This document shows positions 1 to 64,000 of a stretch of DNA of 64,000 nt, piece by piece (the stretch's first letter is position 1; every line of letters begins with the position of its first letter). The notes beneath the pieces were generated by a model that made no database searches, was not told where the DNA came from, and saw nothing but the letters and a program-made list of their open reading frames with translations. This DNA comes from Methanomethylovorans hollandica DSM 15978. Lineage in GTDB: Archaea; Halobacteriota; Methanosarcinia; Methanosarcinales; Methanosarcinaceae. The stretch spans positions 496,001-560,000 of the forward strand of contig NC_019977.1 of assembly GCF_000328665.1 (NCBI RefSeq). The letters are read 5' to 3'. A program made the position numbers and the translations under genes.

Positions 1-528
1 ACGGAAGTATCTGCAACCGTACAGGATCTTCAAGGTAATGTTGCAAAGCTCGGTACTGATATTTCAAACGTTTCAGCATCACAGCAGGAGATCAGGGATG
101 AGATGATGGAGCTATCCAAATACGCGGAGGGAGAGCTCAAAAAAATAGGTGCCAAGGGGTATAAAGTAGCAGATCAGAGCATACAGCTTGCACACATCAT
201 GAAAAATTCCTCGAGTATCAAATTGTGTATGGAATGGCTTGAGTTTCTTATGGAACTAGTAGGGCGTAATAATCTGCCTGATATTCTCTCTTACTATGAG
301 GAGTTGGGCTGGATCACAGAGGAAGCACGTATGGAACTCATGAGATATGCTGAAGGCATCGATTTCTATATGGAGAAACCGGACTGGAAGCTTAATCCCG
401 ACGACCATGTAAAATCCGTCTGGTTCATTGAGAACCTTGCAGGGATCAAAGTGGACAAGAATAAACTGTCCGTTATTGACCGGGATATTGAAAAAGTCCG
501 CAAGGGCTCAGAGATATATAATATTTGA
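1..528 (+). CDS. FlaD/FlaE-type archaellum accessory protein, 3' part
   Basis: The reading frame is open from base 1, so the true start lies left of the window; the first in-frame ATG is at 103. About 175 residues are visible. The upstream part is polar and coiled-coil-like. The C-terminal part has the FlaD/E pattern: a WLEFLMELVGRNN stretch, then a YYEELGWI segment, then a DDHVKSVWFIENLAG block. FlaC/D/E (ArlCDE) proteins form the cytoplasmic switch and motor-coupling complex of the archaellum and link it to chemotaxis. No other archaellum gene is in view, so the rest of the cluster should lie to the left. FlaD and FlaE share this domain and cannot be separated from the part seen. Confidence 0.75.
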   Translation, partial: TEVSATVQDLQGNVAKLGTDISNVSASQQEIRDEMMELSKYAEGELKKIGAKGYKVADQSIQLAHIMKNSSSIKLCMEWLEFLMELVGRNNLPDILSYYEELGWITEEARMELMRYAEGIDFYMEKPDWKLNPDDHVKSVWFIENLAGIKVDKNKLSVIDRDIEKVRKGSEIYNI

Positions 529-658
529 GAACTCAGTTCTCTTTATGTCCTATGTGGAGCCAGAGGCCTAGTCTTTCAAGCATGCATGCAGCAGATATGG
601 ATAGAGAAGAGATAAAAAAATAAAATAATGTAATAAAGAAGTGAACCTGTGAAAGCTT

Positions 659-1291
659 TCACAGGCTAGTTTCAGCCTCTTTTCCGCTCATGTCCTGTAC
701 TTTCATGCCTGATACCGCACCTGTCACCATGGGGAGTGCGAGGACAAGTATTAGCATTGTAAAGGGCATTGTAAGGATGGTCCCTATCCATATTGCGCTG
801 CCAATTGCATTGAGAATCATGACCACTACTACAAGCACTATTGTGTCCTGGGGGTTGGCTTTTGCTATTTCCAGGCTTTCCTTCAGGGAATCCACTGCAC
901 CAATATCCTTGACCACCATCAATGGCAGTGCATAGAGGAAAATTATTGCAAAAGCTATGCTGATTATTATTCCCGGGATAACCAGGAGCAAGAACCCTAT
1001 AAATATGGGTATCATAATTATCAGGAACAGTACCCAGCTCTGTATGAACTTATCAAGCTTGAATCCTGCAAAGACATCAGCTATTTCTACGATCTCTCCT
1101 CTAGCTCCCTTTGCAGCCATGTGGGCAAGGCCATAGGCTAATGGAGCGGATGTTATAAGGAAGATCGATCCGAAGATCGTTATAAGCGCACCAATGATAT
1201 AAGCAACCAGATTCTTTTGGAAGATTTCCCAGCTATCTTTTAAGAGAGTTTCTATCTCTATAATGTTCGCCTCCTGTGGACAATAATTCAA
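659..1291 (-). CDS. DUF4013-type membrane protein, copy 1
   Basis: Hydrophobic protein of about 200 residues with five to six membrane segments and the recurring pattern of a short helix (LLKDSWEIFQKN), membrane pairs and an EIADVFAGFK loop. This fits DUF4013, whose function is unknown. It is a tandem paralogue of the next gene (1377-1943); the two share the WEIFQKN and DVFAGFK motifs. The start is odd. The coordinates use a TTG at 1291, but the only good ribosome-binding site (GGAGG, complement of 1270-1274) lies inside that extension. By alignment to copy 2 translation should begin at an ATA (1261-1259) or the ATT just before it (1264-1262). The family call is fairly safe, the start is not. 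Confidence 0.7.
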   Translation of the reverse strand: MNYCPQEANIIEIETLLKDSWEIFQKNLVAYIIGALITIFGSIFLITSAPLAYGLAHMAAKGARGEIVEIADVFAGFKLDKFIQSWVLFLIIMIPIFIGFLLLVIPGIIISIAFAIIFLYALPLMVVKDIGAVDSLKESLEIAKANPQDTIVLVVVVMILNAIGSAIWIGTILTMPFTMLILVLALPMVTGAVSGMKVQDMSGKEAETSL

Positions 1292-1376
1292 TTAATATAT
1301 ATCTACAGTTAGGTAGTATTTATATCTATTCTAAAAAATAAAAAGTAAAAGGGTTTGGATTTAATTATAACCTGTC

Positions 1377-1943
1377 TCATCCCTCTATATAGGCTGCTGG
1401 CTGGCTGTTGCCTGCCAGGTTCTTTGCCGCAAGGGTATATCCTATCTGGCTAAGCGGGTATGTGATAAGCGCACCGATCACTATAAGGCTGCCAATGAAA
1501 TTGAGCGCAAAGAATACAAGGAATACAATCACGGTTTCTGCAGGATATTTTTGTATCAGTTCAAAATTCTCCTTAAGAGCATCTACTCCTTTGTATCCTC
1601 TCATGACCAAAAGTGGCAACGCATAGATCAGCAGTATTGCAATAATACCTCCGACTCTTCCCAGCAGCATGGAACCTGCGATCATCAATAGCAGGTAGAT
1701 GATGACTACTATCCAGCTCTGTACAAAGGCTCCGGGTACTTTGAATCCTGCAAAGACATCGCCTATTTCCACGGTCTCACCCTTTATCCCCTTAAATGCC
1801 ATATGTGTGACACCATATAAAAACGGTGCAATGGTTACAATAAGTATCGACCCGATTCCAGCTATAAGTGTACCTACAATAAATGCAACAATGTTCTTTT
1901 GGAAGATTTCCCACGTCTCTCTCAAAAGTTTTTCTATTTCCAC
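1377..1943 (-). CDS. DUF4013-type membrane protein, copy 2
   Basis: Membrane protein of 188 residues, paralogous to its downstream neighbour on the same strand. Translation starts at GTG (1943-1941), eight bases after a strong GGAGG. It keeps the WEIFQKN amino-terminal helix, the EIGDVFAGFK loop and a LIYALPLLVMRG segment. The pair probably arose by tandem duplication and may be cotranscribed. The function is unknown; membrane organisation or transport are guesses that the sequence does not settle. Confidence 0.72.
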   Translation of the reverse strand: MEIEKLLRETWEIFQKNIVAFIVGTLIAGIGSILIVTIAPFLYGVTHMAFKGIKGETVEIGDVFAGFKVPGAFVQSWIVVIIYLLLMIAGSMLLGRVGGIIAILLIYALPLLVMRGYKGVDALKENFELIQKYPAETVIVFLVFFALNFIGSLIVIGALITYPLSQIGYTLAAKNLAGNSQPAAYIEG

Positions 1944-2299
1944 AGTATAAACCTCCTATCAATTATTCTGTGTACTAAATAGAGTTCTCTTTGTATGGTA
2001 TATATACTTGTTGAATTATCATTGAAATTAATGAACTACCCATCTTATTCAGATATTCATCTAATTTATTCAGGACTTATTCAGACATTTGCAACCTTGA
2101 AAGTTCATCTGAAACCGCATAATTATCCGGTAAGAAAAACCTATGTAAAATCTCAGATAATAACTATTTATTCTCATTGAAAAATAGTAATTTGATAAGA
2201 AGTAAGCTTATAATAAAGCTACAATAATAACAAGTCTTTCATATTTCTGTACGCATCCCTGCAATGCAACAAAGCAGAATGGCCTCTGAAATCTTTTAA

Positions 2300-2424
2300 C
2301 CAACATCCATGTGAAGAGTGGGATGTGTCAGCATGGAAAGAAGGATTATTTGCTGACACCTTGGGAAGTTTGTGGGATTTTTAATCCCCTATGGATTTAG
2401 CCCCAGTAATCTAGGACTGGGTAA
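2300..2424 (-). ncRNA. Putative structured RNA element, copy 1 (three to four hairpins)
   Basis: Read on the minus strand this stretch forms P1 (CCCAGT at 2421-2416 with ACTGGG at 2407-2402), a linker containing TAAATCCATAG, P2 (GGGATT/AATCCC, 2388-2383 with 2379-2374), a linker ending ACTTCCC, and P3 (nine pairs, 2359-2351 with 2333-2325). A fourth hairpin (2326-2321 with 2308-2303) may follow. A second copy at 28844-28937 keeps both linkers word for word but has different paired bases in P2 and P3, which is the covariation expected of a conserved RNA structure. No coding sequence explains it. The family is not one I recognise. Confidence 0.5.
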
Positions 2425-2567
2425 AAACTAGTTATACTCACAATGATATTTAACCAGACCCTAATATAAATCATTGTAGACAGCATAATATGCTAAAGGT
2501 ATGTGAATATACAGATGGTTTGAGATTTTACCATATTTGCATCAAGGATGTTTAGTTTCTCATGTTT

Positions 2568-2825
2568 CTATTGCATCCGGACTGATGTGAGCAGTACAAT
2601 TACATACATTACTGAGGCAATTATTCCAAAAAGGCCAAACATAAATGCAGGCATTGCACTTTCAGTAAGAAATGGCTCCAGACTCGTGTATGAAAATGTT
2701 AATATCGTTAAGATAAAAAATAATAACAGAGCCACCTTCTGCAGATCGGATAATCCCTGATAAATTGGTATTGCAATTATAGTAAGAAGTATTACTGCTG
2801 CAATCAACAAATAACCTGCATTCAT
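2568..2825 (-). CDS. Small three-helix membrane protein, unknown
   Basis: Eighty-five residues with three hydrophobic segments (about 3-23, 30-48 and 60-80) and short polar links. The ATG at 2825 follows an AGGTGA ribosome-binding site by five bases, which supports it as a real gene. I recognise no family. It stands alone, with about 500 bases of gene-free DNA upstream and the putative structured RNA downstream on the same strand. Confidence 0.55.
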   Translation of the reverse strand: MNAGYLLIAAVILLTIIAIPIYQGLSDLQKVALLLFFILTILTFSYTSLEPFLTESAMPAFMFGLFGIIASVMYVIVLLTSVRMQ

Positions 2826-2829
2826 AGTT

Positions 2830-3330
2830 CACCTTTATAAACAAACCTGCGCGTTTTTTACCTTCTGCTACCCGATCATGGGTGAATTTAATTTTTATTC
2901 AGTGTGTGAAGTAAAAAGAAATGACGCCCCGGAAAAGTAAGAAGGATCTCACTGACTTATTCCCGGTATTTCTCATCTATGGCTTGTATACACAAATGAA
3001 CAGCACACTATATATACAAATTCGAGTTTAATCTGCACGAGGGATGATACTTTACAATCACTATATAACAAACAGAGTGTAATGTGAAGAATACTGTAAA
3101 ACACGACTACTTACTAAATTCCTTTGGTTTAAATGTATCATTGTATATGCCGAAGAGTAAACCTTCTTAAAGACGTGCATTTCATATAAAAGTCCAAAAA
3201 CATAGTGTCTATCGATACTATGCCATGCGCAAAATAAGGCAGTAATAAGCTCGTTGGAGTAATAAAAAAGTCAGAAAGGATTTTAGGCGCATTGCTGCAC
3301 CCTCGTCCTTAAGTTTCCATGTGTTCAGGC
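2830..3330. other. Gene-free AT-rich stretch
   Basis: About 500 bases with only very short, stop-broken frames. I see no tRNA, no repeat and no ribosome-binding site paired with a start codon. It should hold the promoter of the small membrane gene ending at 2568 and the 3' end of the pilin transcript. Nothing else can be supported. Confidence 0.5.
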
Positions 3331-3816
3331 TTAGAACCTTACTGACAGGTCGGCAATCATCTGCTGGCTGGCAACATCAATTATCTTGACGTTGACGGTA
3401 GCACCTTGGTTTGCAACTTTACTAATTGTAGCAGCTGTTACATTGGTTTTAACACCAAGTGTAAGTCCACCTGTACTTTCATTGAATAGATATACAGTGT
3501 TGCCTGCTGAATATTCAAAGGCTTCTGGTAAATCGGATGCTTCGACCGCTACACCATCTACAATTACTCTGGTGTTAGCTGAAGTAAGGTAAAAGTTGTC
3601 TCCGCCTTGGTGTTCAAGCTTCAGTACGGTATTTACGCCGATATTTTCAGCACTCCCTCTAATACTGGCCTGTGGTGCCTGTTCTGGTGGTCCCATGCCG
3701 AACACGAACGCAGCAATGACTGCTGCAAGGATGACAGTAATTGCGACCATCAGGATTACACCGATGACCGGGGATACTGCCTCCTCTCCCTCGAGGAATT
3801 GGTTTGCTTTGCACAT
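3331..3816 (-). CDS. Archaeal type IV pilin-like protein (DUF1628 N-terminus)
   Basis: 161 residues from the ATG at 3816, which has an AGGAG ribosome-binding site about ten bases upstream. The N-terminus shows a short charged leader, the EEAVSPVIGVILMVAITVI hydrophobic helix of archaeal class III signal peptides, and a beta-rich extracellular tail. Processing by an EppA/PibD-like prepilin peptidase just before the hydrophobic core is expected for this family. Surface adhesion or a pseudopilin role is likely. A longer reading to 3897 is possible but would overlap the upstream DUF5371 gene, so the internal ATG is preferred. Confidence 0.75.
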   Translation of the reverse strand: MCKANQFLEGEEAVSPVIGVILMVAITVILAAVIAAFVFGMGPPEQAPQASIRGSAENIGVNTVLKLEHQGGDNFYLTSANTRVIVDGVAVEASDLPEAFEYSAGNTVYLFNESTGGLTLGVKTNVTAATISKVANQGATVNVKIIDVASQQMIADLSVRF

Positions 3817-3842
3817 TGCGTGTTTTTCTCCTGTTTTTTGGG

Positions 3843-4049
3843 TTACATGTTTTGAGATTTTTTCTTCTGGACGACCCTCTCTAATTTCTTCGTCCACATT
3901 TTATCTCCGAGGTCCGTGTATTCACACTCCAGATAGTGCTGCACAGCGATGCTGAGAGCCTCCTTTGTAGAAGGCTCGTTACATTTCTTCTTGAGAGCTG
4001 CAAGTTCTTCTTCTGTCAGCACGGTCTGAGCATGTACGATTTTCACCAT
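3843..4049 (-). CDS. DUF5371-like small protein
   Basis: Sixty-eight residues beginning VKIVHAQTVLTEEELAALKKK and containing a TKEALSIAVQHYLEC helix. This resembles DUF5371, a small family I associate with Methanosarcinaceae. The amphipathic helix with TKEAL..AV.HYL recalls ribbon-helix-helix or antitoxin-like proteins, but no DNA-binding evidence is visible. An AGGAAGA ribosome-binding site precedes the ATG at 4049. It lies 26 bases upstream of the pilin gene and may be cotranscribed with it. Confidence 0.65.
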   Translation of the reverse strand: MVKIVHAQTVLTEEELAALKKKCNEPSTKEALSIAVQHYLECEYTDLGDKMWTKKLERVVQKKKSQNM

Positions 4050-4422
4050 TGTATCTTCCTGATTGAGTTTTAGTTATAACATGCACTTGCATGCTTTCAT
4101 CATCATCATTATTATAAATTCTGCAATATAAAAACTTTATGTTATGTGTCGAACTGTGGGACACTTCACATCCAATATATAATATAATTATATTTTTATT
4201 TGAATATTTTTTGTGGAACTGGAACTTTATGTTTTTCCGATGAACATATTTCCGCTATAGGGCGAATTATACCTGCATTTTTATGCTTTATATTTCACAC
4301 TGTGTTATCTGAACACAATACTAAAATCCGGGAGCATTTTCATTCATACCTGCGCAAACTACTTAATCCAATCAGTAGTTGAACATCCGATTGTTTTTCC
4401 TGTGTCGCGCCGGTGTATTATC
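4050..4422. promoter_or_regulatory. Divergent intergenic region between the DUF5371 and ACT genes
   Basis: About 370 bases separating a leftward and a rightward gene. It is very AT-rich around 4175-4205 with overlapping TATA-like runs, which would suit divergent archaeal promoters. No dyad operator, RNA fold or small gene was found. Confidence 0.4.
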
Positions 4423-4701
4423 ATGAGCTCAAGCCGTTTTGTTATTACCGTTATAGGTATCGATAGAGTAGGAATAGTAGCTGGCATTACTGCGGTAATG
4501 GCCCAGCATAAAGTGAACATAGTGGATATCAGCCAGACCATCATGCAGAATCTCTTTACAATGATCATGCTGGCAGAGATCCAGGAAGAGAACTTCGACT
4601 TGTTCGCCTTCCAGAACAGCATGGCAGAAGAAGGCCAAAGGCTGGGTGTGGAGGTCAAAGTACAGCATGAAGATGCCTTCACCTGCATGCACAGGATCTG
4701 A
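4423..4701 (+). CDS. ACT-domain protein, UPF0237 type
   Basis: A single ACT domain of 92 residues ([22 protein letters not shown]...). The start is taken at the ATG at 4423; a GTG at 4402 would add seven residues without family support. It is followed 11 bases later by a UPF0210 gene, the usual partner. ACT domains bind small ligands, often amino acids, so it may be the sensing subunit for its neighbour. The ligand is unknown. Confidence 0.85.
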
Positions 4702-4712
4702 TAGGTGAAAAC

Positions 4713-6074
4713 ATGCTCGTTCATCCCGAAGAGATACTTGAGACCATTCAGATGGTCACCACTGAAAACCTCGATATCCGCACGATCACCATGGGGATCA
4801 ATCTGCTGGACTGCTGTCACCCGGACATCGATGAGTTCAATGCCAATATCTATGCAAAGATCACAACTTATGCAAAGGACCTTGTACAGGTCACAGATGA
4901 GGTTGCACGCCTCTATGGTGTGCCCATTGTCAATAAAAGGATCTCGGTTACTCCTATTGCTATCGTGGCAGCGGCGTGCAAATGCGATGATTACGTATCC
5001 ATAGCAGAGACCCTGGACAAAGCAGCTTCCAAGGTCGGTGTGAACTTCATAGGCGGTTTCAGCGCCCTGGTACACAAAGGCATTACCCCAGGTGACATGC
5101 GGCTCATCAATTCCATTCCCCAGGCCCTTGCCACCACAGAGAAGGTATGTTCTTCTATCAACGTAGCAACCACCAATGCCGGAATTAACATGGATGCTGT
5201 GGCCTTTATGGGTAATGTGATAAAGCAGACCGCAGCCCTTACAGCAGACCGGGGTGGTATCGGATGCGCCAAACTCGTTGTATTTGCCAACGCCCCTGAG
5301 GACAACCCCTTCATGGCAGGAGCATTCCACGGTGTGGGCGAAGCCGACTGCGCAATAAATGTGGGCGTCAGCGGTCCAGGGGTAGTTAATGCCGCGGTCC
5401 GTGCTCTTAAGGACCCCACCTTCAATGAGATCGCTGAGACCATTAAGAAAACGGCTTTCAAGATCACGCGCATGGGCGAGAAGGTAGGACGCGAGGTTTC
5501 CTCCCGTCTCAATGCACAGTTCGGCGTACTGGACCTTTCCTTAGCCCCCACTCCTGCCGTTGGTGACAGTGTTGCTGCAATACTCGAGGCTATGGGTCTT
5601 GAGAGATGCGGTACCCACGGGACCACTGCAGCCCTTGCCATGCTTAACGATGCTGTGAAGAAAGGAGGCTCTATGGCCTCTTCATCTGTAGGCGGTTTAA
5701 GTGGTGCCTTCATTCCTGTCAGTGAGGATGCAGGCATGATCCGCGCTGTGCAGGATGGTTCCCTTACTCTGGAAAAGCTTGAGGCTATGACCAGTGTATG
5801 CTCAGTAGGTCTTGACATGATAGCTGTGCCGGGGGATACCCCGGTTTCTACGATATCTGCCATCATAGCAGATGAAATGGCGATAGGTATGATCAACTGT
5901 AAGACCACAGCAGTGCGGCTGATACCTGCACCTGGTAAACAGGTAGGTGACGAGGTAGAGTTCGGCGGTTTGCTGGGACGAGCACCTGTAATGCCAGTTA
6001 ACCGCTTCAGTTCGGAGAAATTCATTTCCAGAGGCGGGAAGATACCAGCTCCTATACAGGCTCTTAACAACTGA
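4713..6074 (+). CDS. UPF0210 (PFL/DUF711) family protein
   Basis: 453 residues, close to the usual UPF0210 length of about 450. Conserved glycine-rich blocks are seen ([15 protein letters not shown]-like [27 protein letters not shown]). The fold is related to glycyl-radical (pyruvate-formate-lyase-like) barrels, but no enzymatic activity has been firmly assigned to the family. Always paired with the UPF0237 ACT protein, as here. It is followed 17 bases later by the kinase gene, so the three are probably one operon. Confidence 0.88.
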
Positions 6075-6091
6075 TCAGGTAGGTATATACC

Positions 6092-6604
6092 ATGAACATT
6101 ACAATGATAGGCATGCCAGGGTCAGGAAAAACTTCCATAGGCCGGGAAGTTGCCCGTATACTGGAGTGTGACTTTGTGGATATCGATCAGCTGGTCCGAA
6201 AAAAGGCAGGGCTTTCTCTTCAGGATATTATAGATACCGAAGGAGATGAAGCTCTGGTAAAGATGGAAGAGAAAATTGTTGTTGGCCTTAAAATCAACGA
6301 TCGCATGGTCATCTCTCCCGGGGGCAGCATAGTTTATTCCGACAAGGCAATGAACTACCTGAAAGAAAAGACCATCATCATATTCCTGCACACCCCCCTT
6401 TCAAGGGTCAAACAGCAAATAAACAATCAAGACTCGCGGGGTATCGTAGGTTTAAAAGGCCGAAGCTTTGAGATCCTTTTTGCCGAGAGGTTCCCTCTCT
6501 ATCAGAAATATGCTGACATGAGCATTGATATAGGCGACAGGGATACTATCAGTTCGGTAGCCGCTAAAATAGTGGAAGCAGTCCGTTATGTACCGGAAAA
6601 GTGA
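6092..6604 (+). CDS. Shikimate-kinase-like NMP-kinase-fold protein
   Basis: 170 residues with a Walker A GMPGSGKT at residues 8-15, a DIDQLV segment matching the shikimate-binding aspartate region, an SPGGS loop and an R.PLYQKYAD lid/base region. These place it in the AroK/AroL fold. Archaea normally phosphorylate shikimate with an unrelated GHMP-family kinase, so this bacterial-type homologue may act on another substrate. The usual GGG signature reads PGGS here. It sits behind the ACT/UPF0210 pair, which suggests a shared pathway, but the substrate is unknown. Confidence 0.75.
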   Translation: MNITMIGMPGSGKTSIGREVARILECDFVDIDQLVRKKAGLSLQDIIDTEGDEALVKMEEKIVVGLKINDRMVISPGGSIVYSDKAMNYLKEKTIIIFLHTPLSRVKQQINNQDSRGIVGLKGRSFEILFAERFPLYQKYADMSIDIGDRDTISSVAAKIVEAVRYVPEK

Positions 6605-6782
6605 CTTTTTGTTCTTTTTCTTAGATATTTCTGAAATTCCCTTATACAGGTTTGATAATCGGGCTTCATCTGCTTTGTGTTAGCAAATATTTTATGAATC
6701 TCTACATTAGTGCTGATCAAAATTCTGTTTTTTATCCGGACGTTTTTCATTGCTATTATTTTTAAAAAAGTTATTACCACCA

Positions 6783-6862
6783 GCTATATATATCAAAATA
6801 CAGAATCAAAAGTGTTACGAAAATGCAAGATATTCATACTTTAATATTATTGGAGGAATAAT
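6783..6862 (+). promoter_or_regulatory. Promoter and leader of cbiMN
   Basis: A CTATATATAT box at about 6783-6793 is preceded by an AC-rich BRE-like stretch, and a GGAGG (6850-6855 region) lies just before the ATG at 6863. A transcript from this box would have a leader of about 45 bases. I see no cobalamin riboswitch B12-box and no complete NikR-type dyad. Confidence 0.4.
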
Positions 6863-7513
6863 ATGCATATACCTGATTCATTTATACCCCTCTCCCAAGC
6901 CATTATTTACTGGATAATAGCTTTGCCTTTTATTTTTATGTCCATCAGATGGGCAGGAAAAGAAATGGATGACACGAAAGTTCCCATACTTGCTGCCCTT
7001 GCAGCCGGTATATTTGCCATTCAGGCCCTGAACATCCCTATAGGTATGGGTACCAGTGGCCATATGGTAGGAGCCACATTAGTTGCGATCATATTCGCAA
7101 GTCCCTGGGCTGGCGTACTTGTGCTGACTCTTGTCCTGCTGGTACAGGGTTTCGTGTTTGCTGACGGTGGTATCACTACTATGGGTGCCAACATCCTTAA
7201 TATGGGTGTTATTTCAGGGTTCGTAGGCTACTATACGTTCTCTGTTCTCATGAATTCCAGGCTAAACCTGCAGATATCTTCTTTTGTAGGTGCATGGCTT
7301 GGTCTGCTGGTATCGGCTCTTGCATGTGCGGTACAGATGTACCTTGCTGGTACCTTTCCCTTGGTGCCAGGTCTGATCGCCATGGGTACTTATCACTTTA
7401 TTATAGGCCTTATAGGCGAAGGTCTCATCACTGCGGTTGCAATTAGTGCAATTGCAAGCTCAAGACCTGACCTCCTGGAGAACAAGTCACTTGCAAGAGG
7501 TGTAAAAACATGA
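6863..7513 (+). CDS. cbiM: Co/Ni ECF transporter substrate-binding membrane subunit CbiM/NikM
   Basis: 216 residues, six to seven membrane helices. The N-terminus reads MHIPDSF, and in this family the exposed Met1-His2 pair takes part in metal coordination. Other family signatures are PIGMGTSGHMVG and FADGGITTMGANILNMG. CbiM/NikM is the specificity subunit of the CbiMNQO/NikMNQO energy-coupling factor transporter. Co and Ni types cannot be told apart here, but the F430 genes in the same window favour nickel as at least one use. It overlaps cbiN by four bases. The partner genes cbiQ and cbiO lie 18 kb away on the other strand. Confidence 0.9.
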   Translation: MHIPDSFIPLSQAIIYWIIALPFIFMSIRWAGKEMDDTKVPILAALAAGIFAIQALNIPIGMGTSGHMVGATLVAIIFASPWAGVLVLTLVLLVQGFVFADGGITTMGANILNMGVISGFVGYYTFSVLMNSRLNLQISSFVGAWLGLLVSALACAVQMYLAGTFPLVPGLIAMGTYHFIIGLIGEGLITAVAISAIASSRPDLLENKSLARGVKT

Positions 7514-7827
7514 GCAGCAATTCAACTACCAGCAGCAGATCCAACATGAAGTTCCTCTATGCGGGCATAGTCATAGCCCTTTTACTTGCTGTGGTTGCTC
7601 CTTTCCTCGCATCTCCTTATCCGGATGGATTGGAAAGTGCAGCAACAGGTGTTATAAATGAGGAGAAGCTTGCAGAGATGGAAGAAGCAGGATCTGTTTT
7701 TTCCTCCCCAATGTCCGATTATGGTATAGAGGGAATGGGTAAATCCGGTGAAGTAGCTGCTATCGTTATTGGCACTCTGCTTGTCCTTGCCATAAGTTAT
7801 GGCCTGGGCAAGATCATCAAGAAGTGA
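7510..7827 (+). CDS. cbiN: Co/Ni ECF transporter small subunit CbiN-like
   Basis: 105 residues with two membrane helices (about 13-33 and 83-102) flanking an external loop with the PDGLE signature (SPYPDGLESAATG). CbiN stimulates loading of metal by CbiM. The ATGA overlap with cbiM indicates translational coupling. Confidence 0.88.
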   Translation: MSSNSTTSSRSNMKFLYAGIVIALLLAVVAPFLASPYPDGLESAATGVINEEKLAEMEEAGSVFSSPMSDYGIEGMGKSGEVAAIVIGTLLVLAISYGLGKIIKK

Positions 7828-7905
7828 AGTTTCTTATTCTTCTTCTTTTTTCGGCTCTGTAGAAATCTACTTCAGTTTTTATTAACATCGGTTTTCTACA
7901 GAGCC
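7828..7905 (+). terminator. T-rich end of cbiMN plus 13-bp inverted repeat
   Basis: Right after the cbiN stop comes a pyrimidine run ending in TTCTTTTTTC. It is followed by a perfect 13-bp inverted repeat, GGCTCTGTAGAAA (7853-7865) and its complement (7893-7905), with a 27-base loop. The run is a plausible archaeal terminator. The arms match putative IS ends at 20805 and 25141, so the hairpin may be a collapsed mobile-element remnant reused as a terminator. Confidence 0.5.
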
Positions 7906-7950
7906 ATAGAGCCAAACATTTTATATAACGATAGTATACAAAATATATAC

Positions 7951-8151
7951 ATGCAGCTTTTCCAATCGTATACGTTCACCTGGTGGCAAATAGGGATATT
8001 CAAGCTTGCACTTCTCTCCATCGGCGTTGCTATTGGTGCTTACTGGAACGAATTTTTCATTGGTTACTTGATCGCTTTAATTGTGATTGCAGTGATCACA
8101 AGTGCATACATAGCATACATATCCCTGAAACAGACTGATCGGAACAGTTGA
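7951..8151 (+). CDS. Small two-helix membrane protein, unknown
   Basis: Sixty-six residues with two hydrophobic helices (about 14-30 and 36-58) and a WW-rich start (FTWWQIG). A TATAT-rich promoter-like tract lies only 20-30 bases upstream, which fits a leaderless transcript. No family is recognised. Confidence 0.5.
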   Translation: MQLFQSYTFTWWQIGIFKLALLSIGVAIGAYWNEFFIGYLIALIVIAVITSAYIAYISLKQTDRNS

Positions 8152-8323
8152 CACAGTCTCTCAAAAGGATTACTTATACTTTTTATAGATAATGGAAAAA
8201 GTTTAAAATTTGGAATATTACAGATTGTGTTGCATAATGTTAGTATATAATTCGAATTCTAATCCATAATACTGATTTCGATAGGTCTTATACAGAACCC
8301 AAAGATCCCAGATAGAATGGATG

Positions 8324-9400
8324 TTAGTCTTTCCCATTCAATTCATCATTTTGTTTCATTTTTAGTGCCAGCCGTTGTAGATAGAAGGCCACTGGGAATC
8401 CCAGGATACTGGGTATCCAGAAAGATACAATGCGGTAGATCAATATCACCACTACAGTGATAGGAATTGGCACCCCCATGACATTATAAAGTGCAGCCAT
8501 CGACCCTTCTACTATCCCTACTCCACCCGGAATCAAAAAAGCCATCTTTCCAAAAAGAATGGGCAGACCATAACCAGCAAGTAATATGCCAATGCTAACT
8601 TTGTACCCGGCTGCCAGGAATATCAAGTATAGTGTCATTATGTCAAAGCCTATGCTTAAAGCCGAGCCAAGAGCTGGTTGTTTCCAGCCATCCTCTTTTA
8701 ACCTGTCCAACGAATCAAACAGACGCTGGAGTGTCTCGGATGAAGTGGAAGTATGTGTTTTTCTTTTCAAATTATCCCATGAGATGGAAACTTTGCTCAC
8801 TACTGAGATGAGCTGCACACGGTGGGCATTTCCCCAGAGAACGATGATAATAAAAGCTCCAATAAATATCAGTATCAGGGTGAAGGCAATTATTTGTGCT
8901 TTTGAGAGTTCATGCATTATCAACAGATATGCGACTCCAAGAAAAGCTACAAACAAAAGTATTGCATTGTTAAATGCTGTAGGCAAAGTTCCTGCCTGAA
9001 CTGCCCCGTGCCGATTCACACCCAGAGCACGAGTCCAGTGATATGTGGCTGCTGAGTTTCCCAGTGTGCCTCCGGCTATCAATCCAATACTGGAAGCGGC
9101 TAGTGCTATCAACGTTCCCCATAATATGGAAAGTTCCTGTCGTGCGATCGCTACACATGCTCTTAGAAGATAACCGTATTCTAGATAGCTGGCTATCTGG
9201 GCCACAACGGCCAGCATAAAGATCCATCTATTCATTGAACTGATGACTTTGAGAGAGTTTTCTAAAGCTGTAAGTTGTGGTAAGATAAGATGCACTGCAA
9301 GACCTAATAGCAGCAGTTCCAAAAGGTAGTGGCCAGCTTGTAAAGTAAGAGGGGGAAATAAATCTTGCATAGGGCTGCCGTTTTTTTCTTTGGAGGCCAT
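8324..9400 (-). CDS. UPF0104 / lysylphosphatidylglycerol-synthase-like membrane protein
   Basis: 358 residues with eight or so membrane helices and the family motif IPGGVGIVEGSM near the C-terminus (residues about 290-305). This is the flippase-like membrane domain (PF03706) without a synthase domain. Archaeal members often sit in glycan or lipid-sugar clusters, as here, and may move lipid-linked substrates. An AAGGTAA ribosome-binding site precedes the ATG at 9400. It lies 145 bases downstream of the deacetylase on the same strand. Confidence 0.8.
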   Translation of the reverse strand: MASKEKNGSPMQDLFPPLTLQAGHYLLELLLLGLAVHLILPQLTALENSLKVISSMNRWIFMLAVVAQIASYLEYGYLLRACVAIARQELSILWGTLIALAASSIGLIAGGTLGNSAATYHWTRALGVNRHGAVQAGTLPTAFNNAILLFVAFLGVAYLLIMHELSKAQIIAFTLILIFIGAFIIIVLWGNAHRVQLISVVSKVSISWDNLKRKTHTSTSSETLQRLFDSLDRLKEDGWKQPALGSALSIGFDIMTLYLIFLAAGYKVSIGILLAGYGLPILFGKMAFLIPGGVGIVEGSMAALYNVMGVPIPITVVVILIYRIVSFWIPSILGFPVAFYLQRLALKMKQNDELNGKD

Positions 9401-9545
9401 ATTGATTACCTTGACTCTGTTTATTCAGGAAATAAATCAAATTTTAATCTTTTTTTACTTCAATTTTCGTTTTAGGCAATTAACCTCATCTGCGTGAACA
9501 TCTTTGCCACTTTGTCAGAGAGCTGTTTCAGGCTTAGACTTCCTG

Positions 9546-10292
9546 CTATTCTTGCGAAACAATTTCTACTTCGTTTCTATTATCATCTTCAGCAGCCATC
9601 TCACTCATCGTTAAAAAATTATACCCTTTAGTCTTGAAATGCATTATAACCGCAGACAGGCTTTTCAGTGCAAACTTTCCTGTGTTGAATTTACAGTCCC
9701 ATCTGATAGGACTATGAGACATATCTACGAACTCCCAGGGATGTACGAACAATACTGGATCATGCATGTTATCAAGTATAGGGAGAATAATAGGAAGTGG
9801 GAGGCGCAGGAAGGAAGAGGTTATTGATGCAGGTATTCTTGTAATATCCCCTATCATGTAAGGCTTTCCAGGAAACGGAGGCTTGTATTTTGCAATGGAA
9901 GAATCTATTTTAAAGCCATTCCCCTGGAGTATATCCACATATTCCTGTGGGAATTTGAGATTTGGTGCCCTGAATGATACTATTGAAGGGCCGAGATCCT
10001 CAAGTATTTCTTTTGCCTTAACAATTGCAATACCTGCCTGTTCCTTATTCACTCTGTCAAACCTTTCGTGGGCATAACCATGACATCCAAGTTCATGTCC
10101 ATCTTCAGGTATCCGCTCAATGGCTTCAGGATAAAGCTCGGCAACTTTTCCGGTAGTGAAAAACGTAGTTTTTATCTCTTTGTTCCAGAATAGTTCCATC
10201 AGTCTGGGAAGACCTTCTTCGATTCCACGCATAGTTTCAAGAAAAGGTGGACAATCCTGTTCCACATCAATTGTGATAGCAATTCTTTTCAT
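9546..10292 (-). CDS. NodB-type polysaccharide deacetylase family protein
   Basis: 248 residues. The NodB fold shows the TIDVEQDCPP motif (catalytic Asp and first metal-binding Asp), the HELGCHGYAH motif (metal-binding histidines) and a FRAPNL motif. Such enzymes remove N- or O-acyl groups from sugars. The ATG at 10292 overlaps the end of the upstream glycosyltransferase by 26 bases, so the two are translated together. No signal peptide is visible, so it probably acts on cytoplasmic lipid-linked sugars. Confidence 0.85.
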   Translation of the reverse strand: MKRIAITIDVEQDCPPFLETMRGIEEGLPRLMELFWNKEIKTTFFTTGKVAELYPEAIERIPEDGHELGCHGYAHERFDRVNKEQAGIAIVKAKEILEDLGPSIVSFRAPNLKFPQEYVDILQGNGFKIDSSIAKYKPPFPGKPYMIGDITRIPASITSSFLRLPLPIILPILDNMHDPVLFVHPWEFVDMSHSPIRWDCKFNTGKFALKSLSAVIMHFKTKGYNFLTMSEMAAEDDNRNEVEIVSQE

Positions 10293-11394
10293 GGATCACC
10301 TGGGTATACACATTAATTACCTTTCTGGCTATATCAGGCCATTCATATTTTTTAAGCTCTTCATGAGCATTGTCAGATAATTTTGTTCTAAGCTCAGGTT
10401 CATCAATCAGTTTTACTATATATTTTATCAGTTCCTCTTTGTTCTCTGCAAGAAAACCTGTTTTTTCATGAGTAATAATATCCGAAGTCCCACTGTTGTT
10501 TCTTGCTATCACCGGCACCATCTTTGCAAAAGCTTCCAAGATAGCAATGCCGAAAGCTTCATCTTTTGAAGGCATGAGAAAGATATCCGAATTGCCAAGA
10601 AGATAGAAAACCGTTTTTCTAGAAACCTCACCTGTAAATATAAAATTCAGTTCCATGTTCTGTTTTTTCACCTGCTTCTCAAGCTTATCTTTTAAAGGCC
10701 CGTCGCCAACCATCATAAAAAGGAGGTTTTGATGCGCTTCTATGAGTGAAGGCGCAATTTCAACTATAGAATCCACTCCTTTTTTCTTTGTCATTCTGGA
10801 AACATTGGTCACCACGATCCTTCCCTTCTTTTCCAGTTCAATTGGCATGTCGGCTCCATCCGAAGACAATATGTCAATCCCGTTGGGTATCAAGTATACT
10901 GGCTTATTTGACATAATTCTAGTATCTTTTACCACAGCAGAACTCACAGCTATAATAGCATCCGGGTATCTGAGGAAGATCTTACCTGCCAGGTGAAGAG
11001 GGATACGGATGAGCCCTTTTTCTGCGAGGGAGTGATTGGTTATTACAGCAGGTATATTGATGATGCGTGATATCATAAGTGAAGAGATCGCAAGTGGAGA
11101 ATCCAATCCATGTGCATGGATAATGTCATATTCTCCATTTTTTATTATGTCGTAGAGTTCTTTATAGGCTCCGGGAGACAGAAAACGTTTTGTAAGTTCT
11201 CTTTCCCTCAATCTTATTACTGTAACTTCTTTTATAGGAGCAAAAGACTGAAGTTGGTCATATCTTCTGGTTATGATATGCACTTCATGTCCCTGGGCTA
11301 CAAAGTTCCTGGCAAGTGAATCAATTGCATATTCTATACCTCCTATTTTTGGATAATACCAATCGCTTACGAGTGCGATCTTGAATTTCTCCAG
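10267..11394 (-). CDS. GT4-family glycosyltransferase, probable CTG start
   Basis: The C-terminal domain is a classical GT4/GT-B donor site (VGDGPLKDKLEKQ, a SDIFLMPSKDEAFGIAILEA stretch). The first standard start codon (GTG at 11283) would remove the N-terminal Rossmann strand. Reading upstream in the same frame gives the canonical GT4 opening KIALVSDWYYPKIGGIEYA, back to a CTG at 11394-11392; the codon two before it is a stop (TAA). So translation most likely begins at CTG, 28 bases inside the end of the upstream UPF0104 gene and probably by coupling. The sugar donor and acceptor are unknown. Confidence 0.82.
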   Translation of the reverse strand: MEKFKIALVSDWYYPKIGGIEYAIDSLARNFVAQGHEVHIITRRYDQLQSFAPIKEVTVIRLRERELTKRFLSPGAYKELYDIIKNGEYDIIHAHGLDSPLAISSLMISRIINIPAVITNHSLAEKGLIRIPLHLAGKIFLRYPDAIIAVSSAVVKDTRIMSNKPVYLIPNGIDILSSDGADMPIELEKKGRIVVTNVSRMTKKKGVDSIVEIAPSLIEAHQNLLFMMVGDGPLKDKLEKQVKKQNMELNFIFTGEVSRKTVFYLLGNSDIFLMPSKDEAFGIAILEAFAKMVPVIARNNSGTSDIITHEKTGFLAENKEELIKYIVKLIDEPELRTKLSDNAHEELKKYEWPDIARKVINVYTQVIHEKNCYHN

Positions 11395-12308
11395 AGTTTA
11401 AAACCTCCAAATTTGACCAGGAATATAGAACCAATTAGACTTGCTAAAATATAAGAAATAAACCTTTCTATTACAACGATTCCCGCGGCTGGAGCCACGG
11501 ATATTCCAAAGAAGCTCAGTGCCGCTATTAGACCACCTTCCACGACCCCTAAACCTCCCGTTGTAAGGGGTATGGACCCCAATATCATGTAGAGAAGAGA
11601 TATCAGTACAATGACTTTGAAAGGCAACTGTAAACCTAAAGATAATGTAATGAACTTAAACCTGAAGATATCTAGCACCCATACACTACTGGATAGAAAC
11701 AATGTTGGGTAAAAGACTGTTTTAAGTTTGGAGCAATATTTTTTAGAACCTTCTATGTAATTGTATATCTTATGTCTTAGCAGATATGCCAGGAATACCA
11801 GAACAAAAGGTATAGCTGCTAGATAGGCCATGTTTGAGAGCAATGGATGAATGTTCTGGATGAAAGGCAGTACGGTATAGATTACATAAATCATCATCAC
11901 TAATACAGGTATTGCTTCTACTGATCTTTCGAAAAGTATTGATATAAAAGCATCCGAATACTTGACTCCAAAATCCTTTTTGACCCAGAACATCCTCAAA
12001 GGTTCGCCTCCGGCTCTGTTCGCGGGTGTAAGGTTGTTAATAGGAATAGCACCGAATATCACAGGAAATAACTGTGTAGTTTTTAAATCATATCCCAATG
12101 CATTGAGAACGATTTTCCATCTTTCAGCAAAAATGTATACACTTAACAAATAAAGGGCTAGTGCAATGATTACATCTTTTATATTTGCATTTTCTAGATT
12201 ATGGAATAATACTGCAGCCTCAGGTAGGAGTTCATTTCTGTAATTGAATATGAGTACAATTAATAGTAATAGAATTATGAATTTGAACATCCTCTTGTAG
12301 TTATTCAT
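11367..12308 (-). CDS. UPF0104 membrane protein (flippase-like)
   Basis: 313 residues, about eight membrane helices, with the N.LTPANRAGGEPLR loop near residue 95 and a TTGGLGVVEGGLIA motif near residue 260. It belongs to the same superfamily as the gene at 8324 and the N-terminal half of the MprF homologue at 22482. It heads the operon UPF0104-GT4-deacetylase-UPF0104, which suggests assembly or transport of a lipid-linked surface glycan. Confidence 0.82.
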   Translation of the reverse strand: MNNYKRMFKFIILLLLIVLIFNYRNELLPEAAVLFHNLENANIKDVIIALALYLLSVYIFAERWKIVLNALGYDLKTTQLFPVIFGAIPINNLTPANRAGGEPLRMFWVKKDFGVKYSDAFISILFERSVEAIPVLVMMIYVIYTVLPFIQNIHPLLSNMAYLAAIPFVLVFLAYLLRHKIYNYIEGSKKYCSKLKTVFYPTLFLSSSVWVLDIFRFKFITLSLGLQLPFKVIVLISLLYMILGSIPLTTGGLGVVEGGLIAALSFFGISVAPAAGIVVIERFISYILASLIGSIFLVKFGGFKLWRNSRSHS

Positions 12309-12521
12309 CCAGTCCTCTTTACAAAAATGCCAATAGTAAATCTAGTACGCTTGTTTATTATTGTAATTATATCTAATCACTCTGGATTGTGGGATTTCAG
12401 ACGGTTTTTAAATAGCTCTTAACCTCCTACACTGATGTATGGCCCTCTATAGTTATCTTGGGATTGTATTATATTAGTTGGGGAACATAACCTTTTGTTA
12501 ATCTTACAATATTCTTCAAGT

Positions 12522-15041
12522 ATGAACAATCACACTCTCCCATTTTGGAGTTTTAAGACTTCAGAGATGCTTCAAAAACTTGAAGCAACATCTAAAGGCT
12601 TGACCAGTGAGCAAGCTCAGCGGCGCCTGTCGCTTTATGGTGCCAACCTATTGAAGCCTTCAAAAAGGTCTGACTCTTTAACGATCCTGCTTGGTCAATT
12701 CAGAAGCCCTATTATACTCATCCTTCTCTTTGCAGCCGGATTGTCGTTCTTCCTTCATGATCCAGCAGATGCTCTAATCATTTTTATTATTGTACTGATC
12801 AGCGGTCTTCTGGGTTTCTGGCAGGAAAAAGGTGCAGCAAACGTTTTTGAGAAATTGGTTGCTACCGTACAAATAAAATCTACAGTTTTCCGTGATGGGA
12901 AAGAAACAGAGGTGCCAGTGGGTGGGATAGTACCTGGCGATATTGTGGTCATAAATGCTGGAGATATAATACCTGCTGACTGTCTTATACTGGAATCGAG
13001 AGATCTGTTTGTCAATGAAGCTACCCTTACAGGTGAAACTTTTCCAGTAGAAAAAGATGTAAAGGTATTGGAAGCAGGAACTCCTCTTGGCCAACGTGTG
13101 AACTCTCTGTGGATGGGAACGAATGTAGTCAGTGGAAGTGCAAATGTGCTGGTTGTGCACACTGGCAAGGAAACGGAGTTCGGTGAAATTTCCGAAAGAC
13201 TGAAACTAAGGCCGGATGAAACAGAATTTGAAAAAGGTGTCATGAGATTTGGCTATTTCCTTATGGAAGTTACCCTTCTAATGGTCATATCTATATTTGC
13301 AATAAATGTTTATCTGGCGCGTCCTATTCTGGATTCCTTTCTATTTTCACTAGCTCTTGCTGTGGGGCTGACTCCACAATTATTACCAGCTATCATCAGC
13401 GTTAATCTGTCCCATGGAGCTAAGCGCATGGCGCACAGGAAGGTCATAGTCAAAAAACTTTCCTCCATTGAGAATTTGGGTAGTATGAATTTGTTATGTT
13501 GCGATAAGACCGGAACATTGACCTCAGGGGTACTAAAAGTACACTCAGCTTGTGATATAGCTGGCCATGAAAGTGACAAGGTTCTCTTATATGCTTATCT
13601 CAATGCCTATTATCAAACTGGTTTCGATAATCCTATTGATCAGGCTATCATTGCTGCACGCCAGTTCGACCTTGCTGGCTATCAGAAGCTTGATGAAGTG
13701 CCATATGATTTTATCCGTAAGCGTTTGAGTGTGCTGTTCACAAAGGACGGTACACATCATATGGTCACCAAAGGTGCACTTGGGAACATACTTGAAGTCT
13801 GTTCCTCGGCTGAAGTTGTTGATGGCAGCATTGTGGAGATCTCGGAGGTACGTAGCGAACTTCAACAAAAGTTTGAACAATTTAGTAATAAGGGTCTGCG
13901 AACACTGGGTCTTGCTTATAGGAATTTGGGTTCAGAGTCAGTTATTAGTAAAGACAGTGAAGCTGAAATGACATTTTTGGGATTCATATTCCTTTTTGAT
14001 CCACCAAAACCTAACATCACTGAAACCATTAAGAGCATGGAACAGCTTGGCGTTGAATTGAAGTTGATTACGGGGGATAATAAGCTGGTAGCAGGTAATG
14101 TCGGCCAGCAAATTGGATTGTCAAGCTCTAAGATTGTTACTGGCACTGAACTTCGGCAAATGAGCGATGAAGCTCTTCTCAAGCAGGTCAATAGTGTAAA
14201 TATCTTTGTTGAGGTAGATCCTAATCAGAAAGAGCGTATCATTCTTGCTCTACGGAAAAATGGAAATGTTGTGGGGTATATTGGTGACGGTATTAATGAC
14301 GCTTCTGCACTCCATGCCGCAGATGTTGGAATATCCGTGGATAGTGCTGTTGATGTTGCTAAAGAAGCAGCGGATATTGTTCTTCTTGAAAAGGACCTTG
14401 GTGTTCTCGTTGAAGGTGTGAAAGAAGGACGGGTGACTTTTGCCAACACTCTGAAATATGTATTCATGGCTACGAGTGCAAATTTCGGGAATATGTTTAG
14501 CATGGCGGGAATATCCGTTTTTCTTCCTTTTCTCCCTTTATTGCCAAAGCAGATCCTTCTCATCAATCTATTAACCGATCTTCCTGAAATGACCATTGCT
14601 ACTGATAGCGTAGATATTGAAATGGTAAAATTTCCACGGCGCTGGGATGTTGCTTTCATTCGTAAGTTCATGTTAACATTTGGGTTTGTAAGTTCGGTAT
14701 TCGATTATCTTACTTTTGGCGTACTTTTGTTGTTATTACCGGGGATGACAGATCAGTTCAGAACAGGCTGGTTTTTAGAGTCAGTCATTTCCGCCTCACT
14801 GATCGTGCTTGTCATTAGAAGTCGCAAGCCTTTCTTCAAGAGCAAACCAGGGAAATATCTGTCTATTGCCACACTTCTGACGATTGTAACTGCGTTGCTG
14901 TTCCCCATTACTCCCTTAGCGGGACTCTTTAATTTTGAACCACTATCCTTTTCCACGATATTTATACTCGGAATTGTTGTGTTCTTATATATCGTAACAG
15001 CAGAAGTGATGAAAAGTTTCTTTTACAGTAGGGTAAAATAA
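12522..15041 (+). CDS. mgtA: P-type ATPase, MgtA/MgtB-like magnesium importer
   Basis: 839 residues from the ATG at 12522. Key P-type motifs are present: LTGETFPV, the phosphorylated DKTGTLT (Asp about residue 328), and GDGINDASAL near residue 588. The overall layout and the LLINLLTDLPEMTIATD segment match type IIIB Mg2+ ATPases. These import Mg2+ (and sometimes Ni2+ or Co2+) in bacteria. A CorA gene lies just downstream on the opposite strand, which fits a magnesium role. No regulatory leader structure was recognised. Confidence 0.87.
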   Translation: MNNHTLPFWSFKTSEMLQKLEATSKGLTSEQAQRRLSLYGANLLKPSKRSDSLTILLGQFRSPIILILLFAAGLSFFLHDPADALIIFIIVLISGLLGFWQEKGAANVFEKLVATVQIKSTVFRDGKETEVPVGGIVPGDIVVINAGDIIPADCLILESRDLFVNEATLTGETFPVEKDVKVLEAGTPLGQRVNSLWMGTNVVSGSANVLVVHTGKETEFGEISERLKLRPDETEFEKGVMRFGYFLMEVTLLMVISIFAINVYLARPILDSFLFSLALAVGLTPQLLPAIISVNLSHGAKRMAHRKVIVKKLSSIENLGSMNLLCCDKTGTLTSGVLKVHSACDIAGHESDKVLLYAYLNAYYQTGFDNPIDQAIIAARQFDLAGYQKLDEVPYDFIRKRLSVLFTKDGTHHMVTKGALGNILEVCSSAEVVDGSIVEISEVRSELQQKFEQFSNKGLRTLGLAYRNLGSESVISKDSEAEMTFLGFIFLFDPPKPNITETIKSMEQLGVELKLITGDNKLVAGNVGQQIGLSSSKIVTGTELRQMSDEALLKQVNSVNIFVEVDPNQKERIILALRKNGNVVGYIGDGINDASALHAADVGISVDSAVDVAKEAADIVLLEKDLGVLVEGVKEGRVTFANTLKYVFMATSANFGNMFSMAGISVFLPFLPLLPKQILLINLLTDLPEMTIATDSVDIEMVKFPRRWDVAFIRKFMLTFGFVSSVFDYLTFGVLLLLLPGMTDQFRTGWFLESVISASLIVLVIRSRKPFFKSKPGKYLSIATLLTIVTALLFPITPLAGLFNFEPLSFSTIFILGIVVFLYIVTAEVMKSFFYSRVK

Positions 15042-15085
15042 AAGGCAGAAACGTGAAAACAAAGTGTCAAATATTCTCTTTTACC

Positions 15086-15209
15086 AATGAAAGGAGTTGT
15101 TGTCGTAGAATAATTAGCTAGACATGGTAACAAGATGAGAAGAAATGGTCTGATATTGCAACGGCTCTGGTGGAGCTTGTTTAGAATTAGCCAGAGAATG
15201 CGAAGATAT
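15086..15209 (+). pseudogene. Remnant of a blue-copper gene 3' end (direct repeat copy A)
   Basis: This 124-bp segment matches 22067-22190 at 117 of 124 positions, and the last 81 bases are identical. At 22067 the sequence is the final codons and stop of the plastocyanin-like gene plus its downstream region. Here only the MKGVVVVE-stop tail survives, behind unrelated or decayed sequence. It is therefore a broken second copy of the copper-protein gene, or the scar of a recombination event. Confidence 0.75.
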
Positions 15210-15328
15210 TGATTAAAAGTGTTTGAGATATTCCCTTTCTTTTTTTGATGGTACTGCCAAATGTGAATAATACAGGGCTTCAAATCAATTTACTTTCGGA
15301 AATACTTATTTGCTGGGATATAAGTTTC

Positions 15329-16264
15329 TTAGAACAATTTTTTTCTCAACATAACCACAGATAACACAACTGAGACCCACGTCGAGATCATGAAAATGAT
15401 TAGAAAAGCATGAGGATTATTTCCAAAGGGTACATCTACATTCATACCAAAAAAACTTGCGACCATCGTTGGAATTGATATAATTATTGTAATAGATGTT
15501 AGAAATTTCATAACCATATTTAGATTATTAGATATTACTGACGCATAAGCATCCATTGTTCCAGTTAAGATGTTACTATAAATATTAGCCATTTCGATAG
15601 CCTGCTTATTTTCGATAATGACATCTTCAAGTAATTCGATATCATCCGGGTACATCTTGATGAGATTGGCTTTATGGATCTTCTCAAGTACTATTTCATT
15701 GCCTTTTAATGATGTGGAGAAATAAACAAGGCTTTTTTCAAGTTCTAACAGCTGGATCAATTCTTCATTTTTTAGAGATTTGTGCAGCTTGCTCTCGATA
15801 ACATCACTTGTTTTGTCAATGTTTCTAAGATATTGGAGGTAATCCCTGGAGCTTCGGTATAGTATTTGTAGTAAGAAGCGTGTTTTTTTGGAGGTGTGGA
15901 ATGATTTGACTTTGTTCTCTAAAAATCTTGTTATGACGGAGTTTTCTCTAAGGGAGACAGTGACAACGTTGTCATTATTGATTATAACTCCAAGTGGAAT
16001 TGTATAATATATTCCTTTTTTTGATGTATCTTTGCTTGCAACAGGAATATCTATCAACACAACGGTACACTCTTCGTCCACTTCAATTCTGGCACGTTCC
16101 TCTTCATCCAAAGCAGCTTTAAGATGTTCAAGAGGAATTTTCAGATTTTCAGAAATAGTAGTAATTTCATCTTCAGTGGGATTTACAAGATTTATCCATG
16201 ATCCTTTTTCAACTTTATCGAGACTAATTATCTCATTTTCCATTGACTTGTAAATATTAAGCAT
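15329..16264 (-). CDS. corA: CorA-family Mg/Co/Ni transport protein
   Basis: 311 residues. A large soluble N-terminal funnel domain is followed by two C-terminal membrane helices, with the diagnostic GMN triplet at residues 273-275 after the first helix. CorA forms pentameric channels for Mg2+, and Co2+ or Ni2+ can pass. A GGAG ribosome-binding site lies upstream of the ATG at 16264. It converges on the P-type ATPase, so the cell has two magnesium routes side by side. Confidence 0.92.
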   Translation of the reverse strand: MLNIYKSMENEIISLDKVEKGSWINLVNPTEDEITTISENLKIPLEHLKAALDEEERARIEVDEECTVVLIDIPVASKDTSKKGIYYTIPLGVIINNDNVVTVSLRENSVITRFLENKVKSFHTSKKTRFLLQILYRSSRDYLQYLRNIDKTSDVIESKLHKSLKNEELIQLLELEKSLVYFSTSLKGNEIVLEKIHKANLIKMYPDDIELLEDVIIENKQAIEMANIYSNILTGTMDAYASVISNNLNMVMKFLTSITIIISIPTMVASFFGMNVDVPFGNNPHAFLIIFMISTWVSVVLSVVMLRKKLF

Positions 16265-16955
16265 GAAAGTCTCCTTACATTATAAAGAAGAAAGTTACTT
16301 CCGTCTTACTCTGTATTATAGTATTAGTTATTATATAATTTAACACTTATATTAAGTCACATCAATACATATATTCTTTTCTTTAGAAACAATCTGTCAG
16401 TGGCTATAAGACTCCTGCTAAATGTAAGACTTGCAGTGAACTTGATATCTGCAAGTTGAGTAGCATGAGGTTTGTGGATATAGGTGAGTACAAGCAATAA
16501 GTTGTAATGTTAGTGTTCACTTTCATATGGAAATTTTATTCAGCCGATGACACAAATAGAGGCTGGTGGAAAAATCCCATTTTTTCATTTCCAATGATTT
16601 TCCCGACAAGGATACTTCTGTATATTGTAGTAGACCTTATTATGATTAATTTAGTAGTATTGTAATTGCATCAAAATTTGCCATTAAGTCTTGTCTTTCT
16701 TCTAACTCTCATTTAAATAGTATTATCAGTTCGAGCTATGGCATTTTGGGTTCCCGTATATAAACTAAAATGGTAAATTGGTCTACAAATTTAGTCCTTA
16801 GTTATTGATGGCCTTTTGAAGATCGGAGAGATGGGAGGCATTAGTTTAAAATCAAAAGTAAAAATATGTATAAATGGCTTATTAAGAATGTCCGGTTCCA
16901 TTTAAACAATACCATTCATCTCAAATGTATCAGTCATGTATCCATGAGAAAGTTG
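16265..16955. other. 690-bp region without an intact gene; possible gene remnant
   Basis: AT-rich, with promoter-like tracts just upstream of corA (16310-16370). The only coding-like piece is 16387-16500 on the plus strand, a 37-codon frame containing a C-x2-C...C pattern (KCKTCSELDICK) and preceded by a stop, with no start codon. It may be the tail of a lost cysteine-rich protein. The remainder shows no RNA fold or repeat that I can support. Confidence 0.3.
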
Positions 16956-17660
16956 TCATATAAGGAACAAGTGCATATATGCCCCTATAATAAAATTTAC
17001 CACCCACAAAATTAAAAGAATCTGCATGTTTGATTTCCTTTTCCAATTTCTTTTGAGTTTCCAATCTCGTCTATTGATCACAAATATAAATCCCATGATC
17101 AAAATCATGATTCCTATCAAGGAATGTATTAGAACCAGAGGAGAAACTGATTGAGAGACTATGCGGGTTCTTGTGAAATAGATCATATAAGGAACAGACA
17201 ATGCTACCAGCACATATGCTGATGTAGATATTATATCATGTTTTTTGAATTTCTCTTTTATTGACTTGCCTAGTAATAAGGAAAAAAACCCGATATTTAT
17301 AAGACACACAGCTATTATTTGTAAATCAAAAGAAATAGACATTAATTTGCCAGTGTTTATACCAAACATATTACTAGACGTGTTGCTGGAATTACCAAAT
17401 TCACTCCAATGAGCTGCAAAATACGCGATGGTCCAAACTAAAAGTATAAAATAAATCACATAAAGAAAAGTAGTGACTGGGCCATGAGATTCAGCTATCA
17501 CCCCACCAAAATCTTCTGCATGGGAATTTGCATCTTCCAGTGAGTAATGGTCCTGGTTCTTTGCACTCAGCCAGATCAATATTAAACTTGATAGCACGAC
17601 CAGGATGGTCAGCCATACAAAAGAATTCACGTAGGCTGCATATTCAATTGTGAAGCTCAT
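16956..17660 (-). CDS. Membrane protein of the oxidase cluster (CcoP-like N-terminus, DUF420/b561-like C-terminus)
   Basis: 234 residues with six to seven membrane helices. After a first helix the EDFGGVIAESHGPVTTF segment and second helix resemble the amino-terminal membrane anchor of CcoP. The C-terminal half resembles DUF420 or cytochrome-b561-like proteins, with histidines in LIHSLIG and GAYMHLFLI that could bind haem. It overlaps ccoS by four bases (ATGA), so it belongs to the oxidase operon. No CxxCH is present. A role as accessory subunit is an inference from position. Confidence 0.55.
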   Translation of the reverse strand: MSFTIEYAAYVNSFVWLTILVVLSSLILIWLSAKNQDHYSLEDANSHAEDFGGVIAESHGPVTTFLYVIYFILLVWTIAYFAAHWSEFGNSSNTSSNMFGINTGKLMSISFDLQIIAVCLINIGFFSLLLGKSIKEKFKKHDIISTSAYVLVALSVPYMIYFTRTRIVSQSVSPLVLIHSLIGIMILIMGFIFVINRRDWKLKRNWKRKSNMQILLILWVVNFIIGAYMHLFLI

Positions 17661-17842
17661 ATTTTCTCACCTTTCTGATTTAGATTATCTTCCGTTAACT
17701 GGCCAGGAAGCTCAATCATCCGGTATTTTGCTTCTTCGATATCTACGAATTGCCCTGTTTTGATTCCCCATATCAAAAAACCAAGAAAAATGAGGAATAA
17801 TAAAAATGCTGTAATGAACAGCGCTAAATTATACTCGTTCAT
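17657..17842 (-). CDS. ccoS: CcoS-like cbb3 oxidase assembly protein
   Basis: Sixty-one residues: one membrane helix (about 6-26) followed by WGIKTGQFVDIEEAKYRMIE, matching the short CcoS pattern of a helix, a W..xxGQFDD-like motif and an acidic tail. CcoS is required for cofactor insertion into cbb3 oxidases in bacteria. It lies five bases after the oxidase gene and overlaps the next by four bases. The match rests on pattern and context, since the protein is very short. Confidence 0.65.
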   Translation of the reverse strand: MNEYNLALFITAFLLFLIFLGFLIWGIKTGQFVDIEEAKYRMIELPGQLTEDNLNQKGEKI

Positions 17843-17847
17843 TCACT

Positions 17848-20712
17848 TCAACTCCTCATGTTTCTTGCAAAGTTATCCTTATAGAGTGGTCCCCACTTGG
17901 CATTATAGTCATCTGATGCGGAAAAGTTTTGGACATAGAAGATTGTCCTATATATCTCATCATCACTTAGAGAATACTTCCATGGAGGCATGTTCGTAGT
18001 TTCCACTCCTTCCCTTACTTTCCAGACATATTGCCCGTAGTATTCGAAATCACCTCCGGATTCTGTGAAATTAGCGGGCTCTGGATCAATGTATCCTCCT
18101 GGAGTCAGAATAGATGCAACACCATCTCCATGGCCCTTCTCACCATGGCACTGGGCGCAATACAGATTAAAGATATTTTGCCCCATCTCAAACTGATCAT
18201 GTGTTCCATTGATAGGCGGTAAGATGTTAGTCCGGTTAGAGAAGTCAATAGCCTCAGCATCTGAAATGTCACCACTTATTGTTCTTATTGAGCCCGATGC
18301 AAAGCTCAATTCGTAAAGATTTATCTTCCATATTTCGGTTTCGTTGACACTCAGCTTCCAGCTTGGCATTGCCGTACCTGGTACACCTTCACTCACTCTC
18401 CAGAAATGATAGGATTCACCTAGTTCCGGCATGTAGCTTAATATCCTTTCATGGAGATTAGCAGGCTGGGTCACAACATGTCTTGCATAAGGTCCCTGGG
18501 CATTTCCCGAACAACCATGGCAGGCCAGACAGCGTTGTGTATAGGCTTTCTTACCATCTTCAAAGATAGACCCAAACTCCACTCCTGTAGCTTCGTCTCC
18601 TGTATATGTCTGATTATCAAAACTATAATTTTGCGTTACAGCCGAGATGTAAGTAGTGTATGGCTGCTGTTTGTCCCGATACTCATACGGTACTTCAGGA
18701 TGGAATCCCATCACACTAAGATTATATGTTCCAAGGTTTTGAACATATGCAACCAGAGAATCGAGCTCTGTATCGGAAAGGAATCCGAAAGGAGGCATAA
18801 TTGAACTCGGGCTGGTTGTCCTTGCATCCCGGTCATGAAGATAATGCCATTCTGTAGGCCTCATACCTCCTATCTGTGAAAGATCTGGACCGGTACGCTC
18901 TGTTCCTAGTAAATGGGGGGAATCATAATAATAGTCACCTTGTTCGGAAACCCTTCCGATAGCCCAGTCTTGAGGTCTTACGAATTGTGAATGGCAATAG
19001 ACGCAACCCATTTCTTTGTACAACTCCCTACCGTGTGCCTCCTCTATTGTATAAGGATGTGCAAAGTCCGAAGGAGTCACAGTGTCCAGGTTAAGTGCTG
19101 GCATAGCAACGACCATCCAGGTCATCAGCATGAAAAGGCTCATTCCACCCACTACTATTATAGGCATGCTCATAGCATGCTGAGATCTTCTCTGGATATT
19201 TGAATGCGGCCTGGAACTTTTCTCATGAGATGTATGGAATCTCTCTTCTTCAACATGAGGCTCCTTTGATCTTGCAAAGGTCATCAGCGTATTGTATGCA
19301 AATACATATCCAGCCAACACAACCATTCCACCGCCCATAGCTCTGGCCACATACCAGAACTGCAGAAGTTTTAAAACAGGGGCAACTGTGATGTTCTGGT
19401 ACCAGGCAGAATTGGCCACAAGCCCTGCTATTGTCATAGCACTGAAGAACAGAATGAAGCCGATAAAAGCGAGCCACCAACTGAGACTCATTAGCCTGTT
19501 ACTGTATATTTTGGTCCTGGTTATTTTTGGTATCAGCCAGTACATCATTCCTATTGCCAGGAATCCAAAACCTCCAAGTATTGCCAGATGGGCATGTCCG
19601 ACCGGCCACTGGGAGAAGTGAAGGAAGGAATTAGTTCCCCTCAGTCCTTGGAAACTTCCCTGTATAGAAGTAAGAACATAAAAGATGAATCCTGTTACGA
19701 CGAACCTGAATGGGATATCCTTTGTGAAGTTATCCCAGGAACCCCGCAGCGTCATTCCGAGGTTGACCATGAATGTTATAACAGGCACTAACATCAAAAT
19801 GCTCATAACTACTGCAATTGTCTTTACCCACTCGGGTATTGGTGTTTGCAGCAGATGATGGCCTCCTACACCGGTATAGAAGAATGCAATGGTGAAGAAG
19901 CTAATCACCGAAAGAAGATGGCTGTACAGGGGCCTGTTTATCATGCGTGGCACTGCATAGTACCAGGTTGCTATTCCCAACGTAGTGAACCAGAGTCCCA
20001 GGACATTATGACCGTAGTACCAGTTGAATATCGAATCTGTTATGCCTTCCAAGGATCCCGAAGGAGGTCTCCACATGACATTGCCTATGAAATAGACTAT
20101 AGGGAACCAGATGAATGTGGCTGTGTAGTACCAGGTTGATACATAGAGTTTTTTCTCGACCCTTCGGCCAAGAGTGGATAGAATGTTGTACAGGATCAGT
20201 AGGAGTGTCAGCATTATTAGGACATCTACAGACCAGGGAAGTTCTGCATATTCCCTGCCTTGGGTATCGCCAAAGAACAAGATCAGTATTATTCCTGCCA
20301 GGAGGGCAAAGTTCCATAACACGGCAGAAAGCTTGGCCAACCTGGCATTATAGATGGGAGTATTGACAAGTCGTGGGATAGCCCAGAACATTCCGCCTAT
20401 CAGACCTGAAGAAACGAATCCAAAAAGCACACCGTTCACATGGGCAGGTCTTATCCGTCCAAATGTCAGAAAAGCAGCATCACTTAAAAAATATGGCTGG
20501 AAGAACTTAACGGCCAGTATAAAACCGAGAGTGGCAAATATAGGAAACCATATCAGTGACCCCAAAAACCAGTATTTAACAGCATCGTCACCTTCAATAA
20601 ACCTGTCGGCAATGTTTTCTTCTCTATTACTATTTACTTTAGTTTCATCTTGAGAAGACAATGCATCTTCTTTCTGTATACCGTCTTTATATACCACAAT
20701 ATACAACTCCAT
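17848..20712 (-). CDS. ccoNO: cbb3-type haem-copper oxidase, CcoN-CcoO-diheme cytochrome c fusion
   Basis: 954 residues. Residues 45-480 form a twelve-helix CcoN domain with every catalytic ligand: His91 and His375 for low-spin haem b, His373 for haem b3, and His235, His285 and His286 for CuB. Tyr279 lies six residues before the HH pair, the place of the crosslinked tyrosine of C-type oxidases, so it is an oxygen reductase rather than a nitric oxide reductase. A second anchor (about 515-540) leads into a CcoO-like domain with CVYCHSQFVRP (haem Cys570, Cys573, His574) and Met639. Two more cytochrome c domains follow (CLACH 728-732, CAQCH 852-856, with MPSW and MPPW), in place of a separate CcoP. 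One polypeptide thus carries two b haems, CuB and three c haems. Such an enzyme is not expected in a methanogen. Confidence 0.88.
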   Translation of the reverse strand: MELYIVVYKDGIQKEDALSSQDETKVNSNREENIADRFIEGDDAVKYWFLGSLIWFPIFATLGFILAVKFFQPYFLSDAAFLTFGRIRPAHVNGVLFGFVSSGLIGGMFWAIPRLVNTPIYNARLAKLSAVLWNFALLAGIILILFFGDTQGREYAELPWSVDVLIMLTLLLILYNILSTLGRRVEKKLYVSTWYYTATFIWFPIVYFIGNVMWRPPSGSLEGITDSIFNWYYGHNVLGLWFTTLGIATWYYAVPRMINRPLYSHLLSVISFFTIAFFYTGVGGHHLLQTPIPEWVKTIAVVMSILMLVPVITFMVNLGMTLRGSWDNFTKDIPFRFVVTGFIFYVLTSIQGSFQGLRGTNSFLHFSQWPVGHAHLAILGGFGFLAIGMMYWLIPKITRTKIYSNRLMSLSWWLAFIGFILFFSAMTIAGLVANSAWYQNITVAPVLKLLQFWYVARAMGGGMVVLAGYVFAYNTLMTFARSKEPHVEEERFHTSHEKSSRPHSNIQRRSQHAMSMPIIVVGGMSLFMLMTWMVVAMPALNLDTVTPSDFAHPYTIEEAHGRELYKEMGCVYCHSQFVRPQDWAIGRVSEQGDYYYDSPHLLGTERTGPDLSQIGGMRPTEWHYLHDRDARTTSPSSIMPPFGFLSDTELDSLVAYVQNLGTYNLSVMGFHPEVPYEYRDKQQPYTTYISAVTQNYSFDNQTYTGDEATGVEFGSIFEDGKKAYTQRCLACHGCSGNAQGPYARHVVTQPANLHERILSYMPELGESYHFWRVSEGVPGTAMPSWKLSVNETEIWKINLYELSFASGSIRTISGDISDAEAIDFSNRTNILPPINGTHDQFEMGQNIFNLYCAQCHGEKGHGDGVASILTPGGYIDPEPANFTESGGDFEYYGQYVWKVREGVETTNMPPWKYSLSDDEIYRTIFYVQNFSASDDYNAKWGPLYKDNFARNMRS

Positions 20713-20956
20713 TAAAGAATTTGTCTAGGCAGGTTTTAGAAATTAAACCTCCACAGCCTCAATTCCCCATTAAAAGTGGGATGTCCTTCTATTAAAGAAT
20801 ATCTGGCTTTGTAGAAATGCTACTTTTATATAAAGTCGAAATATAGTTCAGTTTTTTGGTGAACTTATGGGTAATCTCACCCACAAACCCAAAGATTGGG
20901 CTGCGGGGTAATCTTAATATATGTATCTTTTGTATCCTTTTATAAGGGGTGATAAA
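20713..20956. promoter_or_regulatory. Divergent region upstream of the oxidase, with an IS-like end
   Basis: This separates the leftward oxidase operon from the rightward small gene at 20957. It contains GGCTTTGTAGAAATGC at 20805-20820, matching the termini at 7853 and 25141, but no partner end is nearby. A second stretch (20852-20903) can fold as three short hairpins (GTTCA/TGAAC, GGGT/ACCC, CCC/GGG). Either promoter would have to lie here, and TATA-like runs occur at about 20825-20845. Confidence 0.4.
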
Positions 20957-21256
20957 GTGTTATTTATGATTAGCCTTGAGCATACACCTGAACAGTGCTT
21001 TGCAAGAGAAGAATATCAGGTTGAAGGTAAACAATGGGCAGAAGGGATGAGAAAATCGGCGGAGAAACTGGGTATAATTGTACATGGTGCGTATGTATGC
21101 ACAACTGAACATGTCTACTACTTTATTCTCGAGTCTGATGATTTCAAATCAATTTCTGCCTTCTTAAGCCCTCCGATGCTAACACATCACATGGGAAAAA
21201 TCTCTCCGATAATGACGATAGAAGATGCTTACCAACTGCCATTTATTGACAGATGA
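20957..21256 (+). CDS. Small conserved-looking soluble protein, unknown
   Basis: About 99 residues from a GTG at 20957, three to four bases after GGGGTGAT; the next in-frame ATG (20966) would give MISLEHTPEQCFARE. The alternation of strands and helices (ISLEHTPE..., GAYVCTTEHVYYFILES) suggests a ferredoxin-like alpha/beta barrel, as in small sensor or dimeric proteins. No metal or nucleotide motif is obvious. It sits between the oxidase operon and the blue-copper gene and may belong to the same functional block. Confidence 0.5.
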   Translation: MLFMISLEHTPEQCFAREEYQVEGKQWAEGMRKSAEKLGIIVHGAYVCTTEHVYYFILESDDFKSISAFLSPPMLTHHMGKISPIMTIEDAYQLPFIDR

Positions 21257-21455
21257 ATTCAGTGTTGATATTCGTTTTGTATGAGTTTATATTGATTCAT
21301 CATTTCCTTTTTTGACCTTATCCTTCCCACGGTGGCAGTGGTACCTTCATTTAGAACTTGTACTGAAAACAGCACGTGTCCGAATGAGACAGAACCACTA
21401 CATCCGCTGAGGTGGTGCTCTTTCAGGCATTGTTAATTATAGTTATTAACCATTT

Positions 21456-21522
21456 GTTTGAAACTTATGGTATTAACATCACCATCTCATGAATGCGATT
21501 TTAGCATTCATAAGTTACAAAC
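21456..21522. repeat. Short inverted-repeat element
   Basis: GTTTGAAACTTATG (21456-21469) and its complement (21509-21522) match at 13 of 14 positions. A perfect 8-bp hairpin (ATGAATGC at 21489-21496, GCATTCAT at 21504-21511) overlaps its right arm, so two folds compete. It looks like a miniature mobile-element remnant or an intergenic RNA hairpin. Confidence 0.4.
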
Positions 21523-21534
21523 CATCGGTGTTTA

Positions 21535-21639
21535 ACTATAAATAGAACAAAAACAAGAAATAAATTCATTTGGGAGGTTCTTTTAACAAAATATTGTCTA
21601 ATTGGAATAGGGATTATTTGGAGCTAATTAGATGGTCTC
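21535..21639 (+). mobile_element. Decayed right end of the 55-kb insertion sequence
   Basis: The frame AAT TCA TTT GGG AGG ... TAA reproduces the last codons of the transposase encoded at 55155-56264 (NSFGRxF-stop). It is followed by the same spacer and the same terminal sequence, GGAGCTAATT.GATGG.CTC. Only the 3' tail survives. An element of this family once sat between the oxidase operon and the blue-copper gene. Confidence 0.7.
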
Positions 21640-21722
21640 AATTACAGTTCATTCATTTATGAAAACTTTTATCCGCTCACGTTCCAATTAGAAGTAGAAG
21701 TATTAAATATCGGGGGTTAATA

Positions 21723-22094
21723 ATGAAAAGAGAAGTAATTGTTTTCATACTTCTGATCAGTGCATTTCTGGCAATAGGATGCACTGGACAGCAGCCTACG
21801 GCTCCGACTAACGAGACACCTGCAACTCCATTTAACTCAACGACTGGGGGCAAGGTTATTGAAGTATCCATTCAGAATTTTGCTTTTGAACCCAAGTCGG
21901 TTAAAATCTCTGTTGGGGATACGGTCAAGTGGACAAACCTTGATTCAGTATCTCATACCATAAAAAGTACAGATTTCACATCTGAAGTGCTCAAAAATGG
22001 TGGTTCGTTCAGTCATACCTTTACCCAGGTTGGAACTTATGACTACGAATGCTCAATTCATCCATCAATGAAAGGAGTTGTCATTGTAGAATAA
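21723..22094 (+). CDS. Plastocyanin/amicyanin-like blue-copper lipoprotein
   Basis: 123 residues. The N-terminus has a short signal helix and a lipobox (LAIGC, Cys20), so it should be lipid-anchored outside the membrane. After a Thr/Pro-rich linker comes a single cupredoxin domain with the type 1 copper ligands His78 (VSHTI), Cys110 (YEC), His113 (IHP) and Met116. The short Cys-x2-His-x2-Met loop is amicyanin-like. Its position beside the cbb3 oxidase makes it a good candidate electron donor, though that is inference. Its 3' end is duplicated at 15086. Confidence 0.88.
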   Translation: MKREVIVFILLISAFLAIGCTGQQPTAPTNETPATPFNSTTGGKVIEVSIQNFAFEPKSVKISVGDTVKWTNLDSVSHTIKSTDFTSEVLKNGGSFSHTFTQVGTYDYECSIHPSMKGVVIVE

Positions 22095-22190
22095 TTAGTC
22101 AGACATAGGAACAAGATGAGAAGAAATGGTCTGATATTGCAACGGCTCTGGTGGAGCTTGTTTAGAATTAGCCAGAGAATGCGAAGATAT
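22067..22190 (+). repeat. Direct repeat copy B (3' end of the copper gene and downstream DNA)
   Basis: This is the intact partner of 15086-15209, with seven mismatches in 124 bases. The two copies lie in the same orientation and bracket corA, the oxidase operon, the small gene and the copper gene, about 6.9 kb in all. The non-coding part contains stop-broken coding-like sequence in both copies. Confidence 0.8.
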
Positions 22191-22481
22191 CCAGGGAGAG
22201 TGTTTGCAGTATTCGCTCACATTTGATTTAAGAAAATTACGATTAACACTTTACTTTTGGCTTTGGAGAATCCTCTACACAATAGACGAGTTGCTTAAAA
22301 TACTCTTAAACCAATTGTAGAATATTTGCAATAAATATCTCTTTTTATCAGGTGATATCGGTTAGAATAGTATTTCTTCAGGGACTAAGACACAGATATT
22401 TATGTATGGAAGATAATGGAGGGTACGAGTGGATTTACAGCAAAATTGATATACTGCCTTTTAATGTTTACGGAGAATTAT

Positions 22482-25055
22482 ATGGTTCAGGAAAAGTACA
22501 ATCCAGCTATAAATCTACTAAAGAAAATAAGTTACTTACTGCCAATTGTTATATTCTCGCTTTCTTTAATTACTCTACATAAGCAATTACATCATATTAG
22601 TTTAGAAGAAATTCACAGTGTTTTTTCACATATTTCTTCAGTTGATGTTTTTTTTGTGTTTGTTTTTACCTTTTTAAGTTATATTATGCTTATCTGTTAT
22701 GACCTCTTAGCAATGCATTACATCGGTCACTGGATCCCTCTTGAAAAAACAGTTAAGTCTTCTTTCATAAGTACTTCCATTAGCTACAGTATCGGTTTCA
22801 ACTTTTTGACAAGTGGATCTATTCGATACAGACTTTACTCTCTTTATGGCTTAACGCTTTTTGATGTTGGAAAAATAGTAACCTTCTGTAGTCTTACTTT
22901 TTGGATGGGTTTTTCTTTTATAGGAGGAATATTACTTATTTCTCATCCTCTTAACTTACCCGAATCAATATCTATACCTTCACTTTTTTTCAAGATAATC
23001 GGAGCTTTGTTGCTGTTGCTTTTGTTTGCTTACTTCTTCTTTTGTTTCAAGCAAAAAAGAATAAGAGTTAAAGAAACAGATCTGCATTTTCCAAATATCA
23101 AAATAGCAAGTTTACAACTTCTTGTCGCATCATTGGATTATATTTTTGTAGGATGTGTATTCTATTTTTTGCTTCCCCATTATGGGCATATTAGTTTTTT
23201 TTATGTGCTTACGATTTTAATGATATCCCAAATTATCGGTTTAATAAGTACAGTACCCGGAGGACTTGGAGTCTTTGAGGCCGTTATGCTTTTCATGCTA
23301 ACCCCTTTCTTTCATTCTAACGATGTTATTGCCACTCTTGTTGTGTTTAGAACTGTGTACTATTTTGTTCCATTCATTATGGGTTTACTCCTTCTATCGC
23401 ATAACGAACTCAATGTAAGAAATAAATTATTAATAAAGCTACATAAGAATACCGTTTCCAGAATATCTATCTTTACACCCCAGATATTTGCATTGTTAAT
23501 ATTCTTGGCAGGGATGGTTCTCCTTTTCTTTGAAGCTCTTCCACCTCAAATAGAAAACATGCGGCTAATAAATAGAATTATTCCATTGCCTTTGATAGAA
23601 TCTTCAAGTCTATTAAGCAGCATCATAGGAGTACTCCTTTTAATTCTTGCAAAAAGTTTGTGGAAAAGAATAGATGGGGCATATTTGCTGTCGCTTATAG
23701 TCTTACTTTTAGGTAGTATATTTTCCATTCTGAAAGGCTCCAATTATATTGGAGTAATTATCCTATTTACCATATTTCTAACTTTGTTGCCTCAAAGAAA
23801 ATATTTCTACCGAAAATCTTCTCTGCTTAATCAAACCTTCAGTAGAGATAATATCATTGTGATATCTTTTGTTGTTTTAAGCTTTATATGGTTTGGATTT
23901 TTTGTTCATAGGCATGCAGATTACTCAAGAGAAATGTTATGGCAATTCGGCATTGATTCGCATGCATCTCGATTTTTAAGATCCGCTGTAGCATCTATTT
24001 TCATGTTGTTCATTGTAGGTATATTAAAACTCCTTGGCAGTTCCAGTAAGGATCTAAAACTGCCAGATGAAGACGAAATTGATAATGCAAGAATAATAAT
24101 TAGGAAAAGTAAGACTACAAGTGGAAACCTTGCATTACTTAAGGACAAATATTTGATATTCGATGCAGCAAAAGAATCATTTATAATGTATGGAATATCC
24201 GGAAAAAGCTGGATTTGCATGGGTGATCCAATCGGAAAGATTCATAACATTAAAGATTTAATTTGGGATTTCCATGAAATGGCAAACCTACACCAAGGTT
24301 GGACTGTGTTCTATGAAGTCAGCGAGAAGTATATTCCTTACTACCTAGATATCGGCCTGACGTTAATCAAGATTGGAGAGGAGGCAAGGGTTCAACTTTC
24401 TGAATTCAGTCTTGAAGGCAGTGCCGGAAAAGATTTCCGATATTCCGTAAAACGTATGGAAAAAGATGGCTTTAATTTTGAGATCATACCACCTGAACAA
24501 GTTTCAGCCCATGAAAAAGAACTTAGGGAAATATCTGATGCTTGGCTAAATCTAAAAAACACAAGTGAAAAGAAATTTTCAATGGGGTTCTTTGATATTA
24601 GATATTTGAGTAATTACTCACTTGCCATAGTAAAAAAAGAAGATAAAATAGTTTCTTTTGCAAATATATGGCTTGGAGCTGAAAAAGAAGAGATGACTAT
24701 TGACTTAATGCGTTATGATCCTGCTATTGCACATCGAACAATGGAATATCTTTTCGTCAAACTTATGTTATGGGGCAAAGAGAGCGGTTATAGGTTTTTT
24801 TCTCTGGGGATGTCACCCCTTTCAGGCCTGGAAGACAGAAACCTTGCGCCTTTATGGACTAAAATCGGTTTAGCAATTTATAAGCACGGTGAATACCTTT
24901 ATAACTTCAAAGGATTAAGGGCATACAAGGAAAGATTTCATCCAACTTGGGAACCCAGATATATAGCTTTTCCCAGTGGTTTCAAACAAGTGTCTGCCTT
25001 GAAGGATGTCGCAATTTTGATATCAGGTGGTACAAAAGAAATATTTTCAAAGTGA
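22482..25055 (+). CDS. mprF: MprF-like phosphatidylglycerol aminoacyltransferase/flippase
   Basis: 857 residues from the ATG at 22482, six bases after a GGAG. The N-terminal half (about 1-500) is the multi-helix flippase domain with a VPGGLGVFEAVML motif. The C-terminal part (about 520-850) is the DUF2156 synthase domain, with WICMGDPIG, DFRYSVKRMEKDGF, FFSLGMSPLSGLE and YNFKGLRAYKERFHP. In bacteria MprF transfers Lys or Ala from aminoacyl-tRNA to phosphatidylglycerol and flips the product. The gene is AT-rich compared with its neighbours and its domain pair is bacterial in character, which suggests transfer. The amino acid donor cannot be read from sequence. Confidence 0.85.
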   Translation: MVQEKYNPAINLLKKISYLLPIVIFSLSLITLHKQLHHISLEEIHSVFSHISSVDVFFVFVFTFLSYIMLICYDLLAMHYIGHWIPLEKTVKSSFISTSISYSIGFNFLTSGSIRYRLYSLYGLTLFDVGKIVTFCSLTFWMGFSFIGGILLISHPLNLPESISIPSLFFKIIGALLLLLLFAYFFFCFKQKRIRVKETDLHFPNIKIASLQLLVASLDYIFVGCVFYFLLPHYGHISFFYVLTILMISQIIGLISTVPGGLGVFEAVMLFMLTPFFHSNDVIATLVVFRTVYYFVPFIMGLLLLSHNELNVRNKLLIKLHKNTVSRISIFTPQIFALLIFLAGMVLLFFEALPPQIENMRLINRIIPLPLIESSSLLSSIIGVLLLILAKSLWKRIDGAYLLSLIVLLLGSIFSILKGSNYIGVIILFTIFLTLLPQRKYFYRKSSLLNQTFSRDNIIVISFVVLSFIWFGFFVHRHADYSREMLWQFGIDSHASRFLRSAVASIFMLFIVGILKLLGSSSKDLKLPDEDEIDNARIIIRKSKTTSGNLALLKDKYLIFDAAKESFIMYGISGKSWICMGDPIGKIHNIKDLIWDFHEMANLHQGWTVFYEVSEKYIPYYLDIGLTLIKIGEEARVQLSEFSLEGSAGKDFRYSVKRMEKDGFNFEIIPPEQVSAHEKELREISDAWLNLKNTSEKKFSMGFFDIRYLSNYSLAIVKKEDKIVSFANIWLGAEKEEMTIDLMRYDPAIAHRTMEYLFVKLMLWGKESGYRFFSLGMSPLSGLEDRNLAPLWTKIGLAIYKHGEYLYNFKGLRAYKERFHPTWEPRYIAFPSGFKQVSALKDVAILISGGTKEIFSK

Positions 25056-25140
25056 TGCGATATTCTTAAGACTGATCGTATTACAGGGGGCAGTTATTAG
25101 AATTGATTAAAAGTTCTCCATTATCGGCGATTTAAAATAA

Positions 25141-25216
25141 GATTCTGTAGAAATCCTCGATATTCAAGCTATTAGCCAAGTTAACAATACTTTAAAATGA
25201 GCATTTCTACAAAACC
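25141..25216. mobile_element. MITE-like element with GTAGAAAT inverted ends
   Basis: A 76-bp segment with terminal inverted repeats: GATTCTGTAGAAAT (25141-25154) against ATTTCTACAAAACC (25203-25216), 12 of 14 matching, no coding capacity. The ends match the inverted repeat at 7853-7905 and the single end at 20805. Confidence 0.5.
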
Positions 25217-25242
25217 TTTCTTTTTTATCCCATATTTTTGTC

Positions 25243-26052
25243 CTATCCGGCAAAATAGGATGCAATCAGTATTGTAAGTGTGATAATTGAAAAGAGCATA
25301 TCTGACACCTTCAGAGATCTGTTATGTGTCTGGATGTTCCCGTTCTGTCCATATCCTCTGCACAGCATACTTATGTATGTTCTTTCTCCCTGTTCATAGG
25401 CCATTATGAAAATAGAACTGATGGTATATCCTATCTGTTCCAGTATCCACATACGGCGGACCTTTTTATTCCATAAGTTGAATAAACGGCATTTCTGAGC
25501 CGTACGGATACGTTTGAGCACGCTCCAGAACAAGAACAGATATCTCACCATCATGGTAAGCAGCAATGCTATTTCCTTTGGAATGCCCAGTTGTCTTGCG
25601 GCTCCCACGATATCGTGCATCTTCGTGGTGGAAGAAAGCAGTATTATGGCACTTACACATACAATGAACTTTGCCAGCAGTGTTACGCCAAAGGCCAGAC
25701 CTTCATATGTCGCTGTAAGCCCCAGTGGCAGATCAAGCGGATATTCCGTAAAAGAATCAAAGAAAGGCTGTCTCACAAAAGGCTGGATCACGATTATCCC
25801 CAGCCCGAAGGGCAGCACTGCAAGGAAGCGGACGATGACATACACAGGGTTCAGCTTTGACAGAACCATCAGGATGATAAGGTAGGATTCTACAAAGACT
25901 AAACGCATCATATTGTTTTCATGTACCCTGGGCAGGCTTACAGTGAATATTATTATGAGGATAACTGCAAGAAGCTTTACACGGCCATCAAGGCGATGTA
26001 CCGGACTATCTTTATACGCTTCTTTTTCAATATCTGTAAGCGTTATCTCCAT
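25243..26052 (-). CDS. cbiQ: Co/Ni ECF transporter T component CbiQ
   Basis: 269 residues with five to six membrane helices and the coupling helix motifs of EcfT/CbiQ (AARQLGIPKEIALLL, and the later ERTYISMLCRGYGQ). This scaffold protein links CbiM to the ATPase. It lies 14 bases after cbiO. The remaining subunits, cbiM and cbiN, are encoded at 6863-7827. Confidence 0.9.
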   Translation of the reverse strand: MEITLTDIEKEAYKDSPVHRLDGRVKLLAVILIIIFTVSLPRVHENNMMRLVFVESYLIILMVLSKLNPVYVIVRFLAVLPFGLGIIVIQPFVRQPFFDSFTEYPLDLPLGLTATYEGLAFGVTLLAKFIVCVSAIILLSSTTKMHDIVGAARQLGIPKEIALLLTMMVRYLFLFWSVLKRIRTAQKCRLFNLWNKKVRRMWILEQIGYTISSIFIMAYEQGERTYISMLCRGYGQNGNIQTHNRSLKVSDMLFSIITLTILIASYFAG

Positions 26053-26066
26053 GTAACTGCCTTCTT

Positions 26067-26945
26067 TTATTCTCTGGGTGTGTTCAACAACCTCAGTATC
26101 TCATCTCTGGCATCCATAGGTGTGACTTTTGTTTCCACATCAAGACCTTCAGCCTTGAGAAGTTCGAAAACTCCTGCTATCCTGGGCATTCTCAGATGTA
26201 CATGTTCCAGCAGTCCCGGCTGCTTGAATATCTCTTTTGAAGTACCCTGTGCTTCGATCCTGCCATGGTGCATCAGGAAGACCCTGTCAGCAAAAAGCGG
26301 TACCATGTCCACATCGTGCGTTGACAGTATTATTGTGATACCAAGGTCATGGTTCATTTTCTCAATGACATTCATTATGTTTTCGGCACCCCTTGGATCA
26401 AGTCCGGCCGTAGGCTCATCCAGCACAATTACCTCTGGTCTCATCGCCAGGATACCGGCAATGGCAACACGCTTTTTCTGCCCTCCGCTAAGATGGTGAG
26501 GCGACCTGTCCTCCAGGCCTGCTATATTTACTAGTTCCAAAGCCTCTTTGACCCTCGAATCAACCTCCTTTTCGGAAAGCCCCATGTTCACAGGACCGAA
26601 TGCTACATCCTGCTCCACAGTGGGTGCAAGGATCTGGTCATCAGGATTCTGGAATACAATGCCCACTGTCTGGCGCACATTAGAGATGTTCTTTTTCGAT
26701 ATTTTCTCCCCATGAACAAGTGCCTCACCTAAATTCGGCTTAAGGATACCGTTTAAGTGCTTGAACAATGTAGATTTCCCAGCACCGTTGGCTCCCAGGA
26801 ACGCTACTTTTTCGCCAGGGTATATTTTCAGGTTTATATCCTTAAGTGCCTCTATCTTGCTGTTTCCATAGGAATAGGACAGATTCCTAAGCTCGATGAT
26901 AGGTGTAGCGGATCTCATGTTGCCTTGTTTTAATGCTTCCTGCAT
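26067..26945 (-). CDS. cbiO: Co/Ni ECF transporter ATPase CbiO
   Basis: 292 residues: Walker A GANGAGKS (residues about 55-62), Q-loop VFQNPDDQI, signature HLSGGQKKRVAIAG, and Walker B VIVLDEPTAGLDP. This fits the ECF A-component, used as a CbiO homodimer. An in-frame second ATG (MRSATPIIEL) may be the true start. It powers metal import with CbiQ and CbiMN. Confidence 0.92.
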   Translation of the reverse strand: MQEALKQGNMRSATPIIELRNLSYSYGNSKIEALKDINLKIYPGEKVAFLGANGAGKSTLFKHLNGILKPNLGEALVHGEKISKKNISNVRQTVGIVFQNPDDQILAPTVEQDVAFGPVNMGLSEKEVDSRVKEALELVNIAGLEDRSPHHLSGGQKKRVAIAGILAMRPEVIVLDEPTAGLDPRGAENIMNVIEKMNHDLGITIILSTHDVDMVPLFADRVFLMHHGRIEAQGTSKEIFKQPGLLEHVHLRMPRIAGVFELLKAEGLDVETKVTPMDARDEILRLLNTPRE

Positions 26946-27149
26946 GCGACTCGTTCTGTTTTATTATTATATTTGAGAGATCGGTATAGTATGAGAAATA
27001 TTTGTTATCTTATTACTTTGAGCGTGATTGTTATGCAATAATAAACTACATATTTATATATGGTGGTGAACAGCAAAACCCGATAACTATTTTGAAATGC
27101 ATGAACAGATATTGTTTTTATACAAGAGTTACCTTAAATATGCAACATC

Positions 27150-27965
27150 ATGCAGGATATATCCATTCGTTCAGAAAACCACCCGCAGCCCTTGATAGAT
27201 TTCAGGAATGTCACCGTTGCCCGCGATGGGCGAAAGATCCTTGATTCTGTTTCCCTCCAGATAGATGTAGGTGAGAACGTTGCTATCATTGGCCCCAATG
27301 GTTCTGGAAAATCTTCTCTTATCAAGACCATTACCCGGGAATACCGGCCACTGGCTAATTCTTCTGGTCTTGTATGCCGAATTATGGGGGAAGAAAGATG
27401 GGATGTGTTCGATCTCCAACGTTCATTGGGTATAGTTTCAGGAGACCTGCAACAGGAGTATACCCGGGATATTTGTGGCTACGAGGCAGTATTATCGGGT
27501 TTTTTCAGTAGTATTGGTGTTTACAGGAACCATCATATTACCTATGAGATGAGGTGTATAGTCAAGGCAGTAATGGATCTCCTGGAGGTATCTCATCTTC
27601 AGCACAAAATCATTTCCCATATGTCGACAGGCGAGGCACGAAGAATTCTTATAGCGAGAGCCCTGGTACATGATCCTCTGGCCCTGGTGTTGGATGAACC
27701 TGCCAATAGTCTTGATCTGCATAGTCTTCACAGGTTCAGGGAAGTGATGCGCAGAATCGCAGTTGCAGGAAAAAGCATAATCCTTGTGACACACAATCTT
27801 CAGGATATAATTCCGGAAATAGAAAGGGTCATACTTTTCAGAGATGGCAGAACCTTCATGGATGGACCAAAAGAGCAAATTCTGACCTCTTCCAATCTAT
27901 CCATATTATTTGGATTACCGGTAGAGGTACAGAGCGCAGATGGGTATTACCGTGCCTGGTGTTGA
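27150..27965 (+). CDS. Orphan ABC ATPase, ModF/YlmA-like
   Basis: 271 residues with Walker A GPNGSGKSS, an unusual signature MSTGEARRILIARAL (STGE instead of SGGQ) and Walker B ALVLDEPANSLD. The STGE signature is typical of ModF/YlmA-type ATPases. No permease or binding protein is adjacent, so its substrate is unknown. Its end overlaps the end of the convergent MsrA-like gene by 19 bases. Confidence 0.8.
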   Translation: MQDISIRSENHPQPLIDFRNVTVARDGRKILDSVSLQIDVGENVAIIGPNGSGKSSLIKTITREYRPLANSSGLVCRIMGEERWDVFDLQRSLGIVSGDLQQEYTRDICGYEAVLSGFFSSIGVYRNHHITYEMRCIVKAVMDLLEVSHLQHKIISHMSTGEARRILIARALVHDPLALVLDEPANSLDLHSLHRFREVMRRIAVAGKSIILVTHNLQDIIPEIERVILFRDGRTFMDGPKEQILTSSNLSILFGLPVEVQSADGYYRAWC

Positions 27966-28489
27966 AGCCCTTTTTGAGGGAATCTCTCGTTGATACCCAT
28001 TTTTTTGTCGGGATTGTTACTGCTTTTTGGTATTTCTTTCTCCACTTTAAAAAAATAAGTCGCTGGTAAGATATGTGTGTTCACTTTATTTTTTAATTTC
28101 CTGGACCTTTCATATTTTCTTCGTGAAATGATCGCCTTTTTCTTCTGCTTTTCGGAATGATAATATATTGTAGATGTGAAATGGCTGCTATTCTCATCCG
28201 GTTTCAATGTGTAGGCAGGATCATGCAGTTCCCAGAACAGCTCTAGTAACTTATCATAGGAAATTATCTGTGGGTCGAAAATTATCTGCACGGCCTGTAT
28301 CAGGTCTTTTCTTTCCTCTATCACTCTTTCAAACCGGGGATACTGAACTTCATCTCCTGTGTATCCTGTGGCTGTACTAATTATTCCTCTGGCCTTGTTA
28401 CGAAACACTGCCTCTACTTTCCAGGTAGTTCCAAGAGCAAAGGTCGCGATCTCATGTTCATTAGTGGGGATATTTTCAAGTTTATTCAT
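27947..28489 (-). CDS. MsrA-like protein without catalytic cysteine
   Basis: 180 residues. The fold matches peptide-methionine (S)-sulfoxide reductase: ATFALG at the start of the active site, GYTGDEVQYPRFERV, then IIFDPQIISYDKLLELFW and LHDPAYTL. The active-site GCFWxVE reads GTTWKVE (Thr21 where Cys is catalytic, codons GGA ACT ACC TGG). The GHAE block is also replaced, and the whole protein has no cysteine. It cannot use the normal MsrA chemistry. It may be a pseudoenzyme, a binding protein, or on the way to loss, but the frame is intact. Confidence 0.75.
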   Translation of the reverse strand: MNKLENIPTNEHEIATFALGTTWKVEAVFRNKARGIISTATGYTGDEVQYPRFERVIEERKDLIQAVQIIFDPQIISYDKLLELFWELHDPAYTLKPDENSSHFTSTIYYHSEKQKKKAIISRRKYERSRKLKNKVNTHILPATYFFKVEKEIPKSSNNPDKKMGINERFPQKGLQHQAR

Positions 28490-28843
28490 TTTTCTTCCCC
28501 CAGTTTTATCATTGTTTCTCAGGCTTTGTAATCCTCTTTAGGTGGTGTTAACTATTAAACACACAATTAATTATAAGAAATTAAATATAATAATATTTCT
28601 CTTTATCGACTCGAAAAGTGTATTTCAACATACAAACCTGCAAAAAAATATGCTGCATATTATGTTTGTATGCGCACTCGATAAAAATAAAGCACGGACA
28701 GTTTATTGAGCGCAAGTTTTCTTGTCTTTTTATTGTCCATTCGTTTCAGTAAATCAATAGTTGCTTAACTTATTTTTAAATAAGGTCTGCTTTCCTTAAA
28801 TTATCATAGAGTTTCTTTATATATGAGAATGCACTTTCATACT
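28490..28843. other. AT-rich gene-free stretch before the structured RNA
   Basis: About 350 bases without a start codon paired to a ribosome-binding site. Long T/A runs and stop codons occur in every frame. It should contain the promoter of the MsrA-like gene on the minus strand and, near 28770-28840, that of the RNA element on the plus strand. Nothing else is supported. Confidence 0.4.
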
Positions 28844-28937
28844 CCATCCCAGATCTTTGTCAGGACTGGGGTGTAAATCCATAGGGGAGGTATACTCCAT
28901 ACCTCCTCACTTCCCTAAAGCAATTTGGCTGCTTTAA
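28844..28937 (+). ncRNA. Putative structured RNA element, copy 2
   Basis: P1 pairs CCCAG (28848-28852) with CTGGG (28866-28870). A linker contains TAAATCCATAG. P2 is an 8-bp perfect stem GGAGGTAT/ATACCTCC (28886-28893 with 28899-28906). A linker ends CACTTCCC, and P3 is TAAAGCA/TGCTTTA (28916-28922 with 28930-28936). Linkers match copy 1 at 2300-2424, while paired bases in P2 and P3 differ but stay complementary. It lies about 135 bases upstream of a 30-codon gene with a strong ribosome-binding site, so a leader or riboswitch role is possible. Confidence 0.5.
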
Positions 28938-29071
28938 GGTGTGCATATATTCGTTGATCTCATAAGAAGGTTCTTTTTTCAGTGTCTTTATAGCCTGGAT
29001 ATAAGACCACCGGATATCATTACTTCAGTACGGCGTTCCTTGTCATTCTTTTTCAGAACAGGGAGGAAATT

Positions 29072-29164
29072 ATGGCAGGTCCGAAGGCGGCTCCAAAACC
29101 TGCCCACTCCAAGGAAATTATTGCCCAGATCATCGCGATGGTCCTGGCTTGCCTTATGCTGTAA
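29072..29164 (+). CDS. 30-residue micropeptide with one hydrophobic helix
   Basis: The ATG at 29072 follows GGGAGGAAATT, one of the strongest ribosome-binding sites in the window. The product is 30 residues: a basic, Pro/Ala-rich start (MAGPKAAPKPAHSKE) and a single hydrophobic helix (IIAQIIAMVLACLML). Its stop lies two bases before the stop of the convergent gene. It resembles a small membrane subunit or a regulatory peptide. No family is recognised. Confidence 0.5.
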   Translation: MAGPKAAPKPAHSKEIIAQIIAMVLACLML

Positions 29165-29165
29165 T

Positions 29166-29801
29166 TCAAATCTTCTTAATAGTGGAAGGATGGTATTTTT
29201 TCGATCCCGGAATTATCCTGTGGACCTGCTTCTGATACTCTCTGTATTCGTTACCGAATTGTGCCGCCAGCCTTGATTCCCAGTGTAGAGACCCCAAATA
29301 TAGGTATATGGTAGCTAAAAGGTATATGATGAGCAGATTGAGGGTCATAAAGGGAGTAAGCCAGATCATGACCAGCCCTGAGAGCAGAAAGGGATCCCTC
29401 ACCCATTGGTAAATGCCCCGGATATCCAGGTGACCAGCTTCAAGAGTCTGCGGGGCAGACAGCTGTGCACGTATCTTGAACCTATGAGGTGCGTGCAGCA
29501 AAGCCAGGGGTGCAACGCCTGCAGCTATCAATTGTCCACCGACCATCACCCAGCGCCAGGGAGAAGGTATTATGTAGAGGAAAGGTCCCGGATATTTGTA
29601 AAGCAGATAGGCCAGGGGCAGCAAGGTTATCACTGCGATGAAACTGAATAGCGGCATGAACAATCTGTCTGCGCTGGGTCCTATGACCCGCATAAGGAAG
29701 CGCTTGAAGGGCAGGCTGGCCATAAGGCTGTGGACAGCTGCGAATACCGCCAGGCTAAGGATAAGAACTATCAGGGAAGAAACCAATTCAAAAACCTCCA
29801 T
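29166..29801 (-). CDS. ICMT/PEMT (NnrU-like) family membrane methyltransferase-like protein
   Basis: 211 residues with five to six membrane helices. The C-terminal half matches the isoprenylcysteine/phospholipid methyltransferase pattern: GIYQWVRDPFLLSG, then an E...L...FG.EY..Y...V.RIIP ending. The usual RHP is RDP here, so SAM-dependent activity is uncertain. Related NnrU proteins occur near denitrification genes, but nothing here shows that role. Confidence 0.62.
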   Translation of the reverse strand: MEVFELVSSLIVLILSLAVFAAVHSLMASLPFKRFLMRVIGPSADRLFMPLFSFIAVITLLPLAYLLYKYPGPFLYIIPSPWRWVMVGGQLIAAGVAPLALLHAPHRFKIRAQLSAPQTLEAGHLDIRGIYQWVRDPFLLSGLVMIWLTPFMTLNLLIIYLLATIYLYLGSLHWESRLAAQFGNEYREYQKQVHRIIPGSKKYHPSTIKKI

Positions 29802-29858
29802 TCTTATTTGGGTAGCTTCTATATAGTATATTTTAGTATTTATTACCTGACGATGCTG

Positions 29859-30734
29859 TCACGGTACTGATCTCTGCTTCGAGATTTTACAACGTCTTTC
29901 CACAATATCAAGCACTTTAGAGGAGTATTCATAAGCTTTTTCCGTTTCATCGGTTTTAGCATACAACGCTGCTAAAAGACCATACGAGTCGGTCAGTAAA
30001 CTGAGCAGATCCTCGTCCTCAGGCTCTTTTTCAAGGATGCCGGTGTATATTTCCTCCAATTTTCCATATACTTTCTTTGCTTCTTCGATGCTTTCTTTAA
30101 TTAGGCAGACTTTACCATACTGCTCTGCCATTTCATACAGCATTCTGGGAATATCTGGATCTTCGGGGTCTAATCTCATAATAGTCTCATATGCCATCAT
30201 GATGTCGGTTACAAGAGTGATCTGCATTTCAGGTTTACCAATCATTGTATAAAAGTTAATGATATTTTCCATAGTGTTTGAATAATTTGTTAAGTATTCA
30301 ATATCTTCCGGATTTTGGGCAATGAGCTTTGCATATACATCAGCTATCATCCCAAAGATTACTTCTTCTTTTTTAATTACACTCTCTACACCAGAAAAGC
30401 TATCCATTTCCTCAAGGATATTTACAATATTGTCAAGAGAATTTGTGAGAAGTCGCTGAGCATTAATGTCTTCTTGATTCTTTAAAAAAAGTTCAGATGC
30501 AATCGCAAAGGCTTTTTCATATGTATCTAAAGCTTCACTTGCTTGCTCATTTGCCTGAAACACATTCCCTTTTAGTAGCAAAGTTATGCATTCTAACTCA
30601 GGCTTATTTTTACCCTTTAATTTATCTTCCGCATTACTTAAAATTTTAAAAGCATGCTTGTAATTTTTCTTTTCAATTAGACTGGGAACAGATTGTACTG
30701 CCCGATCAACTGAATCTAAAACTTGCCTTGACAT
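29859..30734 (-). CDS. Tetratricopeptide-repeat protein
   Basis: 291 residues, wholly alpha-helical, with repeated helix pairs typical of TPR units (for example the stretches around residues 70-90, 180-235 and 250-275). No signal peptide or membrane helix is seen, so it is a cytoplasmic scaffold. Partner proteins are unknown. It is a single-gene unit. Confidence 0.7.
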   Translation of the reverse strand: MSRQVLDSVDRAVQSVPSLIEKKNYKHAFKILSNAEDKLKGKNKPELECITLLLKGNVFQANEQASEALDTYEKAFAIASELFLKNQEDINAQRLLTNSLDNIVNILEEMDSFSGVESVIKKEEVIFGMIADVYAKLIAQNPEDIEYLTNYSNTMENIINFYTMIGKPEMQITLVTDIMMAYETIMRLDPEDPDIPRMLYEMAEQYGKVCLIKESIEEAKKVYGKLEEIYTGILEKEPEDEDLLSLLTDSYGLLAALYAKTDETEKAYEYSSKVLDIVERRCKISKQRSVP

Positions 30735-30931
30735 AAGAGTAGATTGGAATTAATAATTATATACGTTGTTAGTTCTGTTTACTCCTTAATTCTTGAATTT
30801 TAAAGAAAGAGTCAAATATTCGTATATGTCACACGTGGCAATTTTAAAACTTGCCTGGAAATCCTCCTGACCGCAAGCCACTAATATCAATATTATGTTC
30901 CATCTACCAAAAAGTCCTTCCCCTTTTAAAA

Positions 30932-31297
30932 ATGATCCCTATGAAGTATCTTGTCCAGTTCGGTATTATTCTTGTTGTGTGCTTCCTGGGAGATCTCCTG
31001 CACAGCGCACTGGCTCTGCCCATACCAGGGAATGTGATGGGTATGCTGCTTTTGCTATTCTTCCTGCTGACAGGGATCATAAAGCTGCCTATGGTAGAGG
31101 ATGTTAGCAATTTCATGCTGAAGCATCTATCTTTCTTTTTCGTGCCCGCAGCAGTGGGACTCATCACCTGCTTTTCGATACTTGAAGGAAAATGGGCAGC
31201 TCTTACATTCATATCCGTTGTTTCCACTGTTATCACTGCAGCTACCACAGGTATCACTGTCCAGATACTTATGAGAAGGAGGCACTCCGGTGAATGA
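30932..31297 (+). CDS. lrgA: LrgA/CidA-family membrane protein
   Basis: 121 residues from the ATG at 30932, the usual LrgA length; an upstream TTG at 30851 would add 27 residues with no family match. Four membrane helices are seen, with the motif PIPGNVMGMLLL and an LSFFFVPAAVG segment. LrgA/CidA are holin-like proteins tied to murein hydrolase control or small-acid transport in bacteria. It overlaps lrgB by eight bases. Confidence 0.85.
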   Translation: MIPMKYLVQFGIILVVCFLGDLLHSALALPIPGNVMGMLLLLFFLLTGIIKLPMVEDVSNFMLKHLSFFFVPAAVGLITCFSILEGKWAALTFISVVSTVITAATTGITVQILMRRRHSGE

Positions 31298-31997
31298 ATC
31301 AGCATTTACCGCTTTTGCAGGTTCGCCTCTGTTCGGCGTAGCCATATCCCTACTTACATTCCAGATCGGCAGCATGCTCTACAGAAGGACTGGATTGGTC
31401 GTCCTGAATCCTCTGGTACTGAGCATGCTAATGATCATTGCCTTTCTCGTGAGCTTCCAGATCAGTTTCGATGATTATAACAAAGGGGGACAGTTCATAT
31501 CCTTCTTCCTGGGTCCAGCGACAGTAATTCTGGCTGTGCCCCTGTATAAGAAGATTCACTTGCTGAAGGCTAACATCCTGCCCATCCTTGCAGGGATCAC
31601 CATCGGTTCTGTAACAGGTATTGTGAGTATAATTGGCATGTGCAGGATCTTCGGCCTTGACGAGCTGGTAAGCGTATCCATGATCCCCAAATCCATTACA
31701 ACACCCATTGGCATAGAGCTCTCGAACCAGCTTGGTGGCCTTCCGTCCATTACAGTAGCAGGCATAGTCTTTACGGGCATATCAGGCGTGCTGTTGGGTC
31801 CCATGATATGCAGACTGTTCAGAATAGATGACAGGATAGCAGTGGGAATTGCTATCGGCACATCATCCCATGCTCTGGGAACCACCAAGGCGGTCGAGTT
31901 GGGGGAGACAGAAGGAGCCATGAGCGGCCTTGCCATAGGTATCGCCGGCCTTATTACTGTCTTCCTCGCTCCTCTGATTGCGAAGATATTAATGTGA
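31290..31997 (+). CDS. lrgB: LrgB/CidB-family membrane protein
   Basis: 235 residues from a GTG at 31290 that overlaps the end of lrgA. Six to eight membrane helices with the LrgB motifs SMIPKSITTPIGIELS and GTSSHALGTTKAVELGE. In plants and bacteria LrgAB homologues export glycolate or pyruvate-like acids. With no murein in this archaeon, a metabolite transport role is more likely than autolysis control; that is inference. Confidence 0.88.
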   Translation: MNESAFTAFAGSPLFGVAISLLTFQIGSMLYRRTGLVVLNPLVLSMLMIIAFLVSFQISFDDYNKGGQFISFFLGPATVILAVPLYKKIHLLKANILPILAGITIGSVTGIVSIIGMCRIFGLDELVSVSMIPKSITTPIGIELSNQLGGLPSITVAGIVFTGISGVLLGPMICRLFRIDDRIAVGIAIGTSSHALGTTKAVELGETEGAMSGLAIGIAGLITVFLAPLIAKILM

Positions 31998-32047
31998 AGA
32001 GCTTACAGTACAGGTTTGTACAATGTGGTATGCTACAGTGATGAACT

Positions 32048-32758
32048 TTATTTTTCCATTGCTTTTTTTCTCATATCCTGCGGGAACTTTTCAATGGCAT
32101 ATCTCAAAGAAGTTCTTGGCATGACCTTTTTGTTTTTCATTATGTATTCGAATATCTCCTGTTGATGAGCCTTACCCGCTTCTTTGAGCATCCAGCCATA
32201 ACCTTTGCGCACAAGGTCATCTTCATCCATGAGCAAACTGTCCGCTATTTCCAGAACATCGTCCAGGAATTTGCCATTCCTTGCAGGCAATACAAGAGTT
32301 ACCGCTGCAGCTCTTCTGAACCATCTGTTCTCAGACCAGGTCCATTCTTTAACCCGTGGAAGGTACTGCGGATACGATTCTATAAAAAATGCAACCGAAT
32401 GATTGCATAATGTGTCACATTTCGCCCAGTTGTTAACATATTTTCCTATCCATCCTTCAAATATCTCAAAATCCTCTGGCTCGTAATACTCCCGCATACG
32501 ATAGACACATTCAAAAGCAATTGCCGATTCTTCTAACATATCTGATTCCAGCAGCTCTTCAGATAATGAAAAGATAGTCTGCTTTTGCTCGTTCTTGATC
32601 AGTTTGAAGTACTTGTCAGCTATCTTCAGGACAGTTGCTGCTTTTACACCATAGCAGTTTATATATTCCTTAAAAAAACGGGCAGACGTTTCTTTTGTTT
32701 TTTCATTTGCGTTGCGGGCCAGTTCCGCCCTTATTTCAGATATAAGGTCCTCATACAT
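32048..32758 (-). CDS. AlkD-like DNA alkylation repair protein
   Basis: 236 residues of HEAT-like helical repeats. The AlkD pattern is visible: WIGKYVNNWAKCDTLCNH, ENRWFRRAAAVTLVLPAR and DDLVRKGYGWMLKEAGK. AlkD excises N3- and N7-alkylated purines. The tryptophans and aspartate of the DNA-facing groove seem to be kept. It is a single-gene unit. Confidence 0.85.
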   Translation of the reverse strand: MYEDLISEIRAELARNANEKTKETSARFFKEYINCYGVKAATVLKIADKYFKLIKNEQKQTIFSLSEELLESDMLEESAIAFECVYRMREYYEPEDFEIFEGWIGKYVNNWAKCDTLCNHSVAFFIESYPQYLPRVKEWTWSENRWFRRAAAVTLVLPARNGKFLDDVLEIADSLLMDEDDLVRKGYGWMLKEAGKAHQQEIFEYIMKNKKVMPRTSLRYAIEKFPQDMRKKAMEK

Positions 32759-32847
32759 TTCTTATCAAACCTAGATTATTTTTTAAATAATGTAGAAAAG
32801 AGAGTACAAAATATATTAACTGTTTATGGGTTAACTGTTAGAGGGCT

Positions 32848-35079
32848 TTACTGATAAGCAGTTCCACCGCTCTCTACCTCTCTTTTTTCATCGGAATTAG
32901 CTGCATACTGTGCATAGGCTTCAGCTGCTTTTTCATAGAGGTTCATGCAGCTTCTGGAAGTTGTGGGCTTTATTCTGGCAATAGCTTTCCTGAAATGGGT
33001 CATGGAGATCCTGATCTCATTTGCTAGTACCTTCATTTCCTCTTTTGTCATACCTGGCAGGATCACCGATCTTAAGGCCAGCATGGACGCTTCCCTACAG
33101 ATAGCTTCGATATCCGCACCCACGTAGCCTTCTGTCATATCCGCAAGCAAATTAAGGTCCACATCCTCTGCGAGAGGTTTTCCCAGAATATGTATCTCAA
33201 ATATCTTTCTGCGGCCTTCTTTCTCAGGTGGTTTCACGTAGATGAGCCTGTCAAACCGTCCTGGGCGTAACAAGGCCGGATCGATGATGTCCGGCCTGTT
33301 GGTGGCAGCTATGACCACAACATCCTTCAGTTCTTCCACTCCATCTATTTCGGTGAGGATCTGGCTCACCACTCGCTCCGTCACATGTGCATCGGTACTG
33401 GCTCCCCTTTCTGGTGCCATGGCATCTATCTCATCGAAGAATATCACTGTAGGTGCAGCTTGCTTTGCTTTCCTGAAGGTTTCACGCACCGCTTTCTCGG
33501 ATTCTCCCACATATTTGCTCAATAGCTCGGGGCCTTTAATGCTGATGAAATTAGCTTCGCTCTCACTTGCAACTGCCTTTGCCAGCATGGTCTTACCAGT
33601 TCCAGGCGGCCCGAAAAGCAATATACCTCTGGGAGGTGTGGTATTGACAGCTTCGAACATCTCCGGGTATTTCAGAGGCCATTCCACCGCTTCGATGAGT
33701 TCCTGTTTTGCCGTTTCCAGTCCACCGATGTCGTCCCAGCGCACGTGGGCGACCTCTACGAACACCTCCCTCATGGCTGAAGGCTCTATGTTCTTGAAAG
33801 CTGAATCAAAATCAGCTCTTGTGACCACAAGGCTATCCATGACCTCCTGAGGTATATCATCCTCAATGCGCATCTCAGGCAGCATCCTGCGCAGAGCGTG
33901 CATGGCTGCTTCCTTACACAGGGATGAGAGGTCCGCTCCCACATAACCATGTGTCACCGCTGCTATCTGTTCCAGGTCAATGTCATTTTCAATGGGCATT
34001 CCTCTTGTATGCACGTACAGGATCTGCAGCCTGCCATTACGGTCAGGGATGCCTACTTCGATCTCCCTGTCAAATCTGCCGCCTCTGCGCAGTGCAGGGT
34101 CTATGGAGTTGGGACGGTTGGTTGCAGCTATAACGATGACTCTTCCCCGGGATCTCAGACCATCCATGAGTGATAGCAGCTGGGCCACAACCCTGCGTTC
34201 TACCTCTCCCATCACTTCATCTCTTTTTGGGGCAATAGAATCTATCTCGTCGATGAATATTATTGAAGGGGCATCCTTCTTTGCATCCTCGAACATCTGA
34301 CGGAGCTTCTGTTCACTTTCTCCATAATATTTAGATACGATCTCAGGACCGCTGATGGATATGAAATTAGCATCTGTTTCACTGGCAACTGCCCTGGCTA
34401 TCATGGTCTTGCCAGTGCCTGGCTGGCCATACAGCAGCACACCTTTCGGAGGATCTATGCCAAGTTTCTGGAATATTTCAGGATGTTTCAGGGGAAGTTC
34501 TATCATCTCCCTTACCATTCCCAGCTCGCGTTTGAGGCCGCCTATGTCCTCATATGTTATGTGATCTCTGGTCGTAGCTTCTTCAAGAGGCTTTTCCCGA
34601 AGCACTATCTGAGTGTTACGGGTAACTATCACAGGCCCCGGAGGTTTGGTGGCCAGCACGGCAAATGTAAGAGGATTGTTTACGGTCTCTACTCGAACCC
34701 TTTCTCCTTTAGAGAGTGGTCTGCCCTCTATTATCCTCAGGATAAAACGAGATCCTCCTACAAGCTGGACTGGCTGGGTGGGCGCAAGTGTGACACTTTC
34801 AGCTTCATGTGCTGATATCTTTGTTATGGTTACCTGATCGTCCAGACCAATCCTCGCATTGTATCGCAGATTGCCATCTATACGGACTATTCCCTTACCG
34901 GTATCATCAACATAACCCGGCCAGACGATAGCGTAGCATTTATCCTTCCCCCTTATTTCTATGATATCCCCGCTTGTAGTTCCCAATCGTTGCATCAGAT
35001 CTTTTTCCAGACGAGCAATGCCTCTGCCTGCATCCCTGGGATATGCCTGTGCCACCTGTACGATGATCTCTTCGGACAT
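32848..35079 (-). CDS. cdc48: CDC48/VCP-like AAA+ ATPase
   Basis: 743 residues, the usual archaeal length. Layout: double-psi barrel N domain (1-165), D1 with Walker A GQPGTGKT (218-225) and Walker [13 protein letters not shown], then D2 with Walker A GPPGTGKT (490-497) and [11 protein letters not shown]. Archaeal CDC48 forms a hexamer that unfolds substrates for the proteasome. D1 reads GQPGTGKT where GPPGTGKT is more common. It is a single-gene unit. Confidence 0.96.
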
Positions 35080-35110
35080 TTTTGAACCGCCAGTTTAAGG
35101 ACTAGTGTCT

Positions 35111-35190
35111 GTGAACTACCCCGCCCTGCTTTCTTCGAAAGCGAGGACGGAGCTTCCTTCGAGTACTTCTTTCATTTGGCTTCGATTCTG
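35111..35190 (-). ncRNA. Putative omega RNA 3' portion at the tnpB right end
   Basis: The end of tnpB runs into a strong hairpin (GCTTTC-TTC-GAAAGC with a CCG.CCT/AGG.CGG extension) just before the right end of the element. In TnpB systems the guide RNA covers the 3' end of tnpB and the right end, and the guide is the flanking DNA. Here the guide would begin at about 35110 and read leftwards. The location is a family inference. Confidence 0.45.
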
Positions 35191-36422
35191 TGAATCTCAA
35201 TTCCATCGAGAAGCCTGTAGTGTCGAAGGTTACCAACAAATTGTTGATAGCCTGTCCACAAGGCATTTTGTGATAGGAAACGTTTCATGATATTGATAGC
35301 ACTATTGCGATCTCTATCCATTACGTTACCACAATCACATACCATATTTCTTTTCGAAAGAGGCATATCATGTAATTTTCCACAATTATGACATGCTTTC
35401 GAAGTATAACTCTCATCGATTCTTATTATTTTCTTACCTCTAAGCTCTGCTTTGTAGGTCAAGAATCCGATGAATCTTGATAGATAACCCTGATTTTGAG
35501 TAGATCTGTTTATAGATCGTTTCTTTTTACCAGTCACTTTTTTAGATTGTGCCATGTTTTTCACATTGAGATCGCCAACAATTATAGTATTAGCTTTGGT
35601 ATTTTCAATCATCTTTTTAGAAAGCCTGTGTTGGAAATCTTTTATCTGATGTGATTTTTTTGCTTCCATTTTTTGATATCTATTATGTAACCGGTTCCAT
35701 CGTTTACTGTCTTTTTTACAGTGATCTCTTCTAGACTTTATCGAATCGATTTTAGCATTCCAGTATTGATCGGAACGCGGTGTTTTAATCTCAAAGAATT
35801 TTCCTTGAGTATTCACGGCTGTCACTATTTTTGTTATTCCAAGATCTATGGCTTGATACAATCCATTATCAACATATTCTTTTTCGGGTGGGATTTCATA
35901 AGTTACAGAAACAAAAAACTCACCCCTTGCTTTGTATGGATCATCGTTGTAGATTTCTATCTGTTTGATTGGCAACAAATCAATAGCTGCTCCTATTTCG
36001 AATGCTAATGGGATTTTATTTACTTTATGCGAAAAACTGAGTTTACCATCCTTAGTTTTAAATCCACTTTGATTGTAAACCAATGTCATAAGATACTTCC
36101 TGCTTCGGAACTTTGGCGGTCTTGCAGACTTATCACCCTTCTTGCACAAAGCAAAGAATGATTTATAGTTAGCATCGAGCTTTTTTATAGTGGATTGTAG
36201 CACTTTAGAATAGACCATATTATACTGAGAATATTGTTTTTTAAGTTCAGGAAGCTGGTTCTGTTGTTCTACATATTTTACACTTCTATGTTCTTCCTTC
36301 CACTTTTCTCGTCTTTCAGCTAATGCGAAGTTGTAGACAAGTCTACACTTTTCGGACAATTTCCAAAGAACATCAACTTGTTCCTCAGTTGGATGTATTT
36401 TGATCTTCTTCGTCAGTTGCAT
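35172..36422 (-). CDS. tnpB: TnpB (RNA-guided nuclease family) with altered RuvC-II
   Basis: 416 residues. RuvC-I is present as AIDLGITKIV (Asp193), a zinc ribbon as C-x2-C (344-347) and C-x-C (362-364), and RuvC-III as MDRDRNSAINI (Asp371). The RuvC-II position, normally a glutamate in a VxEDLN motif, reads IIVGDLNVKNM, with glycine at 283 (codon GGC). It is therefore either a catalytically rearranged TnpB using another acidic residue, or nuclease-dead. It overlaps tnpA by 38 bases. Confidence 0.88.
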   Translation of the reverse strand: MQLTKKIKIHPTEEQVDVLWKLSEKCRLVYNFALAERREKWKEEHRSVKYVEQQNQLPELKKQYSQYNMVYSKVLQSTIKKLDANYKSFFALCKKGDKSARPPKFRSRKYLMTLVYNQSGFKTKDGKLSFSHKVNKIPLAFEIGAAIDLLPIKQIEIYNDDPYKARGEFFVSVTYEIPPEKEYVDNGLYQAIDLGITKIVTAVNTQGKFFEIKTPRSDQYWNAKIDSIKSRRDHCKKDSKRWNRLHNRYQKMEAKKSHQIKDFQHRLSKKMIENTKANTIIVGDLNVKNMAQSKKVTGKKKRSINRSTQNQGYLSRFIGFLTYKAELRGKKIIRIDESYTSKACHNCGKLHDMPLSKRNMVCDCGNVMDRDRNSAINIMKRFLSQNALWTGYQQFVGNLRHYRLLDGIEIHRIEAK

Positions 36423-36825
36423 GTTTCCCTTGATTGTCTACATATTGTTTAAGTACGTCCAGTGTAACTTGGCCAGTTGTTGCTATGAAATAAGATCTTG
36501 ACCAAAATGTATCTTTCCATAGCATTGTTTTTATGCCTGGGTAATTCTTTCTGATCTCTCTCGATGTAATGGTTTTGATTGTATTGATGTATTTAGGTAA
36601 ATTCAGAGTTGGTTTTGTGGTAAACAATAAATGGAAGTGATCTTTGTCACATTCGATGTTAACAATGTCTACCTCAAAGGTATCACTTATTTGACGTATT
36701 TTCATCTTTAGGAAGTCTACGATATTTTGATTGTCAAGAACTTTTCTTCGATATTTGACACATTGCACAAAATGATAGTGCAGTGAGTATACAGAATGAC
36801 TTGCTTTATCGAGATCATACAGCAT
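36385..36825 (-). CDS. tnpA: TnpA, IS200/IS605 Y1 HUH transposase
   Basis: 146 residues from the ATG at 36825. It has the histidine-hydrophobic-histidine motif (DHFHLLF) and the catalytic tyrosine in VLKQYVDNQG near the C-terminus. These residues cut and rejoin single-stranded ends of the element. The frame looks intact, so the element may be active. Confidence 0.9.
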   Translation of the reverse strand: MLYDLDKASHSVYSLHYHFVQCVKYRRKVLDNQNIVDFLKMKIRQISDTFEVDIVNIECDKDHFHLLFTTKPTLNLPKYINTIKTITSREIRKNYPGIKTMLWKDTFWSRSYFIATTGQVTLDVLKQYVDNQGKHATDEEDQNTSN

Positions 36826-36950
36826 AGTTATCAATTATAATATGTAACTATGATTGCAAATACTTATTTGTGTTATGTTGCAGTAGGCACGCATTCATCT
36901 CCCACCTGCCAGTTTACGACTGGCGAGGAAGGAGACTTCTGCTGTAGAAG

Positions 36951-37210
36951 TTAAAGAGAAATATGCTATTCGAGTTAATATTCATAAAGTAAGTATTCAT
37001 ATTCAAAATAATAGGTCAACATTTAAAACATTATATGGTAAACGCTTTTTATGCCACTATCCACTGTTTATCTATATTTGGCTGTTTTGTTTTCTTTAGC
37101 ACTGCTTAACGCAGAACAAAAAGTTTATATGGCATTGCTCAGTACACAATCGTACATTATAGCTTAAATAAGAACATTATCTCAAATAGAGATTTAAGAC
37201 AGGAATCAAA
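36951..37210. promoter_or_regulatory. Upstream region of the PaaK-like gene
   Basis: AT-rich DNA of 260 bases. A TTTATAT tract around 37123-37130 is a possible TATA box for the gene starting at 37211. No palindrome or RNA fold is evident. Confidence 0.35.
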
Positions 37211-38506
37211 ATGTGTGCAGACCTAATGCAATGTGATATTTGGAAAGATTATACAGCGCCTTCTCCGGAGAAGCAGCTTCAGAAATTCCGGTCCCTGCTG
37301 GAATATGTTGCGGCTAACAGTCCTTTCTACAAACAGAAGTTCTCAAAAGAAAATGTAGACATAGGAGCCATTAAAAGTCTTGAAGATATCGGCACCCTTC
37401 CTTTTACATACAAGGAAGAACTGAGGGAGGGCTATCCCCTTGGTCTGCAGGCAGCGCCTGAAGAGAAAGTGGTGCGCATTCATTCCTCCTCCGGAACTAC
37501 AGGTAAACCGGTTATTATTCCCTACACACAAAAAGATGTGGATCACTGGGCAGATATGATGAAAAGGTGCTATGAACTTGCAGGTATGACTAATAAGGAC
37601 AGGATACAGATCACTCCCGGTTACGGTCTGTGGACCGCAGGCATTGGTTTTCAGCTTGGTGCTGAAAAGCTGGGTGGCATGGCAGTACCTATGGGTCCGG
37701 GAAATACTGAAAAACAATTGCAGATGCTCATGGATCTACATTGTACTGCTATTGCAAGCACTTCTTCCTATGCCCTGCTGCTGGCAGAGGAAATTAATAG
37801 AAGGGGCATAAGAGATAAAATCCATCTTAAGAAAGGTATCATAGGTTCAGAAAGGTGGAGCCGGAAGATGCGTGTCCGCATTGAGGAAGAGCTGGGTCTG
37901 GAAAGCTTTGATATATATGGCCTGACGGAAATATACGGTCCCGGCATTGCACAGGACTGTCACCTGCATGATGGTCTGCATTACTGGTCAGACCTTTTAT
38001 ACTTTGAGATAATCGATCCTGTAACAGGTGAAATACTACCGGATGGAGAGATGGGTGAACTTGTTGTGACAACCCTGTCAAAGGAAGGTGCTCCTCTTAT
38101 ACGTTACAGGACAAGGGACCTTACACGTATAATTCCGGGACACTGTACTTGCGGATGTCCTTTTCCCCGCATTGACAGAATATTAGGTCGTACAGATGAC
38201 AGGATCAAATTAAAAGGGGTTAATGTCTACCCTGGACAGATCGAAGACATTACTCACAGACTGGATGGTGTCAGCAGCGAGTACCAGCTCCTGCTGTCCC
38301 GCGATGGTGGCAAGGAATCCATGCTTTTCCGTGTGGAGGTGGATAATGCCCAGGACCCTTGCTGCAGGCAGACAAAAGAAAAAGCCATCAGAAAAGCTTT
38401 TCGTGATCTCATTGGTATCTCCGTAGATGTGGAATGTCTGAACATCGGAGATCTGCCGCGCAGTGAGAAAAAAAGTAAACGGGTGATAGATACAAGGGAT
38501 GTATAG
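37211..38506 (+). CDS. Phenylacetate-CoA ligase family protein (F390 synthetase-like)
   Basis: 431 residues of the PaaK adenylate-forming family: P-loop SSSGTTGKP, the YGLTEIYGPG core motif and RTDDRIKLKGVNVYPGQIED near the C-terminus. Methanogen homologues include coenzyme F390 synthetase, which adenylates F420 when cells meet oxygen, as well as aryl-CoA ligases. The length fits both. No IorAB or aromatic-amino-acid genes are adjacent, so the substrate is open. The cbb3 oxidase in the same window makes the F390 option worth testing. Confidence 0.82.
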   Translation: MCADLMQCDIWKDYTAPSPEKQLQKFRSLLEYVAANSPFYKQKFSKENVDIGAIKSLEDIGTLPFTYKEELREGYPLGLQAAPEEKVVRIHSSSGTTGKPVIIPYTQKDVDHWADMMKRCYELAGMTNKDRIQITPGYGLWTAGIGFQLGAEKLGGMAVPMGPGNTEKQLQMLMDLHCTAIASTSSYALLLAEEINRRGIRDKIHLKKGIIGSERWSRKMRVRIEEELGLESFDIYGLTEIYGPGIAQDCHLHDGLHYWSDLLYFEIIDPVTGEILPDGEMGELVVTTLSKEGAPLIRYRTRDLTRIIPGHCTCGCPFPRIDRILGRTDDRIKLKGVNVYPGQIEDITHRLDGVSSEYQLLLSRDGGKESMLFRVEVDNAQDPCCRQTKEKAIRKAFRDLIGISVDVECLNIGDLPRSEKKSKRVIDTRDV

Positions 38507-38697
38507 TTTTTTAAGGATATAGATTTGATCAGATCCGGCAAATTTTTTTGTTCTCAATATCGGTATATATTCATCCCGCTCTACAAAATTTGCCCCCCTC
38601 CCGTTTAACGGAAGCGGACAGACAATTGGATGTTTGCACTGGGATCTTAAGCTGAAAAAGATGCATTAGAAAGATGAGCTATGAGTGCTCAAAAACC

Positions 38698-38823
38698 TCA
38701 GACCTTTGATGAGGTGCTGGTTTCCAGGCACTGGATAGTACAGTACATCTTGTCACGTGCACACTTACGCAAAACATGCATCTTGCGGCCACACTTCTGA
38801 CAGTTTACAGTTACATATTCCAT
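38698..38823 (-). CDS. 41-residue zinc-ribbon-like protein
   Basis: The ATG at 38823 follows a GGAG by eight bases. The product is 41 residues with five cysteines: CQKCGRKMHVLRKCARDKMYC and then CLE. The first pair (C-x2-C) and a second pair suit one zinc site, and the many Lys/Arg suggest nucleic acid binding. It is flanked by gene-free DNA on both sides and is not part of an operon. No family is recognised. Confidence 0.55.
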   Translation of the reverse strand: MEYVTVNCQKCGRKMHVLRKCARDKMYCTIQCLETSTSSKV

Positions 38824-39096
38824 ATCTTTTTCTCCATTTGCGCTTTATTTCCAGTAATCGGGCACACGTTTTGATCTTTTGGATATTTGAAGCCTATGAC
38901 TTCACGGTTGATCCACACTTTTTTTCTGTTGTTCTTATTATGTACCTTTTATGAATTGGTATATTAATATTTCTATAGTTTTATATATAATTGTTTTTGT
39001 TATGATGAGTTGTGCTTGTACCTATAAAGAGTGGTGTGCAGGCAGACGCCTGCGTGTACCTGTATATACTCAGTCTGTTGAATTCACAAACCTTCT
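38824..39096. other. Gene-free AT-rich stretch
   Basis: No supported gene or RNA. It should contain the promoter of the zinc-ribbon gene (minus strand) and the 3' end of hisG. A few short frames without ribosome-binding sites are discounted. Confidence 0.4.
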
Positions 39097-39969
39097 TTAT
39101 CGTACTATTTTTGAAATGTCCATTTCTAGGATATCTTCAGCACCAAGTGCCTTGAGCCTGGGGATCAGCAGGTTAACTTCGTTCTTACTGACAACGGTCT
39201 CTACTGCATAGTAATCGGATTTATACAACTGAGAAACTGTAGGTCTCTTCATGGATGGGAGGAAATCGATGATCGCATCCAGTTTATCACATGGGACGTT
39301 CATATCAAGGAGCACTTTTCCCCGTGCTTCTATGACAGAGAGCAGTAAAGTCCTGATTTCCTCTATCTCCCGTCTTTTAAGAGGGTCTTGCCAGCTTTTC
39401 TTGTTAGCTATGAGCTTTGTAGAGGATTCCATAATCTGATCAACTATCTTAAGCCCATTCCTGCGTAAGGTGGAACCTGTTTCCGTGAGATCGACCACCA
39501 CGTCCATGAGGTCAGGTACCTTTGCTTCTGTGGCACCATAGGAAAAATGGATCTCCACAGGGATGTTCAGATCATCAAAGAACTTCTGTGTCATTTTCGG
39601 ATATTCAGTAGAGACTCTGCTACCCGGTTTAATGTCCTTTGCACTCCGTATGTCACTTTCCTGAGGTACTGCTATGACTATCTTGACATTGCCTGAACCC
39701 TGTTTACTATAGGGCAGATCAGCAACTTCCACAACATCAGAGCTGGATTCTGTTACCCAGTCAAGCCCTGAGATACCCAGATCAAAGTATCCATCATGTA
39801 CATAGCGCGGGATTTCCTGTGGGCGCAGGATCTTGACCTTTTTTATCCTGGGGTCATTGATGGTAGGATTGTATTGCCTGTCAGTCTTCTTTATTTCAAG
39901 GTCTGCCTGCTTAAAGAGCAGAAGTGTCTGTTCTTCCAGACTACCTTTTGGAATAGCTATTTCGATCAA
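39097..39969 (-). CDS. hisG: ATP phosphoribosyltransferase, long form
   Basis: 290 residues, the length of the long HisG with its own C-terminal regulatory ACT-like domain. Motifs: IPKGSLEEQTL at the start, DLGISGLDWV, and VVDLTETGSTLRRNGLKI, which holds the PRPP-binding loop. It joins ATP and PRPP in the first step of histidine synthesis and is normally inhibited by histidine. No other his gene is adjacent. Confidence 0.95.
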   Translation of the reverse strand: MIEIAIPKGSLEEQTLLLFKQADLEIKKTDRQYNPTINDPRIKKVKILRPQEIPRYVHDGYFDLGISGLDWVTESSSDVVEVADLPYSKQGSGNVKIVIAVPQESDIRSAKDIKPGSRVSTEYPKMTQKFFDDLNIPVEIHFSYGATEAKVPDLMDVVVDLTETGSTLRRNGLKIVDQIMESSTKLIANKKSWQDPLKRREIEEIRTLLLSVIEARGKVLLDMNVPCDKLDAIIDFLPSMKRPTVSQLYKSDYYAVETVVSKNEVNLLIPRLKALGAEDILEMDISKIVR

Positions 39970-40150
39970 TGTGCCAACCTTTCCGTATGTTTCGGTTTAA
40001 TATGGCATGCAATTATTATCTGGGGTATAAAGCATATTCGATTGGAAAAAAGCAAAATGATTTATCTGTGTTAGAATTTATGTTGGGTCCCATTCAATTG
40101 CACTGAAGACAGACAATTGGTTTATATACACCCTATTCAATGAAGAAAGC

Positions 40151-40702
40151 ATGATAGAGGACATTCTCATACCTTTTCTGCTAGTGGGCCTTGCAGAGCT
40201 TGGGGATAAAACACAGCTCGCTGTCCTTGTGCTGTCCACAAAGACAAAGCAGTATGGTCCCCTGCTTTCCGGGGTTATGCTTGCTTTTGTGCTGACCGAT
40301 GGCATAGCTATTGTCCTTGGCGATTTTATCGCTTCTGTTGTACCCCTGGATTATGTGAAACTATTTGCAGGTCTCCTTTTTGTGATATTTGGTATCCTGA
40401 TGCTTTACAACAGGAATAAGGATGAGGATGAAGGATCATATGAACTGAAAAGTCCTTTTGTATCGGGTTTTTCCCTGATACTTGTTTCTGAGATGGGTGA
40501 TAAAACACAGTTAGCTGCGGCTCTGTTTGCTACCCAGTATGATCCCGTGATGGTATTTATAGGTGTGATCCTTGCTTTGTTGCTATTGTCTGCAATGGCT
40601 ATCTATGTTGGCAAGAAGCTTATGGAAAAGATCAATAAGCATACTATTTCCACAGCTGCTGGGATTCTTTTCATTCTGATAGGGATCACTTTCTTTTTCT
40701 GA
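40151..40702 (+). CDS. UPF0016/GDT1 family cation transporter
   Basis: 183 residues in two homologous halves, each with the ExGDKT signature (ELGDKTQLAVL near residue 17 and EMGDKTQLAAA near residue 115). Members of this family carry Mn2+ or Ca2+ (GDT1, TMEM165, MneA). Six helices are expected. No yybP-ykoY-type leader is visible upstream. Confidence 0.9.
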   Translation: MIEDILIPFLLVGLAELGDKTQLAVLVLSTKTKQYGPLLSGVMLAFVLTDGIAIVLGDFIASVVPLDYVKLFAGLLFVIFGILMLYNRNKDEDEGSYELKSPFVSGFSLILVSEMGDKTQLAAALFATQYDPVMVFIGVILALLLLSAMAIYVGKKLMEKINKHTISTAAGILFILIGITFFF

Positions 40703-40774
40703 GTTCAAATAAAAGGCTGTTCATTCTTAAGCCTTAATTACTATGAACTCTTATCTTTCTGAGAAGGGAGTACT

Positions 40775-40999
40775 ATGGCCAAACTACAGATCATGAAATG
40801 CAGGGACCTTGGATTCAATGATGATTTCATTGTTATAGAACAAGATCGCGAAATCGCAAAGAAGAAGATGATGGATCACATATTGGAGAAGCATAAGGCA
40901 GAGTTTGAAATCCTGTCTGAAATGCACCAGGAAGAGATCCGTGCAAAAATGGATTTTCTGCTGACGCGAGGTTGTGGCTGCGGGGTCAAAGAGCTCTGA
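40775..40999 (+). CDS. DUF1059-type small protein
   Basis: Seventy-four residues beginning MAKLQIMKCRDLGFNDDFIV and ending with a GCGCGVKEL tail. The first half, with CRDLGFNDDF and a DHILEKH helix, matches DUF1059. The three cysteines could bind a metal. A GAAGGGAG ribosome-binding site precedes the ATG. The function is unknown. Confidence 0.75.
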   Translation: MAKLQIMKCRDLGFNDDFIVIEQDREIAKKKMMDHILEKHKAEFEILSEMHQEEIRAKMDFLLTRGCGCGVKEL

Positions 41000-41017
41000 T
41001 GTTGTTGGGTTCAGCAA

Positions 41018-41074
41018 ATAAACCTCTTTATCTGGACATCATTGAACATGATCCAGTTTCTTAAATAAAGGTTT
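41018..41074 (+). terminator. Long stem-loop between the DUF1059 gene and RNase P RNA
   Basis: AAACCTCTTTAT followed by CTGGA (41019-41035) can pair with TCCAG followed by ATAAAGGTTT (41052-41074), leaving an inner loop and a small bulge. It probably ends the upstream transcript or insulates the RNase P gene. No T-run follows directly. Confidence 0.4.
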
Positions 41075-41144
41075 CTCAGTTCATTTTTTTAAAATTTTTG
41101 CCTGTCTTCATTACATTTATATCCGATGTAGCTTTCTATGTATC

Positions 41145-41495
41145 GGAGAGAGGAAGGGCGGCCTCCGGGTCTATGATCTGAGGAAAGTCTCCCCACCGTC
41201 TGAACACACGAACACCTGTGAAGGGTGTCTGGCGAGAGCCAGGGCTCTGGCACAGAAACGATACCAAGCCATGCCAATGCAATGATACCGTAAGGTTGAG
41301 GTCGTATGGAATGTGGATGGAACGGCGAATCCTCGTGGGTGCAAGTCAGAAGTAGGGATAAGCGGTGTTCAGAACGCCCCCGAAGTTAACGACGCTTAGC
41401 CGAATGCCGCAGCTGCAAATGCCACAGGCTGTCTTTTTAGTGCCATGCACTTAAGGGATCTTTGCAGTAACAGAAGGGAGCTTACTCTCCTCACT
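41145..41495 (+). ncRNA. rnpB: RNase P RNA, archaeal type A
   Basis: The universal CR-I sequence GAGGAAAGTC is at 41180-41189, and the matching CR-V sequence ACAGAAGGGAGCTTACTC is near 41470-41487. The terminal P1 helix pairs GGAGAG (41145-41150) with CTCTCC (41485-41490). The internal GGTGCAAGTCAGAAGTAGG region is also typical. The length, about 350 nt, suits a methanogen type A RNA. Its 3' end abuts or slightly overlaps the stop of the convergent geranylgeranyl reductase gene. End positions are estimates from P1. Confidence 0.9.
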
Positions 41496-42681
41496 CCTTT
41501 GCAGTTTTAAACATGCTCTCAACTATTTTAAGCAGTGTTACGGGTGTTCTCAGCACAGACCTTTTTATGTATTCCCTGTAACCATAAACTCCCTTTCCTG
41601 TAAGTACATACATTTTAAAAAGTTCAGGGTCCTTATCGAACAGGTAAAATATCTTCTCTATATGTTCATGGAAAGCATTTCCAAATTTAAAAGCGGTATG
41701 TAAATCGTTATTAAATAGTGAATCACATCTCTTCCTGTAAGAGGAAAGGTCAGTACCAGTATAGATAGCTTCAGCTGCCACTTCACCTGCAGTTACTCCG
41801 CTTGCAACTGCATAATATATGCCCTCACCCAAAAAAGGGTCCACAAAACCTGCAGCATCTCCTACAAGAAGCACTTTTTCCCCATAGGTGTTCCTGTTCA
41901 TACCACCTACAGGTACCCTGTGTATGAACCTGTGATCAATATGTGCAGCGAGGTCTACTCCCTTTTCCTTAGAAAGGAAGGATATGAATTCATCAAAAGC
42001 CTGTGCAGGTTTCATATTACTAGGTTTCCACAGGCCTATGCCCACGGACATTATGTTCCCTTTCGGGAATACCCATCCATATCCCCGGCTTTTAAGGAAA
42101 TATGCCTCTATCAGTTCTTTATCAAGGATACATCTCTCTGCATCTTCCGAACTTAGTGCTATCTCTGTCTCGATGCATATTCCATACCCTTGCGGTTCCC
42201 ATTTTTTTCTCAGACCTGTTTCTCTGGCAACAGTGCTGTTCACACCATCTGCTCCGATCAATATTTTTGCAGCGTGCTCTCCTTTTGTTGTTACAACATG
42301 TACTCGTTCATCTGTTATGTTAACCGAGATTACCTTCTCCCCGGTATTTATGACAGCTCCACTGTTCTGTGCCTGTTTTAATAGAAAATGGTCAAAAGAA
42401 TCGCGGAAAACAAGTATTGATGCCGCTTCTTTAATCTTTTGTGATGACTGCCTCATAGCAGGTGAATGTATGGTAGCCCCGTAACACATATATTGGGGCT
42501 TTACATCATCTATAGGGCCAATGAGCTTTAATGCTTTCCAGGATACTGCACCCCCACAGGCTTTATAGCGTGGTACTTCTTCCTTTTCCAGAAGGAGCAC
42601 TCGCAGCCCCTTCTCAGCACATGTCCGTGCAGCCATTGCACCACCTGGTCCGCCACCGACAACTATGACATCATGATCCAT
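41491..42681 (-). CDS. Digeranylgeranylglycerophospholipid reductase family protein
   Basis: 396 residues from the ATG at 42681, preceded by AGGTG. The FAD-binding motif VIVVGGGPGGAMAARTCAEKG, the PRYKACGGAVS motif and VLLVGDAAGFVDPFLGEGI identify the geranylgeranyl reductase family. Such enzymes saturate the isoprenoid chains of archaeal membrane lipids, using F420H2 or ferredoxin-derived electrons. Methanosarcinales carry several paralogues, so the exact substrate is open. Confidence 0.88.
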   Translation of the reverse strand: MDHDVIVVGGGPGGAMAARTCAEKGLRVLLLEKEEVPRYKACGGAVSWKALKLIGPIDDVKPQYMCYGATIHSPAMRQSSQKIKEAASILVFRDSFDHFLLKQAQNSGAVINTGEKVISVNITDERVHVVTTKGEHAAKILIGADGVNSTVARETGLRKKWEPQGYGICIETEIALSSEDAERCILDKELIEAYFLKSRGYGWVFPKGNIMSVGIGLWKPSNMKPAQAFDEFISFLSKEKGVDLAAHIDHRFIHRVPVGGMNRNTYGEKVLLVGDAAGFVDPFLGEGIYYAVASGVTAGEVAAEAIYTGTDLSSYRKRCDSLFNNDLHTAFKFGNAFHEHIEKIFYLFDKDPELFKMYVLTGKGVYGYREYIKRSVLRTPVTLLKIVESMFKTAKE

Positions 42682-42936
42682 ACTTTTCACCTGTTCATTG
42701 CCTGTATGATGTTTTCAGGCATAAAGTTAAATCAAGAGAATCTTTCTAAATATATGTATTTTTCTGCAGGTCACGGATGATATGAAATATGACTTTGTAG
42801 CAATCTTATTTTTGTCCAGTACAAAAAACAATTCTCATTTTCATTGTGTTGAGAATAGTTAGTGTGTTAGCTTGACTCATTGGAACAAAACTATGCTGTC
42901 CAAAGAGTGCTAATAAAAATACACAAGGAAACTTTG

Positions 42937-44409
42937 TTATGTGTTATATATAAACTCCACAAAGCTTCTTGCAAACTCTTCATACGAACTTGCCACAAGA
43001 TGGGCATAGCAGCCCAGTGTGTTCTTTACTGTGAGTCCGTCCCAGCCTTCGATGATGCCTGTGCCCCGGGAGAGTTTGATGGCGAATTTGGCATCTTCGG
43101 GTAGTTCTGTGACTTCTGAGTGATGAAACTCATGGGCCCGAAAGTCGTTTCCGATTTTACCGATGACTGTATCCAGGGTTAGAGATCCGATGTTGTAGCT
43201 GACCACACGTTTATGTCCCATGAGGGTGTGTCCCGGGAGTGCACCCACCATGTCATAGGTGGATTCTGGCATCTCGGCCATGTGGTACGTACCTTTGTCT
43301 TTGACACCAGTCGTGAGCTTCTCAGTAAGGTACATCAGACCACCACATTCTCCGTAAATGGGCATTCCTGCCTCGGATGCTGCTTTCATATCTTCGCGCA
43401 TGGAGATATTTGCCTCAAGCTCCGCAGCGAACAGTTCCGGATAGCCGCCTCCAATATATATCCCATCCACATCCGGCAGGTGTTTGTCATGCACCGGACT
43501 GAAATACTGCAGTTTCGCCCCCGCAAGCTGCAGCAGTTCAAGATTATCATGATAATAGAAGTTGAAAGCCTCATCCAGGGCAATGCCGATTACTGGCTTT
43601 TGTGATATTTCTCTTCGGACAAAGATTGTATCCGAGGGTCTTGAAAGCGGAGCTGTCTGCCGCGCAATGTCCAGCACTTTGTCTATGTCCACACCTTCAA
43701 TGATCACATCACGGATAGTGTTTATCCTGGTATCAAAATCTGCTGACCTGCGGCGCTCTTCTATGGCAGGTACGAGTCCCAGGTGGCGCATAGAGATCAT
43801 CATCTCATTGTTACGGTGAATGATGCCTATCACCGGTACGCCGGTGTAGTGCTCGATGGCTTCCTTTGCCTTCATGGCATGCCTCTGGCCACCAATATTA
43901 TTCAGTATCACACCTGCAATGTTCACCTGCGGATCAAAGGCCTTGAAACCGGAAACAATAGCTGCAGCCGAACGGGTAATACTGCGGGCGTTCAGGACAA
44001 GGATGACCGCACAGTTGAGGATCTTTGCAATCTGTGCAGTGCTGCCAATGTCACTGTAGCTCTCCAGACCCTCATACAGCCCTCGCACACCCTCTATAAT
44101 GGCAATATCAGCCTCTCCATCCACTTCATATCCGTGCAGGAACACATCAAGTACTCTTTCCTCGTCCATGAGGTAACCATCGATGTTTCGCGCCCGGCGT
44201 CCGGTGATATCTGAATAATAACTGGGATCGATATAATCCAGGCCCACCTTGAACGGCTGTACCTTATAACCGGCCTTTGACAGAGCAGCCAGGAGGCCAA
44301 TGGTTACAGTGGTCTTACCGGAAGACGAACTTCCGGCAGAGATAAGCACTCTGGGAATATGCTTCCCCTCGCCTGATGCTGCAGGTTTTATGTGGGTGGA
44401 GGTGTTCAT
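42937..44409 (-). CDS. cfbB: Ni-sirohydrochlorin a,c-diamide synthase
   Basis: 490 residues. The N-terminal dethiobiotin-synthase-like ATPase domain has GSSSSGKTTVT (about residues 26-36). The C-terminal glutamine amidotransferase domain has the nucleophile in MPIYGECGGLMYLTEKL. It resembles CbiA, but the adjacent cfbC and cfbD make it CfbB, which amidates the a and c side chains of Ni-sirohydrochlorin with glutamine and ATP in F430 synthesis. It begins five bases after cfbC. CfbA, the nickel chelatase, is not in this window. Confidence 0.93.
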   Translation of the reverse strand: MNTSTHIKPAASGEGKHIPRVLISAGSSSSGKTTVTIGLLAALSKAGYKVQPFKVGLDYIDPSYYSDITGRRARNIDGYLMDEERVLDVFLHGYEVDGEADIAIIEGVRGLYEGLESYSDIGSTAQIAKILNCAVILVLNARSITRSAAAIVSGFKAFDPQVNIAGVILNNIGGQRHAMKAKEAIEHYTGVPVIGIIHRNNEMMISMRHLGLVPAIEERRRSADFDTRINTIRDVIIEGVDIDKVLDIARQTAPLSRPSDTIFVRREISQKPVIGIALDEAFNFYYHDNLELLQLAGAKLQYFSPVHDKHLPDVDGIYIGGGYPELFAAELEANISMREDMKAASEAGMPIYGECGGLMYLTEKLTTGVKDKGTYHMAEMPESTYDMVGALPGHTLMGHKRVVSYNIGSLTLDTVIGKIGNDFRAHEFHHSEVTELPEDAKFAIKLSRGTGIIEGWDGLTVKNTLGCYAHLVASSYEEFARSFVEFIYNT

Positions 44410-44414
44410 ACTGA

Positions 44415-45209
44415 TCAGCGTGTAAGTTCCCTTAATCTTTCATCTTCAAGTGACTTTGGCAGCGAAGAGTCTGCATTAGACATGATCGTCCTGGCAAGAT
44501 CGCGATATACTTGTGCGATATCAGATACAGGAGCTTTTTCAAGCACAGAGAAGCCATCCCTTTCACAGTCCTGTACGATCTGTTCCTTGGGAATGAAGGC
44601 TACGAGCTTGCTGCCTATCTCCTCAGCGAACCTGCTCACGATCTCTTCTTCTCTTGTAACGCTGCGGGAGTTGCAGATAACACCGCTAAGGCGCGTATCG
44701 ATCTTGCTGAGCCCCTTGCAGATATTGTTTGCAGCATACAGGGGCATGTATTCTCCTGATGTCAGTACGTAGGCATCGTTCACAAGCCCTTTCTTAATAG
44801 GGGCTACAAAGCCACCACATACGATATCTCCGGGCACGTCATAGATTATAAGGTCCATATCATCCATTTCCTTGCACATGTCCCGCAGTGTCTTGATGGC
44901 CACTATGATGCCACGTCCGGCACATCCTATGCCAGGCTCAGGACCACCGACCTCTACACATCTGACATTTCTGTACCCGTGGAAGACTATGTCCTCTTCC
45001 TTTACTTTTACTCCCTGCCTTAGCAGATCCAGGATGGTGGGTATCCTCCTGCCGCCCAGGAGAGTGATGGATGAATCGCTCTTGGGGTCACATCCGATGA
45101 TCATTACTTTGTATCCTTCCTCAGCGCATGCAGCAGCTACATTTGATGCAGTGCTTGATTTGCCTATGCCTCCCTTGCCATAAATGGCTATACGTTTCTG
45201 TTTTTTCAT
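44415..45209 (-). CDS. cfbC: Ni-sirohydrochlorin a,c-diamide reductive cyclase, NifH-like component
   Basis: 264 residues from the ATG at 45209 after a GAGGTAAG; an upstream TTG at 45227 is less likely. It is NifH/BchL-like, with Walker [11 protein letters not shown] and the two conserved cysteines of the bridging 4Fe-4S cluster (GCAGRGI and [13 protein letters not shown]). It hydrolyses ATP to pass electrons to CfbD for the six-electron reduction and lactam ring closure. It lies ten bases after cfbD. Confidence 0.94.
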
Positions 45210-45219
45210 GTATCTTACC

Positions 45220-46347
45220 TCAGACAAAACTTTCGTGCATTTCTTTTACCATTTCCCGCAATGTGGCACCCATTTCTGACTCCACTATATGCTTTACTCC
45301 CAGTGTCTTTGGATGGAGGTCTATCTCCACTACAACATGTCTGTGACCCATTTCCTTCAGAGGCAGCACCTGACGGGGACCATTTGTAACCGAAATGATC
45401 TCCATGTTGCTGATGTGGTCCATGGGTATAGCATGAGGAACACCGGTGATCACAGCAAAATCATAGTTTGCATATTTTTTAGCTATGAGTTCATCTACCA
45501 CATTGCCTGCAATGGGGTATTCGTCAAGGCCTCCTGTGATCTCATGCACTTGCACTCCTCTTTCCTTCAGATCATGCATAATATTACGGGCGTGGTCCCT
45601 GACCCTGGGCAGACCGAGTGACTCATCCAGGTTTGCCATGTTCACCACATTTGCAGCTACTCCCAGCTGGGATGCAACTTCATGTACGGCGACATTGATA
45701 TCAGCGAACATATAGCCGGTTTCCTTCTTTGCGTTCATGATCACAAGGCCTTTCTTACCTTCCTTGAGCAGCTCTATGATACGCTGTGCCACCTTGTACT
45801 TCAGATCCCCTCTTGAAGGGGCCAGGTATTCCTTGCTGGCGGCACCGTGGCGTTTTTCAACTTCCGTTGCCTCTTCCATGAGTACTTTCTGGCGCTCGAA
45901 TTCTTCCCTATCGATTACACCTATTTCCAGTGCTGATTCAAGTGTGATCAATACTCCTTTGGTATTATTTGCATATCCTGCATGCACTTCCACTTCTATA
46001 ACAGGTACTTCCAGATCTGCATCCATCACCGGTTCATGCAGTTCTTCTCCAATGATCATGCTGGCACATGTTCCAACTACGCCTATCAATTTAGGGTGGA
46101 ACATCTCATTGACCTTTTGCAGCACAGAGGAAAGCTCCCGGCGTCCCCCAAAAACAAAACCATTCTCGTCCAGGGCAGTGGTAACTACATGTATCCCGTC
46201 TTCTTCCAGAAGTCTTGCATGCTTAAAAGAGCATCCGGGAGGGCCATGCAATATGGCAACATCAACATTCAGGTCTCTCAGGGTGTACAATGCGGCAACT
46301 ATAGAACTCGGTCTGGGATGTATTATAGATATGTCATTCGCAGCCAT
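45220..46347 (-). CDS. cfbD: Ni-sirohydrochlorin a,c-diamide reductive cyclase, NifD-like component
   Basis: 375 residues from the ATG at 46347 (MAANDISII), which has a GGAG six bases upstream; an ATG at 46359 adds four residues. NifD-like fold with the cysteine in [14 protein letters not shown] and a second in [13 protein letters not shown] binding the catalytic 4Fe-4S cluster. With CfbC it makes 15,17-3-seco-F430 acid. It leads the transcript cfbD-cfbC-cfbB. Confidence 0.94.
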
Positions 46348-46359
46348 GCTATTCTCCAT

Positions 46360-46487
46360 GATGTCATATTATAGTTATGATATTTACTTCAAGAAGTATG
46401 ATTTTTTACACTTAACCAAATGCCGCTTTGCACATACTACAGCCTTCTGATATAAAAGGGCTATTTTATGTATCAAGCCCCATCTTT
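46360..46487 (-). promoter_or_regulatory. cfbD promoter region with perfect 14-bp palindrome
   Basis: Between cfbE and cfbD lies TACTTCAAGAAGTA at 46385-46398, a perfect palindrome. It is followed toward cfbD by a TATAATAT box (46366-46373). A TSS about 25 bases downstream of that box would fall at the cfbD ATG (46347), suggesting a leaderless message. The palindrome sits about 12-18 bases upstream of the TATA box, a usual site for an activator or BRE-blocking repressor. Confidence 0.5.
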
Positions 46488-47909
46488 TCAGCGGAAGCAC
46501 TTCACACACAGAGCAATAATAACTTTATCATCACTCTTTTTCCGGGCAAATTCCATTGCGCGTGTTTTTCCCATATCAAAGCTTTCAGCATAGTAGATAT
46601 TTCCAGTTGCCAGGGGCTTCATTCTTTCACCCACCAGTATCAGTTCATCCATGTCCTGCAGTCTGCTCCTGAGCATATCGGCAACATCCTCCGGTGGCAG
46701 TCCTTCGCATACCTGCGCAGCTTCTTCGCCAAGTACCATAATCACTTTCTGATTTCTTTTCAGGCACAAGCTCAGAGCTTTCTCTACTGAAAAGATGTCC
46801 ATTCCAGAGTTGGAGTTGTCCAGAATGGTTATGTCCTCTTGTATAATTTCCTGCATCCTGCCCTGCAAACCCCTGAAATTTTGTATTACTTCTTTCACAG
46901 TTTTCCATGGAATGTCTATCTCCTGGGCAGTGGCACACGATGCAGCAAAAGCTGTCCTGTATGACCATGCATCATATCCGGTATCAAGGCGGATCTTAAT
47001 TTCTTCTCCTGCGCATGCAATAGATAAACTGTTCTCGTGCATGCTTATCCTGTAGTCAGCATCCGAATTCAGGCCTTCACTTTTATCCGGGGTACTGAAA
47101 GTCCTTATGTGCTTCGACATAAGTGCTGGTTTGAGCTGCTGCGATATTCCCTTATAGTTATCATTCAGCACAAGGGGCACATCTTCGGGGTAACTCATGA
47201 GTGACTTTACCTTTGCTTCACTTGCCATGGATGTTTTGCCTGCGATCATATAATCCATGTCAAGGGTCGTGATTATACCAACACTTCCACATCCTGTGAC
47301 TCCAAGGGATATCTCGAATATGTATGCTTCTATCTCCTTGTTTAGTGATCCTGCAATGTCCATTGCCTGCAAAATACTCCCCGGAGCAATGCTTAGTCCT
47401 TTATGTAGCAATCGGCATACACCATCTTCCCACATCTCCAGTCCTCTGGAAGTGTGTAGCAAAACAGTAAGCTTCCTTGAGATCATGTCAGCAAGCAGGG
47501 AAGCAGTACTGGTCTTTGCCTTGGTGCCTGTGACCTCTATCATAAGCGTATGGTCACCAGTATCTTTAATATTCAGGATCTCTCCAACAGCTCTGTGATG
47601 AGATATTACGGGAATATGCTTCTCTTCTGCCTGCTGAAGCATAATATGATCGGGATAAAGGTGAACAGGGCTTATTATAAGGTCCAGATCCTCAACAGAG
47701 CAGTTCTTTTCTGACACCCGTATACCATCCATCTCCATAGAATTACATTGTTCGGGGGAGATCGTTCCATAAACATCTACCCCTGTTACATTGAAACCCA
47801 GCTCTTTGAGCCTATGTGCAATGATAATGCCGCCATGTGTCATATCGAGGACAGCTACACTCTTTACGGAGGGGTCAGAAAGGTAACGGTGCATAACCGG
47901 AAAAAGCAC
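46488..47909 (-). CDS. cfbE: Coenzyme F430 synthetase, Mur-ligase-like
   Basis: 473 residues in the Mur ligase fold: central ATPase with TGTKAKTSTASLLADMI and a C-terminal domain starting at ILDNSNSGMDIFSVEKAL. CfbE joins the carboxylate to close the final six-membered carbocyclic ring of F430 with ATP. It begins at a GTG (47909) or an ATG at 47894. It lies upstream of cfbD on the same strand, 128 bases away with its own promoter-like gap, so may be transcribed separately. Confidence 0.92.
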   Translation of the reverse strand: MLFPVMHRYLSDPSVKSVAVLDMTHGGIIIAHRLKELGFNVTGVDVYGTISPEQCNSMEMDGIRVSEKNCSVEDLDLIISPVHLYPDHIMLQQAEEKHIPVISHHRAVGEILNIKDTGDHTLMIEVTGTKAKTSTASLLADMISRKLTVLLHTSRGLEMWEDGVCRLLHKGLSIAPGSILQAMDIAGSLNKEIEAYIFEISLGVTGCGSVGIITTLDMDYMIAGKTSMASEAKVKSLMSYPEDVPLVLNDNYKGISQQLKPALMSKHIRTFSTPDKSEGLNSDADYRISMHENSLSIACAGEEIKIRLDTGYDAWSYRTAFAASCATAQEIDIPWKTVKEVIQNFRGLQGRMQEIIQEDITILDNSNSGMDIFSVEKALSLCLKRNQKVIMVLGEEAAQVCEGLPPEDVADMLRSRLQDMDELILVGERMKPLATGNIYYAESFDMGKTRAMEFARKKSDDKVIIALCVKCFR

Positions 47910-48009
47910 TTAACCCTAGATAAGTGCAACGATGGCTAAGAGCACGGAAAGAAAAAGATCGGGAGGTCAGGAACAGCCCGCAACAAATTTAAAATGTATA
48001 TGTGATATA

Positions 48010-48633
48010 TCAGCTTTCGTCGTCAGCTTCATCATTCTTGTAACTGTCACTTCCCACCTTTGCAGCAGCAATGGAATCGATTCCGTCCATCCACTCAGCT
48101 ACAATTCCGTATGGGATATCTTCCATTATGTCTTCCGGCAGTTTACGTCCATTGATGATCAATGCACCTATCTCTGCCACCTTATCCAGTGATATCTCTA
48201 TACTGTCTGATGCCTCTGCTTCCAATGCCTGTTTCAGCAGAGTGGGTATTCTTGCTTTCTTGTTATAGTCCTGTCCGATGTAGCATTCAAAGGCAGCAAA
48301 GGTTCCGATAAATGAGGTCTGCATTGAAGATATCATCATGTCAATATCATCGGATATATGTTCTATTTCTGCAAGAGTGATATCCTTTATCTGAGAGATC
48401 AGGTGGAATGCAGATTCCGTGGAAATGAGTTTCTTCTCGAATTTAGCTACCACTTTCAGGCATGCAAGGATGATGTCATCCTCCATATTTATGAACACTG
48501 CACTGTCCTTATCCTGCGGTTCATCAGATTCCGTGAACTCAAAACCGCTTTCCTTCACCTGGTTTATCCAGTTGTTCCACCGTTCCCTGGTATAAAAGTC
48601 ATGGGAAAGGATCTCTGTTTCCGTATCAGACAT
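48010..48633 (-). CDS. DUF2150 family protein
   Basis: 207 residues from the ATG at 48633, five bases after AGGTG. Helical acidic protein containing FYTRERWNNWINQVKESGF and a LISQIKDITLAEIE segment, consistent with DUF2150, found in Methanosarcinales. No catalytic motif is seen. It lies just upstream of cfbE on the same strand, about 100 bases away, but no role in F430 synthesis is known. Confidence 0.72.
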   Translation of the reverse strand: MSDTETEILSHDFYTRERWNNWINQVKESGFEFTESDEPQDKDSAVFINMEDDIILACLKVVAKFEKKLISTESAFHLISQIKDITLAEIEHISDDIDMMISSMQTSFIGTFAAFECYIGQDYNKKARIPTLLKQALEAEASDSIEISLDKVAEIGALIINGRKLPEDIMEDIPYGIVAEWMDGIDSIAAAKVGSDSYKNDEADDES

Positions 48634-48717
48634 CAAACACCTCTTTTTAGGTTACGCTATGTTCTTAGCATTCTGCTAGTAGTATAAAAGACATTCGGAT
48701 TGATGCCACTTTGATTC

Positions 48718-49167
48718 TCATAACTGTAATTCTACCTTCTTCAGGGGAGAACCACATATCTCTCTATCCTCAATGTTATCCAGAATCTCAATTATAGTAC
48801 ACTTGTCTCCGGTGCGCAGCCCTTCAGGGAAGAACAGATCGTACATATCATCCGGGACATCTCTACATTTTGGAGGCTCATAGCTGATCTTAGCTCCTTT
48901 GATGGCCTTCCTTGAATCCAGAATTGCCACTACCGGAGATCTCACTACTTCCACTGCAATAACTCCTCCGTCATGAAGGAAACATTCATGTACTGAAGGG
49001 GTCTTTATTCTCAAAACTTTATATTTGCGCCCCTTTTCAAGGTTTAAGCATGTGCTCTTAAGCTTACATTTATTGCACTCATTAGACTCCCCTTCAAATA
49101 TGAATTCCATGCCTTCTTTAGCAAGCCTGGATCCAATAAGGGTTATTGTAGTATCTACCTCAACCAT
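48718..49167 (-). CDS. UPF0179 family protein
   Basis: 149 residues from the ATG at 49167; an upstream GTG at 49179 is inside the ribosome-binding site region. It contains a four-cysteine pattern (ECNKCKLKSTCLNLEKGRKY) likely to bind zinc, then strands ending at EICGSPLKKVELQL. UPF0179 is common in euryarchaea, and its function is unknown. It follows the egsA gene on the same strand by 23 bases. Confidence 0.85.
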   Translation of the reverse strand: MVEVDTTITLIGSRLAKEGMEFIFEGESNECNKCKLKSTCLNLEKGRKYKVLRIKTPSVHECFLHDGGVIAVEVVRSPVVAILDSRKAIKGAKISYEPPKCRDVPDDMYDLFFPEGLRTGDKCTIIEILDNIEDREICGSPLKKVELQL

Positions 49168-49190
49168 ATCATCACACACCTGGATCTGAA

Positions 49191-50258
49191 TTATTCTATT
49201 ACTTTAGTGATCTTTGCCACTCTCTCTGCCGCTTCAGGGGTAAGGCCTGAACCGAGTATCGTGTACCTTTCCGGACGAATTGTATGTGCTAGAAGCAGAG
49301 CCTCCAATATATATTTATCTTCAATGCCCAGCTCTGCAGCAGTAGTGGGAGCATGCAGTTTTTTCAGTCCGTTCCTGATGCGTTCCCAGTCGCCTCCGTG
49401 CAGGTACATCATCATAATAGTTCCCACACCACATTGTTCCCCATGCAGCGCAGGTTTTGGTGCCACCATATCAAGAGCATGGCTGAACATGTGCTCAGAC
49501 CCTGATGCAGGCCTTGAAGAAGCTGCAATGCTCATGGCAACGCCGCTTGATACAAGTGCCTTTACCACTATCCGTACTGAGCTCTCAAGCTCCGGTTTTA
49601 TAGAATCGACTGAGTCAAGCACTATTTTTGCGGTCATACGGGAAAGAGCCGCAGCATATTCGCTGAATGGCTCGTTCCTTAGTCTGTAAGCCAGTTCCCA
49701 GTCGCTTACTGCAGTATAATTTGATATAATGTCTGCACAGCCGGCTGCCAGAAGCCTGTATGGGGCATTTGCTATGACCTCCGTATCTGCAATTACTGCC
49801 ATGGGTGCATTTGCTTCTACGGAAGTTACTCTTTTTCCATCATGTATGGACGCTCTCGAAGAAACAATGCCGTCATGCGAAGCTGCCGTCGGGACACTGA
49901 TGAATGGAAGATCCAGTTCGGTGGCTGCCAGTTTAGCCACGTCTATGGATTTGCCGCTGCCAACACCCAGCAGGTAATTGGAATTATTATAAAGGGCAAC
50001 TTCTTCAACCCGTCTAACTCCCTCTGCCGTAGCTGATTCAACAGTTATCACGCTCGGATCGACACCCGCATCTGCAAGGATGTCATATACTATATCTCCG
50101 GCTATGTTCTTTGTATGTGTTCCTGTTACTATCAGGGGATTGTTGCCCAGCTTAAGGTCATCACAGACATTTTTTACTTCTCTGATGACTCCATGTCCTA
50201 TTACTATATCTCTGGGTAATTGCATCCATTTGGAGTTCTCTTCTCTGGGTGGGATCAC
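49191..50258 (-). CDS. egsA: sn-Glycerol-1-phosphate dehydrogenase
   Basis: 355 residues from a GTG preceded by AGGT. Motifs: NAD(P)-binding [31 protein letters not shown], and the zinc-binding region [11 protein letters not shown] with a later HGEQCGVG. It reduces dihydroxyacetone phosphate to sn-glycerol-1-phosphate, which sets the stereochemistry of archaeal lipids. Together with the reductase at 41491 it covers lipid biosynthesis. Confidence 0.96.
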
Positions 50259-50431
50259 TTGAATACCTGCGATAATTTTGTAAGGTAGTTTTTTTGAGTT
50301 ATTGAATTATATATTGGATATAGTGGGAATGTTCCTGATGACAGAAGTTATTAAACATTAATTCTATTTAGGATATTCCTGTAGTATAGCATAAGGATAT
50401 TCCTGCAGATCGCATAAACATTTGAGGTTCA

Positions 50432-51283
50432 ATGAATTCGTATATAGATAAGGTTTCAGGATTTATAAACACATATTATATAGACCCTATCCTGCACGAT
50501 GAAGGATATAATATAATTAACACTCTTACATGGGCCATCATACTTGGACTATGTATATTTGCAGTTGTCAAACTGCTTAAAAAACTGGACATACGGACAG
50601 ACAGCAGGTTCATAGCTGCAATAGTACCTTTTGTACTTGCCGGGTCTTCCATGCGGGTCCTTGAAGACGCTGGAGCCATACAACAACCTTTCAACTTGCT
50701 TCTTATAACTCCGATCATATACTTTGTTGTCTTCCTTATTACACTGTTATGTCTCATAGTAGCTAAAATGCTCAGCAAAAAATGGACCGGGAATAGTACG
50801 GAAACAATTTTCGCTTCCCTGGGCACTCTATGGTTCGTGTTTAACATATTTTTGCTCCTTAGCATACAAAAGGTCGCTCTTCCCATGGTACTGATCTATA
50901 TCCTCGGCTTGGGAATACTGGTCACATCTATTGTCTATATTACAGCAAAAAAGACAGGTTTTGAAATACTTACGGACCGATTGAACATATCCATACTTGG
51001 AGCTCACATGCTGGATGCTTCCTCCACATTCATAGGGGTGGATATGCTTGGTTACTATGAAAAGCATGTACTTCCTTCTTATCTTATTGATCTGACGGGA
51101 ACAGCATTGGTGATGTATCCTCTGAAGCTGGCCATATTTATTCCAGTGTTGTATATATTAGATACTAATTTCAATGAAGATGAGGAGTCCCGCAATCTTC
51201 GGACCTTTGTGAAACTGGTGATACTTGTACTCGGTCTTTCTCCTGCATGCAGGAACACTATACGCATGGTTTTTGGGATATGA
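50432..51283 (+). CDS. DUF63 family membrane protein
   Basis: 283 residues with seven to eight membrane helices. The motifs FVLAGSSMRVLEDAGAI and LGAHMLDASSTFIGVD match DUF63, a euryarchaeal membrane family of unknown function. It overlaps the next gene by four bases (ATGA), so the two are coupled. Confidence 0.87.
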   Translation: MNSYIDKVSGFINTYYIDPILHDEGYNIINTLTWAIILGLCIFAVVKLLKKLDIRTDSRFIAAIVPFVLAGSSMRVLEDAGAIQQPFNLLLITPIIYFVVFLITLLCLIVAKMLSKKWTGNSTETIFASLGTLWFVFNIFLLLSIQKVALPMVLIYILGLGILVTSIVYITAKKTGFEILTDRLNISILGAHMLDASSTFIGVDMLGYYEKHVLPSYLIDLTGTALVMYPLKLAIFIPVLYILDTNFNEDEESRNLRTFVKLVILVLGLSPACRNTIRMVFGI

Positions 51284-51888
51284 TGAACATGTATGATATC
51301 AATAGCAAAGAGCAGGCGCTACAATACATAAAGAACATTCGCAGAGAAATAGGATACATGTTCCTATTGTTCGTGATATCGGCAGTTGTAGGATATTTGA
51401 CTGCCATTATGTACCCCTATATGGTCTTAAACTCTTTGGAAGAGCTTGAAGGACTGGTGGAGTTATTAAAAGACCTTTCTTTGCTGCAAATAATGTTCCT
51501 TATCTTCTTTAACAATGCCCTTAAGAGCTTGCTCATATTGGTACTTGGAATTGGACTTGGTATAGTGCCATTCTTTTTCATTGCTTATAATGGCTATTTT
51601 CTGGGTATTTTCAGCCACAAGATCCTGATGGAACAAGGTTTTCTTTATTTAACGGCTGGTCTTTTGCCTCATGGTATCATTGAGATACCTATGGTAGTGG
51701 TCTCTGCAGCCATAGGTCTGAGGCTGGGGATAAAAGGACTTGCTTCTCTTAAGGGAGACTCAGTTCATTTAAAGGAAGAAATGCTCACAGGTATCAAGTT
51801 CTTCTTCTTGTGGATAATGCCATTGCTTTTCATAGCAGCTGCAGTGGAAACCTTTATCACTTCAGTTATTATCGGCCTGCTGAGCTAG
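51280..51888 (+). CDS. SpoIIM/DUF95 family membrane protein
   Basis: 202 residues from the ATG at 51280 (a second ATG follows immediately). Five membrane helices with FFNNALKSLLILVLG and LLPHGIIEIPMVVVSAAIGLR, the core of the stage II sporulation protein M family. In archaea SpoIIM-like proteins are widespread without sporulation and may act in membrane or envelope organisation. Coupled to the DUF63 gene. Confidence 0.87.
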   Translation: MMNMYDINSKEQALQYIKNIRREIGYMFLLFVISAVVGYLTAIMYPYMVLNSLEELEGLVELLKDLSLLQIMFLIFFNNALKSLLILVLGIGLGIVPFFFIAYNGYFLGIFSHKILMEQGFLYLTAGLLPHGIIEIPMVVVSAAIGLRLGIKGLASLKGDSVHLKEEMLTGIKFFFLWIMPLLFIAAAVETFITSVIIGLLS

Positions 51889-51967
51889 TCCCGAGGAACA
51901 ATTGAAAGAACATGACACAAAACCTATATAGTTCATTGATATGTGTGAAGACAAGAGAGGGTATAAG

Positions 51968-53125
51968 ATGATAGACAGAAAAGAGATCATAGATATAGTT
52001 CAGGATTACGAACCCGACAAGATCAAGATCGGGGCAGTTGCTTCTCATTCCGCATTAGATGTATTTGACGGTGCTGTGGAAGAGGATTTCCGCACTTTTG
52101 CTATATGCCAGCAGGGAAGAGAGAAGACCTATTCTCATTATTTCAAAGCCCAAAGGGACGCATACGGAAGGGTAAAACGCGGTATTGTGGATGAGGCAGT
52201 GATGCTGAAGAAGTTCAATGAAGTATTGCTGCCTGAAAATCAGCAGATGCTGCGTGATCAGAATATTCTTTTCATTCCAAACAGGTCCTTTACTTCATAC
52301 TGCGGGATCGATGAGGTAGAGAATGACTTTGCTGTACCTATAGTAGGTAGCAGAAATATGCTCAGAAGCGAAGAAAGGGGTATAGATCGTGATTACTATT
52401 GGCTGTTGGAGAAGGCGGGTCTTCCTTTTCCTGAAAGGATAAATGATCCTCAGGACATAGAGGAGTTATCAATAGTGAAACTCCCGCATGCTGTCAAGAA
52501 GCTGGAGAGAGGTTTCTTCACGGCTGCGACATATGAAGAATATCTTAAGAAATCAGAAGCATTGCTTAAGCAAGGCGTGATCACGCAGGAAGCTCTGGAT
52601 AATGCAAGAATAGAGAGATACATTATTGGCCCGGTGTTCAATTTTGATATGTTCTATTCTCCCATTGAGGAAGAAATGAGCAAGCTGGAGATCCTTGGCA
52701 TAGACTGGCGCTTTGAAACCAGTCTGGACGGTCATGTCCGTCTGCCTGCACCTCAACAGATAACTCTGGCAGAACATCAGCTGACCCCCGAATACACTGT
52801 ATGCGGACATAATTCTTCCACATTGCGGGAATCACTTCTGGAGGATGTGTTCATGCTGGCCGAAAAATACATTGATGCGGCAAGCAAATACTATGACCCG
52901 GGTATTATAGGTCCATTCTGCCTCCAGACCTGTATCGACAAGGACCTTAACTTCTATATCTATGATGTTGCACCCAGGGTCGGTGGCGGGACCAACGTGC
53001 ATATGTCAGTAGGCCATCCGTATGGTAACACCATCTGGAGGAATAATATGAGTACCGGAAGGCGCATAGCTTTTGAGATAAGAAGAGCCATTGAAATGGA
53101 CGAGTTGGGTCGCATAGTTACCTGA
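51968..53125 (+). CDS. purP: PurP-family ATP-grasp enzyme (FAICAR synthetase)
   Basis: 385 residues from the ATG at 51968, preceded by GAGAGGG. The family pattern is clear: IGAVASHSALDVFDGA at the start, YIIGPVFNFDMFYSPI in the middle and YDVAPRVGGGTNVHMSVGHPYGN near the end. PurP uses formate and ATP to formylate AICAR in archaeal purine synthesis. Some archaea have two homologues, so this one could have a diverged substrate. Confidence 0.9.
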   Translation: MIDRKEIIDIVQDYEPDKIKIGAVASHSALDVFDGAVEEDFRTFAICQQGREKTYSHYFKAQRDAYGRVKRGIVDEAVMLKKFNEVLLPENQQMLRDQNILFIPNRSFTSYCGIDEVENDFAVPIVGSRNMLRSEERGIDRDYYWLLEKAGLPFPERINDPQDIEELSIVKLPHAVKKLERGFFTAATYEEYLKKSEALLKQGVITQEALDNARIERYIIGPVFNFDMFYSPIEEEMSKLEILGIDWRFETSLDGHVRLPAPQQITLAEHQLTPEYTVCGHNSSTLRESLLEDVFMLAEKYIDAASKYYDPGIIGPFCLQTCIDKDLNFYIYDVAPRVGGGTNVHMSVGHPYGNTIWRNNMSTGRRIAFEIRRAIEMDELGRIVT

Positions 53126-53450
53126 ACTTAGATCTAATTTTGCAAAGATGGTAATGTTAGTTGTGGATGGGATATCCTTGCAGGCAGCAAATGAACCTTT
53201 TGAAGGCTCTAAAATGCGTTTTCATCCACACACTATACTAGCAGAAATAATTGTTCATTTCCGAACTTAAGCTGATTACTATAGATAAGTAGATTTAACA
53301 TGTAGACATTAGTAAAACGTTGAAATCATTTAAATACCAGTAACCAAATGATAACAACGGTCTGGAGCAAGATATCATCCGGTCATCTGACCGATTGCAA
53401 GCATTGCTACGTACTTTTATATTATTCGCCCATTGGAGGGAAATCAGGAA
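53126..53450 (+). promoter_or_regulatory. Leader region of the aIF2-gamma operon with a distal stem
   Basis: The 325-base gap holds an 8-bp perfect inverted repeat, TGTGGATG (53162-53169) and CATCCACA (53223-53230), enclosing small hairpins. It also has CGGTC-ATCT-GACCG (53379-53392). The TTTATATTATTC tract near 53416-53427 is a likely TATA box. A GGAGG near 53436 serves the start at 53451. The first stem could be a purP terminator or a small RNA. Confidence 0.35.
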
Positions 53451-54677
53451 TTGAGTCAACCTTGCGTTAATATTGGCATGGTAGGTCATGTCGATCATGG
53501 AAAAACCACTTTAGTGAGCGCACTCTCAGGAGTGTGGACAGATTCACATAGTGAAGAGATGAAGCGTGGAATATCTATCAGATTAGGGTATGCAGATGCT
53601 ACTATCAGAAAATGCCCCAACTGCCCTGAGCCACAATGTTACACTGTATCTGAAACCTGTCCGGGATGTGGTGAGCCTTCAGAAGAAGTGCGTACCGTCT
53701 CTTTTGTTGATGCTCCCGGTCACGAGACACTGATGGCTACAATGCTTTCCGGGGCAGCTATTATGGATGGTGCCATTCTTGTGATAGCTGCTAATGAGGA
53801 ATGCCCTCAGCCACAAACAAAAGAACATCTGATGGCTTTGAATATTATAGGGATCAAGAATCTTATCATTGTCCAGAATAAGATCGATCTGGTATCCAAA
53901 GAAGAGGTAATAGATCACTACAAGCAGATCAAGAGATTTGTTCAAGGTACTGTGGCAGAGAACGCTCCGATAATTCCGGTATCTGCTCAGCAGAACATAA
54001 ATATCGATGCTCTTCTCCAGTTAATGGAAGAACATATTCCCACTCCGGAATATAAGATCGATAAACCGGCACAGATGCTTATCGCACGTTCTTTTGATAT
54101 CAACAAGCCAGGCACTCCCATAGAACAGATCAGAGGCGGCGTGATTGGTGGAACTCTTACAGAAGGCTTTTTGTCTAACGGCGAAGATCTGGAGATCAGG
54201 CCTGGATATAAACTGGAAAGTGAGGGAACTACCAGGTGGGTTCCGATAGTCACTAAGATATCAAAGATCTTTGCAGGCAAGGAACCTGTAGATAAGGCTA
54301 CGCCCGGAGGACTGCTTGCAATAGGTACTTCACTGGACCCTGCTATCACCAAGAGCGATTCTCTTGTGGGGCAGGTAGCAGGAAAACCTGGTACTTTACC
54401 ACCTACTCGTGATGTATTCACCCTTGAGCTAAACCTGCTTGAACGGGTAGTAGGCGTGATCGATGAAGCAGAGATAGGTTCTATCAGAACCAGTGAGCCT
54501 CTTATGCTTAATGTAGGTACGGCCACTACTGTGGGCGTGGTGACAAGTGCAAGGAAGAACGTTGCAGAAGTAAAGCTCAAGAGGCCTGTATGTGCGAGTG
54601 CCGGTTCAATGGTGGCTATCAGCAGGCGGATAGGTTCAAGATGGCGCCTGATAGGTGTGGGAGTCATAAAGTCTTGA
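53451..54677 (+). CDS. eif2g: Translation initiation factor 2 subunit gamma
   Basis: 408 residues from a TTG at 53451, about ten bases after GGAGGG; an upstream TTG at 53433 would include the ribosome-binding site. GTPase motifs: [21 protein letters not shown] and a four-cysteine zinc knuckle (CPNCPEPQC...CPGC). aIF2-gamma binds initiator Met-tRNA and the ribosome. It opens the classical archaeal operon that continues with PIN, rpoE, spt4, dephospho-CoA kinase, S24e and S27ae. Confidence 0.96.
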
Positions 54678-55042
54678 AGGTGATAATCGACACTAATGCT
54701 CTGATGATACCTGTGCAATTCAATTTAGATATATTCAGTGAATTACACAGGCTGGGTTTTAATCATTTCATTGTTCCTCTGGCTGTGCTAAATGAGCTGG
54801 ACAGACTTGTTACAACAGCAAGGGGCCAGGATCGCATAGCTGCAAAGGTCGGTAGGTCTTTGGCACAGAGGTGTGAACTTGTTTCCAAGGAAGGGCATGC
54901 AGATGATATTATTGTGTCTCTTGCACAAGTTACTGGGGCTGCTGTTTTAACAAATGACATAGGGCTTAAGAAACGGTTGATTGAGATGGGCATCAGGGTA
55001 ATATCTCTCAGACAAAGGAATCGTCTGGAATTATTGTCATGA
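54674..55042 (+). CDS. PIN-domain protein (Fcf1-like, rRNA-processing type)
   Basis: 122 residues starting at a TTG that overlaps the aIF2-gamma stop (TTGA). PIN motifs: VIIDTNALM with the first Asp, LNELDRL and DDIIVSLA with further acidic residues, and [11 protein letters not shown]. This gene is the standard neighbour of aIF2-gamma in euryarchaea and is thought to act on rRNA, not as a VapC toxin, since no antitoxin gene is present. An insertion sequence follows with no gap after the stop codon. Confidence 0.85.
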
Positions 55043-56315
55043 GAATCTCAAATTAGGATTTTGATTTAAAAACCTATTCCTTTTTTCGTTGATACTGCTA
55101 TTCTCTTTTTTTTTGGTCAGTGGTAGCTATAAATATAAAAAATTTTGCTTCTTTATGGATAAAAAATCTATCGAGTATAGAGGAGTCCTCTTCGAGGACT
55201 CCATAGAAAACTATCTTTACAGAGAAACTGCCTCTATTTGCCAATTTCTTCATTTTCTCTGTATAGAAGACATTTCACAATACGTTGAACGTACTGTGTA
55301 TACCAACAAACGTTGGCATTTTAAATATAACGTTTCCTCAATGATAAAGCTCTTTATTGTAAAGTGCTTCAGGAATCTCTCTTATGAAAAAACAGTATCC
55401 AGTTTAACAGAAGAAGAAGCTATTATGCTATCGTTCTGTGATAAAAATGGGCAAATAAGACTTCCTTCAGCTGGAACCCTCCATCATTTTGTAAAATATA
55501 GACTTGGAGAAGATGGGGTCAATGAACTAATAATAATGGTAGGCGAAAAGATTCTTAAAAGCTCAAAGTTAAAAGACGCCAAGATAGATTCAACACCTCT
55601 TGAAGCTTCACGATATGACAAATATGCGGATTATAATCCGCATTATAAATGTAAAATGGACAAAGCTCACATTACAATGATTGGAACTTATCCGGTATTT
55701 ATGACATATACTAATGGCCTTAGTTCTGATTCTACGGAACTTATCAAACACATACACGCATTAAAGAAAATGGAAGCTAATATTGAATTTTATGCTGCGG
55801 ATGGAGCTTATGACTCATTCCAAAACAATGCAGATATATGGTATCATCTGAATGCAAAACCAATTATTTCCTACTCTTGTGATGCAGTATTGCACAAAGA
55901 AGGTGAAGTAGAGAGGATTGATCATTGGGTGAACAAAATGTGGAAACTTGGTGGAGAGGTTCATACCAAAATAGAAAATAAGCTGAAGTTTCTGTATGAA
56001 AATGGAAGACAAGAACAAGTTGGGATGTACCTAAGAAATCAAAACATCCTCGATGAATTATTTTGGGAGTTATACAAGAAAAGAGTAGAATGCGAAAAAG
56101 TACATGGCCACATGAAAGATACGATGAACTTCGATGTCAGAAGAATAAGAGTAGAGAGCAGAGCTCTCTACTCTCTGCTGAATTTCGTTTCCTATCAACT
56201 ATTAGTGCTTACTGAATTGCAAAATAAAGTTAAACTCAGGAATTCGTTTGGGAGGCTATTCTAAAAAAGTACATCAAATTAGAATAGAAATATAAGGAGC
56301 TAATTTGATGGCCTC
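55043..56315 (+). mobile_element. Insertion sequence with DDE transposase and GTCATGA target duplication
   Basis: About 1.27 kb. The same 7-bp sequence GTCATGA flanks it at 55036-55042 and 56316-56322 and is read as the target-site duplication. The left end begins GAATCTCAAATTAG and the right end, read inward, GAGGCCATCAAATTAG: an imperfect inverted repeat sharing TCAAATTAG. A second internal inverted repeat lies near the right end (CATCAAATTAG / CTAATTTGATG at 56271-56310). A T-run at 55106-55115 could stop read-through transcription. A decayed relative of its right end is at 21535-21639. Confidence 0.75.
55155..56264 (+). CDS. DDE transposase
   Basis: 369 residues from the ATG at 55155 (an upstream frame to 55089 has no good start). 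Catalytic triad candidates: Asp145 in DAKIDSTPLEA, Asp216 in YAADGAYDS, and Glu in RVECEKVHGHMKD. The spacing and DGAYDS motif resemble IS5/IS1182-like DDE transposases; the exact family is unclear. The frame is complete, so the element could be active. Confidence 0.85.
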   Translation: MDKKSIEYRGVLFEDSIENYLYRETASICQFLHFLCIEDISQYVERTVYTNKRWHFKYNVSSMIKLFIVKCFRNLSYEKTVSSLTEEEAIMLSFCDKNGQIRLPSAGTLHHFVKYRLGEDGVNELIIMVGEKILKSSKLKDAKIDSTPLEASRYDKYADYNPHYKCKMDKAHITMIGTYPVFMTYTNGLSSDSTELIKHIHALKKMEANIEFYAADGAYDSFQNNADIWYHLNAKPIISYSCDAVLHKEGEVERIDHWVNKMWKLGGEVHTKIENKLKFLYENGRQEQVGMYLRNQNILDELFWELYKKRVECEKVHGHMKDTMNFDVRRIRVESRALYSLLNFVSYQLLVLTELQNKVKLRNSFGRLF

Positions 56316-56323
56316 GTCATGAA

Positions 56324-56390
56324 CAAGAGTAAAAATTATAAGATATAAATAGGTTTATAACAGGATAACTGGGCTTTTGGAGATAATCGC
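56324..56390 (+). promoter_or_regulatory. Possible rpoE promoter downstream of the insertion
   Basis: The stretch after the IS has a TATAAATAGG box (about 56342-56351) and a GGAG ribosome-binding site (56380-56384) before the rpoE ATG. It may drive the distal half of the operon now that the insertion separates it from aIF2-gamma. Whether it predates the insertion is not known. Confidence 0.45.
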
Positions 56391-56963
56391 ATGTACAAGA
56401 AAATGAAACTTTCTGATACCATCCGGGTAGCTCCTAATCTTTTGGGCGGGGATGTTCAGGTCAATGTTAAGAATGCACTGAGGGAGAAGCTTGAAGGCAG
56501 GCTTGATAAGCATATAGGTGCCATCGTTGCTATCACGGAAATTGAACAAGTAGGTGAAGGTCACATCCTTGTGGGTGATGGTGCAGTTTATTATGATGTG
56601 GATTTTGATGCCATCGTATTCACACCCATGATACAGGAAGTAGTTGAAGGAGAAGTTGTTGAGACTGTGGAGTTCGGGGCTTTTGTCAGTATAGGTGCTA
56701 TGGATGGTCTCTTACATGTAAGCCAGATCACTGATGATTTCATGTCCTATGATGGGAAGAATGGCAGGCTCATGAGCAAAACAGGAAACCGTTCACTTGG
56801 CGAGGGTGATAAGGTTAGGGCCAGGATAGTTGCCCTAAGCATTAATGAGAGGGACCCAAGGGAGAGTAAGATAGGTCTTACAATGAGGCAGAATGCCCTG
56901 GGTAAACTGGAGTGGCTTGAAGAGGAAAGGATGGCTAAATCCAAAGCTCAGGAAGAGGTTTGA
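56391..56963 (+). CDS. rpoE1: RNA polymerase subunit Rpo7 (RpoE')
   Basis: 190 residues. An N-terminal RNP-like domain (MYKKMKLSDTIRVAPNLLGG) is followed by an S1 domain (VVETVEFGAFVSIGAMDGLLHVSQI). Rpo7 forms the polymerase stalk with Rpo4 and helps open the promoter and bind the transcript. It overlaps the upstream extension of the next gene, so transcription and translation are coupled. Confidence 0.95.
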   Translation: MYKKMKLSDTIRVAPNLLGGDVQVNVKNALREKLEGRLDKHIGAIVAITEIEQVGEGHILVGDGAVYYDVDFDAIVFTPMIQEVVEGEVVETVEFGAFVSIGAMDGLLHVSQITDDFMSYDGKNGRLMSKTGNRSLGEGDKVRARIVALSINERDPRESKIGLTMRQNALGKLEWLEEERMAKSKAQEEV

Positions 56964-56965
56964 AC

Positions 56966-57151
56966 ATGGCAGAACAGGTTTGTAGGGAGTGCCACAGGAT
57001 AGTCACAGGTCAAACGTGCCTTGTATGCAGTTCCAGCAACCTTAGCAGTGACTGGAGTGGCATGGTAATTATCGTGGATCCGGAAAACTCAGAAATAGCC
57101 CAGAAAATGGAGATCAAAGTAGCTGACCGATATGCACTGAAGGTGCGGTAA
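56966..57151 (+). CDS. spt4: Transcription elongation factor Spt4 (RpoE'')
   Basis: Sixty-one residues from the ATG at 56966. Zinc ribbon: CRECHRIV and CLVCSSSNLSSDWSG, with four cysteines. Spt4 pairs with Spt5 to raise polymerase processivity. It starts two bases after the rpoE1 stop and ends directly before the next gene. Confidence 0.93.
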   Translation: MAEQVCRECHRIVTGQTCLVCSSSNLSSDWSGMVIIVDPENSEIAQKMEIKVADRYALKVR

Positions 57152-57733
57152 TTGGTGGAAACGATACACCTGCCGGAAGAACTGCGCCCTTTGTTAAGGA
57201 AGACCTTTGGTGTTCTTTACACAGGTACTGGTGATGATACTATCCAGAAGCTTTCCAAAGACCTGGGTAGTCCCACAAAACTTATATCGGTGGGTGATGT
57301 TACTACATTCCACTTGCTCAATTCAAATATCATTCCGGACATCCTTGTCGTTGATGACCGGACAAAACGTGGGCCGGCGTCAGCCCATGTAGTAGTGGGC
57401 ACAAAGCATACAGGGTTCAGTGAAATATTCGTGGATAATCCTCCCGGGGTCATAACCGAGGATCTGATCAATGTGGTCCATGACGCCATTATATCAAAGG
57501 ACCATGTAAGAATATTCGTGCGCGGCGAAGAGGACCTTGCAGCATTGCCTGCAATACTGCTGGCACCTGAAGGTTCGGTTGTACTATACGGGCAGCCGGA
57601 TGAAGGTGTGGTACTTGTCAAAATCACAAAATCCAAAAAGGAAGAGATCCTTGACCTGCTGGACAAGATGATACATGGGCAGGAAGAAAGGAACAGTTTG
57701 ATAGACATTCGGAGGAAATTCAATGGATATTAA
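57152..57733 (+). CDS. GTP-dependent dephospho-CoA kinase (DUF359)
   Basis: About 192 residues; the start is TTG at 57152 or the GTG right after it. The DUF359 pattern is seen: VGDVTTFHLL, then DDRTKRGP and DNPPGVIT, and RGEEDLAALPAILLAPEGSVVLYGQPDEGVV. Archaeal enzymes of this family complete coenzyme A synthesis using GTP. It sits in its normal place between spt4 and S24e and overlaps S24e by 11 bases. Confidence 0.9.
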   Translation: MVETIHLPEELRPLLRKTFGVLYTGTGDDTIQKLSKDLGSPTKLISVGDVTTFHLLNSNIIPDILVVDDRTKRGPASAHVVVGTKHTGFSEIFVDNPPGVITEDLINVVHDAIISKDHVRIFVRGEEDLAALPAILLAPEGSVVLYGQPDEGVVLVKITKSKKEEILDLLDKMIHGQEERNSLIDIRRKFNGY

Positions 57734-58046
57734 AATCATTGAGGATAAAAATAACGTACTTCTCAACAGGCGTGAGCTTAATTTCGAGGTAACTTTCGAA
57801 GGCCCCACCCCTGCTAGGCTGGATATAAAGAACAAGATGGCAGCATTAATGAACGTACCACTGGAACTTGTAGTTATTCAGAGGATGAAAAACGATTTCG
57901 GAAGGCAGAAGCTTAATGGCTACGCAAAGATATATGAAGATGCTGCCCGCATGAAAAAGATCGAAAAGGAACATATCCTCGAAAGGAACAAGCTGCCTGA
58001 GGCACCAGAGGAAAACACAGAAGCGGCAGAATCAACGGAAGAGTAA
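57723..58046 (+). CDS. rps24e: Ribosomal protein S24e
   Basis: 107 residues: core MDIKIIEDKNNVLLNRRELNF strands, the GRQKLNGYAKIYEDA segment and an acidic C-terminal tail. Small-subunit protein in archaea and eukaryotes. It is coupled to the preceding kinase gene by overlap. Confidence 0.95.
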   Translation: MDIKIIEDKNNVLLNRRELNFEVTFEGPTPARLDIKNKMAALMNVPLELVVIQRMKNDFGRQKLNGYAKIYEDAARMKKIEKEHILERNKLPEAPEENTEAAESTEE

Positions 58047-58058
58047 GCAGGTGGAAAA

Positions 58059-58208
58059 ATGGCAGTAAAAGATTATTACAAGGTCAGTGGCGATAAGCTC
58101 GAAAGGACCCACCAGACATGTCCACGATGTGGCGAAGGCGTATTCCTTGCTGAACACAAGGACAGGCGTACCTGCGGCAAATGTGGTTACACCGAGTTCA
58201 AGAAATAA
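58059..58208 (+). CDS. rps27ae: Ribosomal protein S27ae
   Basis: Forty-nine residues from the ATG at 58059, six bases after AGGTG. It begins [19 protein letters not shown] and has a four-cysteine zinc ribbon (CPRCGEGVF...CGKCGYTEF). Small ribosomal zinc protein, fused to ubiquitin in eukaryotes, always after S24e in this operon. Confidence 0.93.
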
Positions 58209-58245
58209 ATTTAATTTTTCTTCTTTTTCTTTCTTTTTTTATTTT
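58209..58245 (+). terminator. T-rich terminator of the ribosomal operon
   Basis: Immediately after the S27ae stop comes a long pyrimidine tract (TTTTTC, TTCTTTTTC, TTTCTTTTTTT). T-runs on the non-template strand are the normal intrinsic terminator in archaea. No hairpin is needed or seen. Confidence 0.6.
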
Positions 58246-58683
58246 ATCGATCCACCATACTTGCTAAACTCACTGACCAACTGAAAGTAATTTTTGGATT
58301 TCCAGTTTCATACATAAGCAAAATGTATTTTCAGTTCTTCACAGGGGCCTAAATGCAGAAATATTGTTTTAGATACTGTCCTGTCTATTGAGAATTTTTA
58401 TCGTACATTCTTAAGGATAATTTAGTACTTCTATATTATTTATATATTCATTATTTGATTGGGAGGTGCCGAAAAATATAAGTAGGCTAAAGTAGTGCCA
58501 GTTATTATCTAAAATGAAAACGTATCTAGTATTTAAGTGTGTATATGGGAATAACTATTAAATAAACATCAATATTTAATTCTCATATATTTGGATATTG
58601 GCATTTGCTAATTGCTTTAAACTATATACTACTTATTAAAGCACACAACTTATATGAAACAAAAGGAAACGGATAGGAGAGAA
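58246..58683. promoter_or_regulatory. Upstream region of the DUF2162-ExbB-CobN operon
   Basis: About 440 bases, AT-rich, with no supported gene. TATA-like runs are found near 58435-58445 and 58621-58633. I searched by eye for a cobalamin-riboswitch B12-box and for a repeat of the cfbD palindrome and found neither. An AGGAG lies a few bases before the ATG at 58684. Confidence 0.35.
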
Positions 58684-59355
58684 ATGAATTCTGTTTATGC
58701 TATAGTCGTTGGTATCCTGTTAGGGATAATGATATTTGCCCTGAAGACAGGTGTTGGATGTGGTTTTTCCAACATCCGCAGAAGAGATGTGTTGATCATT
58801 GCTGCAAGTTACTTTGTCATTTCCGTAATTCTTGGCGGACTTATAGAACTGGTGGACCAGTCCCGGCTGGATGTGATAACCAGTATGGGTATGACCCTGC
58901 ACGTTGTTGTGGCCTTGCTCCTCATAGGTGCAGGGATATACACCCAGAAAAAATGGTCATGTGGACATGATGTGTCAAGGCACACTTTCCTTTTCATCTC
59001 TGTGCCATGTCCCGTATGCCTCACCGCGCTGTTCGTGTCCTGTATGATACTTGCATCAACCCTCGGGTGGAGCGGCTTCAGGATAGGGGCTTTGGTCGGT
59101 TTTTTCTTCTTCATCACTGTCATATCGTCAAGCTGGGGTTTCAGGAAAATGCACCGCACACCCGAAGACCTTGGAGCTGTGATGATGTTCCTGGGTATAT
59201 TCTATCTGCTTGGCTCCATGCTCGTACCGGCTTACATAAAATCTAAACAGCTCCAGATCCCTGATACAGGAGGGGAACTTCACATAATACCCCTGCTGAT
59301 AATGACTGGTATCATAGCCTGCGGGTATGTCATCAATACTTTCAAAGGTGAATAA
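58684..59355 (+). CDS. DUF2162 family membrane protein
   Basis: 223 residues from the ATG at 58684. Six to seven helices, with cysteine-containing segments GVGCGFSNIRRRD and SVPCPVCLTALFVSCM that could bind a metal. DUF2162 is a putative transporter family that I associate with methanogen cobN clusters. It ends two bases before the ExbB-like gene, so it belongs to the same operon. The role, perhaps metal or tetrapyrrole passage, is inferred. Confidence 0.72.
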   Translation: MNSVYAIVVGILLGIMIFALKTGVGCGFSNIRRRDVLIIAASYFVISVILGGLIELVDQSRLDVITSMGMTLHVVVALLLIGAGIYTQKKWSCGHDVSRHTFLFISVPCPVCLTALFVSCMILASTLGWSGFRIGALVGFFFFITVISSSWGFRKMHRTPEDLGAVMMFLGIFYLLGSMLVPAYIKSKQLQIPDTGGELHIIPLLIMTGIIACGYVINTFKGE

Positions 59356-59357
59356 AA

Positions 59358-59981
59358 ATGAGCCTGTTCGCTGTGATCAATAGCATAATGAATACATTTT
59401 CTGCTTCTTTGCTTTACCCTGTGATCATCCTGTTAGTGGCACTATCATTGTTGTCCCTTATACTGATAGGGGAATTCCTTTCAGAGTATGCGAAGAGGAA
59501 CAGAGATATTGAGAATCTGGAAGGTACCTGCTTTACTATGCAAAACCATGTAAAGGAATCTAATTTTAAAGCCGCAGCTGATGCTCTAAGAACAATAAAG
59601 CAGAACTATATAGTCACTGCTTTCTCCAATGCTGCAGCTGTTCATCTGGAAAAGGACAGGATCCCTGCCATAGAATGGGTCTCTCAGGAATATGAGATCA
59701 AAATGGCCAAAAGGCTGGAGCAGACCCGTATCATCACAAACATAGCCCCGATGCTGGGACTGATGGGCACGCTCATACCTCTTGGCCCGGCGCTTGTAGC
59801 ATTATCTCAGGGAGATGTTGTGCAGCTTTCACACAACCTGATGATCGCCTTTGCCACTACTGTTGTAGGTCTTTTTGCCAGCAGCGTGGCCTACATACTC
59901 ACCCAGATTAGGAAGAGATGGTATTGGCAGGATATGGCAGATATTGATTATATACTTGATACCATCGAGGTAAAAGTATGA
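59358..59981 (+). CDS. MotA/TolQ/ExbB-family proton channel protein
   Basis: 207 residues. Three membrane helices with the family block IAPMLGLMGTLIPLGPALVAL then NLMIAFATTVVGLFASSVAYIL. These are the channel helices of ExbB/TolQ, which form a pentamer around ExbD-like helices and convert proton flow into mechanical work. It overlaps the next gene by four bases (ATGA). Confidence 0.88.
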   Translation: MSLFAVINSIMNTFSASLLYPVIILLVALSLLSLILIGEFLSEYAKRNRDIENLEGTCFTMQNHVKESNFKAAADALRTIKQNYIVTAFSNAAAVHLEKDRIPAIEWVSQEYEIKMAKRLEQTRIITNIAPMLGLMGTLIPLGPALVALSQGDVVQLSHNLMIAFATTVVGLFASSVAYILTQIRKRWYWQDMADIDYILDTIEVKV

Positions 59982-60340
59982 GGCAGAGACGTTACAGGCG
60001 AACCGGTCTGTTACACGATGAAGAGGAAAGGAATCCCCTTGAAGGGGTTGCTAACCTTTTCGATACCGCCATGGTTTTTGCCGTGGCTCTGATGCTGGCA
60101 CTGGTTATGTCATACCAGATGCCTGAACTGTTAAGCCCTACTGAGGACATAACCATCGTGAAGAATCCCGGGCAGGAGGATATGAAGATAATTATAAAGG
60201 AGCAAGGGAAACCCATTGAAGTGATGAATCTCACCGATCAGATCGGTGGCGGTACAGGTGATGTTCTGGGCACCGCCTACAAACTGGCGGATGGCAGAGT
60301 TGTGTATGTGCCGGATGATGGGAACGAAACTACTACTTGA
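59978..60340 (+). CDS. DUF2149 protein, ExbD/TolR-like
   Basis: 120 residues. After a basic cytoplasmic start, one membrane helix begins with NLFDTAMVFAVALMLALVMSY; an aspartate at the helix start is the proton-carrying position in ExbD and TolR. An external domain follows. It is coupled to the ExbB-like gene, so I read it as the ExbD-type partner. DUF2149 has no assigned function that I know of. Confidence 0.7.
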   Translation: MRQRRYRRTGLLHDEEERNPLEGVANLFDTAMVFAVALMLALVMSYQMPELLSPTEDITIVKNPGQEDMKIIIKEQGKPIEVMNLTDQIGGGTGDVLGTAYKLADGRVVYVPDDGNETTT

Positions 60341-60384
60341 TTTGTTCATAAAGTGAAGTAAAAAGCAAAAGGTCTAATAAGCGG

Positions 60385-60423
60385 GCACTTCGGTACCGCC
60401 GCCAAGCAATGTATCCGAAGTGC
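60385..60423 (+). promoter_or_regulatory. 9-bp stem-loop upstream of the CobN-like gene
   Basis: GCACTTCGG (60385-60393) pairs perfectly with CCGAAGTGC (60415-60423) around a 21-base loop. It lies in the 108-base gap between DUF2149 and the CobN-like start and is followed by a GGGGG stretch used as ribosome-binding site. It may be an mRNA processing or attenuation site that adjusts the output of the last gene. Confidence 0.5.
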
Positions 60424-60448
60424 TCAGCACACGTTATCGGGGGATAAC

Positions 60449-63400
60449 ATGCAACGAAAATATGTACTTACATTAGTATTAAGTGTATTGTTGTTGACAT
60501 CCTTAACAACAGTGGTATCGGCAGCCGGAGAGAAAATAAACATAACTTACATCGCGTACACGCCAAGCGATGCATTGCAATCTGCAAGTCAGACAAATGT
60601 GTACAGCGCATATATAGATTTCACATATATTCCAGCATACAATGCTTCATATTCTGCAAGCGATGAACTGCTCTCTGCGGTTGGAAGCGGATTTTTAGGA
60701 ACTCAGGATGTCATATTCTGTGATATGGTAGGCAGTAAGGTCTACAATTCCAACAATGGAGCAGTAAACGCCACCCTGCAGGCAGCACACGACAATGGTG
60801 CTTCATTGCTGAGCATACGTACAAGCAGTGCACCTTCATATTTTGATTATGTTTCGGATGGTGAGGGCAACGATACTATCTGCACCTACTACAACAGCAT
60901 GGGTACAACCGGTGATGGGCTCACAAATGCAGAGAACCTGTTCATATATCTTGCAACAGAATACAGTAACCTTTCTGAGATTATTAACAGCAATGAAAGC
61001 CCCACCGATGATGGCTCAAATGACAACAGTTCAACAGGCGGCAGTGCAGTTGGTACTGGTGATGTGAAGTTCCTGTTCGTCCTGGGCACGGATGTTAATA
61101 CTGCTGCCCTTAATAGTGCAGCGGCTGGAGCGGATATATCCTCGGAGCTAAGTACGACCGTTATTGCAAGGGGTGAAACAGTACCGCAGGATCTTGACTT
61201 CTCCGGGTATTCCATGATATTCATTGAATCCAGGGATGAAGCCACTGTTACGAACTGGGGTGCCAGCATAAATGCTGCCAAAGCTAATGGTGCAATGGTC
61301 ATTGGTTACAATCTTTCCGAGAACATTACCCTGCCAAATGCAGACCTCTATTCTGCCAATTACACTGATATTGAAAGATACTGGGTGCAGGGCGGAGAGG
61401 CCAACATGGGAAACATGCTGAAGTTCATGGGCCAGAAGTTCTCCGGTGCCTTTGCAGGGCAAACGATTGCCGCACCAGCGGTCGTGCAAGAGAAAGTGAA
61501 TGTTACTTACATCATCAATTCGGACACCAGTGTATATTATATGGAGCAGGTGCTTGCTGAAAGAACAGTGATTACCGACCGTTTCAATGTCAATGTGATG
61601 ACAGGCGGAGAAGCCATAAACAGCTCCAATGATTTCACTAACGAAGATGTTATCATGCTATACATGGTGGGAGCCAACGAACTTCCTCAGATAAAAGACA
61701 AGCTCCTTGCTGCAAAGAACAACGGTGCCCAAATCGGAATGTTCGGGATGCTGTCAGATGTTTATGGCATAGCCACCATAGACATGGCTAATCCTCCATA
61801 CGTTGAAATGACAGAATATCTCTTCAATGACGGATACATTAATATGGAGAACTGGATCCGTTGCATCGGAGCTACCCTTGAGAACGTCTATATTGAGCAC
61901 TCTGTTGCAGATGAACCAATTATTCCGGATGATGGGATATATCATCCGGATGCCTTCCCAAGAACCTTTGCCAACAGTACCGAATATCTGGCATGGTATG
62001 CAGACCACGGTTACAATGCATCAGCTCCTACGATCGGAATAATAGGTAATAGGCTGGGTAAGACCTCTATAGAATACAATTCCGAGGACGCGATCATCAG
62101 AGAGCTTGAATCAAGAGGATGCAATGTGATCTACACCACTTATGCCGTATGTGAGGATGATGTGGATTACTTCACCATGAACGGTGAAGTGATAGTTGAT
62201 TCAATAATCTCGGTAAAAGGTTTCTATCTTAACTATAATGACCATGAAAAAGGGATAGAATATCTGCAAAAGTACAATGTGCCTGTAATTAAAGCTATAC
62301 AGGATTATTACCAGACGCCTGACGAGTTCAATGAAAGTGTGCTGGGATTGAGCAGTACCTCCATTCCATATCAGGTAACACAGCCCGAAATAGACGGGCT
62401 TACCGATTATATCTGGTTAGCCGGAAGGGTGCAGGACGAAGCAACAGAGCAGTATTACTATGAACCAATCAAATGTCAGGTCGAATGGCTATGCGACAGG
62501 GCCATTGCATGGGCAGAGCTTGGAAAAGAAACAAATGCTGACAAGAAGATCACCATCCTTTACTACAACCACGAGGGCGGCAAGAACAACATCGGTGCCA
62601 GCTACCTGGATATCGGTTCAAGCTTTACTCTGCTCTTGGAAGACATGCAGGCAGCAGGCTATAACATAGGCAATGGCACAATTCCAAATGGCAGTGAGTT
62701 CATCGATCTTTTCATTGAAAGCAGGAATGTAGGCACATGGGCTCCAGGGGAACTTGAGAAGGTCGTACAGTCAGGTTATGTGACCCTTCTGCCGGTGGAC
62801 GAATATCTTGAATGGTACGAAACATTGCCACAGAGCGTACGCACCGAAGTAGAGGACACATGGGGCAAAGCTCCAGGTGATGTCATGACCTATGAGAACA
62901 GAAGTGGAAAGTACTTTGTAATACCTACTATCCAGCTTGGAAATGTCAATTTTATACCCCAGCCAACCAGGGCAACCCTTTCAGATGAGTCTCTTATATA
63001 TCATAATTCCTCAATACCGCCCACACACCAGTATCTTGCGACATATTTCTGGATCAACGACATATACGATGCAGATGCTATGATACACTTTGGTACCCAC
63101 GGTACACAGGAATGGCTCCCGGGCAACGAAGTTGGTCTGTGGAGATATGACTATCCGTCTATCATGGTGGCTGAAACCCCTGTGGTCTACCCGTATATCA
63201 TGGACAATGTGGGAGAAGGTACACAGGCAAAACGCAGAGGCAATGCTGTCATAATAGACCATCTCACACCACCGATAATAGAAGCCGGTCTTTATGGCGA
63301 CCTTGCCACAATGAGTGAGAAGATCCAGAACTATGAGGATGCAAAAAGTGACAATAAAACTGGAATGATGGCACTCTATCGTAACAGCACGATACAACTT

Positions 63401-64000
63401 TACGGTAATCTCAGCCTTGCAGAGGATCTGGAAGTCTCAACTGGTGAATTGTATAATATGACAGATGACGACTTTGAGAACTTCCTGAATAGCGTGCTGG
63501 AGGATTATCTTGAAGATATGAAATCAGAGCTCATCCCGTATGGTCTTCATGTCTTTGGGGTGGCTCCTGAAGGTGAGAAGCTTGTATCTATGGTAAGGTC
63601 CGTGCTGGGTGATGATTTCAGCGATCACATCTATAATGTGCTGGCTAAAGATAACGGAACCGAGGAAGACTGGGAAATAGAAGCAGATTCTGATGCCATG
63701 TTACTTTTGAATGCCACCCTGCTGAATGCAACTAACGTTTCAACTGCCCAGGTTGAGTTAATAGGTCTTACAAATGCCAATATCACAGCCGATCTTGAGC
63801 TGGCGCTGCAGTATGCAGATAACCTGGCTCAGACCACACGTGAGATCGACCAGACATTAAGGGCACTTAATGCTGAGTATATAGAACCTGGTACAGGCAA
63901 TGATCCTATCCGCAACCCGGGTGCACTGCCCACAGGTAAGAACTTCTACAGCTTTGACCAGAGGACCATTCCCGATGAAGAGACCGAAGCCATGGGAGAT
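60449..64000 (+). CDS. cobN: Secreted CobN-like protein (partial, runs off the window)
   Basis: 1184 residues are visible and the frame is open to the end. The start MQRKYVLTLVLSVLLLTSLT with a VVSAAGEK end is a Sec signal peptide, so the protein should act outside the membrane. The N-terminal third has two repeats of a strand-helix domain (about residues 29 and 347 onward: INITYIAYTPSD and VNVTYIINSDTS). A CobN/BchH-like core follows, with FGTHGTQEWLPG near residue 880 and YPYIMDNVGEGTQAKRRG near 920. True CobN inserts cobalt into hydrogenobyrinic diamide in the cytoplasm; an exported form with an ExbB/ExbD-like pair is not that enzyme. It may bind or strip metals or tetrapyrroles outside. 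Confidence 0.85.
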   Translation, partial: MQRKYVLTLVLSVLLLTSLTTVVSAAGEKINITYIAYTPSDALQSASQTNVYSAYIDFTYIPAYNASYSASDELLSAVGSGFLGTQDVIFCDMVGSKVYNSNNGAVNATLQAAHDNGASLLSIRTSSAPSYFDYVSDGEGNDTICTYYNSMGTTGDGLTNAENLFIYLATEYSNLSEIINSNESPTDDGSNDNSSTGGSAVGTGDVKFLFVLGTDVNTAALNSAAAGADISSELSTTVIARGETVPQDLDFSGYSMIFIESRDEATVTNWGASINAAKANGAMVIGYNLSENITLPNADLYSANYTDIERYWVQGGEANMGNMLKFMGQKFSGAFAGQTIAAPAVVQEKVNVTYIINSDTSVYYMEQVLAERTVITDRFNVNVMTGGEAINSSNDFTNEDVIMLYMVGANELPQIKDKLLAAKNNGAQIGMFGMLSDVYGIATIDMANPPYVEMTEYLFNDGYINMENWIRCIGATLENVYIEHSVADEPIIPDDGIYHPDAFPRTFANSTEYLAWYADHGYNASAPTIGIIGNRLGKTSIEYNSEDAIIRELESRGCNVIYTTYAVCEDDVDYFTMNGEVIVDSIISVKGFYLNYNDHEKGIEYLQKYNVPVIKAIQDYYQTPDEFNESVLGLSSTSIPYQVTQPEIDGLTDYIWLAGRVQDEATEQYYYEPIKCQVEWLCDRAIAWAELGKETNADKKITILYYNHEGGKNNIGASYLDIGSSFTLLLEDMQAAGYNIGNGTIPNGSEFIDLFIESRNVGTWAPGELEKVVQSGYVTLLPVDEYLEWYETLPQSVRTEVEDTWGKAPGDVMTYENRSGKYFVIPTIQLGNVNFIPQPTRATLSDESLIYHNSSIPPTHQYLATYFWINDIYDADAMIHFGTHGTQEWLPGNEVGLWRYDYPSIMVAETPVVYPYIMDNVGEGTQAKRRGNAVIIDHLTPPIIEAGLYGDLATMSEKIQNYEDAKSDNKTGMMALYRNSTIQLYGNLSLAEDLEVSTGELYNMTDDDFENFLNSVLEDYLEDMKSELIPYGLHVFGVAPEGEKLVSMVRSVLGDDFSDHIYNVLAKDNGTEEDWEIEADSDAMLLLNATLLNATNVSTAQVELIGLTNANITADLELALQYADNLAQTTREIDQTLRALNAEYIEPGTGNDPIRNPGALPTGKNFYSFDQRTIPDEETEAMGD

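Follow-up and report, generated by a model that had tools for sequence, protein, structure and literature searches.

A fused cbb3-type oxidase and its operon on the chromosome of a methanogen

Genes of the oxidase locus

The window, i.e., the whole stretch of 64,000 nucleotides from Methanomethylovorans hollandica DSM 15978 that was analysed, contains an operon of three open reading frames on the same strand (20712..16956, −), as the earlier note described. These genes and a nearby cupredoxin gene are listed below.

17848..20712 (−): CcoN-CcoO-CcoP(dihaem) fusion ORF, 954 aa, with CcoN at ~40-490, the CcoO transmembrane segment and monohaem domain at ~510-660, and two CcoP-like cytochrome c domains at ~710-940
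17657..17842 (−): CcoS/FixS assembly protein, 61 aa (Pfam FixS, 1.3e-8), found at the same position in archaeal and bacterial relatives
16956..17660 (−): membrane protein, 234 aa, with a small subunit at residues 1-92 and an extra membrane domain at residues 93-234
21723..22094 (+): exported lipoprotein-like cupredoxin, amicyanin-like (Copper-bind, 1.1e-11)

The oxidase ORF is followed by a 5-bp gap and the CcoS ORF, which overlaps the 234-aa ORF by 4 bp; the order claimed previously, with ccoS and a further membrane protein overlapping, is confirmed for this last pair. Pfam reports COX1 (2.8e-83), FixO (1e-31), and two Cytochrome_CBB3 stretches on the fusion, and its PDB sequence matches include 3mk7_A and 3mk7_B (E-values 1.1e-67 and 1.3e-21, respectively). 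Together with three CxxCH motifs, these domains represent the monohaem CcoO and dihaem CcoP electron-entry modules, in agreement with the claimed 954-residue fusion carrying CcoO and two further cytochrome c domains. No gene for a CuA subunit is present in the operon, and no ccoGHI genes adjoin the oxidase in the window.

Residues 1-92 of the 234-aa protein correspond to a conserved CcoQ/CcoP-anchor-like small subunit, which is encoded by a separate small gene (~74-100 aa) in relatives and matches FixP_N (1.9e-4) in one homologue (L032). For residues 93-234 no relatives were detected among the fetched loci, and Pfam/NCBIfam report only a sub-threshold DUF2232 match (1.5e-4). As for the cupredoxin, it has no homologue in the other compared oxidase loci, and thus its neighbourhood with the oxidase is not conserved.

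The claim that the oxidase lies beside F430 genes failed: cfbB/C/D/E are located at 42937-47909, ~22 kb away, and a link to F430 is unsupported. The metal transporters mentioned along with them, CorA (15329) and an Mg-type P-ATPase (12495), are closer than the F430 genes.

Catalytic sites and family placement

Sites were numbered by aligning the fusion to P. stutzeri CcoN (3mk7), whose residues are given in brackets.

20440..20442 (−): His91, haem b ligand (H60), by alignment
20242..20253 (−): Glu154-Tyr-Ala-Glu157, Ca-site glutamate pair (E122/E125), by alignment; invariant
20008..20010 (−): His235, CuB ligand (H207), by alignment
19876..19878 (−): Tyr279, catalytic His-crosslinkable Tyr (Y251), by alignment
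19855..19860 (−): His285-His286, CuB ligands (H257/H258), by alignment
19660..19662 (−): Gln351 replacing the canonical Glu323, Gln throughout the subclade
19588..19596 (−): His373-Ala-His375, haem b3 and haem b ligands (H345/H347), by alignment
18991..19005 (−): CVYCH haem c site, CcoO domain
18517..18531 (−): CLACH haem c site, first CcoP-like domain
18145..18159 (−): CAQCH haem c site, second CcoP-like domain

All six histidines of haem b, haem b3, and CuB are present (H91, H235, H285, H286, H373, and H375), and Tyr279 lies exactly six residues ahead of the His-His pair. This tyrosine occurs in every subclade row and is missing from nitric oxide reductases (NORs); together with the six histidines it is kept in 35/35 subclade-type rows of the alignment. 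The claim of a cbb3-type oxidase with all O2-reductase ligands therefore held. Each of the three CxxCH motifs (residues 570, 728, and 852) has an invariant Met-Pro downstream (639, 782, and 908, respectively). Regarding the proton path, T215, S240, and Y251, the only positions of the K-channel analogue that were compared, are kept, with T243 of the fusion occupying the T215 position, at which the NOR glutamate is absent. Gln351 adjoins haem b3, and the effect of this replacement on the enzyme is unknown.

In a tree with NOR, qNOR, and A/B outgroups, the fusion joins the characterised CcoN proteins (3mk7 and 6xkw) apart from the outgroups, and the C clade of 40 rows is set against the NOR and A/B rows with a value of 92/92. 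The AF2 model of the CcoN domain alone, based on 31 sequences, is predicted with a pLDDT of 87.5 and a pTM of 0.90. Among its structure matches the top seven PDB entries are all CcoN (TM ~0.9, including 3mk7, 6xkw, 8smr, and 9g6b), followed by NOR. The full-length AF2 prediction with 18 sequences gives a weak model (pLDDT 62). By its ligands, tree position, and fold, the 954-aa fusion belongs to the C-family (cbb3-type) haem-copper oxygen reductases, its O2 reductase activity itself being inferred.

The fusion is a divergent member of this family and not a canonical equivalog: its score for NCBIfam TIGR00780 is 279 bits, below the cut-off of 583, and the canonical Glu at position 323 is Gln in the whole subclade. 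The best NCBIfam match is the CcoNO fusion subfamily PRK14485 (NF011053), which shares the CcoN-CcoO fusion; the score of 442 bits, however, is far under the cut-off of 1080, and the archaeal protein adds two CcoP haem domains.

Membership among NORs was also considered and rejected, given the presence of T243 and Y279, the absence of the NOR glutamate, and a tree position outside the NORs; the refutation by such a tree that the earlier note had allowed for is not borne out. With cNOR and qNOR the fusion shares the superfamily fold and histidines.

Relatives, distribution, and host

With the canonical proteobacterial cbb3 oxidases of P. stutzeri (3mk7) and R. capsulatus (6xkw) the archaeal enzyme shares the CcoN fold, six histidines, catalytic tyrosine, Ca-site glutamates, CcoO and dihaem CcoP domains, and ccoS. 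The identity, however, is ~30%, three subunits are joined in one chain, the CcoP anchor resides on a separate small protein, and Gln replaces Glu323. Closer relatives are the bacterial CcoNOP fusions of Desulfosporosinus sp. BG, Syntrophaceae UBA6252, Clostridiales AS27, and two Actinomycetota MAGs, mostly anaerobes, which form the sister group in the tree and have the same fusion, three CxxCH motifs, and downstream FixS and small subunit. They differ in sequence (54-62% identity) and flanking genes (ResB in AS27), and no characterised member was found in the literature searched.

The operon is also present in four Methanolobus genomes (82-84% identity), and carriers outside Methanosarcinaceae include methane-consuming archaea (Methanoperedens and an ANME-2 archaeon) as well as anaerobic bacteria; this common fused subtype refines the earlier reading. 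Archaea and several bacterial phyla alike keep FixS followed by the small subunit, with no conserved operon neighbours beyond these two among the compared loci. End-to-end alignment covers 16 archaeal relatives, the window copy included, no full-length copy contains a stop codon, and dN/dS within Methanosarcinaceae copies is 0.05-0.08 across substantial divergence. The gene is thus under strong purifying selection, and the alignment and dN/dS values show that the ORF did not arise by chance. Its spread is patchy (1/6 genomes of the host genus and 4/27 Methanolobus), and the operon is therefore dispensable.

A CbbQ/NorQ-like AAA gene, which was weighed as a sign of FeB insertion, lies near three Methanolobus copies and has no homologue in the window. 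Several Methanoperedens genomes hold dedicated NOR-group enzymes as well as the fused oxidase; none of the papers examined that mention both Methanoperedens and cbb3 reports an enzyme of this kind from the genus.

The oxidase contig (2,428,904 bp) carries two archaeal 16S genes, mcrA, archaeal RNase P, and cfb genes, which confirms a methanogen host; the genome is 99.99% complete and 0.31% contaminated. It encodes haem B synthase AhbD (624 bits, cut-off 500), and thus haem synthesis, as well as CcmE and the MmcA cytochrome (TIGR04314, 655 bits), whose gene adjoins rnfC. The genome search found neither a bc1-type cytochrome b or bc1 complex nor cytochrome bd. The statement that methanogen terminal oxidases are bd-like thus holds for other species; cytochrome bd of Methanosarcina is presumed to have a similar O2-scavenging role, although the protein is unrelated.

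Proposed function and alternatives

The locus contains a known type of enzyme in fused form, in a host that is culturable and was not expected to have it. Methanogens are textbook strict anaerobes, regarded as killed or stopped by oxygen. Here the gene set for a high-affinity enzyme inferred to consume O2 is complete, lies on a methanogen's own chromosome, and is actively maintained; to our knowledge, no test of this consumption has been reported.

The fused oxidase likely performs high-affinity, electrogenic removal of trace O2 that protects methanogenesis; O2 reductase activity, donor, proton pumping, and protective role are all inferred. The polypeptide, which unites CcoN, CcoO, and the dihaem part of CcoP, would assemble with CcoS and the small membrane subunit, and electrons would pass from three extracytoplasmic c haems via haem b to haem b3-CuB; at this site the enzyme would convert O2 to water, with a K-channel-like path supplying the protons. 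The most likely donor would be the Rnf-linked multihaem MmcA, known as an electron conduit (PMC11024163), and/or the methanophenazine pool, the latter via the nearby cupredoxin or small cytochromes of the c type. As there is no bc1 complex, it is unproven how electrons would get from methanophenazine to the c haems. The main role of the oxidase would probably be to shield methanogenesis when the cell meets O2 briefly or in traces. Scavenging fits the range of bacterial carriers, among which are anaerobes, for example Desulfosporosinus and Syntrophaceae, and the obligate anaerobe D. vulgaris provides a precedent for membrane oxygen reductases (PMC4383621). Against this account, activity, spectra, expression, and O2-phenotype data are all lacking, the distribution is patchy, and the Gln in place of Glu323 beside haem b3 has an unknown effect.

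Methanogenesis in oxygenated sediment has been reported and attributed to aerotolerant Methanosarcinaceae (PMC12422968); an O2 reductase of high affinity, if cultured methylotrophic methanogens conserve one, would offer a testable mechanism for it. The locus is also relevant to the timing and mode of C-family oxidase spread in anaerobic lineages, since the fused form is common to Methanosarcinales, Desulfosporosinus, Syntrophaceae, and Actinomycetota.

Of the two roles suggested earlier, protection and respiration, both inferred, the former is favoured. A bolder but improbable reading is that some cultured methanogens respire micro-aerobically, oxidising methyl groups to CO2 and passing electrons through an Rnf-MmcA/methanophenazine chain and the fused oxidase to O2 as terminal acceptor, with growth-supporting energy gained at nanomolar O2. 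C-family enzymes pump protons, and the catalytic tyrosine and K-path T215 and S240 are kept. In addition, in M. acetivorans MmcA supports an export of electrons that resembles respiration (PMC11024163; PMC6703419), and a P-type ATPase gene lies closely 3' of the operon in 4/4 Methanolobus (proton-efflux type in the copy tested). However, no methanogen is known to grow by O2 respiration, the host lacks a bc1 complex, and it retains mcrA, the enzymes of methanogenesis being O2-sensitive.

Detoxification of nitric oxide as the main substrate is very improbable. Cbb3 oxidases turn over NO slowly, and the Methanoperedens that carry the fused oxidase live in the presence of nitrogen oxides and also hold NOR-group enzymes. 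Nevertheless, the missing glutamate at T215 and the presence of Y251 are the reverse of NOR-group rows, the tree leaves NORs outside, and dedicated NOR-group enzymes already accompany the fused oxidase in several Methanoperedens genomes.

There is very little to recommend a recently acquired gene, unused or decaying, a possibility raised for HCO hits in methanogens by a 2025 survey (PMC7618691) and compatible with the patchy distribution; stop-free full-length copies, low dN/dS over substantial divergence, accessory genes in kept order, and invariant haem sites contradict it. Finally, an assembly chimera or contamination, the other refutation foreseen by the earlier note, has no supporting evidence and is all but excluded by the archaeal markers and low contamination reported above and by the same operon on 2.8- and 3.2-Mb contigs in two Methanolobus genomes.

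Subunit architecture and catalytic site

Pfam assigns COX1, FixO, and a pair of CBB3-type cytochrome c regions to the 954-aa protein. When its sequence is compared with solved structures, residues 45-483 match P. stutzeri CcoN (E = 1.1e-67) and residues 521-652 match CcoO (E = 1.3e-21). These domains and matches together identify CcoN, CcoO, and a dihaem CcoP part in a single chain, encoded in the following context.

20712 to 16956, minus strand: three-gene head-to-tail operon for the 954-aa protein, a 61-aa CcoS/FixS, and a 234-aa membrane protein
16956-17384, minus strand: additional membrane domain of 142 residues joined to the small oxidase subunit, a fusion seen in the window alone

The genes are separated by a 5-bp gap and then overlap by 4 bp, which upholds the earlier note's fused oxidase followed by ccoS and a further membrane protein in overlapping order. 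The first 92 residues of the 234-aa protein form a module that relatives encode as its own small gene immediately after CcoS; the module's homologue in locus L032 weakly matches the CcoP membrane anchor FixP_N (1.9e-4). Based on these two observations, the anchor has probably moved from CcoP onto the small subunit, although this is inferred from sequence alone and the FixP_N match is weak. As for the 142-residue domain, no relative was found in any fetched locus.

Alignment with P. stutzeri and R. capsulatus CcoN shows that H60, H207, H257, H258, H345, and H347 (P. stutzeri numbering, 3mk7) are all kept, along with Y251, T215, S240, and the E122/E125 pair. In contrast, the Tyr is missing from NOR-group proteins, those of Methanoperedens among them, and most have Glu at the T215 position. 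The claim of six catalytic histidines and an active-site tyrosine, unlike nitric oxide reductases, therefore held. The haem b3-adjacent Glu323 of P. stutzeri is replaced by Gln in the window protein (19660-19662) and in every archaeal and bacterial member of its subclade, whereas canonical CcoN rows have Glu. Gln also occupies this position in CcoN of Paracoccus aminovorans plasmid p_IV, which forms a long branch beside canonical CcoN. The window protein has three CxxCH sites, each with an invariant Met downstream; its basic linker and subsequent helix (~515-539) suggest that the haem c domains would likely sit outside the membrane, as in CcoO.

The AlphaFold2 model of the CcoN domain (pLDDT 87.5, pTM 0.90) has CcoN structures as its seven best PDB matches (TM ~0.9); NOR ranks next, ahead of A/B-type oxidases. 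Modelling the full-length chain gave only a weak result (pLDDT 62), but its best matches are unchanged. In the maximum-likelihood tree, the check proposed by the earlier note against nitric oxide reductase placement, the window protein groups with CcoN inside the C-family clade, and the NOR, qNOR, and A/B rows branch separately from it. Several outgroup branches are long, which makes the deep branching order less certain than the placement itself. The protein is thus very likely a C-family O2 reductase, and its anatomy is probably that of a working enzyme, activity being inferred from sequence and predicted fold.

Distribution and selection

Besides the window genome, a COX1 search of 186 Methanosarcinales genomes turned up carriers of the fusion in Methanolobus (four genomes), Methanoperedenaceae (about a dozen), and ANME-2 (one); Methanosarcinaceae account for 5 carriers among 112 genomes. 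The FixO search, performed on an even sample of 393 phylum genomes, matches these five Methanosarcinaceae only, the Methanoperedenaceae carriers probably not having been drawn. The Methanolobus carriers are taken to include M. vulcani PL 12/M and Methanolobus sp. Soudan_27. According to a GTDB scan, bacteria with the full fusion are Syntrophaceae UBA6252, Desulfosporosinus sp. BG, Clostridiales AS27, and two Actinomycetota, while relatives in Anaerolineae and Actinomycetota have unfused CcoN and a separate pentahaem CcoO-P protein. MAG-derived rows might be misbinned; those of M. vulcani and Desulfosporosinus sp. BG carry no MAG label. Methanoperedens loci L038-L042 have additional NOR-group haem-copper enzymes beside the fusion, including qNOR (L041).

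Within the C-family clade, all five Methanosarcinaceae copies group together (100/100), adjoining one Methanoperedens and one ANME-2 copy. Fused bacterial proteins are sister to this set (100/99), and nine other Methanoperedenaceae copies fall outside. Since the archaeal copies are not monophyletic, the tree implies one or more inter-domain transfers, of unresolved direction.

The window and Methanolobus copies differ by dN of 0.09-0.11 and dS of 1.4-1.7 (dN/dS 0.06-0.07), and dN/dS among Methanolobus copies is 0.05-0.08. While dS above 1 is close to saturation, less diverged pairs (dS 0.5-0.6) agree. These low ratios make it very likely, again by inference from sequence alone, that function is maintained.

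The enzyme class itself is familiar, and earlier tables already record HCO genes in a few methanogens. Among 132 Methanosarcinales genomes, Table 4 of Johnson et al. 2021 (PMC8351635) gives Cbb3 for one. A survey from 2025 (PMC7618691) matched HCOs in four Methanomicrobia strains and one Methanonatronarchaeia, deemed three Methanosarcinales possible, and noted no reports of HCO expression or function there. New here, with prior mention in subscription literature not excluded, are the description of the operon and its fused architecture, the ligands, the assignment to a family, the data on distribution and selection, and the context of electron supply.

Host chromosome and proposed electron supply

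The genome (99.99% complete, 0.31% contaminated) totals 2,714,013 bp, is from the same family as Methanolobus, and includes the window on a contig of 2,428,904 bp. This contig also carries two archaeal 16S genes and mcrA, which supports the earlier note's reading of the genome as methanogen-like; archaeal RNase P and cfbBCDE lie inside the window. The host haem B synthase AhbD scores 624 bits (cut-off 500), and its gene adjoins CcmE and other tetrapyrrole genes.

A 532-aa multihaem cytochrome precedes rnfC and scores 655 bits for TIGR04314, the methanogen multihaem cytochrome family (cut-off 250); by position and family it is probably MmcA. In M. acetivorans, both methanophenazine and acceptors outside the cell are electron-exchange partners of MmcA (PMC11024163). 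The host also has two small single-haem cytochromes (C2:1235541 and C2:1086046), homologous to one near the oxidase in two Methanolobus genomes, whose L026 copy was tested and has a PGF-CTERM surface anchor.

L023 7701-8297 and L026 7256-7795: single-haem cytochrome divergently upstream of the Methanolobus oxidase

A cupredoxin gene lies 1 kb upstream of the window oxidase. Neither cytochrome bd nor bc1-type cytochrome b was found in the host genome, while Methanoperedens has the latter. Given these absences, electrons would most simply come from MmcA, either small cytochrome, or the cupredoxin; this is inferred, and none is shown. Among other genomes, a congener without cbb3 has cytochrome bd, and two Methanolobus genomes (G120 and G136) have both oxidases.

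Probable O2 scavenging and possible respiration

The earlier note left protection from oxygen and respiration as alternatives. As the carriers are anaerobes and the host lacks a bc1 complex, O2 scavenging with the proposed donors appears the likely role, both role and donors being inferred. Growth by O2 respiration seems unlikely on the same evidence, also by inference. In its favour, the gene directly downstream in 4 of 4 Methanolobus genomes encodes a P-type ATPase, and the L023 copy, the one tested, is of proton-efflux type (TIGR01647, above cut-off), which places that operon in a bioenergetic context.

L023 1693-4140, L024 10055-12502, L025 9513-11960, L026 1193-3715: P-type ATPase gene directly after the oxidase operon

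Three of these loci also have an AAA ATPase gene near the oxidase.

L023 10099-10929, L024 5342-6172, L025 1-359: CbbQ/NirQ/NorQ-like AAA ATPase
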